From: Vitis vinifera
Taxonomy: Eukaryota; Streptophyta; Magnoliopsida; Vitales; Vitaceae
Direction: 5' to 3'
Length of the DNA: 64,000 bases
Assembly (NCBI RefSeq): GCF_030704535.1
Contig: NC_081822.1
Location: forward strand, 36,168,001 to 36,232,000
The notes under the pieces are model-generated. The model ran no database searches, had not been told where the DNA came from, and worked only from the letters and a program-made list of their open reading frames with translations. A program made the position numbers and the translations under genes. Below are positions 1 through 64,000 of the stretch, in pieces (the stretch's first letter is position 1; the number at the start of each line of letters is the position of its first letter).

Positions 1-2955
1 CTTCTCCACCCCTACCTCTTACTCTCCACCTTGATAAAAAGCCCCCACTAATGGCCCTTCTCATTAAGCAACTAAACACCTCCATAACTATCACGAACAG
101 ATAAGGGGATAAGGGGTCTCCTTGTCTCAAACCCCTTGAACTTTGGAAAAATCCCGAGGGAGAACCATTTATAAGAATAGAGTATCTTACAATAGAGATA
201 CACCACTTTATCCACTTAATCCATCTTTCCCCAAAGCCCATTTTTTTGAGCACGCCAACAAGAACTTTCAACAGACGTGATCATAGGCCTTCTCTATATC
301 CAACTTGCACATCACACCCCCTTGATTGTTTTTCAACCTGGAATCCACAACCTCATTTGCAATAAAAAAATGCATCAAGAATTTGTCTATCCTCCACAAA
401 GGCATTTTGGGGTTCCGAAATCACTTTTCCCATTACCTTCTTGATTCTATTTGCTAACACCTTGGCCAACAACTTGTAAAGGCTTTCCACAAGGCTAATC
501 GGACTGAAATCTTTCAAATATTCTGCACCTCCCTTCTTAGGGACTAAAACCAAGAAGGTGGCATTTAGAGATTTAACAAATCTGCCCCTTTCATGAAATT
601 ATCTAAAAAAGCGCATAATCTCAATCTTTACCACATCCCACCCAAAAAGCCAAAATGCCATGGTAAAACCATCCGATCTCGGGGCTTTGTCTTTGCCTAG
701 ATCTGTAAGAGCTTCAAACATCTCTTTCTTCAAGAAAGGATTCTCCAACCCCTCAGTCTCACTGTTATCTAACCCCATAAAGGACAACCCGTCGATATTA
801 GGGCGTCACCCCTCTTCTTCCGAGTACAACTTTTGAAACGCCTCCACCACACTGTTTTTTAAATTATTTTCCTCTGAGTGCCAACAGCCATTAACTTTCA
901 ACCTGGACATCCAGTTTCTTCTACTATGAGCATTTGTCATCCTATGAAAAAATATGGTATTATTGTCCCCCTCTTTCAGCCACAACTCTCTAGACTTCTG
1001 CCTCCAAAAAATCTCTTCCCTCATCACCTAAGACTTGTGGGACTCCCTTGCTCCATTTCTTGCTTCACATTCTTCCATATTTAAAGCTGCATATTTCTCC
1101 TTTTCATCCCAATGCTCAACCTGCATAAGAACTTCACCCTTTTTAGTCTCAACGATCTCAAACTCTTCTTTATTCCAAATCTTTAGAATATTTTTAAGGG
1201 CCCTCAATTTAGCATCTAAAATGTAGCAGGATGTCCTTGTAAATTTTAAACTTCCCCACCAAATCTTCATCTTGTCTTTGAAACCCTCCTCCTCCAACCA
1301 CATATTCTCAAATCTGAAAGGGGAAGGTCCCTTCTTCAACCCTCCTCTTTTTAGGAGGACCGGGAAATGATTCGAGACATATCTGGGGAGAATACTTTGC
1401 ACAACCCCATTGCATAGATTATCCCAGTTGTCTGTCACTAAGAACCTATCCAGCCTCGACTGGACCTGGTTATTCAAGCCTCCTCTCCAAGTAAACGGTC
1501 CTCCCATTAAAGGAAAATCCCTCAATTCCAAATCCTCTAACACTTCTGAGAATCTCCTCATTGAAGCAGTAAGCCCACCTTCCCTACTGCGTTCTTCTGG
1601 AAACCTTACCAAATTGAAATCCCCTCCCACACACCAAGGGTCACTCCATAGCCCTTTAACTGACCCAAGTTCCTCCCAGAAATCCTCTCTATCTCTACTA
1701 CATACCGGCCCATACACACCAGTGAACACCCACACTACACCATCCACACAATTTTTAAACCGACACGAAATTGAGAAACCCCTTCTTCCCAGTCAACCAG
1801 CTCCACTATTCTATTGTCCCAGAATACCAAAATACCCCCAACTGCACCCCTAGAATTGACTGCTCTCCACTCTATGTTTCTTCCCACCCTTAGACTACGA
1901 ACAAGCCTCGTAGTCATTTCTTTAATTTTAGTTTCCTGTAAACAAACCACGCCCACTCTCTAGGATTTAATGACTGACTTGATAATCTTCCTTTTATCCA
2001 TATTATTTGCCCTTATAACATTCCACGATAGAATTCTTATCTTCATTTACACCTTGATCCTGAAGCCCCTCCAAAAATACCCATGTTAGAACCTATTTTT
2101 GCTTTTTTGTAGCTAATAGTCCATTCCAGCTTCTTGAGTTCCCTACTGGATTTTGAAGATTTTAAACTCGTCTTCCTAGTCACCCCTTCCTTACCCTTTT
2201 ACTCAATTATCCCCTTCATTCTCCTTAAGAAGTACAAAATTTCCTCTTCGAAGCCTTTCGTCGGCATACCCAAGCAGTGATTGAACCTCGCAAGATTGCT
2301 TGAACTCCACCCTTCATCATTTCCCCCTTCTTCCAGGTGACAGACACTCCTTTTCTCAAAAGGACTCGTAAAGTCCGACCCATTGGGACAAAAGCTAACC
2401 CATTCCCTGTCTCAGCGTCAACCGAGTCCTAAGAAGGTTCAATCCAGCCTCCGAAAGCCGACACAGCTCTGTTCCGCCCCACGCTTGATGTAAACTGACC
2501 CAACTCGCCTTCCGCTCCATAATTAACCCTCTTCGATGCCTCTACAGCCTCGACGTAGCCCTAAAGAGAAGAAGAAGAAGAGGATTCCCGAAGCCCCAAA
2601 GCAGAAGAGGAAATAGGAACAACGTAATACCTGGAAGCCTCCTTCATCAGAGCCTCGTCGGTGACCCTCCGACGACTCGACGTTAACTCCATGGCGACTT
2701 CAACTTCAATAGCCAAGAGCTCCGCATCCATTCCTCCTACACCCTCCGCGAGAGCAGACAGACCCCTAGCCGAGGAGGGTCGCTCCAAAAATCTTGTGCC
2801 TGCCTTAATAAAAGTGGGCCTCAGAGACCCACCCCAGCCCGCCTCTTCAAAGCTGACGGACAATGGGCCTTTGGCCCAAACCACTTCACCACTTAAGCCC
2901 AAGCAACCATTCTCTTTGAAAGCCTTCCCATGTGTAAAGAATGCTACTTTATTTC
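1..2955 (-). mobile_element. degenerate L1-type LINE (endonuclease plus reverse transcriptase), cut by window edge
   Basis: Read on the minus strand, this is a plant L1-like non-LTR retrotransposon. A linker-like coding stretch (about 2955-2561) is followed by an apurinic-type endonuclease beginning with MKIRILSWNV at 2046, continuing through VVCLQETK, GGDFNLVR and the SRLDRFLV / SNHFPVLL motifs to about 1330. The reverse transcriptase starts near 780 with a DKAPRSDGF motif (normally KAPGPDGF), then LVPKKGG, FSPISLVESLYKLLAKVLANR and GLRQGDPLSPYLF near 60-130. The YADD catalytic box and the 3' end lie outside the window. Several stop codons (one just before RVGVVCLQET) and frameshifts break it, so it is dead. 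The 5' border near 2955 is estimated from where coding similarity stops; 5' truncation is usual for LINEs. Confidence 0.9.
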
Positions 2956-3899
2956 TTCAATTATTAAGTCCATGTGTAAAGACCATATACATAAGATAAA
3001 GTTTTAGAGTACATGATACATATTATGAACACAAATCTTGGTTTTAATTTCTCTTTTTATGTTCAACAGATATTTAAGGAAATAAAAGAAGATTTGTGTA
3101 TATTTTCTAATGGGAAAAGTGAGTTTTGATTTACTAATTTAAAAAAAATATATAGAAAAAGAATTCCAACTTATACAGGTAAGTTTTATCTTCGTAAATT
3201 TAAAAATATTTTAAAATATATGCACTTTTTCATAAGTTAGAAATTTATTTCTTAAAATACCTATTTAATTGATAATATTAAATAAAATTATCAAAAAATT
3301 AATTTATTATTTTAGTTTGACAAAAGTATTTTATAAATCAATATATTAAAGTTTTTTCTTATATAATATGAGATACAAATCATTTTGAAAAAAATTCTCC
3401 AAGATCCTCTAAGTGATAAATAAGATCTTTTTAAATAATTATGAATTAAACTAATTTTATTTTATTTTTTTATATATGAAATAAAAAAGGAATAATAAAT
3501 TCATGTTATATTTGATTTATGAAAAGTTAAAGAAAATGGTTTTCTTATATTTATATGCTATGAAAAGTACCAAAAAATATTTCAAAAAAAGGGAGGAAAA
3601 GTTTTCCATAGAATATATTTTTTTTGGTTTTTTTTTCTTTCTCTATTTTCTTTCCTTCAAATTTATTGGGAATCAAACATACCTCCAAAAATTACTAAAA
3701 ATAATTTATTTCCTTCAAATCTCATTTATATTTTTGTTATTTTTTCTTTGATTTTCCATTTTTCCTCTTCATTTTTGTTTTTTGTTCTTTTCTTCCAATT
3801 ATTATTTTTTGACTCGGTTTTTCACAGCCTAGTACATATGGCGGGGATACAAGGGAATTTCTCATAGCAAGTACTTTAGGTTAACAAGCTGAGCTGAAC
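2956..3899. other. AT-rich intergenic DNA
   Basis: No gene is supported here. The stretch is AT-rich with many homopolymer runs. Open frames in it are low-complexity Phe/Leu/Lys translations. The last 60 bases (about 3835-3899) resemble the 3' untranslated region of the neighbouring F-box/LRR copies (ACAAGGGAATTTCTCATAG motif). Confidence 0.6.
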
Positions 3900-6526
3900 T
3901 CAGCTCACAAAGTTCCAATCAAATGGGTTGTCCCATTCACCAAAAGAAAAATTGTTTCTCCCCATTCTGCGTAAAGCAATATGGAGTTCTCTGACCTCAT
4001 AATTGTTTATATGGGTTGATCCTTCACACCTGAATGACGGAATATGTGAAGCAAGCTCCAATATCTCAGCATCACTCTCCTCAAAAAGAAAGCAGTCCCT
4101 CACGTCTAACCTCACAAGCTCTCTGCAGCACCGCAGTATCATCACTAGATTCTTCTTCTCAATGGTTGCTCCTTTTAGAGACAAGTGCTTAATCTTTGGC
4201 AGATGCGTGACAATGGCGGACGCTTCATTGGCCCCCACGTAGGACTTTGGAAGCATTAGCTGAAAGAAATTCTTGCAATGAAGACTGATTTGAATGAGGA
4301 TCTCTGGTACATAATGGGGGGCCCACATCAGTCTCAATACTTCAAGATTTTTCCAGTTTCTGATCAGCTTGGGAATGACACTTGCATTTTTGAGAGATAG
4401 ACAACCATGGAGACCGAAAACCTTTAAAGCAGGACACCTGAAAAAACACAAAGAAAGAGAAACTCTACTGTTTTAAAAAACGGGAAACTGCAAAAACATA
4501 TTTGATAATTTTTTTTTAATAGGATATAGTTTTTTGAGAACTTGTAATGTTCTGAAAATGTATCTTATTTGTTTCTTAAAGGATATTTAAAGAAATAATT
4601 GTATGAAAATAAAGCATCATGAAAAAAAGTTGCTTTTAAGAAATATTTAGAAACAGAGAAAATAAGTTGAAAACATTCCAAATTCCCAAATCGACTTTTC
4701 TTTTAGAAAACATTAAAGAACTGTTTCTTGAAACAACTCCCCAAAACTATTTTTGGAGAATTGTTTTTGAAAATGTTCCCAAATAGGTCTTATTATTTTC
4801 CTTTGATAGAAAATTTTAGGTAACTTACTGCTTAGCAGCATACTCCAACCCTTCTTCACTGCAGCGGTAGGGCAGCATAAGAGTAGTAGCACATCCACTG
4901 CTGCGATTGACGATGAACTTTATGAATGAAGTGATAGGAATTTCATTTTGATATTCCTTCATTATCCTGTCTGCAAATGCCTTGAAGTTTTATGGAAAAA
5001 TAAGGTGTTGCCAGCACATAGGATGGAGGGTTGCTTTATACCGTAACTTGCATACCAAGGGTACATCCAACAACAGTGTCTCCATTCCCACTTTCTGAAA
5101 TACATTCACCAAACAGTTGATGTTTAACTCCTCCCACTTTCTTCGATCCCCAATCTGAGAAGATGAAACATCTAGAGTTATTTCTTCTTCATGGATTAAA
5201 ATTCAATATAAGATGTATCCTATAAAATTATATTTATAGATTCATGGCATTATAAGAAAGTTACGTGTTTGGGACTCCACACACTTACGAAGTTGATATG
5301 ATCAGGATGGACTAAGCCTTGGACAGTTTTCCACCAAGATTCTTCGGCTAGAATTTGAAGAAAGCAAAATAAGGAAATAAAAACAACCTTAGTGAGTTTG
5401 GAAGTGTTTCTATTTGGAGTAGTTTTAGTTAGAAGTGTTTTCTATAAAAGAGTTTTTGAAACAATCACCCATCAAGTATTGTTTACGCGGAAAGCACTAC
5501 AAGTGCTTTTCAATTTTTTTTTTAAAAATGTTTTCTAAATTTTTTCTAAAGGCTGGTTTTTCTTTTCCAAAATCGCTTTTTTTTAGTAAAAGTACTATTT
5601 TCTAAGGCCAATGACAAATAGAGAGAGTATTTGATAGTATTTAAAACTCTTTTATCATAAAAATTGCTTTTAGAGAAAACTAAGATGTTTAGTAAAATTC
5701 AGAAAACATTTCTAAAATGTTGAAAAATCACTTATAGTACTTCTTGAAAAAACATTTGATAAATGATGCTCTTAAAAATATTTTTGAAGAACATATTTTA
5801 ATTAAAAACATTTCAAATGGAAACAACTTCCTAACACACCCTTAACTTCCATATGGTGGTAATTTTAGAAAACGTTTCTAATATTTTTAACACTTCATAT
5901 TTTTTATCTTTCAAATATTAGAAAAACTAGAAACGTTTTTTGGAATTACTGAAAAATACACTTTTAATGTTATAGAATTCATTTGCTTTTGCGTGTTTTC
6001 ACTAAAGGAAAAATTGCATGCATAAAAGAACTAATAACGTAAATATATATACCAGTACTTTGTTGTCGTCAATTTTGGGAGAATCATTTGAGAGCTTGGA
6101 TGAAGTCTCCCCATTATTTTTACCATCATCACCCACCTCCACTGCATTAGTCTCTTTTGTTAGCAAAGCAGTTGCTTCAAGTACCCGTAAGGGTGCTGGT
6201 TCTTCCTCCAAATATATTTCTACACAGTACACTCCAGATCTGCTGGGCACTTCCAACAAAAGTTCCACCCCCTCATCATTCTTTATAGGGATCGGTTTAT
6301 ACTCCTGTGAAGAAATAGGATATCTGCATATGATGTTCAACTCAAAATTCTGTCTGTCGATGGCGGTGGTTGCATAGATTTTGTCCAACAATCCAGCATA
6401 GGTAGTTCCATGGAACACCTTAATAGGCATGACATTCACCTTGGCACCTTCGTAAACAACATCATTCGATTCCTTTTTCACTCTCCCGTTCCAATAGCAA
6501 TTCACTGCAACACCCGTCACAGCCAT
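3900..6526 (-). pseudogene. F-box/LRR copy A with MULE-type PB1-like exon, interrupted by a nonsense codon
   Basis: Three coding exons can be placed: 6526-6053 (PB1-like, 158 codons, phase 0), 5154-4829 (F-box) and 4437-3900 (LRR). All have GT-AG borders and phases that join in frame. The first exon carries YWNGRVKKE, the TTYAGLLDKIY stretch, ICRYPISS, YKPIPIKNDE and CVEIYLE, as in copies D and F. The F-box exon reads KWEELNINCLVNVFQKVG, then LLDVPLVC and MCWQHLIFP. The next codon is TAA (4990-4992, minus strand), where paralogues have GAA or GAG. The frame resumes correctly afterwards, so this is one point change, not a splice artefact. The LRR exon is open to its TAG. Unless the stop is a sequencing error, the product would be PB1 plus half an F-box. 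The LRR sequence is closest to copy E (HLPKIKHLSLKG in both). Confidence 0.85.
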
Positions 6527-7021
6527 AATCTATTCCATTCAGAGCCACAATATTAGAGAAAAGATTATGCATATAGAATTTAGATAACAAATGGCTAGAA
6601 AAAGTAATCGAAATGACTGAAATTTTGTCTAAATTTCAGTGATTTTCAGCAAGAATTTAAAGCAATTGGTCATCAAACATACTGACCAAACTGTAAGTAT
6701 TTTCAACAAATCATTCACACAGACCACAACTGCAATCCAACCCAAATATAAATGGGTTCTCAAACCCATTTCTGTGTAGCATTTTCTAACTGTTTTACAT
6801 CAATTTTCATTACTCCATTAATATAAGATATTATATTTTCTGAGGTTGCTCGCTTCGAAAAATGACCGGATTGGTGGATTGATGCTTGAACCTCATCCGT
6901 GAACTAAAATTCAATATCCCAAAGAGAAAAACCGACTACTAGCCAAGTCATACATATTGAGTACATGCAGCAAAATCTTCACAAATGAAGAGAAAGAAGA
7001 AATGTAAAACAATGGACTTAC

Positions 7022-7110
7022 CTGAAGGTGATGAGAAATTGAAGCAACAAAAGCAGTGGGGAGAACTCAGAGGAGAGAGAGAGAGAGAGAGAGTAAAGTT
7101 AATCAAATCA
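7022..7110 (-). other. non-coding first exon of copy A
   Basis: On the minus strand the exon ends in CTTCAG followed by the donor GTAAGT at 7021-7020. The sequence TTGCTTCAATTTCTCATCA matches the leader exons of copies B, C, D and F. It contains a (CT)n run at about 7073-7095. The leader intron runs to the PB1 exon start near 6526. The 5' end is estimated. Confidence 0.65.
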
Positions 7111-8339
7111 GTGAGAATTTTCTTTTGCAATTTGAAAGCACATGTTCTTTATTCTAAGGAGCTCCTGCTGATCGAAGCTTCCTTGTGGGATTGGCCGAAG
7201 AATAAAGAAGGAAAAGCAAAAGGAAAAAGAAAATAGAAGAATAAAAAAAAGGGAAAAACCTTGTAAGCTAATCATCAATTCTTTTAATTTGAAATCTTAA
7301 AGAATATGAGATCGCCAAGATCATTCTTTGCATGCCCCTACTCATACATATCTGAGATATATAATGGTCAATCCTTGACTTGAAATCCTAATAAGACATG
7401 GGGTGACCAGTCCTTTGTCTAACACTAGAAAGATATGTATGAGATACAACATGGTTAACTCTTGAGTTAAATACATAAGATAATTAATCCTTAAAATTTT
7501 AAAATTAAATTCATATAGTTTACTGATTTAAAGTTCGAGAATACTGGTAATTAATAGACTACAGAGTTTTAGTTCCAATTATTTATTTTTAAATTTATCA
7601 AATCTCACCGGAGAAGAGACTACACATTAGGTAGGGCATGCTAAGAATTAATTCTTTTAATAAGCATTATTATCCAATTCCCTTTAATTGTATGACATGT
7701 TTCTGATTCAATCCTAGAGAATGAAATAAAAGTCATCATTCTTTTTTCTTAAATTCTAGGTGTTTACTTTATACAAGAAATCAACTTGAGTGTGTATCCT
7801 ACATAATTTAGAGAAACTTATTCCTTCAAAATGAAGAATGATGAGTCTCCCTTGTCATACCCTTAAAAAACATAAAATACCTATAAATAGAAGAGCTCTT
7901 GGTACCTCTCTTCATTGACAATATTGAAACCACTTTCCATATGCATCACTAAGAAGCATATAAAAGAGAGAGTAGGAGAGTGAAAACAAGAGTGGAGTTC
8001 AAGAGGGTTGCTTGAACTTCAAACCATATTGAAGTTAGGATTATGAATCAAGATATACTTTCTGATTAAAGTAATGAAGTATTCATGGCCAATTTCTAGG
8101 AGCAAAGCAGGAAAAATAATGTTGATACAAATTGGAAACCATACTAAAGTCAAACTTGGTTGAACATAGGGCAATATGTCAAGGACTCTATATTGCCAAA
8201 ATTACTCCATATAGAGAGTATGATACCATATCGAGAAACTAATAGAGAATATGCCAAGAATATGATTGTATAAAAAATTATACAATCAATTAATGGGATA
8301 CAAGTCCTCATTCTAAAATATATATATATATATATATTA
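7111..8339. other. upstream region of copy A and possible copia 5' LTR
   Basis: No coding gene is supported. Close to copy A, GGGATTGGCCGAAG at about 7188-7202 resembles the ATTGGCTGAA repeats upstream of B and C. From about 7850, a TATA-like CTATAAATAG (7880-7890) precedes leader-like sequence that runs to the primer-binding site at 8340, so the second half is probably the 5' LTR of the copia remnant. I could not fix the LTR start. Confidence 0.4.
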
Positions 8340-9180
8340 TAGTATCAAAGCAAAAAACAAAATGGCCTCCATGGCAAATCAAGAATCAATGCATTAGTGT
8401 TCAAGTCTTGTTTCTATCAAATTCAACACATAAAATTTTGTCTTGTGGTGCTTGCAAGTTCTAGCTCTCTCTTGTTCTAAGTCTCAAATTCATGAATCAT
8501 CTTTTTGAAAACAGTAAACCGTGTGAAAAGATAACAAGTTCTAAGGAGATTGCCAAATTTGTAATAAGGTTAATCACACTCTACTTTGGATTGTTAGAAC
8601 AAATTTGACTATTCCTACCAATTGGAAGAAATCCCTTAAGCTTTGGCTACTACGATAGTACTAAATGAAGAGGAAGGTTGTCCTACCTTATATTTTGATT
8701 CAAGAGCTACTACTCGTATTATAAATAATCCTCGTAAGATGTCAAAAATTGTTCGTATAAAGGAAATGATGTAATTGTTGGAAAGGAAGAAGCTTTATTG
8801 ATTTCATATGTTGGTAACACTAAGTTAAAAATTAGACATGGAAACTTAGACTTTACGAATGTTTTAATTGTTCTAGATATAAGAAAAAATTGTCATTTAT
8901 TGGACAACTTGTGATAATTCATTTCTATATAGTTCTTGTCTAGTGGCTTTGTTATAAAGGCAAATAATAACAAATTCTAGCCAAGGTAATTAAGAAAGAT
9001 GGTCTTTATGCATTAGAAGATGATGCTTTTCAAGCCCTAAAAATCACTCATTCTAGCAAGGCTTCATCAAAAGTTTGGCATCAATGCATGAGACATCCAC
9101 GGTTAAAATCTTTGAATTTCTATAGAAAAAAACTTTATTGAAGTGTCTCGTTTGACTAATGAAGTCTCCTATTTTCTTTA
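8340..9180 (+). mobile_element. Ty1/copia retrotransposon remnant (PBS, gag-protease region, pre-integrase)
   Basis: A primer-binding-site-like TAGTATCAAAGC at 8340-8351 (close to the initiator-Met tRNA type TGGTATCAGAGC) follows a TA run. Further on, a degraded copia polyprotein can be read. The protease region has DSRATTRIINNP (normally DSGATxHI), near 8698-8735. After a one-base frameshift come YKGNDVIVG, EALLISYVGNTK and HGNLDFTNVL to about 8900. Then SSKVWHQCMRHPRL (normally WHxRLGHP, the gag-pre-integrase zinc-binding motif) lies at about 9066-9110. Integrase, reverse transcriptase and 3' LTR were not found. It is dead: frameshifts, stops and a substituted protease active-site Gly. Confidence 0.75.
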
Positions 9181-9840
9181 GTTGCCCATTTATGTTGTGT
9201 CTATCAATGATTAAACTCGCTAATCATGACTTAAAAAAATTTCACAATGGAGGAGGTGCATTTCAACTTGCTAATTTTCAATGTTGCTCGAGTAAATATG
9301 GAATTTCACAATGATTCTCTTATCTTAGAATTTCAACTTTCAAGTGTTGGGCTACTAGTGTTTTCAATACTTGAGAAAATATGGGAAAAAGAAATTCTCA
9401 AGAAAGATATATCCACATGTTTTCATTGAGTATATCTCACTGCTTGAGGAGCACAGATGACGAGCTCTTATCAACTTGAGGTATCCCTCAACAAATAGTG
9501 TATATATCTTGCCATGTTATTTTTTTATGAGAATTGCTTTCCATATACTAATTCTTCTATAAGAAAAAAAGAAGAAGCTCAATGCTCAATGCCTATAAGT
9601 TCCACCAAAGAATGCTTAATGAATGATTAATCTTTCACATCAAAATACCAAGTAAAAATAGTGGAAGAAAATTACCAATAGAACCCAAAAGTCAAATTTA
9701 ATTGTACTAATTTGGTGGTTAAAAGCATTATTTATAAACAAACATTACACGAGTACAAAAAATATTAGCATATTTTGTAGTTTAGAACAAAACTGTTAAT
9801 TCTATAGAGTTATTCATGGTTCACCTTACATAACATAAAG
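9181..9840. other. intergenic, start of a direct duplication
   Basis: No gene. From about 9371 the sequence (TTCTCAAGAAAGATATATCCA and onwards) matches 10482 onwards, the 3' flank of gene B, so this is the left copy of a duplicated block. Confidence 0.6.
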
Positions 9841-10211
9841 AGGTCTACAAGGGAATCTCATAGCAGTTCTAGCTTAATTAATAAGCCGAGCTACCTAAAC
9901 TTTTAATCACAAACTCTCAATCATAAATCATCAAAATCATAACTTAAATCACAAACGCAATCATCTTCATCAATTTTATCAGAGAATAGCTCTTGATCAC
10001 AAGTGCAAAACTGAGTTCTATCTCAAGTATTATGATCGACCCTTCACACATGAATACAAGAATATGTGAAGCAAGATCCAATATCTCGACATCATCATCA
10101 CGAAAACCCTAGCAATCCCTAACATCTAAATGCACAAGCTATTTGCAGCCCTACAATATCATCACTAAAGTTTACCTCTCATCATAGGATGCTCCCTATA
10201 GAGCCAAATAC
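9841..10211 (-). pseudogene. fragment of an F-box/LRR last exon (second 3' end of gene B)
   Basis: On the minus strand this matches the 3' half of the LRR exons of B and C. Recognisable pieces are the counterparts of ILQGCKxLVHLDVRDC and AEILELASHIP, then the GSI-type C-terminus and shared 3' untranslated sequence. It is broken by stops and small indels (for example a TAG-type stop where the others have GAAAACC). No F-box exon precedes it: at about 10211 similarity ends and unrelated AT-rich sequence follows. It is the left copy of a duplicated block whose right copy is the 3' end of gene B. Confidence 0.75.
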
Positions 10212-11104
10212 CTAAGGTTTGGTAGGTGATGATTGTTGATGTTCCATGAAAGGATGAAACATATGGATGTTATAATATATTTTATTGTGGATATAATTGC
10301 ATAGGGTGCTATTGCATTGGAAAAAAGAAAAAAAACCTAAAGATATTCTTATAATTTTCTTCATGGTATAAGGAAATCTAATAATATAAAACATATCAAC
10401 TTAGGAAATATTCCATATAATTTTTTTACAAAAAAAGAATTTATACCAATTTGGAATTTAAGATACTTTCCATCAAAGGAACTATGGGAAAAACAAATTC
10501 TCAAGAAAGATATATCCATGTATTCTCATTCAATATAACTTACTACATAAGAGGCACAAATGTTTACATCCCTCTTTAAATTGTGTAATATCTCATCATG
10601 TTAATTTTTTTATGAGAATTACTTTCCATATGCTAATTCTTCTTCTTCGAAAAAAAAAAAAGGCTCAATGCTCAATGCCCATAAGCTCCACCAAAGAATG
10701 CTTAATTCATGATTGATCTTTTACATTAAGATATCAAGTAAACAAAGTGGAAGACAATTACCAATAGAAGCCAAAAGTCAAATATAATTATATGTTTAGT
10801 TGAAAGCAATATTTATAAAGACATTACACAAAAGTCAAACAATATTAGCATATTTTGCAGTCTAGGTAGAGCAGCATTAACTCTTCAGAGTCACTAATAA
10901 TTTGTCTTACATTACATAAAGAGGCACACGAGGGAGTTTTTCATAGCGCTCTAGCTTATTAACGAGCCCACCTGAACCTCAAATGAAATCACAAACCGTC
11001 AAACAAATCATCATAATCGAATAAATCATAAACACAGTCATCGTGATTAATTTGATCGTAGAATAGCTCATGGTCAAGCCTGCGCTCACGCTCAAAAATG
11101 GTTC

Positions 11105-11968
11105 CTATCTAATGCGCGACCCTTCACACATGAATACAGGAATATGTGAAGCAAGCTCCAATATCTCCGCATCATCATCACAAAAACCAAAGCACTTCCT
11201 GACGTCTAAATAAACAAGCTTTTTGCAGCCCTGCAATATTATCACTAGAGCTTCCCTCTCAAAAAATGTGTAAGGTATATCCAAGTACTCGAGTCTTGGC
11301 AGTGAGGCCACGATGGCTGATGCTACATATTTCCTAATGCCGGCACGTCGAGCTGATAGCCAAATGAAGTTGTTGCAGTGAAGACCGATCTGTGGTAGGA
11401 CAGATTTCATGTAAAATAGCCCTACATGAAAAACCGCATCCAAACCCTTTAATCTGGGACACCTACAAATCACAATTCACTTCATATGAAGCCACTTCTT
11501 GAATTTTGGAAAATTTTAAGATCCACAAGTACTGCTCTGTAGAACTATAACTTAAAGTCAAAATGATGATGTTGTTCAATATAATAATGTAAAAGCCAAG
11601 ATGCCTTACTCGTTTGCAATATACTCCAGTGCCTCCTCGGTGCAGTGTCTGGGGAGTTTGATGATTGTGGCACATCCACAGCTACGGTTAACTATGAACC
11701 TCATGAATGCAGTGACAGACAAGTTTTCTTGATATGTAGTCACTAACCTCTCTGAAAAGCCCCTGTCGGGGCTGTATTTTCCCCATATATCGTCAGGTTT
11801 GATGTATTCAGGAAAAATAAGATGCTCCCAGCACTGAGGTTCGCGGCTCGCTTTATACCAAGGCTTGCATACAAAGGGAACATCCAACAACAACGACTCC
11901 ATTCCCACTCTTCCAAACACATTCACTAAAATATCCATGTTTAACTCCTCCCATTTTCTCTCCTCCAT
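11105..11968 (-). CDS. F-box/LRR protein, copy B (short, no PB1 exon)
   Basis: There are two coding exons, 11968-11610 (ATG directly after a TTAG acceptor; donor GTAAGG) and 11462-11105, joined phase 2 to give 238 residues. The F-box is at residues 4-50: KWEELNMDILVNVFGRVG, then LLLDVPFVC and CWEHLIFPEYI. The LRR part has IGLHCNNF, LPRLEYLD, ILQGCKKLVYLDVRKC and AEILELASHIP. Compared with copy C it lacks about 25 residues at the start of the LRR exon (the ISKWKSLE segment) and stops early at GSRIR because of a TAG. F-box/LRR proteins of this type are expected to bind SKP1 through the F-box and a target through the LRRs in an SCF ligase. The missing repeat and tail may impair it. The open frame is otherwise intact, so expression decides between gene and decaying copy. 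Confidence 0.75.
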
Positions 11969-12241
11969 CTAAGAGAGCAGATTAAAAATCACATCCCAAA
12001 TTTTCCGTCTTTTTAATGCTATTTCATACTGGTTTTTGTTGGAATATTTTCAAGAAAAAGTTGCAAGCATATAGGTTAAATGCGAGTCTATGTTAAAATA
12101 ACAGCACCATGAAACCACATATATCTTAAGATATTGCAATTTTCAGGTAAACAAAACCGAGAACAGAGAATATAAGCTATACTATACATAGAACTAATGC
12201 ATCATAAGATGTGTTCAGTATTTAAATGCCCAAGTCGGAAT

Positions 12242-12246
12242 GAATA
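12242..12246. repeat. left target-site duplication GAATA
   Basis: GAATA immediately precedes the TG end of the solo LTR; the identical pentamer follows its CA end at 14514-14518. Confidence 0.85.
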
Positions 12247-14513
12247 TGTCACGACCCAAATTCCGGGCGGCCTAAAATTTGACCCGTGACCCCAGGTCAA
12301 AGGTTTGACCCTAAGGGTTCCTCCTATTCCATGTTGGTAGTCAACCAAAACACTCTAGATTTTTTTTTTTTTTTTATACATCCCACTAGAATTCTCATAA
12401 ACTATAATATCCCAAAACTACTCAAAACAACAAGATTAAATAAATATTCATTATAGTCCAAAATCAAAGTTCACAATTAACAACTTAATCAAATAAAGCT
12501 TCATAACAAATCCATGAGTCATAATTACTAAAATAAATCCCAAAATCCAAAAAGAAATACAATAACAAAAAAATGCCACGCTCCACTAGGCCGCTCCAGG
12601 AGCATCCTGAAGTCCTCCCTACCCCACCTGTGGATCCTCAAGAGAGATATCTGCATCTAAAAAGGTGTAACAAGGAAGGGGTGAGCATTTCCACATTGCT
12701 CAGTAGGGTGCCTAACACCCAAGGGTTAAGGGGATTACTAAATTTCAAAGAATACGAAAAAGACACTTCACACAAAAAGAACAATTCAACAGTATCAATC
12801 AATTACATAGTTTAATATATAATATTATATACAATTTCACAATATTCAACAATTACATGAATGCACATGAATGTGTGACACACAATCATACAATGCACTA
12901 TTGTTCTCGGGCTTTCACCGAAGGATACGCGTCCGCACCCAAATACACTCCCCATTCGGAGTCTTCCCGGGGTAACTTTTGGGTCTTTCACCCTAGGGAT
13001 CTCTCTCCCTTCTTAATTCGCCCCACACGAGCTTCCACTTCTCATCTCTATTTCATTTTTTTTTTCCATTTCATACACTTTTCACAATCTTCATAATTTT
13101 ATTTATTTATTTTCACATAACCATGATGCAAATGAATGCCACAATTCCAATGTTCCTCAATAATTCAACAATCTCAACATTCCCCAATAATCCAATAAAA
13201 TAATTTCACACATTACAATTTCCGATAATATCCCAAATAAATATTCAAAAAATTGCATATCAAAAATCTTGAGATTTTACCACACTTACAAAATTTTTCA
13301 ACCATTATAATAATTTCTAATATCCAAAATTAACTAACTATTTACCCTAAAATTTTTGAAAATATTCTAACCAATGCCTAAAAATTCACAAATCATTATA
13401 TTTGAAATTTAACCCAAATTTTGGAATTTTCCAACCCATCTAATAATTTTTTAACATTTCAAAACAATTAATTATCCATCAAAATCAATTTCCCGAAATT
13501 CCAAAAATTCCAAACAAATTCCAAATATTCTAGAAAAATTCACACAACACCCATGATTCCTAATTAACTCATAATGACAATATTTACAATTTTTTTTCAA
13601 GGGAAAAACATAAAAACTTAAGTTTTAGGGTTAGGGTCCCCTACCTCAGATCTGAAAATTTGGCCGTTAAAAACAAAATCAGCCATCGTAGGATTGTTCC
13701 TCTAGTCGAATAGAGTACTTCCTCCGAATTTGGGCCGAAACGGAGATCGTTTGGCCGTCCAAACGGCCGGTCAAAAATCCGGCGAGTGCCCTAATTCCAC
13801 AGTAGCCTTTCTCTCTCTCACTGCCCCCGCGTGCGTGCTGCCAGTTCTCCACTTCTCTTTTTTTTCTTTTTCTTTTTTTAACAGCCCATTTCACATGGCA
13901 GCCACTTAAGCCCATATCCAAGCCCAACTCAATTCCTTTCTTTTTAACAACAAAGGCTTCCTACCACCAGCCCATATCTAAGCCCAATCCATATCATATC
14001 TTTTTTTTTTTTTTTTCTTTTACAACCCATTACCTTAACAACCAATATTCAAAGCCCATTGAATATATTTATTTTATTTCTTTTATTTTATTTTCTTTTC
14101 TTTCTTTATTCTAATTGTTTTATTTGATTTCCAATTCATCATTTTTTTTTTCATTTTAACACACAATTTTATTTATTAACACCAATTAAAACTAATTTTC
14201 TCAATATTATTATTTATCAATTTAATTTAATTTTTCTTAATTAATCTTAATTTATTTATTTTTCATTTTCGTTTTCGTTTTTCGTTTCCGGAAATTTCCA
14301 ATTTCTAAAATCCTAAGAAATTTTCTATCCTAAGGCTGACATGGCATAAAATTTCAACTCGTTTAATTGATCGACACAATAAAACGAAATTCACCAATCC
14401 AAAATTGACACGTGTTCTCCAAACACTTTTCTTTTTGACTTTTCAACCATCACACAAAATAAGACTTTTCAAACTAAAAATGTTAACGTGGCATAAAATA
14501 CCCGGTCATTACA
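12247..14513. mobile_element. solo LTR (Ty3/gypsy-like) inside the leader intron of copy B
   Basis: The element begins TGTCACGACCC and ends GGTCATTACA, giving the TG...CA ends of an LTR with imperfect short inverted termini (TGTCA / TTACA). It is flanked by an identical 5-bp direct repeat GAATA at 12242-12246 and 14514-14518, a target-site duplication. No second LTR, primer-binding site or polyprotein lies beside it, so it is a solo LTR of 2,267 bp left by recombination. The GC-rich start and the length suggest a Ty3/gypsy-type LTR; the family is not determined. Short open frames within it (for example 12573-12815) are not genes. Confidence 0.88.
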
Positions 14514-14518
14514 GAATA
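14514..14518. repeat. right target-site duplication GAATA
   Basis: GAATA immediately follows the CA end of the solo LTR and matches the pentamer on its left side. Confidence 0.85.
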
Positions 14519-15042
14519 AGAACGACAATTGCAATGAATCAAAATTCTAAGTGCAAGAGTTGATAATGAAAATCCTTGTAAGTACAAGTTTGAATTCTAT
14601 GATAATCAACTTCTTATTCTTATTGTTAATTCTAATCCAAAAGCCCTAATGAACATAGAACGAAATATTTTTCCTACTCTCATTATCGATTTCAACATTC
14701 AATGTGCCCAAGGATCCATACACAACTAGACAAAAGAAATTTTTTATCCCAAATATGCCCAAGGATCCATACACAGCTAGACAAAAGGAATTTTTTTATC
14801 TAAATATCATCGATTCTCAATTGAGGTTCTAAAGGAATTGGTCCATAATGAATGTAAAAAATTTGTGAAAATAACCAATATATCATACAGGCCTCATGCT
14901 TTGTTTGGTACAATTTACGATCTAAAGTAGATTCTAAATTAATGGAACAACACCCATCTTCCAACAAAACTGAAAATTGAAAAATTAGCCCAATAATATC
15001 ATACAAAATAATAAGCAGCAACTGGCAAAGAACGATTGCATG

Positions 15043-15074
<32 letters not shown>

Positions 15075-15272
15075 AATGAGGTTGATGGATAGAAGCTTGA
15101 ACCTCAAATCGATCCAACTCAACATGGGGAATTTGATTATCGATTAAGATTTTTATTCCATCAACTAAAATTAAACATTTCAAAAGCACAAAAATACTAA
15201 GAAAGAAGAAAAAAAATTGCAACAAAATTTGATGAATGAAGAGAAAGAAGAAATGCAAAATAATGGATTTAC
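14519..15272 (-). other. rest of the leader intron of copy B
   Basis: Holds a (TA)n microsatellite at 15042-15069. A short stretch near 14830-14860 reads HYGPIPLEPQLRIDDI on the minus strand. Its counterpart in C reads HYRPIPLESQLKLDDI. It vaguely recalls the YKPIPIKNDEAVELM stretch of the PB1 exon and could be its last trace, but the resemblance is short. Confidence 0.4.
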
Positions 15273-15410
15273 CTAAAGCTAATCTGTGAGAAACTGAAGC
15301 GGCAGCAAGAGTTGTGGGGTGATCTCAGTGACCAAGGAGAGGGTAAAGGTGATAAAATCAGTGAGGCTTGTCTTCGTTGACTTGACTAAAGACCAAAGAG
15401 AGAAGACTGC
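15273..15410 (-). other. non-coding first exon and proximal promoter of copy B
   Basis: Minus strand: a CTTTGGTCTTTAGTCAAGTC box (about 15400-15381), then leader CCGCTTCAGTTTCTCACAG ending CTTTAG with donor GTAAAT at 15272. The same box and leader occur in C, D and F (and the leader in A), which fixes this as the first exon although it lies 3.3 kb from the F-box exon. With the PB1 exon absent, the leader is expected to splice straight to the ATG at 11968. Confidence 0.6.
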
Positions 15411-17269
15411 GACAAAGCCAAATAAAAAAATAAAAAAATAAATAAAAAATTCTTCTATAAAAAAATTATTTTTACAAGTTTTACCACAGGCCATGTTTTT
15501 TAAAATAGAAAACAAAAAATAGTTTTTAAATGTTTTTTAAAAAACAATGATGTTTGGAAGGATGCTTTAAAAAATAGTTTTTTTAAAATAAAAATAAACA
15601 AAAAAAACTTATTTGGATGAAAGAATTTATATTGTTTTTAAATATAATATCTTACTTTTATTTTATAAAAATTTTATAAACTTGATTTATAATAATATGA
15701 AATTAAATTCAAATTAAGTCTTATTAAAACATAAATATTAAATATACGATTACATATGATTTAAAGATAAATATATTTTTTAAAATTACGAAACAATTTT
15801 TTTTATTTTAGTGAAACAAAAATTACTATAAAATAAAAATAATTTTAATATTTATTTTTAATAAAAATCAAATAATTAATTTAATTATTATTTTTAATTT
15901 ATTGTTTGACCATAATTTCTTATGCATGTTTTTAAAAATTGAAGTCTTATTGAAAATAAAAATAATTTTGTAATTACAAATTAATTAAAAAATAAATAGT
16001 TTTTAGTAAAACATAAATAATAATATTATAATAAAATCATAAATTATATTTTTAGTAGAAAATATACTATTTTATGATATGTTAGAAACATATTAATATC
16101 TTTGCATTTTTTTTTTGGTTAAAAATGAATAACGAATAAAATTTTACCTTTTTAATATATAAATGAGTCAAATTTTTTATTATATATGTACACATTTAGT
16201 ACTCAATTTTAAACATAATATTTTAGAATGTTTTGATTTAATTTATAATTAATTGGATTGGTTTTCTATTGCAAATTATTCATAAAAAATGAAAAGAATT
16301 ATTAAAAAAGTTAAAGCATTAATTATGTTTTACTCAATTTATATTCTATTTACTTAGTGATTTTTTTTTTTAAATAGTTGTGTGTATAAATAATAATAAA
16401 GTCATGACTCATGGTATATCAGTTTTTTTCTCTTATTTTTTTTTTCAATGATTAGACTTATTTTTTAGTTTTAAATTATTTTTAAAAATTATTAAACTCA
16501 TTAATAAATTCAATAAAAAGCGTCACTTGATTTGAAGTTCAGTTTTTTAATGGAAAAATTTATAAAATTTTAATTATATGCAAGAAAAAAATAATAGAAT
16601 CATTATAAACCAATTTTTATCCATAAATTTATGGTATTAATAAATTTATTATTTGAGTTTTAAATTATTCTTAAAAATTATTGGAGTTGTTAATGAATCC
16701 AACACATTAACTTTTATTTAATTAGGAGTTTATTTACCTAGTGAAAAAAAAAATCGAAAACTAATGATTTTATATAAAAAAGAAACAATAGAGTTGTTTT
16801 AAACCAATTTTAGTTCATAATTTTTTTTCGCATTAACGGGGTTATTATTTAAATTTTAAATTATTTTTAAAAATTAGTAGAATTGTTAACAAATCCAATA
16901 CATTAAATCTTATTTAATTTAGAGTTAATTTGTTTAACGAAAAAAATAAAAATAATAATAATTATATATAAAAAAGAAATATTAGAATATGGTGTATTTC
17001 TATTATCTTTAAAAACTTATGAAAACAATTTTTATTTATTTTTTATTTTAATTTGTTTTTAAAAATTGGAAACAAAGAATAATAACCAAAACAGTGTTTT
17101 GAATTTTTAAAAATCATTTTATGTTTTTAAAAATAGAAAATAATTTTTAAAAACTCCGTTAAACATGCTCTAAGAAAATGAATTTTTTTTTTTCTCAAAT
17201 TCAAAAATTTTTAAAAATTATTTTTAAAAGTATAAGATAAATTTTTAAAACTATTGATTTATTAATTTT
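15411..17269. other. very AT-rich intergenic DNA, probable non-autonomous element
   Basis: No gene. Long A/T tracts. The ends (about 15530-15600 and 17090-17170) carry related, roughly inverted ATGTTTGG / AACATGCTC-type sequences, as in MITE-like or hAT-like non-autonomous elements. The corresponding part of the C unit (22150-22780) is much shorter, which fits an insertion here. Confidence 0.35.
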
Positions 17270-19650
17270 AGAAAAGGGTGACCATTACTTAGTGTACAAG
17301 TAAGCGGTGAAGTTAAGGAGGACAACCGACATTTGCTGGGACAGCCACCATGTGCTCCCATGGAGTACTTTTTAAAGGAAGACCTCCTTATGTCTTAAGC
17401 TCTCTTCTGCAATTGGCTGAAAGGAACACCTCTCTCCTTATGGCTTCAGCCCTCGTCTAGGATTGGCTGAAGAGAAGAAAGAAGATGGGGAAATTTGGAA
17501 AGAAAAAGAAAAGGAAAAAGTAAAAGGATGAGGGGGAAAAAAAGGGAAGCTTCCCAACATTTCAAAAACAACCGTGGTAGATGAACAGTTCTTTATTTAA
17601 AAAAAAAAAACCTCATGTTTCGTGGAATATTGTTGTATTTAAAAACAATTTTTTAGAAAATAAGTAAAAAAATAACTTTAAATAATTAAAAAATATTTTC
17701 TAAAAACATATATTTTTTCTTTTTGTTTTAAGAACAAAAAATCATTTCTTAATTTTTAGTTATCAAACATATTTTTCTATTTTTTTTATTTAGGTGAATA
17801 AAAAATTATTTAAAAAAATAGTTATCAAACAAAACCTTCCAGACAAGTTTGAGAACTACTCCCTTATTAAAATTAGCTCAAAAATTAATAAATATTGTTT
17901 TGTAATTCTTACTACTATTATAAGGTAACAATGATAATGATATTTTGATTATGACGAAGATAATGAATTAATTGGTAGAAATAATTAATTTCACTCCTTA
18001 TCAGTTTTGTGTTGAATATATCTAATCATCATTAGTTTGAATTTCTATTAAATGCTTTGTATTTTTTTATTTTTTTTTGTTATTTTAAGGTATCTCCCTT
18101 TTTAATTCAAAATAAAGGAAATATATGATGAAATTTCAAATTAATGTATGATTATTAAATGTATTTACTCCAAATTTTAGGAAGGTGAGTAAAATTTACC
18201 TGTTGGTAGAACTCATGCTAAAACCCTATTAAAGTGAAACTAAATGTATTTTGACCCCATTTTAGAGTTATGCAAAGTATAGTTAGTGGTGACATTATGA
18301 ATTAGTTTGCTTCAACCATGGAACAATGTATACAAAATTTTCAGACAATTCTCTTCATATATGATCTCTTAGGTTATGTTTGTTTCTGAAAATTGCTAAG
18401 GAAAGAAAAAAAAAAACTGTTAAAAAAAAATGTTTTTTCATATTTGATTTTACCATGGAAAATAGAAAATAAAATCGAATATAATAAAAATTAGTTAGAA
18501 ATTTATATATTTTAAAATTATTTAATCTTTATATAATAGAGGAAAGTAAGTGAAATGAGTTTGAAGAAATATATAAAAATAATTTATTGACTTTAAATCT
18601 AATTTTTATTTTCTTTCACTTTTTCTTACATTTTTCCTTCCATTTTTTTTTTTTTTGGTGTTTTCCCTCAAATTTCCAAACCAAACATAACCTTAATATA
18701 GTGTCATCATCCTCCAAAAAGGAAGTGATCGAAGAGGTTACGATTTTTTTCTCGATCAACTTTTTCCTAAGTTTGGGACAATATGAAAAAGAATGAAATA
18801 TAATTAAGGATGAATGATTCAAGCAAAAAAGTAGTTGACAGATATCAAAATGCAATTAACTTTAAGATTAATATAATTCTTTCCACATTTTTTTATCACA
18901 TTTGTATCAATTAAGTGATCACTGAATGTGATAATTAATAAATAATTAATATTATTAAATAATTTTTGTTTTAATATTTTTTAATATCTAACTACCATCA
19001 ATCATATAAGTAATTGACATAAAAATACAATACCAAAAATGGGAAAACTTTAGTTTGGCTTTGGGCCTTCTCCAATTCTTAAACCCAAGCATCTCATGAA
19101 GAGAATAAGACTATTCAAATAATCATTTCAAGAAAAATGTTTGGTCCACATAAGATCAAGTTGGGAGAAGTACCACACATTTTAAAGCCTTGAGCACAAT
19201 GCATTGTATACAATGATAATATAAATGGCTTGATAGGGAGAAGTATAATGCATTTTAAATTTGTAAAGACCTATTCATCTACATTGGTCATCACATGTAG
19301 TATTAAAGTCCATCATTATTTTAAAAAAAATGTAGTGTTTGAGCACTCATTAACTCTATGGTAATGATGAGGACGACAAGTTTATAAGGGAGAATGAATA
19401 TGACATCTCACGTCACCCATGAAAAAAGCTTGTTGGTATGTATAAACGGATTTAAAAATGTACTATTTATTGGATTTAAAGTAAATATCCATTGCGTCGT
19501 ATCCCATTATCTCATTCATACATAGGCATTATCATTCTTTGTTGAGATTAACCCACTAAATAATGTTAACTTGAAATAAATATGTATTCATCTTATTTGT
19601 TATTGATATCTTAGATCTAATGATCTATTGTATGAATCAAGATCAAATCA
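17270..19650. repeat. segmental duplication, copy 1 (pairs with 22785-25500)
   Basis: Matches the second block in order. GCTCCCATGGAGTAC and CAGCCACCATG occur at 17344-17367 and 22854-22878. The ATTGGCTGAA motifs, GGGAAATTTGGAAAGAAAAAG, a TATCAAACATATTTTTCTAT-type segment, the AAAGCCTTGAGCACAATGCATT-type segment and the CCATTGCGTCGTATCCCATTATCTCATTCA-like stretch all recur in the same order. Both blocks lie upstream of minus-strand F-box/LRR genes (B and C). Confidence 0.75.
18370..18697. mobile_element. MITE-like element with terminal inverted repeats
   Basis: The left end has TTAGGTTATGTTTGTTTCT; the right end reads AAACCAAACATAACCTTAA, its near reverse complement. The interior is AT-rich and non-coding, about 330 bp. 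Similar ends occur near 39355-39620, 41250-41530 and 52610-52925. The target-site duplication was not resolved. Confidence 0.5.
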
Positions 19651-20107
19651 AGAAATAGATCTAATTAATATGTGAAGAAAAAACATGTATGAGATGACAC
19701 TCAAAATAAGATGATAGATTTAGCTGTAATCAAACAATCCGACAGATGGATAGGATAATGTCATTATCACATAAGAAAATTGAGATCTAACCTTCTCAAA
19801 CCACTTCAAATGATCAGGTATTTTTAATACATAATCCTTGTTTGATATAATCTTCATGTTGCAATAAAATAATGTTCCTCTAAAATCAAGGATGAGTTAG
19901 CTTTTAAAATTGGCTTTTGGAGTATGATCCCGAATGCCATAAAATGTTTGACCCATTTCCACTACATTCAAGTGAAATGACCAAATCTGATTCAAAAATT
20001 GATATCAAAATTCCGATCATAAGATTATGAGATTTCATGCGCACAATCAGAGTCATACCACATTATCTTTATACACATTGACCATAATATAAGCACCATG
20101 AAAGATT

Positions 20108-20424
20108 GCTCATGCATGATTGATCTAGACGCCATGTAAAAAAAGTGGAAGAAAATTACCAATAGAAGCCAAAAGTCAAATATAATTATTTGCTGTAGTT
20201 GAAAGCATTATTTATAAACAGACATTACATAAAACTCAAACAATATTAGCATATTTTGCAGTCTAGCTGGAACAGAATTAACTCTTCGGAGTCACTATTA
20301 ATTCGTCTTACATTACATAAAGAGGCACACAAGGGAGCTTTTCATAGTGCTTTAGCTTATTAACAAGCCCATCTGAATCTCAACTGAATTCACAAACCCT
20401 CAAATGAATCATCAAATCCGAAAT
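20108..20424 (-). other. 3' flank and untranslated region of copy C
   Basis: Matches the 3' flanks at 10690-11100 (B) and 9640-10010 (fragment), including AATTACCAATAGAAGCCAAAAG and ACATTACATAAAGAGGCACAC. It defines the downstream limit of the duplicated unit. Confidence 0.6.
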
Positions 20425-21459
20425 TTAAATCATAAACGCAGTCCTGTGATTAATTTGATCGCAGAATAGCTCATGATCAAGCTTGAGGTCATGCACATAA
20501 CTGGATTCTATCTCAGGTATTCTGATCGACCCTTCCCACATGAATGTAGGAATATGTGAAGCAAGTTTCAATATCTCAGCATCAACACCATGAAAACCCC
20601 AGCAGTCCCTGATGTCTAAATGCACAAGCTGTTTGCAGCCCTGCAATATCATCAATAGAGTTTCCTTCTCAAAGGATGCCCCATGTAGATCCAAGTACTT
20701 AAGTTGTGGCAGTGAAGTGACGATGGCCGATGCTTCATCTTTCCCAATGTAGGTTTCTGGAGCTGATAGCCAAATGAAGTTGTTGCAGTGAAGACCGATC
20801 TCTGGTAGTACTTCCTTCATGTGAAATTTCCCAAGTCTCATCATTTCCAAACTTTTCCACTTGCTTATAAATTGTGGAATAATAGCTTCGATAGACATAT
20901 TAAAATCACCCACATCCAACACCTTTAATCTGGGACACCTGCAAGTCACAATTCACTTCGAATGAAGCCACTTCTAGAATTCTACACCATTGGAAGTTTG
21001 GAAAATTTTAAGATTAGTAAGTACTGCTCTGTAGAACTGTAACTTAAAGTCAAAATGATGATGCTTTCAATATAATAATGTAAAAGCAGAGATGCCTGAC
21101 TGGTTTGCAACATACTCCAGTGCCTCCTCGGTGCAGTAATTGGGGAGTTTGATGATTGTGGCATGTCCACAGCTACGGTTAAGTATGAGCTTCACGGATG
21201 CAGTGACAGACAAGTTTTCTTGATATGTCATCGCTAACCTCTCTGCAAAGCCCCTGTCCGGGCTGTCTTCCTCCCCTATATCATCAGGTGTGATGAATTT
21301 AGGAAAAATAAGATGTTCCCAGCACTGAGGTTTGCGGCTCGCTTTATACCAAGACTTGCATACAAAGGGAACATCCAACAACAACGACTCCATTCCCACT
21401 CTTCGGAGCACATTCACCAAAATATCCATGTTTAACTCCTCCCATTTTTGTCCCTCCAT
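20425..21459 (-). CDS. F-box/LRR protein, copy C (no PB1 exon)
   Basis: Coding exons are 21459-21101 and 20938-20425 (phase 2 junction), giving 290 residues. The ATG sits immediately after a CTCAG acceptor. The donor is GTCAGG, weaker than the GTAAGG/GTAAGT of its paralogues. F-box at residues 4-50: KWEELNMDILVNVLRRVG, LLLDVPFVCKSW, CWEHLIFPKFI. The LRR exon has CPRLKVLD, ISKWKSLEMMRLG, IGLHCNNFIWLSAP, LPQLKYLDLHG, ILQGCKQLVHLDIRDC and AEILKLASHIP, then an acidic tail. The F-box should dock SKP1 in an SCF E3 ligase and the LRRs select the target; no target can be named. Skipping the weak donor would end translation at VANQSGISAFTLLY, giving an F-box-only protein of 130 residues. Confidence 0.82.
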
Positions 21460-21855
21460 CTGAGACTACACATTAAAATTCATATTATTTTCAAATTTTC
21501 CTACACTTACTATCGATTCCAGCATTCCAAAAGTGCCCACCTAGTGATTGTTGAAGATCCATAGATAACCGAAGAAAATTTTCCTCTCATATTTTTTTCT
21601 TTTTTTTTCCTTCCCTCAAATGTTTCACAACCCTAAAATAGCCTTTATGTATATATTACAGAGAAAAGTGGTCAAGGAATAAAGCTATACATAGGAATTA
21701 AAGAACCTTAAAGTAATGACCATAAGATAACTGGATTTTGTCTGAATATCATCCAGTTTCAACTGAGATTCTAAAGGAATTGGTCTATAATGAATCTGAA
21801 AACCAAAAAGAAAGAAAACAAAGAAAGAAGACAGAGAAAAATGCAGGAAAATTTG

Positions 21856-21930
21856 ATGAATGAAGAGAAAGAAGAAATGCAAAATAATGGATTTAACTGA
21901 AGCTAATTTGTGAGAAACTGAAGCAGCCAG
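21856..21930 (-). repeat. duplicated leader-exon end of copy C with dead donor
   Basis: Repeats the 3' end of the leader exon and the start of its intron (GCTTCAGTTTCTCACAAATT...CTTCAG), about 105 bases downstream of the working copy. Here CAG is followed by TTAAAT instead of GTAAAT, so the donor G is lost. Confidence 0.7.
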
Positions 21931-21984
21931 AAAAAAGCTCAGAAAAAATCGATGAATATTGACGAGAAAGCAGAAATGTAGAAT

Positions 21985-22120
21985 AATAATGGATTTACCT
22001 GAAGCTGTTCTATGAGAAACTGAAGCAGCAAGGGTTGTAGGGAGACCACAGAAAGGGCAAAGACGATTAACTCAGTGAGACTTGTCTTCGCTAACCTAAC
22101 TAAATACTAAAGAGAGAAGA
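21985..22120 (-). other. non-coding first exon and proximal promoter of copy C
   Basis: Minus strand: TTAGTATTTAGTTAGGTTAG (about 22112-22090, the diverged form of the CTTTAGTCAAGTCA box), then TGCTGCTTCAGTTTCTCATAG, ending CTTCAG at 21999 with donor GTAAAT. Leader intron to the F-box exon is about 540 bases. Confidence 0.65.
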
Positions 22121-22149
22121 CAGTAAATAAAACAAAATAAAAAGTAAGA

Positions 22150-22784
22150 AGTTACTTATATATATATATATATATTTAAAAAAAAATTAAAAGTGAAAAG
22201 TTTTTTTCTCAAATTTAAAAAAAATTGAAAATGTTTTTAAAAACATATGATAAATTAGAGTTTTTACATATTATATATGAGTTATTATTTATTTTAATCT
22301 ATTACAATTTAATTTATAAATATATTGGGTGATACAACATTACCTTTGTCTTTATTTTAATATATTATGAAAAAATAGATAAAATCAATTTTATCAAATA
22401 ATCTTAATTAATATTTAAAATAAATAATAAGTTTTAAGTTGATAATTTAATTTAAAATCAATTTAAATTATTAAATAATAAATATTAAATTTTATGAAAT
22501 ACTCCATTAATATATTAAAAGTTAATTTGAAAATAAACAATTTAAAAATATTTATCTTCTCACATTTTTAGTTTTTAGTAATTTTCTCACCTCAATTCCC
22601 ACGTATGGGAAATATATACATGTAAATAAGTAGATTGAAGTATTAAATAAATTTGATTTGCATAGTACACTCCCTATCTGATAACTTAAGTTTTAAGTTA
22701 ATTGAAAAATCTTTTAATGATATACTGTACTGAAAGAGTGAGTTTAATGCTTTGTTGTCTTATTGACTTATTTTAAGTTCAGAA
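22150..22784. other. AT-rich intergenic DNA
   Basis: No gene. Contains a TA run at 22157-22175 and AT-rich filler. Corresponds in position to the larger 15.4-17.3 kb segment upstream of B. Confidence 0.5.
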
Positions 22785-22889
22785 AAGGGAGACGATTCCT
22801 TGGTGTATAAGTAATTGGTTAGTTTAAGGAGGAAAAGTGACATTTGCTGGAACAGCCACCATGCGCTCCCATGGAGTACTTTGAAAGGA

Positions 22890-23030
22890 AGACGTCTCCT
22901 TATGGTTTAAGCTCTCTTCTGTGATTGGTTGAAAGGAACAACTCTCCTGATGGCCAACCTTTCTTTTGGGATTGGCTGAAAGGAGCACCTCTCATTATGG
23001 CTGAGCTCTCTTTTGGGATTGGCTGCATAG
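22890..23030. repeat. minisatellite carrying ATTGGCTGAAAGGA motifs
   Basis: Three imperfect units of roughly 45-50 bp, each with CTCTTYTGKGATTGGYTG, at about 22910-23030. The paired block at 17395-17475 has two. ATTGG is the inverted CCAAT core; whether it functions as a promoter element is unknown. Confidence 0.6.
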
Positions 23031-24112
23031 TAAAGCAAGAAAATAGGGAAATTTTGAAAGAAAAAGAAATGGAAAAAGTAAAAGGAAGCTTCTGGACAAT
23101 TCCAAACAATGGTTTTTGATAACAAAATTACTGTCTCATGTTTTGTTCAACATTGTTTTATAGGTTTTAAAAATAATTTTTATATGTAATATTTTATTTT
23201 TAATTATTTTTCATATTTATATAATTATTTTTAAAATATTTTTAAAAAATAAGTAAAAATAATTATATTTTAAAAATAATTTTTATATGTAGCATTATTC
23301 TATTCTTAATCATTGTTCATTTCTGTATAATTATTTTTTTTATAACAACACTAAAAAAAATAAGTGATAACAACTAAATATTACTAAAAAAAAAATAGTG
23401 TTATAACACTTATTTATGTTTGAAAAATAAAAAACCTTTTTCTATTTTCTTGCTGTCAAATGTATAGTTTTTATTTTTTTATTTTTTATTCTCAAAAATA
23501 AAAAATTATTTTAAAAAATAGTTGTAAAACAAAATCTTCAAAACAAGTATAAGAAGTACTCTCGTTTCAAAATCAGCCCACCAAAATAAATTTTAACCAT
23601 CCAAAAATTTAAATATTCTTTTGTAACTCCTACAATTTCTGTAAAGTAATAACAATAATGATATTAAACTCTTCTAAGTTTTGAGGTAATCATATATATC
23701 ATTATTATTAATTTAAACTTTTGTCAAATATTTCATCAATTTTTCTCATTCATGTATTTTCAATCATCCCTTTTAACTTAAAAAGAAAAAAATATTGAAC
23801 CAAATTTCAAACTAATGTATAATGATTAATTGTATTTACTCTAAATCTGAATCAAAGGGAGTAAAATTTATTTGTCAATAGAACTCATGTTAAAATCCTT
23901 GAAACTACATGTTTCGTCACTAAATGTCATATTAAAGTTAAGGAGAGTAGAGTCAATGATGACATTATGAATTGCCCTCCTCAAAGTTTTCAAACAATGA
24001 CTTCCAATATGATCTCCTAATCAAATATGAAATATAACACTGAGATTATACTTGGTTCTCAAAAAATTTGAGAGAAAATATACATAAAAGAAAATAAAGA
24101 GGAAAATTGTAA

Positions 24113-24415
24113 GATGGTATTTGTTTGTTTTTTTTTTTTTTACTTAATTATAAATAAAACTTTAATATTTAACAGTGTTAAATATTAGATTGTTTTTTTA
24201 AAATATTTTATTTTTATTAAATATTAAAAAGTAAAAAAAAAAACCAATATAGTATTTTTTTCTATTTAGAAAAAGTCAAATATTATGGTTTTTTCCATTC
24301 AACAAAAAATTTATAATAAATTATAAAAAAATAAAAAAAAACAAACAACTTAAAATCTGAAAGCAAATTGCTTTAAGTAAAAAGCTGAAAAAACAAATTC
24401 CCTCTTAGAAAAGAA
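24113..24415. mobile_element. MITE-like element, family 2, copy 1
   Basis: Begins near TTGTTTGTTTTTT and ends near AAACAAATTCCCTCTTA; inside, TTAATATTTAACAGTGTTAAATATTA and AAAAAACAAACAAC. The same arrangement recurs at 26617-26911. Non-coding. Confidence 0.5.
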
Positions 24416-25200
24416 AGAAAAATAAAAAGTAATTTCAAAGCCAATATATTATTTTTATATACTTCTTCAAACTCATTTTATTTACTTTCCTTTATTATAT
24501 AAATATTAAATAATTTTAAAATATATATATTTTTAATTAATTTTAATTATATTTTATTTTCTTTTGTATTTTTTTCCCTAATACTTTTTTCTTTTTATTT
24601 CTCGAACACCTACTCAAGTAAATATTGTATTGGTCTCATACATCGAAATATAAAAGCTGAAAAATTCAAAGAAAATGGGTAGAGAAAAACTCCTCAAAAA
24701 ATGCCTCGATTATTTCTCCAAAATATACTTGGTGTATAAATATTTTTACTTCACAAAAAGTTATACCTCATTTCCTTACATTGGCAACAGGCAACTGTCT
24801 TAAGCGTCCATACCCATGGGTTTGATGTTATGTGGGCCTTGGTCTGGGCCGTCCTTATTATCCAAAGCCCTGTATGAACCCATTTCAGTTTCGATTTTGG
24901 GCCTCCTCCTAGTCCAAACTAATGCTCAAGTCTTTAGCCTAAATATCTCACAGGACCATTCAAAGAATCATTTCAAGAAAAAAAAGGTTGTTCCACGTCA
25001 CATGCATTTTATACAATGATATTGCTTAATAGGGAGAACTACAATGCATTTTAAAGTTGCAACGGCCTATTCATCTAAAGCAAATAATATTTACATGGGT
25101 CACACCACATAGTATTGAAGTCAACTGTGGATAAAAAATGTATAGATCGAGTTTGACCACTTATTGACTCTAATGGGTATACGAGTCTACATGGGAGAGT

Positions 25201-25356
25201 GAATGTGGCATCCCACATTACCTACAAAAGAAGATTGTTAGTACGTACATTTGAATGTGGCATCCCACATTACCTACAAAAGAAGATTGTTAGTACGTAC
25301 ATTTGAATGTGGCATCCCACATTACCTACAAAAGAAGATTGTTAGTACGTACATTC
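25201..25356. repeat. 52-bp tandem repeat, three copies
   Basis: Units start at 25201, 25253 and 25305 with GAATGTGGCATCCCACATTA and end GTTAGTACGTACAT. They are identical except at the very end of the third. The paired segment near 19395-19445 has one diverged unit, so the expansion is recent and local. Confidence 0.95.
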
Positions 25357-25500
25357 GGGTTTTAAAAATGTAAAGTTCATTGGATTAAAAACAAACAATA
25401 TCCACTGCATCGTACCTCATGATCTCATTCACATGTAGGCAGTTCCAATATATTTCTTTATTGAGATCTAACCCACTCTATAATATCAATTTCTACGCTA

Positions 25501-26616
25501 ATATGAATATCTATATATACAACCATGTCCATCCACTTTGAAATTAAGAAACATATCCTGAAATTCATCTATAGTACTACATTTGATTATGGACTCATGA
25601 TTCTATTTGTATAGTTTCATTATTTTTTATTTTGATAGTTACACATACATAGAAGCAAATTACTACTAATATTTGTGATACTTTTCTTTGAAATAATTAA
25701 CCATAGGAATGTTTTTTAGATGAGTTCTTCACATATTCAATTGTGCTTGATGATCAATCAATTGTTTTACTAGAGATAACTACACTATGTGTGTTTTTTT
25801 TTTTTTTTTTGAAGTCCCGTTGGTGTTTTTATCACCCAACTTGTTGGTTCCAATGTGTTTCAAGAGTTCAAAGATGGGGTTCCTTCTGTTTGCCCACCTT
25901 TTTCTTTTTCAGTGTGTGATTCATCCTATATATATATCTTGTTCACTTGTTCTCTTCAGTTGTTTGTATGCTGATCTAGCTAGTGTAAATTTGATTCCAA
26001 AGACAATCTTCCCTTCTATACAGTTCTGTTGTTCACTGACCTACCTTGTGTATATAAGTAATGTGACAAATGTTAGTGTCAAAATCAAAGAAAGAGCCAC
26101 CAACTTAGGCATTTTATTAGTGAAGGACTCTTATTTAATTCTTTTGTTTAACAACCAACCATCAATGATAAAGTTAAATATGAGGAAATTGTGATGCATC
26201 TTAGACATGGTTACCTTTTTTTCTTTTCAATAAGTGGGGGACATACCCTGTGTGTTCTTCTCTCCATTACTATCCTCTCCTAGCGCCCTCGTGTCTTCCT
26301 TGTACATTTGACAAGCATGGGCTTTGTAGAATAGTCAGTGAGAGCTAGCAGAATGTAGTGCTGTGGTTTCTCACTATGTTAACTAAACTAGTACTAGGGA
26401 TGCCTTATATATGCACAATATAGGATCTTTTGGGTGTCACCAAAGGCATATATAATTATTTCGTTAATTTAATAGGCGGATATAATGGCTCAAGAAATGA
26501 CCGAATTGGATGGTTAGTCTTTGTCATAAGCCTTGGGATGGTAATAGCACCGAAACAGAGACGGGTGTATGTTGTAAAACCACGAGGCAGTTACAAAAGA
26601 AGGAAAAAAAAAAAAG
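25501..26616. other. intergenic, no gene supported
   Basis: The longest frame (25787-26194) has a poly-T-derived start, no recognisable domain and unremarkable composition. I do not call it a gene. Confidence 0.5.
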
Positions 26617-26911
26617 TGGGGTTTGGTTTTTTCACTTAATTCTAAACAGAATTTTAAATTAAATAGTGTTTAATAATATTAAATATTATGTTATTTGTTT
26701 TTGTAATATTTTATTTCTATTCAGTATTAAAAAGTAAAGAAAAACAAATATGATACATTTTTTTATTTAAGTTAAATATTTTGATTTTTTCTATTAAACC
26801 AAAAATATATAATAAGTTATAAAAAAAATAGAAAAACAAACAATATAAAGTTTAAAGGAAAATTGTTTTCAAAAAAAAAAAAAAACTAATTAAAACAAAC
26901 AACCTCTTAGC
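26617..26911. mobile_element. MITE-like element, family 2, copy 2
   Basis: Left end GGGTTTGGTTTTTTCACTTA, right end AAAACAAACAACCTCTTAG. Internal TTTAATAATATTAAATATTA and AAAAACAAACAATATAAAG match copy 1 at 24113-24415. Confidence 0.5.
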
Positions 26912-28178
26912 CTGATTTTATTGATAATCAATTAGTTTTCAAATGAGAAAAATCATAGCATTAATAGGTAGTATCAATGTCAAACTAGTATGCAACAATG
27001 TTGTTCTCAGAGAAATGATAGCTAAAAAATTTAGCTAAGATGGTTAAAAGCTTCAAGATGAGGATGGTTGTGATGAACATGACTGTATAATCCCCGCAGC
27101 AAGCTTGGAATGATGAATGATATCTGGATGAGATAACTATAGTCATGGACCCAACAAAACGAACTTTATTTCTTTTGTGCAACTAAGAATTTTTCCGGTT
27201 TAATTTGAAAATTGCATAAGGCTAGAAATCCATAGATAATCATCCTATTCAATGTTGGTATAGTTCCTATGCCTTTGATCAATTAAAACCATTCTTGGAG
27301 AAAGCACTAATGGTTAATTAGATAGTGTGTGTGGTTTAAGCCATTATTGTATGTGGCATAATGTAAAGGGCCATGATCTAGTTTTTGACTTAGTGGCTCT
27401 GGTAAAGCATAGGGCCACATGTGTTGGCAAAGAATGTTGCGTATGGGGACCATATTGAGAGTCCTTAATTAACAAGCATATAGATGGAAATTATGATGAA
27501 AATTACTCTCCCACACGCAATCGCCGTGGGCGGATACAAATGGAGATATGCATTCGCATGAACAGGACCGTTCTCTATCACCAAAACATGTATGGGACAT
27601 GTCTCTTTGCCAAGATAAAAAAGTGAGTCAGAAGAAGAAAAAGAACAAGTATAGGGGAACAATTTCCTAGCTATTTATGCATATAGGATCCCTAAGGATA
27701 GTGAAATTTCCAATTCTTTAATTTAACCTTTCCACATGTTTTTCATTCCCAGTAGATTCCATGTTCATGAATCACATCACCGTAGATTAGATTTGCTTTA
27801 TAAAGACTCTTCTTTTAACTAACTAAAGCACAAAGCACAACCCCACCACTTCCACTGCTTGCTTTTCAAACCAATAAAGAAAAGAAATGAGATGAGGCCC
27901 TCCTTGCCCATGATCTTATTCAGAATGACTATTTAGGAGAGCGTGCATTGAATCTTGTTGTTGTTGAAATTATACCTAACTTTCTTATAGATCCTTGGAA
28001 TCAAGTTCAATATACACCCTTACAATTTAGAAGCTCCATCTTAATTAAACAGTCAATTATTTGAAAACAAAAGAAAAGGGAAAGGACAAAAAAAAAAAAA
28101 AATACACTAAAGTTCTAAACCTAGCAGCTGCACTAAGTAATGCCTTTCTAATACATAAGTCATGTGATTATATATCAT
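26912..28178. other. intergenic, downstream of the transporter gene
   Basis: No gene supported. Frames near 27000-27180 and 27465-27662 show no family resemblance. The part adjoining 28178 includes the transporter's 3' untranslated region. Confidence 0.5.
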
Positions 28179-31100
28179 TCAAGGTATGTTATTGTCAGCT
28201 GCAATCTGCTTTGAGGAGTTGAGGCTGTGATTTTCTAGGTCTTCTGCATAGGAACCATGTTGGGAAGTGGGTGATAGAGATGGGTTATAAGAATACCATC
28301 TAGACCAAAAGAGATAGTTGAAGAAGTTGATGAGACTTAGAGCAGCTAGCAACCAGTAGAAAAGGTCTAACCGGTCTTTGTTGAGATCGTTATCCCCGAG
28401 CCAACCCCGACTTGAGGAATGGCTGGAGGTGATTCTATTGACTAGAGAAACAAGGAGGGAGCTCAAAAAGAAACCGAACGAGTACGAGCAGTATGTCATG
28501 GCAGTTAGAAATGACTGCATCCCTTCCACAGACTGTTTGTAGAAGAACTCTATTAGCCCTACTGCTGTGAACATCTCAGAGAGGCCAAAGATAAGAAACT
28601 GAGGGGCAATCCAGAAGATGGAGAGGATTCTGTTTGAATCCAAAGCAGAAGTTCTTCTCTTTTTCTCTACCAGTGCAGCTGAAACCATGGACAGAGTTGC
28701 AACAAAGAGTCCAATGCCAATCCTTTGGAGAGGTGAGATTCCAGAGTCCCTTCCTGTGATTTTTCGGGCAATTGGGACGAAGACAGTTTCATACAGTGGG
28801 ACTAGAAAGATAAGCATGAGGTAAGGGATGGATTGAAGTGAAGCTGGAGGGATTTGGAAGCCTTTTATGAGTCTGGTGTTCATGGCACTTCCTTGTTGGA
28901 CCGAGAACGTTTGGAGCTGAGCTAAGATGGTATTGAAGATGATGGTGCAGGCGAATATAGGAACAACCGAGATGATTATCTTCACTTGCTCAACCTGTGT
29001 GACAGTGCATAGTCTCCACGGGCTCTCACTCGTCTGCGTTCCATCTTGAACTTTGATGCAGGCCTTGTCAAGAAACCTATAGTTTTATTAAGATGATGAT
29101 GAGAAATAAAGGCCTCAATGGTAACATATAAGAACAATTTCATAACTTCACATTTATTCGTAGCTAAACTTTCAAGATCCCATGATTGATTCAGTATAGG
29201 CATGCCTTCAGATCTGTATCCCACCTGAACTTTTCAGTATGGAGAAGATTTCTGACATTAGATGAGGCCAAAGCTTGTTCTGGCAACTGGCTTCCATGGA
29301 GCATCCCTGAATTTGAAGGACAGATTTGCTTTCTCTTTGTGATTGCAGCTACAAAAACCTGAAAAGGGATGGTGAAAAAGGGGATGAAAAAAGGAGAATT
29401 AGAATCATTACAAATGCTGACTACCATATACAATTGCTCCATTCTGATAAGAGATATACATAAAAAACTAGCTTTATGGACCACCTTGAACCATTAAGCA
29501 TATCACTAATCTTATATACTCAAAAGGAGCTTTTACTAGAATACTTTCACCAATATGTTCTTTATTCAGCAAAAGAAAAACAGATCAAATCATTCCATGA
29601 TCAGCTAAATCATAAAGTCCAATCCTTTAAAAAATCAATACCACTTTTGATTGTCCCAGAATGAACCAACACATAAAACTCTTAACCTCTAAGAAAAATT
29701 AATTAGCCTCTAATATACCAGTCAGAATGATCTAAGAAAATATTCCAAGAAAAAAAACCTACTTAGCATAATGAAATGTTTAGTATATAGCCCAGAAGAA
29801 AAAGCTAAAAGCAAAGAAATTAAGTTAGAGATAAATTACTTGAGCAATTGGAGTGAAGATACTTCCACGGGGGGGTTTGTTCATATAAACAAGGGTACCG
29901 GAAATCAAGCTGATCAAGCCCATAGCCATGGCTGCAGCTGAGACTCCGAAACCGACATCCATCCCAGAATGCGTTTGGACCCAGACAAGAACTGTGAGTG
30001 CAACAAGCTCCCCCATACAGAAGGCGAAGTAGGCGGCATTGAAGTAAGAGGAGAGCTTCTTGGACTGCTTGGAGTCCTCCTTTCTGAACTGGTCCGCCCC
30101 ATGAGAGATTATGTTGGGTTTCAGGCACCCACTTCCTAAAGCCACCAAGTAGAGTGCCAGAAAGAATATCAAAGCCTTGTAGCCCTTGGCCTCTGAGCAA
30201 TTGTCTTCATCCAAGACCATGGTGCAGTGGGCTGGCCTCAGCTGGGGGAGATGAGCTTGGACTGACAACAGTATAAAACCCTAGAAATTCAGTCCAAAAC
30301 CAGTTGATTAGTGAGAAATTCTATGGACTTTATATAGAATCTAGGGAGTGGGATGACAATATTAACATAAGTACAAGCTTGAGAAGAATTTAATATTTGG
30401 TGAATTGAGGTTTTTTTTTTTAAAAAAAAAAAAAAAAAATCATTTTGCCTCAAGAGACAAGAATCTAGGAAATGCAAGTTGCAGATAGTGGGTTGAGATA
30501 TATGAATGATTAAGCAGATGTATAGTGAGAAAAAGGAAGTCATGTCAGACGTAGAAAGACTTACAGAGAGCTCCACAAACCCAAAGATCAACATGGTCCA
30601 AAAGCTCCCTAGATAAGAATCTGAGAGGAACCCACCAAGGAGGGAGAGGAGAAACACAGTCCCTATAAAGTTTGTGACTATGTTTGCTGACTTTGACAAA
30701 GGGAAGTGCATATCATTGAACACATATGTTATGAGATTGTTCCCAACTGCAGCAATAGCCATCATCTCAAATGCCTGAAGACCTGAATCACCCACCAAAC
30801 ATTAATCAATCAATATATATATATTCTCAAAACAAGTATATATATTATTTAAAAAAAAAATAACTGAATGAGCACTACCCACTACAAACACTTTATCAAG
30901 ATCACAGCAAAATTTCGAAATTCACCTCCATTGCTCCCATCATTGAGTTCATACTATAATACCCACTTCACTAATAAAAGCATAGAATAGTGCTAGCTAC
31001 CAATGAAATGAACTGCAAGAGTTGGTTAAAGCAAATTTTATAGAGCTAAACTGCCAACCAAAAACTAGGTGCTTTCTCTTTCTGTGGGTAACCATGGTCT

Positions 31101-31478
31101 CAATTCAACACTAGCCCGTTGATATGAAACCAAAGTCTCAAAACACATAAGACTTTAAAGTAGGTCTAAGGGTAGTCCTTCTATAACCATTGCAGGCCGG
31201 CCATTTGAGGCGTGTTGCACTAGCTCTTTATGACAGACTCTTGGGTTTGAGATGTATATGAAAAATAGTGAACACAAATATACAAGTATATAACAAAGAG
31301 GGAGAGAGATAAGTATAAGAGAGAGAGAGAGAGAGAGACCAAGAACAAAAATAGCAGCGGTCATTCCACCATGCTTGTTAGCCTTGCACGGTCTGCCTCT
31401 CCAATCAACAGAAGTCTTCACAGACATGGTCATGGACTCTCCTTTGAGCTTCCTTCTCGTCTTCTCCATGCCATCCAT
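28179..31478 (-). CDS. NRT1/PTR family (NPF4-type) membrane transporter
   Basis: Five coding exons, 31478-31340, 30782-30565, 30280-29840, 29358-29225 and 29076-28179, join in frame with GT-AG borders to give 609 residues, normal for the family. After a short N-tail come KHGGM, the first membrane helix GLQAFEMMAIAAVGNNL, then FLLSLLGGFLSDSYLG, ALYLVALGSGCLKPN, HGADQF, YFNAAYFAF and ELVALTVLVWVQ. The loop includes FVAAITKRKQICPSN and FLDKAC, followed by WRLCTVTQVE, PIFACTIIFNTILAQLQTFSVQQG, FLVPLYETVFVPIARK, FWIAPQFLIFGLSEMFTAVGLIEFFY and SYSFGFFLSS. These are signatures of the NPF proton-coupled transporter fold (12 helices, plasma membrane). Sequence details recall NPF4.3/4.4/4.7 of Arabidopsis. 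NPF4 members include nitrate and hormone (ABA/GA) carriers; the substrate here is not predictable. The ExxER proton-coupling motif of many NPFs reads QAFEM. Confidence 0.95.
31315..31339. repeat. (CT)n microsatellite abutting the exon 1 donor of the NPF gene
   Basis: On the minus strand exon 1 ends GTTCTTG and the intron starts GTCTCTCTCTCT, so the donor is the first unit of the dinucleotide run. Confidence 0.85.
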
Positions 31479-31690
31479 ATCTTCTTCCCTACTAGTGTTT
31501 CTTCCCTCTTTTTCTAGTTTATCTAAACCCTACTGTTCGCTTTATTTGGGACACAACACAAGAGTACTCTCTTGACAAACTTCAATAACACGCTAAAACT
31601 ATATAGATATTGAGAAAGAAACCAAAAGCCCCTCTTCTCCCAAAGGCTTCTTTGGTGATTCTGTGACAAACTCACAAGTGGGTTTGCCTC

Positions 31691-31700
31691 CTATTTATAA
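31691..31700 (-). promoter_or_regulatory. TATA box of the NPF4-type gene
   Basis: TTATAAATAG on the minus strand, about 215 bases before the ATG, implying transcription starts near 31665 and a leader of about 190 bases. Confidence 0.6.
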
Positions 31701-31829
31701 TGTCATCTTGCATTTCCTCCTCCCGTCTTTTCAGCGATCTTTTCCCAAATGGTTCCCCTCATAGCTGAGTTGACTCATCCATAGTGCCATGGCCCATAAA
31801 AGCTCAAATCAACAAACTCAGTGCCACCC

Positions 31830-32300
31830 TGTAACGTCCCACTTTAGCCGAAGTCCTCGTTGTATCTTATAAATTTGTGGGGTTAAACAAATAAACTCGT
31901 TAAAGTCACGTATCCCATTTTATATCTCAAATCGTATAAATATTGACCGCCAAAAATCCAATGGATTTGACTTCAAAACACATTTATAAGAAGTGTACAC
32001 ATTTATCGCATCAAAAGCTTTTTCTCGGATGACGTGGGATGTCAGACACCCCACACACATGCACTTAGCATCATCCATATGCAAAAGAGCTGTACATACT
32101 CGCTCCCATCCACCTTAGAGATGGGTGGTTCCGAGTACCATGGACCGTACTTGTCCCCCAATACAAGCCATTCATGAATCACCATGATCATTCTGGTTGG
32201 TATGTCATCTCTAAAGTGGCCTCTAGCCCACAACTCGCAGAGTGGAGCATTAATCGATATCGATCCCACAACCTTTTTTCATATCTACATGCTTTTCCAG
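31830..32300. repeat. possible LTR-like or inverted-repeat element
   Basis: Starts TGTAACGTCCCAC; about 210 bases on, GACGTGGGATGTCAGACA is an imperfect inverted counterpart. The next 250 bases are less AT-rich than their surroundings and give a 75-codon frame (minus, 32269-32042) with no family I recognise. Type and borders are not established. Confidence 0.3.
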
Positions 32301-35300
32301 TACCCTCAATTGTGTTTTAGGACAATGCCCATCTCTGCTCAAAGTGTCAATCCAAGCCTTTGATACTCCCTCGTGGTCGGACCATCTGAAATAATACAAT
32401 ATAATGAAAAGTGTTCATCCATTGTACCTGAGCTCCAATACCTTGAATGTGTATGTATTTATACTGGTCTGCTCAAGTCAAGCCCATAGTAATTGAATCA
32501 AGACAAAGTTGGGAAAATCGTATAAAACAGTTTCTTTAACTTTGTATAGCCATGTTATGGGATAAGAACACATGAGAAAATTTTTTGTATTCTCTATCCA
32601 AAAGAGTGTGGTCTATGGGTAAGTAGTTGTAATTCTTAGCTTGATATTATTGTGCTATGTCCCACGAGATTTCACTAGTAATATTTGTGTTGAGTGCATG
32701 CATGATATTAATAAATTTAATTTGCTCAATCCCATGAATATAATCATTCCATTTTGAGAAAGGTGATGCTACAATATTGAAAAGGTATTTTTGATACAGA
32801 TTAGACATTGTCATATAGTTAAAAAGACAGCCAATTTAGTTTATACCTTGTAAATAGTCTCATTATTTTATATACATATTCCATTTCTTTATAATTTGCT
32901 CTTTCTTTATATTTAAATGTTTGTACATTGTTCAACGGACTCGAGTTTACTATACACAAACAATTTGAATTAGGAGCTGAATATAGTAACCAATTAATAT
33001 TATAACATTTTCTTTAAAGAAAAAAAAAATTCATATTTTTTTATGACATTAGTTTAAGATTACATTGACCAAAATATACCAATGGGTATCTTTGATCTAG
33101 TACTTTTCATTTCTACCTACACCGAATCCAGCCCTACTTTCCATTCCAGAAAGCAACACAGCACGTGGCAGAAACCCACTCAATGAATAAAGGATCTGAA
33201 TAGCCTTTTAGGACAAGAAAATTGAATGGATATTGTTCGAATATTAAGAAGATGTTGAAATAATGACTAAGAACAGTAATATATGGCATATATATTAGTG
33301 TTGGAAGCAGATTACTTCTGGCCAATAAAGCAAAGATTTTTCTTAACAAGAAAGCTTCTTCCTCCACAATATTATAATAGAGAGAAAGAGAAAGAGGTGG
33401 GTGTTGGTGTTGGTGTTGGTGTGGTTTGCATGATGGGCCTCTGAAAACAGCAATAGAGATAGTGCAAGCTACTATTACTGGGTGTAACTCTTATTTTATA
33501 CAAATTAAACAAACACTAGAAACCAAAGTCAAATATGTCATGGCTCATGTGGCTTAAAAACATTTCAATGAGGCATCCAATCAAGTTTTGGCTTCTCAAT
33601 TTTTAATTAATTTTCATTCATAGTGGGGTTTCCATTTCATTAACCAATTTAATTATATCATAAGAAGAAAATGCTCAATCAATATATATATATATATAGA
33701 GGTATTACTATCCCATATAATTCATTCAAACCATATGTTAAATGAGTAATAAATTTAAACTATATATAGTAGAAGAGTAGGGTCTAGCAACATGAAGATG
33801 GGTTGAAGTTTTTCTCAAGCATGTTATACAATGTGATCATTGCAAATGCCTAATTCATGTTTTATGTGCATGTCCTACTATTTTGAAATAAATAAAAAAT
33901 TAATTGTACTTTTAAATGGACAGAATTTTCAAATTTTAACGGTCAAATATTTAAAATTTAATGTTAATTATTAAATTATAATAATTAGGGTTCATTTTTA
34001 AACATTCAATAATCGATATTGCAAAGATAAGATGTTTTTAGAGGTACTATTTAAAATCAGTATGCCTAATTGCAGTATCGATTTTTTTTCTAATTTAATC
34101 AAGAATCATATGTTAGGTAGATGAACAATTTTAAACAACTTCAATAGAGTTTGTACTATGTTGATTCTTCTATGATTTGGCTAAAAGGTTTTTTTTTTCT
34201 GTAAATGAATTTATCAATTAACTAAGAGAACTATGAAATTAAAGATGATGTCAAAATCTTAGTTAAAGTGACATTAATAATAAGACATAATTATGCAATG
34301 AACGATCTAATACATACATACATGAGGAGTCAAAGTTTTCCCTAAATATTTATTTTTTAATTAATCCCAACCAAATAATACTAAAGAAGATTTATTATGT
34401 TTAACCTTGGTTTGTTAATATAATGCAACAAAGTTAACATTAATTTTAGAAAAGCATACTCGTTTAATCCCCCCTCTCATACAAAAAAAAAAATGTTTAC
34501 ACTTGGAAGAAAGATATGTCAAAGAAGTCTCCTCTATCCAATATATGCAAAATAAAATTTTTAATTAATGAAAAATTAAGGAATATTCCTAAATATTATA
34601 TATATTGACTTGATGTACAAAAGAATTGAATTTAGCTTCACTCAAAATACCAAAAATTCTCAAAATAATGGGAAACTTTTTTAAAAGAATGCTCCCTATC
34701 CCTCAAACACAAATCATGATTCCAAATTTCCAATAACTCATGAGATGTGATCAACCTTTTTCTTAGTTGTTTTGGATTGAACAAGACAGCATCAATGCTG
34801 TTTCCAACAGGTACTTGTGCTTTCCACAGTCATCCAAAAGCCCACCTCGGATTGGATGACCCAGGGCTGACTTTTACACGTGGCAACATCTCATGAGTTT
34901 GTCGGTTGGACATCCTCAAATTCATAAACCCATGAGTGGGTGCAATGAGAGAGGGGGGGCAAGGGAGAGACAAGGCTTTTGAAATTTTGGTAAGAGACTA
35001 GAAGGTGTATCATAATATGGTGGACCCTACTTGCATATTGGGTGTGTGGGCCCCACTTGTTCATTCTCATCCAAGTGGGTTTTGCCACCTCATCTTCATC
35101 ATCTCTTTTTTGGTCAAAGTCAAACTTATGGCCATTTTTAGAGAAATGTCAACTTCATGTTTTGTAATATTTAATACTATAGGTACACCCAAGAAATACC
35201 TTTGTAAAAAGAGAATAATGGATTATTATTTCTTACCCATTTATGGTTTCCAACAAATTTTCTTTTCCTTTTTTTTTTTTTTTTCTTTTCTTCTTTGTTC

Positions 35301-37435
35301 TCTCTCTCTTTTTTTTTCTTTACAAGATTCACAAAATTTGACTCCTACCTTCTCCACTTTTAAAACCCTAACTTTGTTTAAGTACAATTCTTTTTTAATG
35401 GTTGAAAAGCACTTTTATACGCTCAAAAGTTTAATTAAATATTTGAGTTATTATAATTTTAATTATGTTGTGTCCGTGAAAACTTTAATGCAAACAACAT
35501 TACATCAAGAACATAAAAACAAAACTTCAATCACTAATGTCTATATTTAAAGATAAGAGAATATTTCTATTATACAATAAAAAAGATTATAAATGATAGA
35601 ACCGATATAATTATTAAGTTCTCGAAACATTTCATATATTCTCACTTTTTATATACATATCTTGAATCACAAGTTATCTCACTCTATCAAGTGTTTCTTG
35701 TTATTCATCACATCTCTATCCATGGTCTCTATAAACTCATCTCTATTTCATAATATTTTCTCAAATAACCTAAAATATTTATACAGATATTTCCAACAAC
35801 TTTTTTATTCTATAAAAAAATCTAATATTATAATAATATATTAACTTAAGAAATATTCAATATAATATTTTTATAAAAAAATTCTTTATTAATTAGCAAT
35901 TTAGGACACTTTTCAACAAATTAAATGTTTAATTTTAAAACGTAGGGTTTGATTTTAGATTTCACCAAAAAGGTCTTAATTTTAATATTGCATTTAATTA
36001 TGCAAACAATTAGATGATATTTTCAATAATTTTGTATTATTGACTTTTTAAAGAAATCTTAAATTAAAGCATAATTTTAATAGGGAAACATTGATGTTGG
36101 AATATTTTTATCAAGCATGGACCACCTTTTCTAATAAGCTTCCATATTAAATTTTATAAAAAATCAAAATTGAAGTTATTTTTAATAATCACATTTTTAA
36201 AATACAAATCTTAAATATAAAATCGCAATAACAATTATTTAAAAAAAATATAAATATAAATATAAATTTTTATATTTATACTTTTCCACTTTTTCAAAAG
36301 GAACTTATACTAAAAAATTTATTCCACATGTGGTTTTTTTTAAAAAAAAAAAAAAAAATCAACTTGACCAAAAATTAGGGTGGTATGGTTGAAATCCATG
36401 CATGATGTTATGATGATGTATGATGTCACATGCATAACCGACACATCCATGAAAGTGGCAAACAATGGATAGACGTTTCCGTAAAGATCGGCTTTGGCGG
36501 CCGTAATACTCGGCGTTTTAAGCGCTACTCTTTCCACGACACTTCGAAATTAAGCTCAAACCTGTACATGTAGGAGCCTAAGCCACTGCTTTCAATCCCA
36601 TCGTGCATACATGGCGACCATTAGTGGGTTTATCCTTGTCATTCAAAAATTCATCGTTAAAAGTAGTCGTTTAATTGTATATGAAATAAAATTTTATCTA
36701 AAATATTTTTATGAAAATATTATATAGTTATGAAAAATATAAAAAAATTTAAATTTTGATTGTTATTTAGAACACTATAAAATAAATTAATTCTTAAAAA
36801 CATGTTTTTAAAACAAATTCTAATTTTTTTAAAAAAAAAAAAACAGTTAATGTTAAAAAAAATTTAAACATGTTTTGTAAGCTAGAAAATTATTTTATTC
36901 AAAAGAGTGAAAAATAATTTTTTTATTCTAAAAAATAGAAAATTATATTTAATGACCTATTTCAACGTACCTTCTTTAGTATTCATTATTCTCGGTTAGG
37001 ACTATGAGGGTATTTAATTATATTTGCTTCTCAAGCTTTTGTCTTTTAATGTAGATGTTTGTGGAACCAAATATTTTCATCATTTTTTATCTTTATTCTT
37101 ATTTCTTTTATCCCTATGATTTGATTATTATTCTATCGATGAAAAGCAAATAAGATTTAATCATTTTTTTTATACATTTGATCATTTTTATTCATACTTG
37201 TTATATTACATTCTTATTCGGATTATATTATTTGCATTTTTAATCATATTATTTGTCTAATATCATTTGTACCTTTAATCACATTTTAAAAATTTTAATA
37301 ATATTTTCTTTTGTATTTTGATCAAATTCTTATTTTATACTTATTCAAGTGAAATTGAGCAAAGACCACCCATATTGTATCAAAAAAGAGTGTTATTGCC
37401 TAGTAAATAGTATTTTCAAAATTTATTAATTTGTC

Positions 37436-37440
<5 letters not shown>
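32301..37440. other. intergenic, no gene supported
   Basis: AT-rich. Small items: a GTTGGT run (33401-33424), TA runs (33682-33697), and G-box/ABRE-like CACGTGGC at 33163-33169 and 34877-34884 in slightly GC-richer patches. The open frames (for example 35005-35550) are low-complexity T-rich translations. A GC-richer patch at 36470-36540 gives a 65-codon minus frame without a recognised domain. Confidence 0.5.
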
Positions 37441-37481
<41 letters not shown>

Positions 37482-37490
37482 TATATATAA
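37440..37490. repeat. (TA)n microsatellite
   Basis: About 20 uninterrupted AT dinucleotides, then GATATATATAA. Confidence 0.9.
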
Positions 37491-40125
37491 TGATCATAAC
37501 TTCTCTAATGATTAACTTTGTTATCCTTTAGTGGTTCTAACTACTCTAATTATTTTCCCCAATTCAAGGATTAGGTCATTTGAACCTTTTTATTGAATCT
37601 AGCAAATATTTCCCATGATTCTAGGAAATGGGCGAGGATGATTATTGACATTACTAGAGAGATCTCATATTGTTGTAGACTCCGGGAAAAAAAGTAAATA
37701 TGTAATTGTGTGGAGTGTTGGAGTAGGTTGGTATAGGGCCCAATGTCTAGAACTTGAATATGCCAATATCATGGGGGTGGACTTTGTGATTTGAAGTCCC
37801 AACCAAAAGCTCTTGGGTCTATTATGGTTTATGATTTAGGGTTTTTTAGGTGTTTGCCTCCCATTTAGGGGGCTAATTTTTTACAAAACGGTAGGGTTTT
37901 AGGTTATTTTAGATCCTTCATCATATGTACTAGCACAACTTTAGCATAGTAGCTTAGCTATTTCAATTGTCCTTAATATTGTAATAATTCCAAATTTATA
38001 AATCAATGATGAATGTTAAACTTAAAGCCCTTGGAACTTTAACTCCTTGAGATGCATTGCTTTTATTAATTAATTTCTTAAGTTTAATCTATCCTAATCT
38101 TGATATTATTAAGTTTAATCTACTCTAATCTTGATGTTATTGATTGTAACATAGCCATTATTATTATGTTTTAAATGATAAATTTATCATTATTTTTAGA
38201 ACAAGTGGTTACTCTAATTTTGTTGAGAGCTTTTTGTGAATTGGCATCGGGTGGTCTCCAAAGGCATGAAGCCAACACTGCAACAAGAAAAGGGGTGTGT
38301 TGCAACCAGGGTTAATCATCCATGACCAAAAGTTAGAAATTAATGATAACTATAGACTATAATCATTATGATTTAAGATGAGTTGTTTACATGTGACATA
38401 TGATATAAATCTTAAAAACTTATTTGATTAAAATGGATGAATTAATTAGTCTTAAATTTGTAAATTTAATTTCTTTCATGCTTTAATTTGAAAAATAACT
38501 TATTTTTTTTACATAAATATCTTTCAATAGTTTGATTATTCTCATGTATGTTTTTTTTTAAAAATGTTACTTTTACAATAATAAAAAATAAAGATTTTGT
38601 TAATGAAAAATATGGTATTTTTTGAAATTAAAAAAAATAAAGAATTAGATATACAAATTTAATTCATCCCTTTTAATCAAATAACCTAAACTTAAACTAA
38701 TTAAACCAACCAAGAACTTAGACATCTAAAAGTGTACCAATGGAATTTGAAGTATTAGAACAATGATGCAAGTGTTTACATATTGGATATGGAGTCATTT
38801 AGCTATTTTGTCTCTACATAGATTTCCAATCCAAATATCCTTGGAAACAATATCAATCCAAGATTTTCGCCTTGAAATATGTTGCTTGGTACCAAACAAA
38901 TGCACAAATAATTATTAGCTTTTCTATAAATTAAGTCAACCACCCTAGTTGGAATTGGAGAACCACATGTGCACATGGATAACCGCAGACACAAACACAC
39001 ACAAAGTGAAGGAACTATCCATTGATGACATCCCCACTCACATGGAAAAATAAAGCTATAAAAATGCAACCGACTATGGTCACCAAATCTCTCTAAGTTG
39101 AAACTTTTTTCATTTCTTTAGACTTATTTTTCATTTTGGGAAAAGGGTTCAAAAGAAGGACTTCATCTTGGTGGGATCAAAAGAAGCAAGAAAGATGGTT
39201 GGTAGCTAGGCAGCTCCTTTATGTTTATTTGCTTGCTTTCAAATTCTTCTCTCCCAAACTTTTTTTTTGTTTCTTTATTTTTAGAGTTCTTAATTATTAG
39301 TCATTGAGGACATTCAACCAAGAATTAGATAAGATCATATGCAGAGGTTAAGGATATGTTTGATTTTTTAAAACTATTAAGTAAAATAGTTTCTTACATT
39401 TAGTTTCAATATAAAAAAATATATATAAAATAAAAAATTTTGAATTTTTAAACTATTTAATCTTTATATAATAAAATATATATATATATATATATAAATT
39501 TAAAAAAACATATAAAAATAAATATATTTATTTTAAATCATTTTTTTTATCTTTATTTTTATTTTTATTTTTATTTTTCCTTGTATTTTTCTTCAAACTT
39601 TTCTACCCAAATATAGACTAGTCCCATTTGTGGCGTGCTCTCATCTTAATCACTCAAAAAATTAAAGGATACTAAGGCCCCCCTAGCTCTTGCACTGAGA
39701 TCTGCAATTACCAATGGTGCAGTCCATGTGTCTTCTCTCCATTTGCGACTATGCTTGTAAGTGGGAGACAGCCAAGCGATTTACATGGAGAAGAAGAAGA
39801 GGAAGAAGAAGATGATGATGATGATGATGATATTGTTTCACGCATTTTTATATATATATGCATATTCATTCTTGGATGTGGAGGTGTTTGATCAGGTAGT
39901 GCTAGTGTGGTCCAGTCAGATTCCACAGGAAGGTACCCTGAACTTAGAAGAATGAGGACCTAGTTCATTATCATCAGACTGTGTGACATAAAGACGTAAA
40001 GTCTGCATCACATAAAAGGTCTCATGAACAATGAAAATGATCAGCATGTATATGCAGATTGTGCTATCAATATAATGCAAAAAGTTGGCTATATACTTCT
40101 GTAGTATCAGATAGACACAAAAACA
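37491..40125. other. intergenic, no gene supported
   Basis: AT-rich filler with a MITE-like segment at about 39355-39620 (GGATATGTTTGATTTTTT at the left, CCAAATATAGACTAG at the right) and a GAA/GAT triplet run at 39786-39832. The frames across that run are repeat translations (poly-Ser or poly-Met). Confidence 0.5.
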
Positions 40126-40164
40126 ATGTTCTTATCCCATCAAAATGCATCATCTCCAACCTCA

Positions 40165-40730
40165 CTTTTCATTAATTATCCAATAATAGGCTACATGTTA
40201 GTTTGGTCTAATTACTTTATACTTAAATCTCATTTATCTATAAGAAGGCTTGTTTTTTTATGCACAAAGACTCATTTTTTGTTTTTGTACCTCTCTTCAA
40301 TAAATAAATTTAGTCATACACATAAACGACCTAAATTGTTTGCTCAATATGATATTACTCGGTGCCATGACATATTCCTTGATATCTAAATCTTAACCAT
40401 TAAAACATATGGTGAGATCTAAATTATTGAATAAGTTTAAAAACAAATAGACCAAGGTATAAATATACAAACAAATGAAACAAGGGTACAAAAAATGATA
40501 TTTAAAAGTGTATATTTGATACCACCGATTGACGGTGCATTTTCGATGTCTATATATAATCATTTGTTTTTTACCTAGATCTCGTTTACTTATATAAGTG
40601 GACTCATTTCTTTAAATCGAGTCTCATTTTTTTTGTAAGTTCATTCAGATCTTAAGATTTAGCCATACAAATAAAAAATCTAAATTGTTTGTTGAATATG
40701 ATACTACTTGGTGCCATGGAGTTTTCCTTT
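40165..40730. repeat. diverged direct repeat, about 200 bp, two copies
   Basis: 40200-40380 and 40545-40720 share CTAAATTGTTTG.T.AATATGAT..TACT.GGTGCCATG and upstream CTCATTT/GACTCATTT segments at a spacing of about 345 bases. No coding meaning was recognised. Confidence 0.6.
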
Positions 40731-43700
40731 AGAGTTTATCTCTTCATGTCTGTGCCTAACTTGAGATATCCCAACTTCCACTTCACTAATCAAAAGTTGG
40801 GGGTTGAGGGTGTGACGACCCCTAATTGTCCTCATCTTCACGCACCCTTTGTCCCTATAGAGAAAGGACTCGTTGATGTAACTTTCTTTCTTTCAAGCCA
40901 ACTTTTGGCCTGCATAAGAGAGCTAGGGATTCCTTTCCGGAAAGTTGACTGTCCTCTACTTGGTAGACATACTCTGATAAATGATCTACACTTTATATAT
41001 GTATACTTTTGAGTGCTATGCTTTTTTCCCCTCTAAATCAACCTAGCTAGACCGACTGTAGAGCAAATTGAATTTTTACCCAATAGGAATTTCAACCTAG
41101 TGTTTGAGACATGGAAATCCATCAAGACAACTTCAACCAAAAGGTCACACCTAGGAATGTTAATTGCAAATGAAGGTTTTTCTATGCCATTGAAAAACGC
41201 CTTTTGGTATTATATCCAATCAAGGATCATATTAATGATCACAAAGTTTCAGGATTATTTTTAGAGGTCATATTTCGTTCTCATAAAATATTAAACAAAG
41301 AAAAATAAGCATAAAGAAAAAAATGATTTTTTTTCATATTTAATTTCATGAGAAAAAAATCAAATATTATTAAAATTAATTAAAAATTTATACATTTTAA
41401 AATTATTTAATCTTTATTATGATTAAAGAAAAATATTTTATTGATTTTAAATCTTTTTTTTTTCTCTCTATTTTCTTTCCCTCATATATATATTTTTTTT
41501 TAAATTTTCAGAAACTAAGCATAACCTTATAATTTGATAATGATATCATTTTTCTTATCATAGACATATATAATTTTTTCCATAAATAGAATTGATGTGA
41601 ATGAGAAGATTATGAAATTTGGGTCTAAAATAAATTAAGGATCAAAACATTTGGATGGCCATGTGCTTGGTGGCAGCACCCAGCTCCCACTTACTAAGAA
41701 TGATTACATCAGTCTGCGCAAAAAGGTATATACGTGTGGTTGTATGCTCCAGTTATAATATTTGCCTTATGATGCTGCATTAGCACATAAATTGAGTGAT
41801 GGAATAATGGCTAAGGCAAATTCTAGTGCTATAATAAAGTCATAAAGAGAGAAGATTATGAAGATGATCATGATTAAAGCTTCTTTAACATTTTGACTAT
41901 GATTTACCAATTAAAAAGGAAATAAATTAAGCATTTTGACTTGATGTTAGTTTCAACCAGATTCTGTTATCTCAAAAATCAAAAAGTGCAGACAAAATTG
42001 AGTGATTATTTGGGGGCATAAACTATTCAATCCTTGAAACTAAGGTCCACAATTCATAATGCAATGACTAGGAGGCACATCTAGATACAAGTGGGTCAAG
42101 ATTTGAGGTTTTGGTCACCATGATTAAGCTTGGGTTTTACTTTTTTATTCCTTTGAGGTCATTGAAAATTTGGCAAAGAAAAAAAAATTGTAGAAAATTT
42201 CAACCTTGTGACACTTGTTTAACTTCAACTCATTCTTCTTGCAATTTTGGTCTTAGGAATGTAGTGAATTGCATAAATGAATGGTATTTAGGATTTTTGA
42301 AGTTAAGTGATTTTGATAGATCAAGGGGTAGGGATGTCTATTTAAAATTGACCAAAAATTTATTTGACTCGAGATGATGAAGAGAAGGTTCATAGTTGAT
42401 CCAATGTGGCAAACACTTATGATTATAATAGACTACGAGTGGTCACATTATAATTATAATAGACAACGACATCAAAGAATGTAATTTTATTAAAAAATAA
42501 AAAATAAGCAAGCATACAGAGAGAGATCTTTGAAATTCTTATGGAAATAAGAAATACATTTCATTTTTCATTCATTGTCATGTTAGAATAGAATTAAAAT
42601 AAAAACTTAATTATCATAAAAATCAAATCACATTTTTTGTTTGAATTTTGACTCTCCTCTTCTACTTATTATTTTTATTTACTTCTATTCTCATTCTTAA
42701 ATATATTATTATAAATGTCGAGATAAAAAAGTGAAGTTCATAACAAGATAAAAGGCATACCAAATATCTAGAGGGGGTCTTAAAATTCCTATTGGATTTT
42801 CTAGGGCATGTTTGAAATGTTAGAATAATATACGGGAATTGAATGACAACTTTATTCAATTTTCCATTTGAATCACTTGTTAGAATAGAAATTAGAATAA
42901 AAAATCTATTCTCACAAAAATTAAATCATATTTTCACATACCTAAATTTTGATTCCTCTTTCTCACGGAACAATTTTACTACATAGATGAAAGAATTTCA
43001 AAGCAAATGAAATATATATCCTTTACCTTTCATGAGGCTACATAGGAAAGTGGGATAAGATCAGAAGTAGAAGCTTACACTTAGTGCTAAGAACTTAGAA
43101 TTACCAATGCCAACAGGAAACCAAAAATGGAAATTGGCTACTGCATGCCACAAATCTGACTAAAAGGGTTAGAGTGAGGAAACAATCATAGGCATATTTG
43201 AAAAACAGGAAAAACAAATAATGGTGAAAATCAAAATTCATTTGGACCACATGGATGGATAATGCTTTGGAGATTTCTTGTCTGCTTAGCTGCTTTTGTG
43301 CTTTTCATTGCATGCCACGATGCAGTGACATAAAACATAGTACTTATTATTGTATTAGTTTAAGTTGACAATTTTGTTATAAAGATTACGTGTTTAAAAT
43401 TACTTCATTATCACTAAGATATGTATTCAAGAGCAAGATTGAAGAATCAAGGAAGTAGAACAAATTACAGTAATCTTATAGTCCTAGGTTTAATTAATTA
43501 ATAATTGAATTTAATATAAAAATAATTTTTTAAAAAAAAAATAAAACATAGTTCCTTATTGATTTTCACTTCTTAATTTTACTAGACATTTCATTAAAAT
43601 TATTTTTCATAATCTAACTTATCTAAGGAGAGAAAATACATAGAGGGAAAAAAAAACTATTTCGCCATCATTTAACCATTGATCCTAAACTCTCAAAATC

Positions 43701-43800
43701 AATATTTTAACTAGAAAATGAAGAAACGCAGAAGTCATTGATTTGATAATTAGTAGGTATTTCTATAGTCGATAAAAAAAAAACTTTATAATTAGTATAA
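40731..43800. other. intergenic, no gene supported
   Basis: Contains a MITE-like segment (41250-41530, ending CTAAGCATAACCTTATAAT). The frames at 40689-41012 and 42111-42377 have no recognisable family or clear start context. Confidence 0.5.
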
Positions 43801-43804
43801 GAGT

Positions 43805-43906
43805 ATGTTTTTATCATTGCAATAAAGAATGAGAATGGAAATATTTGGATTACTTATGTTTTTATCATTGCAATAAAGAATGAGAATGGAAATATTTGGA
43901 TTACTT
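43805..43906. repeat. 51-bp exact tandem duplication
   Basis: ATGTTTTTATCATTGCAATA begins both units, at 43805 and 43856; the two 51-bp units are identical to their ends (GGATTACTT). Confidence 0.95.
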
Positions 43907-46900
43907 TGAGAAATAAGAATTAAAAAAAAAAATTATTTCATGGAAGCCAAAACTTGCTCGCTAAAGCTCCGATTCCTCTCTTTTACACACTCTACAATTT
44001 ACCTTCATTTTCATTGTATTTGGATCCCAAGTCCTATGTATTGAGTGCATTTATGAAAAAAAAAAAAAAAAGTTAATACTAAAAATTTTTCAATTAAACT
44101 CTCTCTAAACAAATCCGCCCTCAACATGAGAACTAGATCAAAGAAGCAATTGCCATATGCATGGTTGCTTAAAACCATATTAAAGCAAGCATGTGATGTT
44201 CTACTCTCCATTTTAATGCTCTTTCTTTTCCTTCTTTTCCTATATACCACTCCATGTTAATTTAGCTCTATCCGGAAGAGGATCAAAGTGGAAATAACTA
44301 TAGATATATAGAGAGACCGAGAGACAGAGATAGAGAGCTTGTGAATGACTATGTTGTGTGGTTTTGCATCAACAAATGACAATAAATGCTATTATTGTAT
44401 GTCCCAATAACTGCAATAGTGTCATTAGGAATTGACCCATAACCATAGCCCGGCCCTTAGAACTGTGGCCACTTCAATTTGCAGCATAAGTGGCCATTGT
44501 TTGGTGGGATATAATGGCAAGCAAGTATTATCATTCAATCTCAACCTCTCCCTCTCTTCATCTTTTCCCAAACTCGGGAAAAATTCCTCAAGAAAGAAGA
44601 AACTGTTACATCTTCATAATTTCAAATCACTATTTCTTGAAGATGACAACACTATACATACAAAGAGATCATGTATGGAACATAGAATCTCACAAGATTT
44701 TGTTTTTGGTCAGGAGATCATGTTGGAGAACATTGTTTGAAAATTTTATACATATATGTTCCTTGGTTCAAGGAGAGTGCTACATTATGTTATCATAATC
44801 CACTCTACTTGATGTTAATTTTCACTCTAGTGGGGGCTTTTAGATTGAGCTCTACCAGCATATGCTTTATTAGGATCATCATCACCATCATTATCGTATT
44901 AGTTTATCGTATAATGAGTTAGTAGTCGCAAATAATATTTGATACAAATTTTGTCCGATAAAATAAATATATATACATATATATAGATATATATCATGCC
45001 AATTTACTTGGACTAGAGTCCAACTGAGTTTTCAACGGGCTTATAAATAAGCTCAATAAATCAAGGAAATAAACCAAGGGCAGAGCCAAAAAAATGCTCG
45101 AAGGAGGGCAAATCTAACTATTAATTTCAGGGACCGAAAATTAAACAAAAAGTATGTATAGTCTAATGGTAACAAATGACTCTACATATACACAAAAAAA
45201 TTCAATCAAGGCATTAGATGCACTCCTGAAATAAATGGATTGTAAGGTTTGAATGGATTACAACTTCGGGACCTCTAAAAATATAATTGAACGTATTTTT
45301 AAAAATGATTTTTCATTTTTCTTTTTTTTAAAAAAAGAAAATTTTTCTCTAAAGCCGAAAACATGTATGATAATTTTTTGACAATAATTTTTTTTAAAAG
45401 ATTTTTCTAAAAATAGGATGTTTTCTAAAAACATATTTTAAGTGTTTTTAGTTACTATCATTTCTCTTTTGAGGCTGATTTGAAAAATAATTGTATGAAT
45501 ATGGAGAATAATTGAAAATAAAGCATTATATATAGGAATTATTATTAATAAATATTTGAAAATAAAAATAACCAGTTGAGAATATTTTAAGTTTTCAAAC
45601 AGTATTCTAAAAAACATAAGAGAACTATTTTTGAAAACGTTATCAAACAAGCACTAAGGTTGAGATATATATCATATTAAGCTACTAATAAACCAAAAAA
45701 CTCAAGCTGATAGATAGTAAACCAACTATATATATTGCATGTCAACTTACTTAAACCATAGCCCTACCAAAACTCACCATAACAGCCTTGGATGGATGAT
45801 AAGTATATGATTTTCCTCAAACTGTGGCCAGTACTATATTGTGGGATTTTGATTTATGCCCAGTATAGTAATCATCTGCAGCTTGTGAGTGAATGGGTGG
45901 CAACTTCAGAACTAGGCCAATGTCGGTGGGCTGATTTTGAAGTGGACTCAAACTTGTTCCCAAGCCCAAGGGCTATGAATGTGTGTTGGGCTAGTGTCGG
46001 ATAGCTAATTGTACAGGTCCAAGCTACAAAGGAACTGACTTCACCTTAATAATTGTGGGTCAGAAAGAATGTGTATTGGGCCGCTATGAATCACCATAGG
46101 CCCATTTTCCATATCCAGAACTTCAAAGTTTGAGTGGCGTATGGGTTGCTGCTTGGTCGCATATTGGCATATAGTGATTTGACTATCGCTCTTTAATTAA
46201 AAAAAAAAAACAAAGAAGGAAATATTGGTATATATTATTAGTTCATTCTATAATTTCTTCCCTTCCTTAATCCAAAATTCAAATAAATTATTAGAAAATC
46301 TTTCACATTCTTGTGCCGGATAAAAGAATATTGTATAAAATATTTCACATATTATTACGTTTTTTATAAGTAATTTCCTTGTAAAATAAGAAAAAAAAAT
46401 GTTTAAAATGTCTTTATTAATATTTTAGGATATAGAAAAGAAAAAAAAATTGTTATGAAAATGAACATGTAAGATTTATATTGGATATGTGAATAAAAAA
46501 AAGTAAAAACCATGCAATAAGACTTGTTTGATAATTATTTTTTTAAAATGTTCTAAAAAATAGTTTTTTGAATAATTTTTTAAAATCATTCTCTAATGTT
46601 TTATAGAATAAAAATATATTTAAAAACATAAATGATTTTAATTTATTTTTAACATTTAAAAATATACATCTAATATTTTATTTTTAATCATTCTATATGT
46701 TTACATAATTATTTTTTAAAACAATCCTAAGAAAAATAAATAAAAAGAATTAAAACTTATTTTATGAAAACACCCTAAGAACAAAAAAAAAGGAAATATT
46801 TTTTAAATTTTCATTTTTTTTTTTTTTTTTTTTAGGAATAGAAAACTATTCTAAAAAACAGTTATCAAATGACCCTGAATATTTATTTTTATTTTTTATT

Positions 46901-48540
46901 GTTTTTCAAGTAAATAAGCACTTTATTATGTCATTATGTACTTTTTTTTGTTTACGTTTTTTTCATTTTCACATACCATAAATCATAATTAAAATTTCAA
47001 TAAAATTCACATAATATTCTCAATTATTCACTCCCAATCTTTGCCCTTTCTTTTCTCATTCCCAAGCCTTCTTCTTCTTCTTTCTTTCTTTTATTTTATT
47101 TATTTATTTTGTCCTTTTTTCACTTTCAGTTTTCAGCTTTTTCTTCTGTCTCTTCACTTTCCTCTCCTTTTCTGCTCTTCAGCGTATCTCACCAGAGAGC
47201 TTGAGCACTAAGGAGAGATTGTGAGACCTTAAGCACTAAGGAGAGATCTCCCTTTCTTAGGTCCATGGAGCACCTGTCCTTATCCTTAATTACTTACGAA
47301 CTAAGTTGAGAACAAATTAGGAAAAAAAACAAAAAAAATGAAACATTGATGATATTTAGACAAAAATCCCCCAAATATAAAATATTATCAGAAGTTTCAC
47401 TCCTAAGGCTTCCTTAATCATTAAGGAGAGGTCTCCGTGTTTTAAAAATCCATGGGAAGCACATGAATAAAGGAAATAGCTAAATCATAAGTTTCAAACT
47501 CATAGCATCTAATTTAAAAACTTATCAAAATAGTTTGTAAGAAAAATTCTTAAAACTAGTTTTTATTACTTTTAGCAATAAAATTTTATTTGAAAACATA
47601 AATATAAAATACAATTTTCTTCCTTTTTATTTTCTCTATGAATATACTATGTTCTTAAATATTTTTTATATCTTCAAATTTTATTTTCATAATATTCTAT
47701 AAAAATAATTACTTAATATAGTTTTAAATTGCTTTCAAAAGCAATATGATTTTTAGAATAAATTCTTAAAAAACTATTTTAGTAGAAAATTTGTCAAATA
47801 TATTTTTTAAAATAGAAAATTATTTTTAAGAACAGCTCCAAACAAAATCATAATCACTCTTAAGACAAGACAGTGTAATTATGATAATTTAGTAATAGAA
47901 CTAAGAACTTAAATATTAAATAATAAATTAAAATTACAAATCAAACTTATTTAAAATATAACATTGATGGTTAAATCCCTCTACCCAAATGATCACTCAA
48001 CCTAAATTTAGATTATCATTTGGGTTGAGAGAATAGAAAATTTGTTTTAAAAAAATTAAAAATCCGTTGAACCTACTTTTACACACTTCCTTCATGTTTT
48101 CTATTTTTAAAAATAAAAAATAGTAATAAATTTTGTATAAAATATATTAACTCTTATATTAAAAAAAATATGGCTTTACTTTATGTATTTAAATTTTATT
48201 TTTAAAATTTAAGATAATAAATTTGTTTAATATCCCAATTTTTAAAAATCATTATTATAAGTAGAGATAGTAAAGATTTCTAGTATATTATATAAGAGAA
48301 TTTTATATTGTTTAGAAATAATAAAGAAAAGTTGATATCCTAATGACCCATAAGAGAAGTATTTTCCCAATGCTTTATATTGTTATAAGATAACTTATAG
48401 GATACTAAAAGTTTAGAACTTTTCTTACCTTTCATCTAGAACTTTTTTTGCCTTAATACTTTTCAAATAGCAAACTTAAGCAGAAAGTTTTGCTAAAAAG
48501 TTGAAAACTCGAAAGAAAGAAAGAAAAAGTCATATTATTT
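43907..48540. other. intergenic, no gene supported
   Basis: AT-rich, with poly-A/T tracts and segments such as 45290-45660 that resemble MITE-like sequence around 4490-4790 (TTTTTGAAAACGTTATCAAAC-type ends). A short direct repeat, GAGCACTAAGGAGAGAT, occurs twice at about 47202-47250 with a third relative near 47417. Confidence 0.5.
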
Positions 48541-48676
48541 GCCAAGTTATCTCACTGTGGTCTTTAGTAAAGTCAGCAAAGTATAAAGAATTTGTGCCCT
48601 ATAAATTACAAAGAGAACTCTTTCGGCTCTCCCTCCAACTCTCAAACCATTTGCTTCAGTTTCTCATCAGCTTCAG
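48541..48676 (+). promoter_or_regulatory. proximal promoter and non-coding first exon of copy D
   Basis: TCTTTAGTAAAGTCAGCAAAGTA (48561-48582) matches GCTTTAGTCAAGAGTCAGCAAAGTA before copy F and the CTTTAGTCAAGTC box before B. CTATAAATTA near 48600 is a candidate TATA box. The leader TTTGCTTCAGTTTCTCATCAG ends CTTCAG at 48676, followed by donor GTAAAT. Confidence 0.65.
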
Positions 48677-48869
48677 GTAAATCCATTAAATTACACTTCT
48701 CCTTTCTCTTCATTCATCCTAATTTATATTTTTTTTAACATTTTTTTGGGATACTCTCCGGGAACCAAACATAATTTTATGCATGGCTGCATCTATATCA
48801 ATCACCTTAATTAATTAGAGATGTGGTTGTTTTGTTCTAATTTTGTGGCTGTGAATTGAATGGTAGATC

Positions 48870-51802
48870 ATGGATGCGACCAGTGTGGCAGTGCATTGTT
48901 ATTGGAATGGGAGAGTGAAAAAGGAAAGCAAGGATGTTGATTATGAAGGTGACAATGTGAGCATGATGCCTATAAACCTCAACTATGGAACTACGTATGC
49001 TGAATTGTTGGATAAAATATGTACAATCACAGGCATTGACAGATTTGATTTTGAGTTTAACATCGTATGCAGATACCCTATTTCTTCACGGGAATATAAA
49101 CCCATCCCAATAAAGAATGATGAGGCTGTGAAACTTATGTTGGAGGTGCCAATCAGGTCTGGGGTTTCTTGTGTAGAAATATATTTGGAGAGTAATGCAG
49201 TCTCCTTTCCTGTTGAAGCAAACGCAACAGCAAATGTGCAAACATCTCCTTCGATTCGTTTGCTAGAACAAGAGAGTAATGCAGTCTATGGAGTTAATGA
49301 TGGTTTAGCTGATAAATTCCTGTCCAAGGATGGCTATGGTAACACATCTATACGTAGGCTTTTGACTTGCATTATTGTTAGAAACTATGGGGAGGCATCA
49401 TCTAAGAATTCAAACGATTTTCCTACATATGATGACAAGGAGGTATATTACTAAATGATGTTCTTGTTAATTACTTTGTTTTCATGCATATCAATGACAT
49501 TAAATTGTTCATGCATTTTTTTTCTCAATAGAAATAATCCCAAAATAAATGGATTTCATCATATTAAAAGTTGGTTGGACATATAAAGTATAAAAAACAT
49601 TTTTGAAAAAAAATTATATGTTTGATAAAATTTAGAAAATACTTTAAATAAAAATACTATTAAATGTATTCTAAATAATTTTAAATACTTTTGATCAAAC
49701 ACATCACTCTAGAAATTAACCTGGAGCTCATGAATGAATTAAGAAAATGCAAAGTGGGAGAGGATCATTTGATGCCATGAAAAAAGTATATGGTATTGGA
49801 AATCATCCCAAATTCCTAACTATTTATATTTGTCTCATAAAAAATATTGCATAGAATATCTCTTAAGTTGTTGATATGTCATCATAATTTTTATTTTTTT
49901 TGTATAGAATAAAAGATGTTAATAAAAATTGAGGAAAAAATTTATAAGATGGACACGAGTATATGAAGATTATACATGATAGATAGAAACATGGGGAAGA
50001 GTGTAAAACATCCAGTGGAATAAAATGGCTGATGGTTTATGATTTAGAGAATAAATATAAGAAATATGAAAACATATAATATTTCAAGACCTAATAGTTA
50101 CATATGATTTTCGTTATCCTCTATAATATTTTATATATTATAATATAATGATATTTCTCATCTACAAATATAGGTATGATTGGTCAAATTATGATAAATC
50201 TTTGCATGCAATTGATTTATATATATATATATATATATATGTTAACACGGTTGCTTTAAAACTTTTATTGGCACAACATAAATGATTTATCATATGTTAA
50301 TTTTTATTTCATGATAAATATCCTCTCAAATTGTAAAGTTTGAATCAGTTTTGTTATAGTTTTTTTTATATAATGAATGACGAATTTACTCCTATTATAT
50401 ATTTAACATTTTTATGTTTTAAGGTTTTCTTTTTAAAGTGTATGATCGCAATTGAGAAATATTTTATTTTTTTTTCATAATTTCGCTATTGTAGTCCTTT
50501 TCATTTCTTTTGATTAATAGATTTTTGAGTATTGGTATACTCTTAGGCGGGATCACATTGATTATTAAATCATGTTTTTTCTTTTTTTTTTGACTCGTGT
50601 GTGGTTTGGTTAATATGTACAAATTTGAAATTTTCCATGCTCAGATGGGGGGACGAAAGTGGGAGGACTTAAACATGGACTGTTTGGTGAATGTGTTTCA
50701 CAAAGTGGGGATAGAATCGTTGTTGTTGGATGTTCCCCGTGTATGCAAGTCATGGCATAAAGCGAGCCTCGATCCCAAGTGTTGGGAGTCTCTCATTTTT
50801 CCTGAAGACATCAGGTGTAAAATATGGGACAACGGTCGCTTTTCAAAAAGGTTAATGATGGAATACCAAGAAAATTTCTCATCCACTGCGTTCATAAAGT
50901 TTGTAATAGACCGTAGTCGTGGACGTGCCACTGCACTTGGGCTCCCTGGCTGCTGCACCGAAGAGGCACTGGAGTATGCTGCTAACGAGTAAGTAATCTA
51001 AATTTATCTATCAAAATAGTGCAGATAAACAAAAAAATACACACGCACAAGTAGAGGCAAAAGCTCAAAAGTGTTACAATTTTTTTATGACTGCCTCTAT
51101 TATATTTTGAGGTTAATTTGGTTTTTATCCAGTGGTTCTATGAAGAAAAACCAGGGGTAATCAACGACCATTTCTCGGATTTTTACATGCATTATTCTCA
51201 TCTGTCTTAGCATAGGTTGCTTTTCCTCCTTTTCCTTTACATCCTCCGCATTGCCAACAAAAAAATAAAAAAATAAAAAGAATTATCCTCTTGCAGTGTG
51301 AAATCCTAACGAAATCATTCTTTCCTGCAGGTGTCCTGAACTAAAGACTTTGAAATTGAATGCTGATCTACCTAACAAACAACGAAGAATTATCCCAAGG
51401 CTGATACCAAAGTGGAAAAATCTGGAAGTTTTGGTCCTCGACAGGAGACATAGGATGAGGGGAATTCTAGCCCAGATTGCCCTTCACTGCAATAACTTCA
51501 TGAGGCTATCAGCTCCAGGAATCAATGTTGGCTACTGGGAAGCATCAGCCATTGTCACCTTACTACCAAACCTTAGGTACTTGGTTCTAAAGGGGGCAAC
51601 CATTCGGCAGAAAAGGGTAGTGATGATCTTGCAGGGCTGCAAACAGCTTGTGCATTTAGATGTCAGGGGCTGTACTGGTTTTGATGAGGATGATGCTGAG
51701 ATTCTGGAGCTTGCTTCTCATATTCCTTCCTTCATGTGTGAAGGTTCGCGCCGTAATGGTCACTTTCCCTTAAAATGTCTGTATGAACCTTTGCCACATT
51801 GA
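48870..51802 (+). CDS. PB1-like (MULE transposase N-terminal type) - F-box - LRR fusion protein, copy D
   Basis: Coding exons are 48870-49442 (191 codons, phase 0), 50645-50988 and 51331-51802, giving 462 residues; all borders are GT-AG. A TAG acceptor three bases before the ATG joins the leader. Residues 8-110 form the PB1/ubiquitin-like domain: HCYWNGRVKKE, YGTTYAELLDKI, ITGIDRFDFEFNIVCRYPIS, YKPIPIKNDEAVKLMLEV and CVEIYLE. Known MuDR-family transposases begin with the same pattern (tyrosine-rich strand, RYP, PLPI.NDEDV..M.EV, EIY.E). The DNA-binding, catalytic and SWIM parts of a transposase are absent. An 80-residue Ser/Asn-rich linker follows, then the F-box (KWEDLNMDCLVNVFHKVG, LLLDVPRVCKSW) and the LRRs (IALHCNNFMRLSAP, LPNLRYLVLKG, ILQGCKQLVHLDVRGC, AEILELASHIPSFMCEGS). 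The C-terminus is altered relative to F. Predicted role: SCF substrate receptor with an added interaction domain. Confidence 0.85.
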
Positions 51803-53574
51803 TCGTGACGGTCCGTGCCCTTCTGACCCCTACGATGACTATGACCTTAGAGATATCGATCGTGATTGTGATTAGTATTTTGATTGAGACCAGGTGACTT
51901 GGTTCAATTTGGGCTTGTTTTTTGACACGGGGTCTGTATGAGAAATTCCATTGTGTGACTACCTACATGCCGGTTGAATTCAAATTTTTGTAATGTCTGT
52001 TAATAATTACTACTTCCAACTATAGAATGCAACTAAATATATGAATTGTGTTGTTGTTGTTATTATGGGAATGGTACTACTTGATAGTTACCTAAATGTA
52101 ATTTTTTTTTTCCAAGTTTTATTGATAATTTCTTACCATTATGTTCACTTGATGCCTAGATACAAGTCGTGGAGTTGATGGGCATCCGGAATCAAGGGCA
52201 AGAGTTTATTCTTATTCTGTTAATGAAATTTACGTTTTGGAGAGATTTTAGGTAAAAAGATTTAACATCAATTAATTATGGTTTAGTATATTTATATTAA
52301 ACCTTAAACAGTGTAAATGAAATTAACCCTCTATCTAAAAATGATGCAGTGTGAACATGATTTATATGGATGAATGTTGTATCAAGCAAGCATTATTTAT
52401 TGTGAATATTTTATCACTGCGAGGTTTTTTCTCTAGTAATTGGAAGAGGTTTGAGAGAAAATTCTTAGGTTTTGTTTATTTTGTAATCATCAATCTAATA
52501 TTGCTCAATTTGACCTTAATCTAAATATTTCATGAGATCAAATTTGGATCTATAATCTTCTTGATTTGTTGGTGACACTTCATTGGAAACACTGCTAAGA
52601 AAAACCGCTTAGTTCGGTATGTTAAGTTCTCAAAAAACTTAAAAGAAATGTGAAGGGAAAAAATAAAAATAAAAAATATAATAAAAAATAGATTTAAAGC
52701 AAATGAATTATTTGTATATACTACTTTAAATTCATTTAACTTAGTTAAACCTTTTTATACAAAGATTAAATAATTTACAAAAATGTATAAGTTTCTAACT
52801 AATTTTGATTATATTGATTTTTTTCTTCGTATTTTCTATTATAATCAACCAAACATGAAAAAATTATTTTATTTAATAATTTTTTTCTTTCCTAACTATT
52901 TTCGTGAATCCAAACATAATCTTAGTATTCAAAAATAAACAAAAATAGTGCTTTAATAGTATTTTTGATAATATATTACATAGTAAAAAAGTGATTTTTG
53001 AAAAAATTATCTATCAAGTGAATTACCTAAATTTTTAAAAGTTTTTCAAATACCTAATATTTGAAAGAGATTCTAAGTATCAAAGGATGTTTGTAATCCT
53101 CTCAAATTCAATTCCAACAATTTGTGTTTGGATATATATATATATATATAAGTACTTTTGATGATATTTATTTATAATAGACAATATAATAAATAAAATA
53201 TTTAGATATCAAATAATTATTTAGGAATAACTTCAAGTGATTCCCTAGACTTTTAAAGATAATTTTTAAAATTTTGACAAGCACTTAATTTGTACAGAGG
53301 AAAAAACACTTCTACCTCTCAAATTTACTCTCAAACATACACTAACCTCAAAAGAGGTTTTATGTAAACGTACCATTGTGAAAGACAATCAAGAATAGCA
53401 AACTCAAAATCCCTCAACTCACTATTTAAAGTCTTTCTTTTATTGTTGATTGAAGCTTATTTTGGTCGGTTTCATATCATGAGATGTGTTTGGTTCTAGA
53501 AAGTATTAAAGAAAGGGGAAAAAAAAGGCTAAAGAAAACTATTTCTCATACTTAGCTTATCTTTGAAAAATATG

Positions 53575-53643
<69 letters not shown>

Positions 53644-54719
53644 AAATACATTTTCAAATTATTTAATATTTATATAAAAAAAAACAAGTGAAACAAGTTT
53701 GAAAATATATATAAAAATAATTGAAATAATTATGTTTTGGACCCAATTGGGCTTTAAATTGACCTTCAGTTTATATAAATGACATAATTGAGAGGAAGAA
53801 TATAAAATTTTAAAAGACAAAAATATCTATGAAGATGACACATCAGGGTTTTTTTTTAAGTTGATTGGTTGCACATGTGCCAATAACTTGGAAAAGACTC
53901 TAATTTTTCATTTGATTAAATAAAAGAAAATGTCATTTACAAAATATCTTTTAATTTTTTTTTTTTACGAAAACTAATTTCTATTTGAATTAGAAAATAT
54001 TTATTAAAAAATTAATTTATGTTTAAAAAAAACTCTCAAATTTATTTAGAAAAGCATTACAATTTATTTTTGAAAAAAGTTATCCCTGTTTATCCTAAAA
54101 AAAATATTTTAAATTAATTATAAAAAAATTAAGAGCAAAAAAAGTTCAAATTTATTAAAAAAAATGTGATTTCAAATTCTAAAAAAAAAAAAGATTTATT
54201 TAAAAATAATAATTTATTAAAAGAAAACTCAATTTATTAAAAAGAGAAATTTGATTTTATTAAAAAACATATATTTTTCCTTTTCAATTTTATTCTAAAA
54301 ATGATTTTTTCTACTTTTATTAAAAAAAAAATTTCAATTTTTATTTTGAAGAGTTTTGTTTTTATTTTATTTAAAAAAAAAAAATTTGTGATATGATTTT
54401 TAACCTGAATTTTGTACTTTTGTTTTTCACGATTAGCAAAGGGTATTTCAAGAAATATTGAAGTTTTGTGTCCTTCTTCTCAATTTTCATACTTTCATCG
54501 GGTCTTGCATCTTAAATGGGCAAGTTTTATGGACTTAAGGTCAATTTTTTGGCCTAATTGAATCAAAGCACAATTTTCCCAAAATAATTTATTAGTTTTA
54601 ATTTTTATTTTTATTTTTCATTTCTCTTTCCTTTTATTTTCTTTTGTTTAGTATTTTCTCTTAAATTTTTCAAAAACTAAATATAAGTAAGAAATTCTAG
54701 CAATTACTTAAATAGTGGT
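51803..54719. other. 3' flank of copy D and intergenic DNA
   Basis: 51810-51890 still reads like the ancestral acidic C-terminus (SDPYDDYDL, DRDCD) out of the present frame. 52370-52570 matches the 3' flank of copy F (GCAAGCATTATTTAT, ATATAATCTTC.TGATTTG). After that come a MITE-like segment (52610-52925), a long TA tract (53590-53636) and AT-rich filler. No gene. Confidence 0.55.
53589..53637. repeat. (TA)n microsatellite
   Basis: About 24 TA units directly after a poly-A run; a typical polymorphic marker locus. Confidence 0.9.
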
Positions 54720-54721
54720 TG

Positions 54722-54819
54722 TAAGTCGACGTCAGCAGACTCAGCACTCAGCAGAGAAAATTTTCAGTGATTTCTTTACCTTTACTCTGTCTCGACCTCT
54801 CGCCGGCGTCAGCTACAGG
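54722..54819 (+). other. probable non-coding first exon of copy E
   Basis: GTCAGCAGACTCAGCACTCAGCAG, then a pyrimidine-rich leader ending GTCAGCTACAG with donor GTAAAT at 54820. Position and ending correspond to the leaders of D and F, but similarity is lower. GTCAGC recalls their shared box. Confidence 0.4.
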
Positions 54820-55164
54820 TAAATCACTGCTTTTTAGACCTTTTTTTTTGTTTTTTTTTTTTTTTTTTGCCCTGACGGTTAGATTTCCCCACTTCTCTTG
54901 CCCCTTCAGTTTAATTTCTCATTCGGTTCGGATCATTCCGCTGTTTGTTTTCGACCCCCTTCTCTCGCCGGCGTCTTATTATTGTTGATAATAATAATAA
55001 TTAGATGTTGGCTGATCTCCAGTTAGCTTGACGTAATTGGATGTTGCCCCATTAGTTTGGAATATACTTCGGATAGTGATGGATACAATATGAGGCTGGG
55101 GACTGTTTTAGAAATTTGATCCTGTCGCCATAAGTAAACCACTCTCAATTTTTCATTCCCTCAT

Positions 55165-55275
55165 ATGGAGGGATGGAAATGGGAGGAGTTGAATAGGGAC
55201 TGTTTGGTGAATGTGATTTGGAAAGTGGGAATAGAATCGATGTGGGATGTTCCCTCTGTATGCAAGTCTATGTAG
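55165..55275 (+). pseudogene. F-box exon fragment (37 codons)
   Basis: Reads MEGWKWEELNRDCLVNVIWK, then VGIES, WDVPSVCKS and a TAG. It matches the first third of the F-box exon of D and F with a 3-base deletion and then loss of similarity. The acceptor AG before the ATG is missing (CATATG instead of CAGATG). It cannot make an F-box protein. Confidence 0.8.
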
Positions 55276-56100
55276 TTGAATTTCTGGGTGGATTTGATTC
55301 GGAATGCAATATGTTAAGAATGTGGTTTAGTTTGAATGAAAAGCTATATCCTTTCACTGCAGGTTGTATCAGTTTATTCCCACAGATAAAGTCTGAAATA
55401 GAATTAAAAAAGACAGTAAACTTGCTTGAAAATCAAAATTAACACAATACAGTTTAGCACAGAAATTTGGATTGAAGAGAGAGCTCAAGGGAGAAAGAGG
55501 AACAGCTGCCGGTGTTATCCGGCCCTAAAATAGAAAATTTTGGTTTAAATAAATAGTAGAACCCTTAATCCAATGCCTGAAAATGGATCGATCCTACATA
55601 AAACTAGATTGATCTTGAAACAGGGTACAAAAACACTGCTATCCAAGTCTCCCTAAGCTTCTTAAAAAAATACCCAAGAAAACCGATAATTTGAAAGTGC
55701 AGTTGATTCAATTTCATGCATCTACAACCTCTACTACATATTTTAGTCTCTAAGCACTTTCAACATCTTGATCTTTATTGGGCAAGTAGTTCAAAGAAGG
55801 ATTCAAAAGATCCGAGTTGGGAGACCGTTAGAAATTTTTGTTTGAAATTGTCAACCTTGCTAAAACACTTACAACACTAAACTTGCTTGAAAACCACATT
55901 CACATAATACAATTTGGCATCAAAAAACTCAATAGAAATTTTGTGAATAATTTGACATAATGGATATATTCATACAGTGCAAAATTCTTTTGATTTTTCC
56001 ACCGGATTAACATTTTAAAGTCTTATAATGTCTAACAGGCTTAGGCCTTACCCCATCACATCAGTCTTATAATGTCTAAACCCATACTCATGAACACCTC
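55276..56100. other. intergenic between F-box fragment and copy E
   Basis: No gene recognised. The last 60 bases begin to match the intron before the F-box exon of copy F (TAATGTCTAACAGGCTTAGGCCTTACCCCATCACATCA; compare 60960-60990). Confidence 0.5.
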
Positions 56101-56238
56101 GTGTGAATGACTGGGGAAAGATCAAAGGTAGGAGAAGATCATTTCATGCCATGAATCCACTAGATCGGACCTGCAATATGTTATATTTTTTATCTCATGG
56201 TAAACAAAAAAAATCTGAACCTGTCATTATTTGCTCAG

Positions 56239-57475
56239 ATGGATCCACAAACACAGCCGTATATGCACAGGGAATTTGGGAAATCAACAGGTTTGATGGG
56301 AATGTTGTATGCTGTAATATATCTGGCATTCGAACAAATCACTGAGTGGCTATACACGCTGCTATTGAAACAAATCAATGAGCGGGCTATACACGCTGCT
56401 ATTCAAACATCCGAAAAAGGTTATTGGCTGAGTGTTACAGACGAAAATGTGAGAAGCTATGCTTGCAGTTTCGGGAAGTGTTATTGGCTGGGACTGACAG
56501 ACTACCCCCGAAGAAGATATACAGAGAATTTAAGAAAATGTTACTTGCTCTGGGGAGACCAAAGTGGGAGGAGCTAGACAGGGACTGTTTGGTGATCGTG
56601 CTTCAAAAAGCATGACTGAAGTCATTAGTGTCCAGTGCTCCCTATGTCTGCAAAACATGGCATGAAGCAAGCCTTGATCCTAAGTGCTGGGAAGATCTTG
56701 CTTTTCCTGAACATATTGACTTAATGATGGAAGTGACGGAACGGCTAGGTGGCATTTCAAGGACTGCATTCATAAGGGCCATAGTTGATCGAAGTGGACG
56801 ACATGCTACTTCAATTATGCTGTCCAATGACTTCTCCATAGAAGCATTGGAGTATGTCAGTAACTAGTAAGTTTTGAAAATTTTCTATGAGAAGAAAATT
56901 AAGTCTTCCTTGCAATTAATTAATTAAGCTTTGTACCATTTTCCAGGTGCCCTGCCTTGAAGTCTTTGGCTCTGCATCATCCTATGGCTCACCAGAAAGC
57001 AGTTGTTATTTCAAACCAGATAAGCAAATGGGGAAATCTTGAAACAGCAACCCTCATGAGGGCCTGTCATATGAAGAAAATAGTACCCCTAATCAGTCTT
57101 CATTGCAAGAACTTTACTGATCTAAGGGCTCCCCAATCCTACATTGGGGAAGATGAAGCATCACTCGTTGTCACCCATCTGCCAAAGATTAAGCACTTGA
57201 GTTTAAAAGGATCAACCATTGAGGGGGAGACTCTAGTGATGATAATACTGGGATGCAAAGAGCTTGCGAGTTTAGACGCCAGGGACTGCACTGGTTTTAA
57301 GGCTGATGATGCTGGGATACTGCAACTTGCTTCACATATTCCTGCATTCAAGTGTGAAGGTTCCAGGGATTTTAAGAATTACAGACACAGGCTAGTCAAT
57401 GGTGTTCCACAACAAGACCTTGAAGAGGGCCATATTGATATTGAATGGGATTGCCTTTTTCATAACTTTGGATAG
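56239..57475 (+). pseudogene. F-box/LRR copy E, two nonsense codons
   Basis: Intron sequence before 56239 matches that of copy F and ends in CTCAG, but the exon that follows begins with unrelated sequence (56239-56560). This includes a locally duplicated stretch, GGCTATACACGCTGCTATT twice. F-box homology starts at about 56562 (RPKWEELDRDCLVIVLQKA). It is stopped by TGA at 56613-56615, where D and F have GGA. It resumes as YVCKTWHEASLDPKCWEDLAF and LEYVSN. At the exon end (56866) splicing to 56947 would create TAG across the junction where paralogues have AAG, GAG or CAG. The LRR exon 56947-57475 is open: CPALKSLAL, ISLHCKNF, LPKIKHLSLKG, ASLDARDC, ILQLASHIP. It is most like copy A. With two in-frame stops and no PB1 exon it is best called a pseudogene. 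Confidence 0.85.
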
Positions 57476-59700
57476 CTTGATGGGCTGAGTTCAGCAGGGC
57501 TTGGTAACCCAGAGCTGCCATGAGAAATTCCCACATGTATACACAAATAATGTAAGATGAACTATCCATACGCCAATGTTTTTGCCATCCTAAACTCTTC
57601 AAAACACGTCCTACATTCTCCAAAACATGTTGCCATTGTCTGAGCCTTTTGTAGTCTACCTGTGGATGTAGCTTTGGCCAATAAAGAGCGTTTAGGAGTG
57701 TTTTTCTCGTCCAAGTATTTTTAGTTATAAAAAGTAATACAAATAATTTTGTAATTTTTTGAAAATGTTTTAATTTTGTAATTTTTTGAAAATGTTTTTC
57801 TAAATATATTTTTGTTGTTGTAGTAATAAGGGTGAGACTTTTTGTTGAAATCATGGCATTTGGAGGATAGGAGAAAAGCTTGCCAAAACAAGAAGCATCG
57901 TCCATGTTATTGTGTTTAGCATTATAACATGCTGGAAACAAGCTATCTAGGTTTATATACAAGGCAAAAAGTATGTTTTCATATATACATTTGAAAAAAA
58001 AAATATATCATAAAATAAAAACTCACGAAAAATAATTCAAATTTTATACATTTTTAAATCAAAAGTAATACCCGGATAGATGATGAAAGGTAATTAATTA
58101 CCTATATCATTAAAAGGTAGTAATTGTGTAGGTAAAAGTAATACTTTTGATATATAAAATCTTAATTATATTTAAATAAATATACTAAGTTTGGATTTTA
58201 TAAATTTGGGTTTTTTTTTTTTTTTTCATACGTATTTATGAAAATGGTGATTTTGAGCTGGTATTGGACTGGCTGCTTGTAAAAGTCCAAGCAACAAAGA
58301 AAGTGATCATTTTGGGCTAGCAAGATTTTGGGCTGATATTGGACTCACAGGAGTTTGGCTTTTACCTGATCTAATAATTAATAAATTAATGTGGCTTAAG
58401 AAACAAAGGAAACATACAAGCCATGAGTTTAGCATTTGTTTGGGCACATTTTTAAAGAGAGAATTGAAAATTTATTTTTAAGAAAAAAATATTCTATTTG
58501 GGAATGTAAATATAAAAAACAATATTCTCAATTTATCTTTTCTGCAAAGGCCCTATACACTTATATCCACCAATTTGTAGAATAAAGTCTCAAGAATTTG
58601 CTTTTAATAACAATTTTGTCAAATATGTTTTCTAAGTTAAAAAATTAGTTTTTATTCTAAAGAATAAAAAACTATTTTTAAGAACAATTACTAAACAAAT
58701 CTCATAATCTTTTATAAAACAAGGAAGTATGTCGTGATAAGTTCAGTTTTTTAGGGCTTATTTAGGAATTTTTTTCAAAAAAAGTTCTTAAAAATATTGA
58801 GAATAATTTTCAAAAATAATTCTTTGATATTTTTTTTTAAATAAAAGTCTATTTGAAAATTTTGAATACTCTTAACATGTTTTCTACATTTTTAAATAAT
58901 TTTTTTTGTCGGACTTTATTTTCAATCCTTTCCTATATTTATATGATTATTTTTAAAATAATCCTTAAAAACAAATAAAAATAACCCAAACAATATTTAA
59001 AATATGTTCTCAAAAAACAATTTAACTTCAAAACAAACTCCCAAAAATTTGTCTTTTATCAAAAAGCTACGGACGTGTTTTCAAGTTTGGAATAACTTAC
59101 TATTTTTAAGATTAAAAAACTGTTTATAAAATTAATTCCCAAACATATTCTAATTTACTTAAAAGTTTAAATTATTAAATAACGAATCAACAAATCAAAC
59201 TTATTTAATCTCTTATTTGCATGTGTTAGCCTAAGCAAATATCACTACCCCACTTAGGTGTGGAGTTGGTGTTTCATGTGGAATTGAAAGATAAGAAAAA
59301 TTGTTTAAAGAAAATGTGAAAGTGTGGGAAGTATATTATATTGTTTAGTAATTAATTGGCCCACAGAGGATAAGTTCAAGAATAAATTAGGAAATTAAAA
59401 ATTAAAAATTAAAAAAAAAAAAAAAAGTCTTACTACCTTCATTTTTAAATTTTTTATTTTTAAAATTATAAAAACTTAAAAAATAATAATTTTAAAAATT
59501 ATTTAAAATTTTAAGATATCGAATAAAAAAATTACTACCTTAAATTTTAAAAATTGTAAAATAATTTATAAGGTAAATCTATATTTTTTATATAGGATAT
59601 TTTATTTTTATATAGAAGTTTTTTATTTTAAAAGCAAAAAAATAGAAAGTATATTCAAGTTAAGTAGTAAAATAAAAAAAATTATCAAAGTTAAAAAAAA
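57476..59700. other. 3' flank of copy E and intergenic DNA
   Basis: No gene supported. A minus-strand frame at 57962-57396 overlaps the end of copy E and has no recognisable family. A direct repeat AATTTTGTAATTTTTTGAAAATGTTTT occurs twice near 57740-57800. The rest is AT-rich MITE-like filler. Confidence 0.5.
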
Positions 59701-59705
59701 TCACA

Positions 59706-59859
59706 TGATTTGCACAGCTATCTCTCTGCATGCTTTAGTCAAGAGTCAGCAAAGTAAGAAAATGTGTGCTCCATAAAACACAAAAAGAAAACTCTCACTC
59801 ATTTCATACACTTTACTGTCTCTCTCAAAAGAGTTGCTTCAGTTGGTCATCAGCTTCAG
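59706..59859 (+). promoter_or_regulatory. proximal promoter and non-coding first exon of copy F
   Basis: GCTTTAGTCAAGAGTCAGCAAAGTA (59732-59756) is the box shared with copy D. The leader GTTGCTTCAGTTGGTCATCAG ends CTTCAG at 59859 with donor GTAATT. The leader intron runs to 60348. Confidence 0.65.
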
Positions 59860-60351
59860 GTAATTATTCCACTGTATCACAATTCTTCTTTCTCTTCATT
59901 CATCAAAATTTTGCTGCATTCACCCAATTTCTTTAACTTGGCTGCTTTCTTACCTTCTCTATTTTTTTTTCTTTTTTTTTTTTTCTGTTTTTTTCTTTTT
60001 CACTGATTTTGAAATTTTGAATCCCTAGTGTTAAGATCAGTTAGATATAGATGGGGTCCAAGCATCAATCCACCAACCTGATCATCTTTAAGGATGAAAA
60101 ATGAAAATCTGAAAAAATACAATATACATATTAATCAGAAAATGCCCAACAGAAATGGGTTTGAGAACCCAAGAGAGACTGGGTTAGGAATCTTTGAAAT
60201 CTTCGGTTTACAAGTGGAATGTGATACATAATTTCATTATTTCAAGCATAATTTCTTTATATGTTTGAAGTGTATGCATGGTTGTGTCTAAATCAATCAC
60301 CTTAGGGATACGGTTGTTTTATTCTAATTTTGTGGCTGTGAATGGTAGATT

Positions 60352-62468
60352 ATGACTGCAACTGGTGTGGCAGTGCATTGTTATTGGAACGGGCGAGTGA
60401 AAAAGGAAAAGGGCGATGTTGATTATGAAGGTGACAATGTCAACATCATGCCTGTTAAGCTCAACTATGGAACTACCTATGCTGAATTGTTGGATAAAAT
60501 CTATACAATCACAGGCATTGACAGATGGGGTTTTGAGTTGAACATCATATGCAGATATCCTATATCTTCACGGGAATATAAACCGATCCCAATAAAGAAT
60601 GATGAGGCTGTGGAACTGATGTTGGAGGTCCCAATCAGATCAGGGGTGTTCTGTGTAGAAATATATTTGGAGACTAATGCGGTCAATAAACCATTTCATG
60701 TTGAAGCAAATGCACCAGCAAATGTGCAAATATCTCCTTTGAGTCATTTGCTAAAAGGAGAGTGTAATGCGGTCTATTCAAACGATTGGGAGACATCATC
60801 CAAGCATTCAAATGATTCTCCTAAAAAAGACGATAACCAGGTATATCGCTAATTGTGGTTCTTATTAGTTCATTCTATATAGAACAACGTTTGATTTGTG
60901 CATACAATTTTTTCTCAGGGGAAAATAATCCCAAAAACAAATGAATTTAAAATCTGAAGGTGCCTTAGGCCTTGACTGATCACATCACTCTTGTGATCTG
61001 GAGTCTAGGCAAAATGACTTGTTCCATGAATGACTTTGGAAAATTCAGAGGTGGGGAAAGATAATTTTATGCCATGAATCTGAGTACATAGGACCTATCA
61101 TATGTTAATTTTAAGTCCATAATAAATATACAACTCTGAATTATTCATTGCTCAGATGGAGGGACGAAAGTGGGAGGAGTTAAACAGGGACTGTTTGGTG
61201 AATGTGTTTCAAAAAGTGGGAATGGAGTCAATGTTGTTGGATGTTCCCCTTGTATGCAAGTCATGGCATAAAGCGAGCCTCGATCCTAAGTGCTGGGAGT
61301 TTCTCATTTTTCCTGAATATATCGAGCCTGATGATATATGGGGGAGGGGCCCCTTTGCAGAAAGGTTTATGCTGGAATTTCAATTCTCTGTCACTGCATT
61401 CATAAAGTTTGTAATCGACCGTAGCTGTGGACATGCCACTGCACTTAGCCTCCCCATCTGCTGCACCGAAGAGGCATTCAAGTATGCTGCTAACAAGTAA
61501 GTTATCTAATGAAAATACTGACAGATACAATCTAGACAGACATGTATTTGATATAGGAGCAACTATTTATCTGCAATTTCTTTGTGATTGCCTCTAAGCA
61601 TTTCCTCCTTATTCTCTAAGTAACCATTGTGTAGCTAAGTGCCCACTGGCTTGGTTGATATCTTTCTTTCATTTGAGTATGCATAGTGATTTTGGATACT
61701 TCTTTAAAACAACCCCACTACTGGGGAATTGCAAGGGATTGAGAACAAGACTCAGGTTGGTTTTCATACCTTTAACCAGTATTCACACAGGCTTCATATA
61801 TGTTTCCAGGTTAATTTGGTTTTGTCTAGTGATGCCATGAAGAGAGAGCATTGGTGATCAACTACCATTTCTCAGCTTTTTACATGCATTGTATTGCCAA
61901 TCAAATACAATGAGTTTTCCTTGCAGTGTAGGATTCTAACTGAATCATTATTTCCAGGTGTCCTAAACTAGAGCTTTTGGGATTGAATGCTGGTCTACTT
62001 CACAAGCATTCCAGTATTATCCCAAAATTGATATCCAAGTGGAAAAATCTGCAATCGTTGGTACTTGGGAGCAGTCATGGCATGGAGGAAATCCTCACCC
62101 CAATTCGTCTTTTCTGCAGAAACTTCACAAGGCTATCAGCTCCAAAAACGAATGTTGGCAACAAGGAAGCATCAGCCATTGTCACCTCGCTGCCAAACCT
62201 TAGGTATTTGGTTCTAAATGGAGCATCCATTGAGCAGGAAAGTTTAGTGATGATATTGCAGGGCTGCAAACAGCTTATCGAGATAGATGTGAGGGACTGT
62301 GATGGTTTTGATGAGGATGATGCTGAGATACTGAAGCTTGCTTCTCATATTCCTTCATTCATGTGCAAAGGTTCGTACCTTTATGACCCCTTCGATGACT
62401 ATGAGCATACCCAAATAGATCACAATTACCGTGTTTATGGTTATGGTTGCTGTTATGATTATGATTGA
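60352..62468 (+). CDS. PB1-like (MULE transposase N-terminal type) - F-box - LRR fusion protein, copy F
   Basis: Coding exons are 60352-60840 (163 codons, phase 0), 61156-61496 and 61958-62468, giving 446 residues with a uniform frame and GT-AG borders. The exon acceptor (TAG at 60348) precedes the ATG by three bases, as in copy D. PB1-like domain at residues 6-106: HCYWNGRVKKE, YGTTYAELLDKIY, ELNIICRYPISS, YKPIPIKNDEAVELMLEV and CVEIYLE. After a 55-residue linker comes the F-box (about 166-212): KWEELNRDCLVNVFQKVG, LLDVPLVCKSWHKASLDPKCW. The LRR exon has CPKLELLGLN, ISKWKNLQSLVLG, LPNLRYLVLNG, ILQGCKQLIEIDVRDC, DEDDAEILKLASHIPSFMC, and an acidic, Tyr-rich tail rich in Asp-Tyr pairs. This is the best-preserved member and the reference for the family here. 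Expected role: target receptor of an SCF ligase with a protein-interaction module of transposase origin; the target is unknown. Confidence 0.88.
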
Positions 62469-64000
62469 GACTCGGTGAATCTACTTCAGTTTTGACTTGT
62501 TGATTAGCCTATAGCTGCTATGAGAAGCTCCCTTGTGTGCCTTCACATATATGTAATGTAAGACTCAAAATATGTTAATATTGTTTGAGCCTTTTGCAAC
62601 GTATGTTTATAAATACCTCCTTCAACTATAGAATGTAATTAAATATATAAATTCTGTTGTGATTGTGTGCATTAAAGTGATTGGTAGTTACCTACTTACC
62701 TAAATGCAAAATTTGTTTTTTCTTTCTCAAGTTTTATCAATGATTCCATGTCATTATGTTCACATAGAGGTGATGGGCATTGAGCATCGAAGGCAAGTTT
62801 TCATGGGTTCAATGTGTAGAAAGGTAATGTAATGTGAGTTTGATTTGTGTTGATGAAGGTTGTATCAAGCAAGCATTATTTATAGTGCATATTTGATCAT
62901 GAGGAGTGGGTTTTGTCGTTTTTTTTCCATATCATAATCTTCTTGAAAGAGCTTTGGGAGAAAATTTATAGGGTTAGGGTTTCATTTTGTGATCATCTAT
63001 CCATTGTTTGATTTGATCTTCATCCATACATTTCAAGAGATCCAATTTGGATATATAATCTTCATGATTTGGTCTAAAGCTTAGGAGTCTTGAGGTGATC
63101 TTATGATGGCTACCTGATATGGGAATGATCAGATGGAAGAGGCATGAAATTTTTTTATTATTGGTCATAAAGAGTTTGTTTGATAATGTTTCTATTCAAA
63201 GTGTTTTTAATGAAAACATTTTTTCTGAAAGTGTTTTTCTTTAAAAGTCTTTTAAACCCTCTTAAATTTTCTCTTCAACCGACTTTTAATCTCAAAAGAG
63301 AAATTTTCACATAAAATCATTGTTAAGACAATCAAGTAAAGCAAACTCAAATGGCCAAAGTAAGAACAATTTACATGGACAAAAATTTGTTTTAATTGCA
63401 TGCATGATATAAGGAATTCGAGGAATTACTTCAAATGTAGCATCCCAAAATTATTATTTACGCAACTTCAGTACCATATGCTTATTATGTAAATGACATT
63501 TGATGCACGTAATAGTTCTCGTTACTTTCTTAGATTTTATGACCGTATTATGCAAAAAATAAGATATATGTTTGATACATACCATGTATCTTGCCAATAA
63601 CTTTCAATCGAGAACAAATCCCACTCTTCAAATTAGGCAAGTAGGACCAATGGGGTTTCTTGTAAGACTCATCCTAAAATAATAAATGCACCCAACTTTC
63701 ATTCCAAAGTTTTCTTTTCAAATTTGGATGCTACTTCGGCTACTCCCCGACATGATCATACATTGATCTAACTTACGAGACTATGAATAGGTGAAAACAT
63801 GATGTGGGTTCTACATTATGGATATGCACTCTCCATACCCCATCTCATTGAAAATGTTTTAAAAGAAAAAAAAATAAAATGAATAAATAAATAAATAGGT
63901 GTAGAGAGATAAAAGACCAATTATTCAATATCATCCTCCTATCTAAGGGAACAAAATTTAACACCACCTTTGTGGATATCTAGTTACTAGATGATCATTT
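62469..64000. other. 3' flank of copy F and intergenic DNA
   Basis: 62640-63080 matches the 3' flank of copy D (GCAAGCATTATTTAT, GAGATC.AATTTGGAT.TATAATCTTC), marking the end of the duplicated unit. From there to the window end I see no gene. Confidence 0.55.

Follow-up and report, generated by a model that had tools for sequence, protein, structure and literature searches.

A PB1-like exon related to MULE transposase N-termini, upstream of F-box/LRR exons in a grapevine gene cluster

A cluster of genes on contig C18 of the Vitis vinifera genome appears to encode a family of SCF receptors, made of an F-box and SKP2-like leucine-rich repeats (LRRs), in which an additional N-terminal PB1-like exon, readable in one frame with the rest, is present in some members. 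Judging from the sequence, we put the probability of this reading at about 0.6. The window that we studied is a stretch of 64,000 nucleotides (C18:36168001-36232000), and the genome searched comprises 495.6 Mb in 21 contigs. Positions given without a contig are those of the window.

PB1-like, F-box and LRR exons in one predicted frame

The gene that we call copy F lies on the plus strand. Its conserved leader, a putative 5′ UTR exon that includes 59783-59859, ends in CAG/GTAATT. The PB1-like exon (60349-60840, with its ATG at 60352) follows, and consists of a core (60352-60672) and a linker tail (60673-60840) ending at a phase-0 donor, CAG/GTATAT. An intron (60841-61155), similar at 68% to intron sequence of a C8 F-box gene (C8a) and 78% to that of the neighboring copy E, leads to the F-box exon (61156-61496), which is directly preceded by TTGCTCAG, opens with an in-frame ATG as its first codon and is followed by GTAAGT. 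The LRR exon (61958-62468, through the stop codon) has TTTCCAG directly 5′ of it. With the predicted splicing, a phase 0 join and then a phase 2 join, the three exons form a single stop-free frame of 446 aa. The sequence-only reading of this DNA had proposed the same layout, and both the exons and the motifs it had picked out (RYPIS, YKPIPIKNDE and EIYLE) are where it had placed them.

Searched alone, the F-box exon of copy F matched the Pfam F-box family PF00646 (E 4.2e-5, 23.7 bits vs. a cut-off of 20.5), while the joined 446-aa protein scored just under the cut-off at 20.1 bits. The LRR exon matched LRR_At5g56370 (PF24758, E 1.2e-6, 28.8 bits vs. 27). When 257 residues of the F-box and LRR parts were searched together, SKP2 was matched by residues 3-228 (E 2e-4), from which a role as SCF receptor would be expected for these genes. 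Copy F shares the F-box plus LRR composition of SKP2/FBL-type and plant SKIP19-type proteins, the latter a label that may apply to it; we know of no member of either type with an N-terminal PB1 domain. The F-box and LRR families were also the only Pfam matches of the joined protein at E≤0.1, in agreement with the earlier claim that the DNA-binding, catalytic (DDE) and SWIM regions of MULE transposases are missing from it. That the PB1-like exon is a piece of a whole inserted MULE is rejected on three grounds: no transposase family matched the joined product at E≤0.1; among 116 of 141 rows for the plant mobile domain described below, none lies 0.1-8 kb downstream of a close PB1 copy on the same strand; and the inverted repeats flanking this exon in F and D are short or A+T-rich, none resembling a pair of transposon ends.

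Copy D, on the plus strand, was likewise predicted correctly to have the same architecture: the 3′ part of a leader (48640-48676, CAG/GTAAAT), a PB1-like exon (48870-49442), an F-box exon with its ATG (50645-50988) and an LRR exon (51331-51802), of which the last three join into an open frame of 462 aa. Copy A, on the minus strand, has a leader 3′ part (7022-7060), an open PB1-like exon (6059-6526) with two candidate phase-0 donors (AAA/GTACTG or CTG/GTATAT), an F-box exon (4829-5154, with its end taken from the H2 copy described below) and an LRR exon (3900-4437). As had been claimed, this copy is broken: its F-box exon contains one internal TAA and has lost the ATG, reading ATTGGGGAT directly after the AG. 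The same ATG loss is shared by H1 (C18:36140153) and H2 (C18:36154667), both on the minus strand and upstream of the window. In H1 the F-box end is shifted and the LRR part is short, leaving the gene broken. In H2, all three exons are open and the spliced product would be 443 or 445 aa long, depending on the phase-0 donor used, two being available at a distance of 6 nt. In all five close C18 copies (F, D, A, H1 and H2), the PB1-like exon is followed by an F-box and an LRR part of the same orientation.

Purifying selection acts on the PB1 core, and much less on the linker. For the core, pN/pS was 0.29 between F and D (p=1.8e-4), 0.34 between F and A (3.2e-5), 0.35 between D and A (8e-6), 0.26-0.36 in comparisons with the C8 copy C8c, and 0.40 between F and a copy on C4; the range was thus 0.26-0.40 in seven of seven pairs (p from 1.8e-4 to 6e-10), pairs that share branches and are not independent. 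For the linker, the corresponding values were 0.80 (p=0.36), 0.51 (p=0.008) and 0.61 (p=0.036) for F/D, F/A and D/A, respectively. The F-box and LRR parts, with F/D dN/dS of 0.53 and 0.69, are less constrained than PB1. The constraint on the core, taken with the adjacency of the exon to F-box and LRR exons in five of five C18 copies, argues that the arrangement goes beyond chance, and on these two grounds a chance ORF is ruled out for the PB1 exon.

What this constraint demonstrates is the importance of the PB1 protein and not its joining to the F-box, as a peptide of PB1 alone would bear the same signature. The PB1 ORF could be translated alone if the intron were retained or the transcript ended early, yielding a PB1-only protein of ~167 aa in copy F, or it could act as a uORF that limits translation of the F-box. 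Such an outcome, which we consider unlikely, would fit the PB1 frame of copy F, which stops only four codons past the donor, the nearly neutral linker in F/D, and the presence on C8 of leader-PB1 units that lack an F-box, among them one whose core is open. It accounts less well for the PB1 donor, however, which has an in-phase GT in all five C18 copies, at the end of exons whose lengths (489, 573, 468 or 474 nt) are all multiples of three, or for two C8 F-box genes, C8a and C8b, which retain the tail of the PB1 exon together with the donor. The H2 copy also stands against it. Its F-box lacks its own ATG and the gene is open throughout, so that, as read from the sequence, a whole F-box protein from H2 would need to start within the PB1 exon.

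Rather less probable still is that the arrangement is the relic of an old capture in the course of decay and that the fused form has no function. Of the five C18 genes with PB1, A and H1 have breaks in exons after the PB1 exon, two of the three C8 PB1 copies are frameshifted, several F-box paralogs are without PB1, and in H1 and H2 a Gly replaces Val87, a PB1 site otherwise invariant in a 10-row alignment. Given the breaks in A and H1 and this substitution, the A/H1/H2 lineage may indeed be decaying, and its ATG loss may reflect that decay. Functionless relics would not be expected, however, to show the significant purifying selection seen on the core in F vs. D and F vs. A, and F, D and H2 are fully open.

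Relatives of the PB1-like exon

A genome-wide search with the PB1 part of copy F, with 150 of 219 candidates scored, gave eight close copies (five on C18 and three on C8) with identities of 74-100%, a single C4 copy at 52% and at least 141 others at ≤42%. Two of these 141 more distant matches, L024 and L025, were scanned as whole ORFs and both are transposases. L024 (C14:3931944) is an 860-aa ORF with DBD_Tnp_Mut, MULE and, under the cut-off, Pfam PB1 (E 6e-4, 20.2 bits), and matches the copy F PB1 exon at 39% identity (E 9.7e-22); L025 has DBD_Tnp_Mut, MULE and SWIM. The exon had been described as typical of MULE transposases, and with an intact MULE ORF among its matches it is not unrelated to MULE N-termini. 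The homology thus stands, but the nearest relative is not a MULE: it is the PB1 of the C4 gene, at 48-55% identity, with MULE-type copies at ≤42%. The assignment to PB1 is weak for copy F. Four of 10 relatives matched the Pfam PB1 family (PF00564) at E≤1, the best at 3e-5, but copy F itself gave E 0.13 and 12.6 bits, short of the gathering score of 23.6. An AlphaFold model of the exon, made from only the three window copies, had a pLDDT of 40.8, too low to be informative about the fold. Searches of the PDB with the exon or the 10-row profile gave no meaningful match, and a search of NCBIfam gave none.

The C4 copy (C4:24837095, minus strand) is a PB1 ORF with a phase-0 GT, identified by eye, and has an ORF for a plant mobile domain (PMD; PF10536, E 3e-55) no more than 0.9 kb downstream. 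Like the fused genes, it has a candidate phase-0 donor and an AG three bases before the PB1 ATG; unlike them, its second part is a PMD and not an F-box. A reverse search with the C4 PB1 gave the eight close copies next, at 48-55%, and the remainder at ≤37%. In sequence comparisons with 150 of 219 candidates scored, the closest relative of the PB1-like exon is therefore this single PB1-PMD gene, not a transposase. To our knowledge, the Arabidopsis PMD proteins MAIN and MAIL1 have no PB1.

The pairing of PB1 with PMD is not confined to C4. Among 116 of 141 PMD rows, 59 of the 141 distant PB1 matches had a same-strand PMD 1.7-6.1 kb downstream and none had one on the opposite strand, with a mean of 0.16 under random placement; in the same rows, none of the eight close PB1 copies had a PMD match 0.1-8 kb downstream on the same strand. 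A transposase lies between PB1 and PMD in L024 and L025, the two checked, and some MULEs of this genome thus seem to carry PB1-transposase plus PMD. From this pairing and the transposases within it, the PB1 module probably originated in MULEs that combine PB1 with transposase and PMD; the C4 gene may be such a unit minus its transposase.

The transfer might also have run the other way, PB1 being a host exon taken up by transposons through transduplication, with the F-box and PMD genes holding the older form. The literature on MUSTANG B (MUGB) genes, which are domesticated MULE transposases, lends this some color: a short additional 5′ exon encodes PB1 ahead of a larger transposase exon, with transduplication, gene fusion or exon shuffling named as its possible origins (PMC3435246), and a review describes the MUGB PB1 as of unknown function and favours transduplication (PMC8616336). 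In a tree with five MULE copies, moreover, C4 and the F-box copies fall on one side (100/100); the C4 branch is long, and the tree program issued a long-branch warning. We nevertheless regard a host origin as very doubtful, given the 141 more distant PB1-like matches in the genome, the two read as ORFs being transposases, and the F-box genes on C5 and C9, which have no PB1 match nearby (both with 150 of 219 candidates scored). MUGB genes resemble the fused genes in having PB1 on a short 5′ exon before a larger downstream exon, and differ from copy F in that PB1 is followed by MuDR DNA-binding, MULE and SWIM regions instead of an F-box and LRRs.

Position in an older 5′ intron and history of the fusion

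The C18 F-box/LRR cluster extends upstream beyond the window and has related copies on C8. PB1 is absent from the paralogs N1-N6 and from copy E. Three are in the window: N5, on the minus strand, with a leader (15218-15300), an F-box exon (11609-11968) and an LRR part containing a stop (11096-11449); N6, on the minus strand, with a leader (21840-21925) and F-box and LRR exons (20425-21459); and E, on the plus strand, with a stop in the F-box (56553-57475). The window also holds, on the minus strand, exons of a POT/PTR2 transporter in 28182-30280 (PF00854, E 4e-50 for 28182-29084 and 4e-34 for 29828-30280) and, in 2-1792, a LINE-like endonuclease fragment (1031-1792, PF03372, E 1.7e-4, below the cut-off) with a reverse-transcriptase-like frame recognized by eye (2-280).

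The leader precedes the PB1 exon in all five close C18 copies and in all three C8 PB1 copies, and the same leader precedes the F-box exon in the PB1-less genes N2-N6, C8a and C8b. Only its earlier part was seen in N1 and it was not found in E; its donor GT is lost in N3 and N6. A genome-wide leader search gave 12 places, all on C18, and missed the C8 leaders detected by local blastn, so that it has no bearing on C4 and C5; at 36145353 and 36165000, two of these places, a further leader follows and no exon belonging to the first was found. In none of the five fused copies was a leader found between the PB1 and F-box exons. An acceptor-like AG stands right before the first F-box codon in 15 of 18 exon starts read, including those of the C5 outgroup and of PB1-less paralogs; the exceptions are E, a fragment at window position 55165, and C9, where an AG occurs within a purine run. 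The F-box ATG thus looks older than the fusion. With the leader 5′ of PB1, none between PB1 and F-box, and the AG before the ATG in PB1-less genes, it is probable that a 5′ intron of the ancestral gene extended up to the F-box ATG and that the PB1 exon sits within it. The PB1 ATG likewise has an AG a few bases 5′ of it in F, D, A, C8c and C4, and in the MULE copies L024, L025, L021, L023 and L028. The exon and its acceptor could have moved together; the AG of the MULEs is a putative acceptor, that of L024 being also readable as a donor.

On C8, none of the three PB1 copies has an F-box downstream within the sequence read; two are frameshifted and the third, at C8:3234377, has an open core. The F-box genes C8a and C8b, the two with their upstream sequence examined of four C8 F-box places, lack the PB1 core and keep the exon tail and donor at 75-81% identity. 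Across C8:3185001-3245000 (L014-L019) and L031, there are accordingly three leader-PB1-core units without F-box and two leader-PB1-tail-F-box-LRR genes without core, as though a single fused gene had been divided between neighbors.

Because the PB1-less C8a and C8b keep the tail of the PB1 exon, the fusion probably dates from before the C18 and C8 copies separated. In a 14-row tree of the F-box and LRR parts, the copies with PB1 fall in two places, F with D (82/82) and A with H2 alongside the PB1-less N1 and E (82/88), and a branch separating the PB1 rows from all others was present in 4% of 200 bootstrap trees; deep forks of this tree are poorly supported, and E and C9 have long branches. No PB1 match was found near the C5 and C9 F-box genes with 150 of 219 candidates scored. 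These data fit one gain and several losses. We propose a single capture of the PB1 exon, through exon shuffling with a MULE or a PB1-PMD gene as the source, followed by several losses; in the N2-N6 clade, PB1 could have been lost or could never have been present. Among the PB1-less paralogs, dN/dS for the LRR exons was 1.46 (N2/N4), 1.47 (N4/N6), 1.36 (N3/N4), 1.02 (N2/N6) and 0.95 (N3/N6), N2 and N3 being nearly identical. Values near or above 1 in most of these recent-copy pairs hint at rapid change in the substrate-binding part.

The sequence-only reading had also suggested that one gene may make two receptors, with and without PB1. This would be possible for F and D, which have their own F-box ATG: exon skipping would join the leader to that ATG and give a PB1-less receptor like the paralogs. 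It would be impossible in A, H1 and H2, where the ATG is lost, and the PB1-less genes already provide that form.

Proposed role of the PB1-like part

PB1 domains pair with other PB1 domains, and on this general ground the PB1 part may offer a surface for protein-protein docking, through which the receptor would pair with itself or with some other PB1 protein. Docking of this kind would change what the LRR-bearing SCF can reach. A parallel is the animal F-box protein FBXO7, which has an N-terminal ubiquitin-like domain and is not known to have LRRs or a link to transposons; as the predicted fusion would, it places a ubiquitin-like fold N-terminal to the F-box of a substrate receptor, a likeness of architecture. 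More speculatively, the PB1 part could be a bait derived from transposons, with the receptor pairing with MULE transposases or PB1-PMD proteins and marking them for destruction. We think such a function highly improbable; if true, it would be a host ubiquitin-ligase decoy against transposons, made from a transposon domain, kept where useful and lost elsewhere.

The claim that no described family has the PB1-F-box-LRR architecture agrees with our search, in which no paper on a PB1-F-box fusion was found in the open-access literature; subscription papers and plant protein databases were outside this search and the novelty is provisional. Domain capture from a transposon is an event of a known kind, and it is the pairing of PB1 with an F-box, in a known class of E3, that provisionally seems new. 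If transcripts confirm the fusion, this one genome would show exon capture at several stages, from donor-type transposon exons through a PB1-PMD gene and open fusions to a lineage without the F-box ATG and lineages that keep only the tail. It would also provide an F-box receptor with a docking domain of transposon type, and with it a way to test what this PB1 domain binds.
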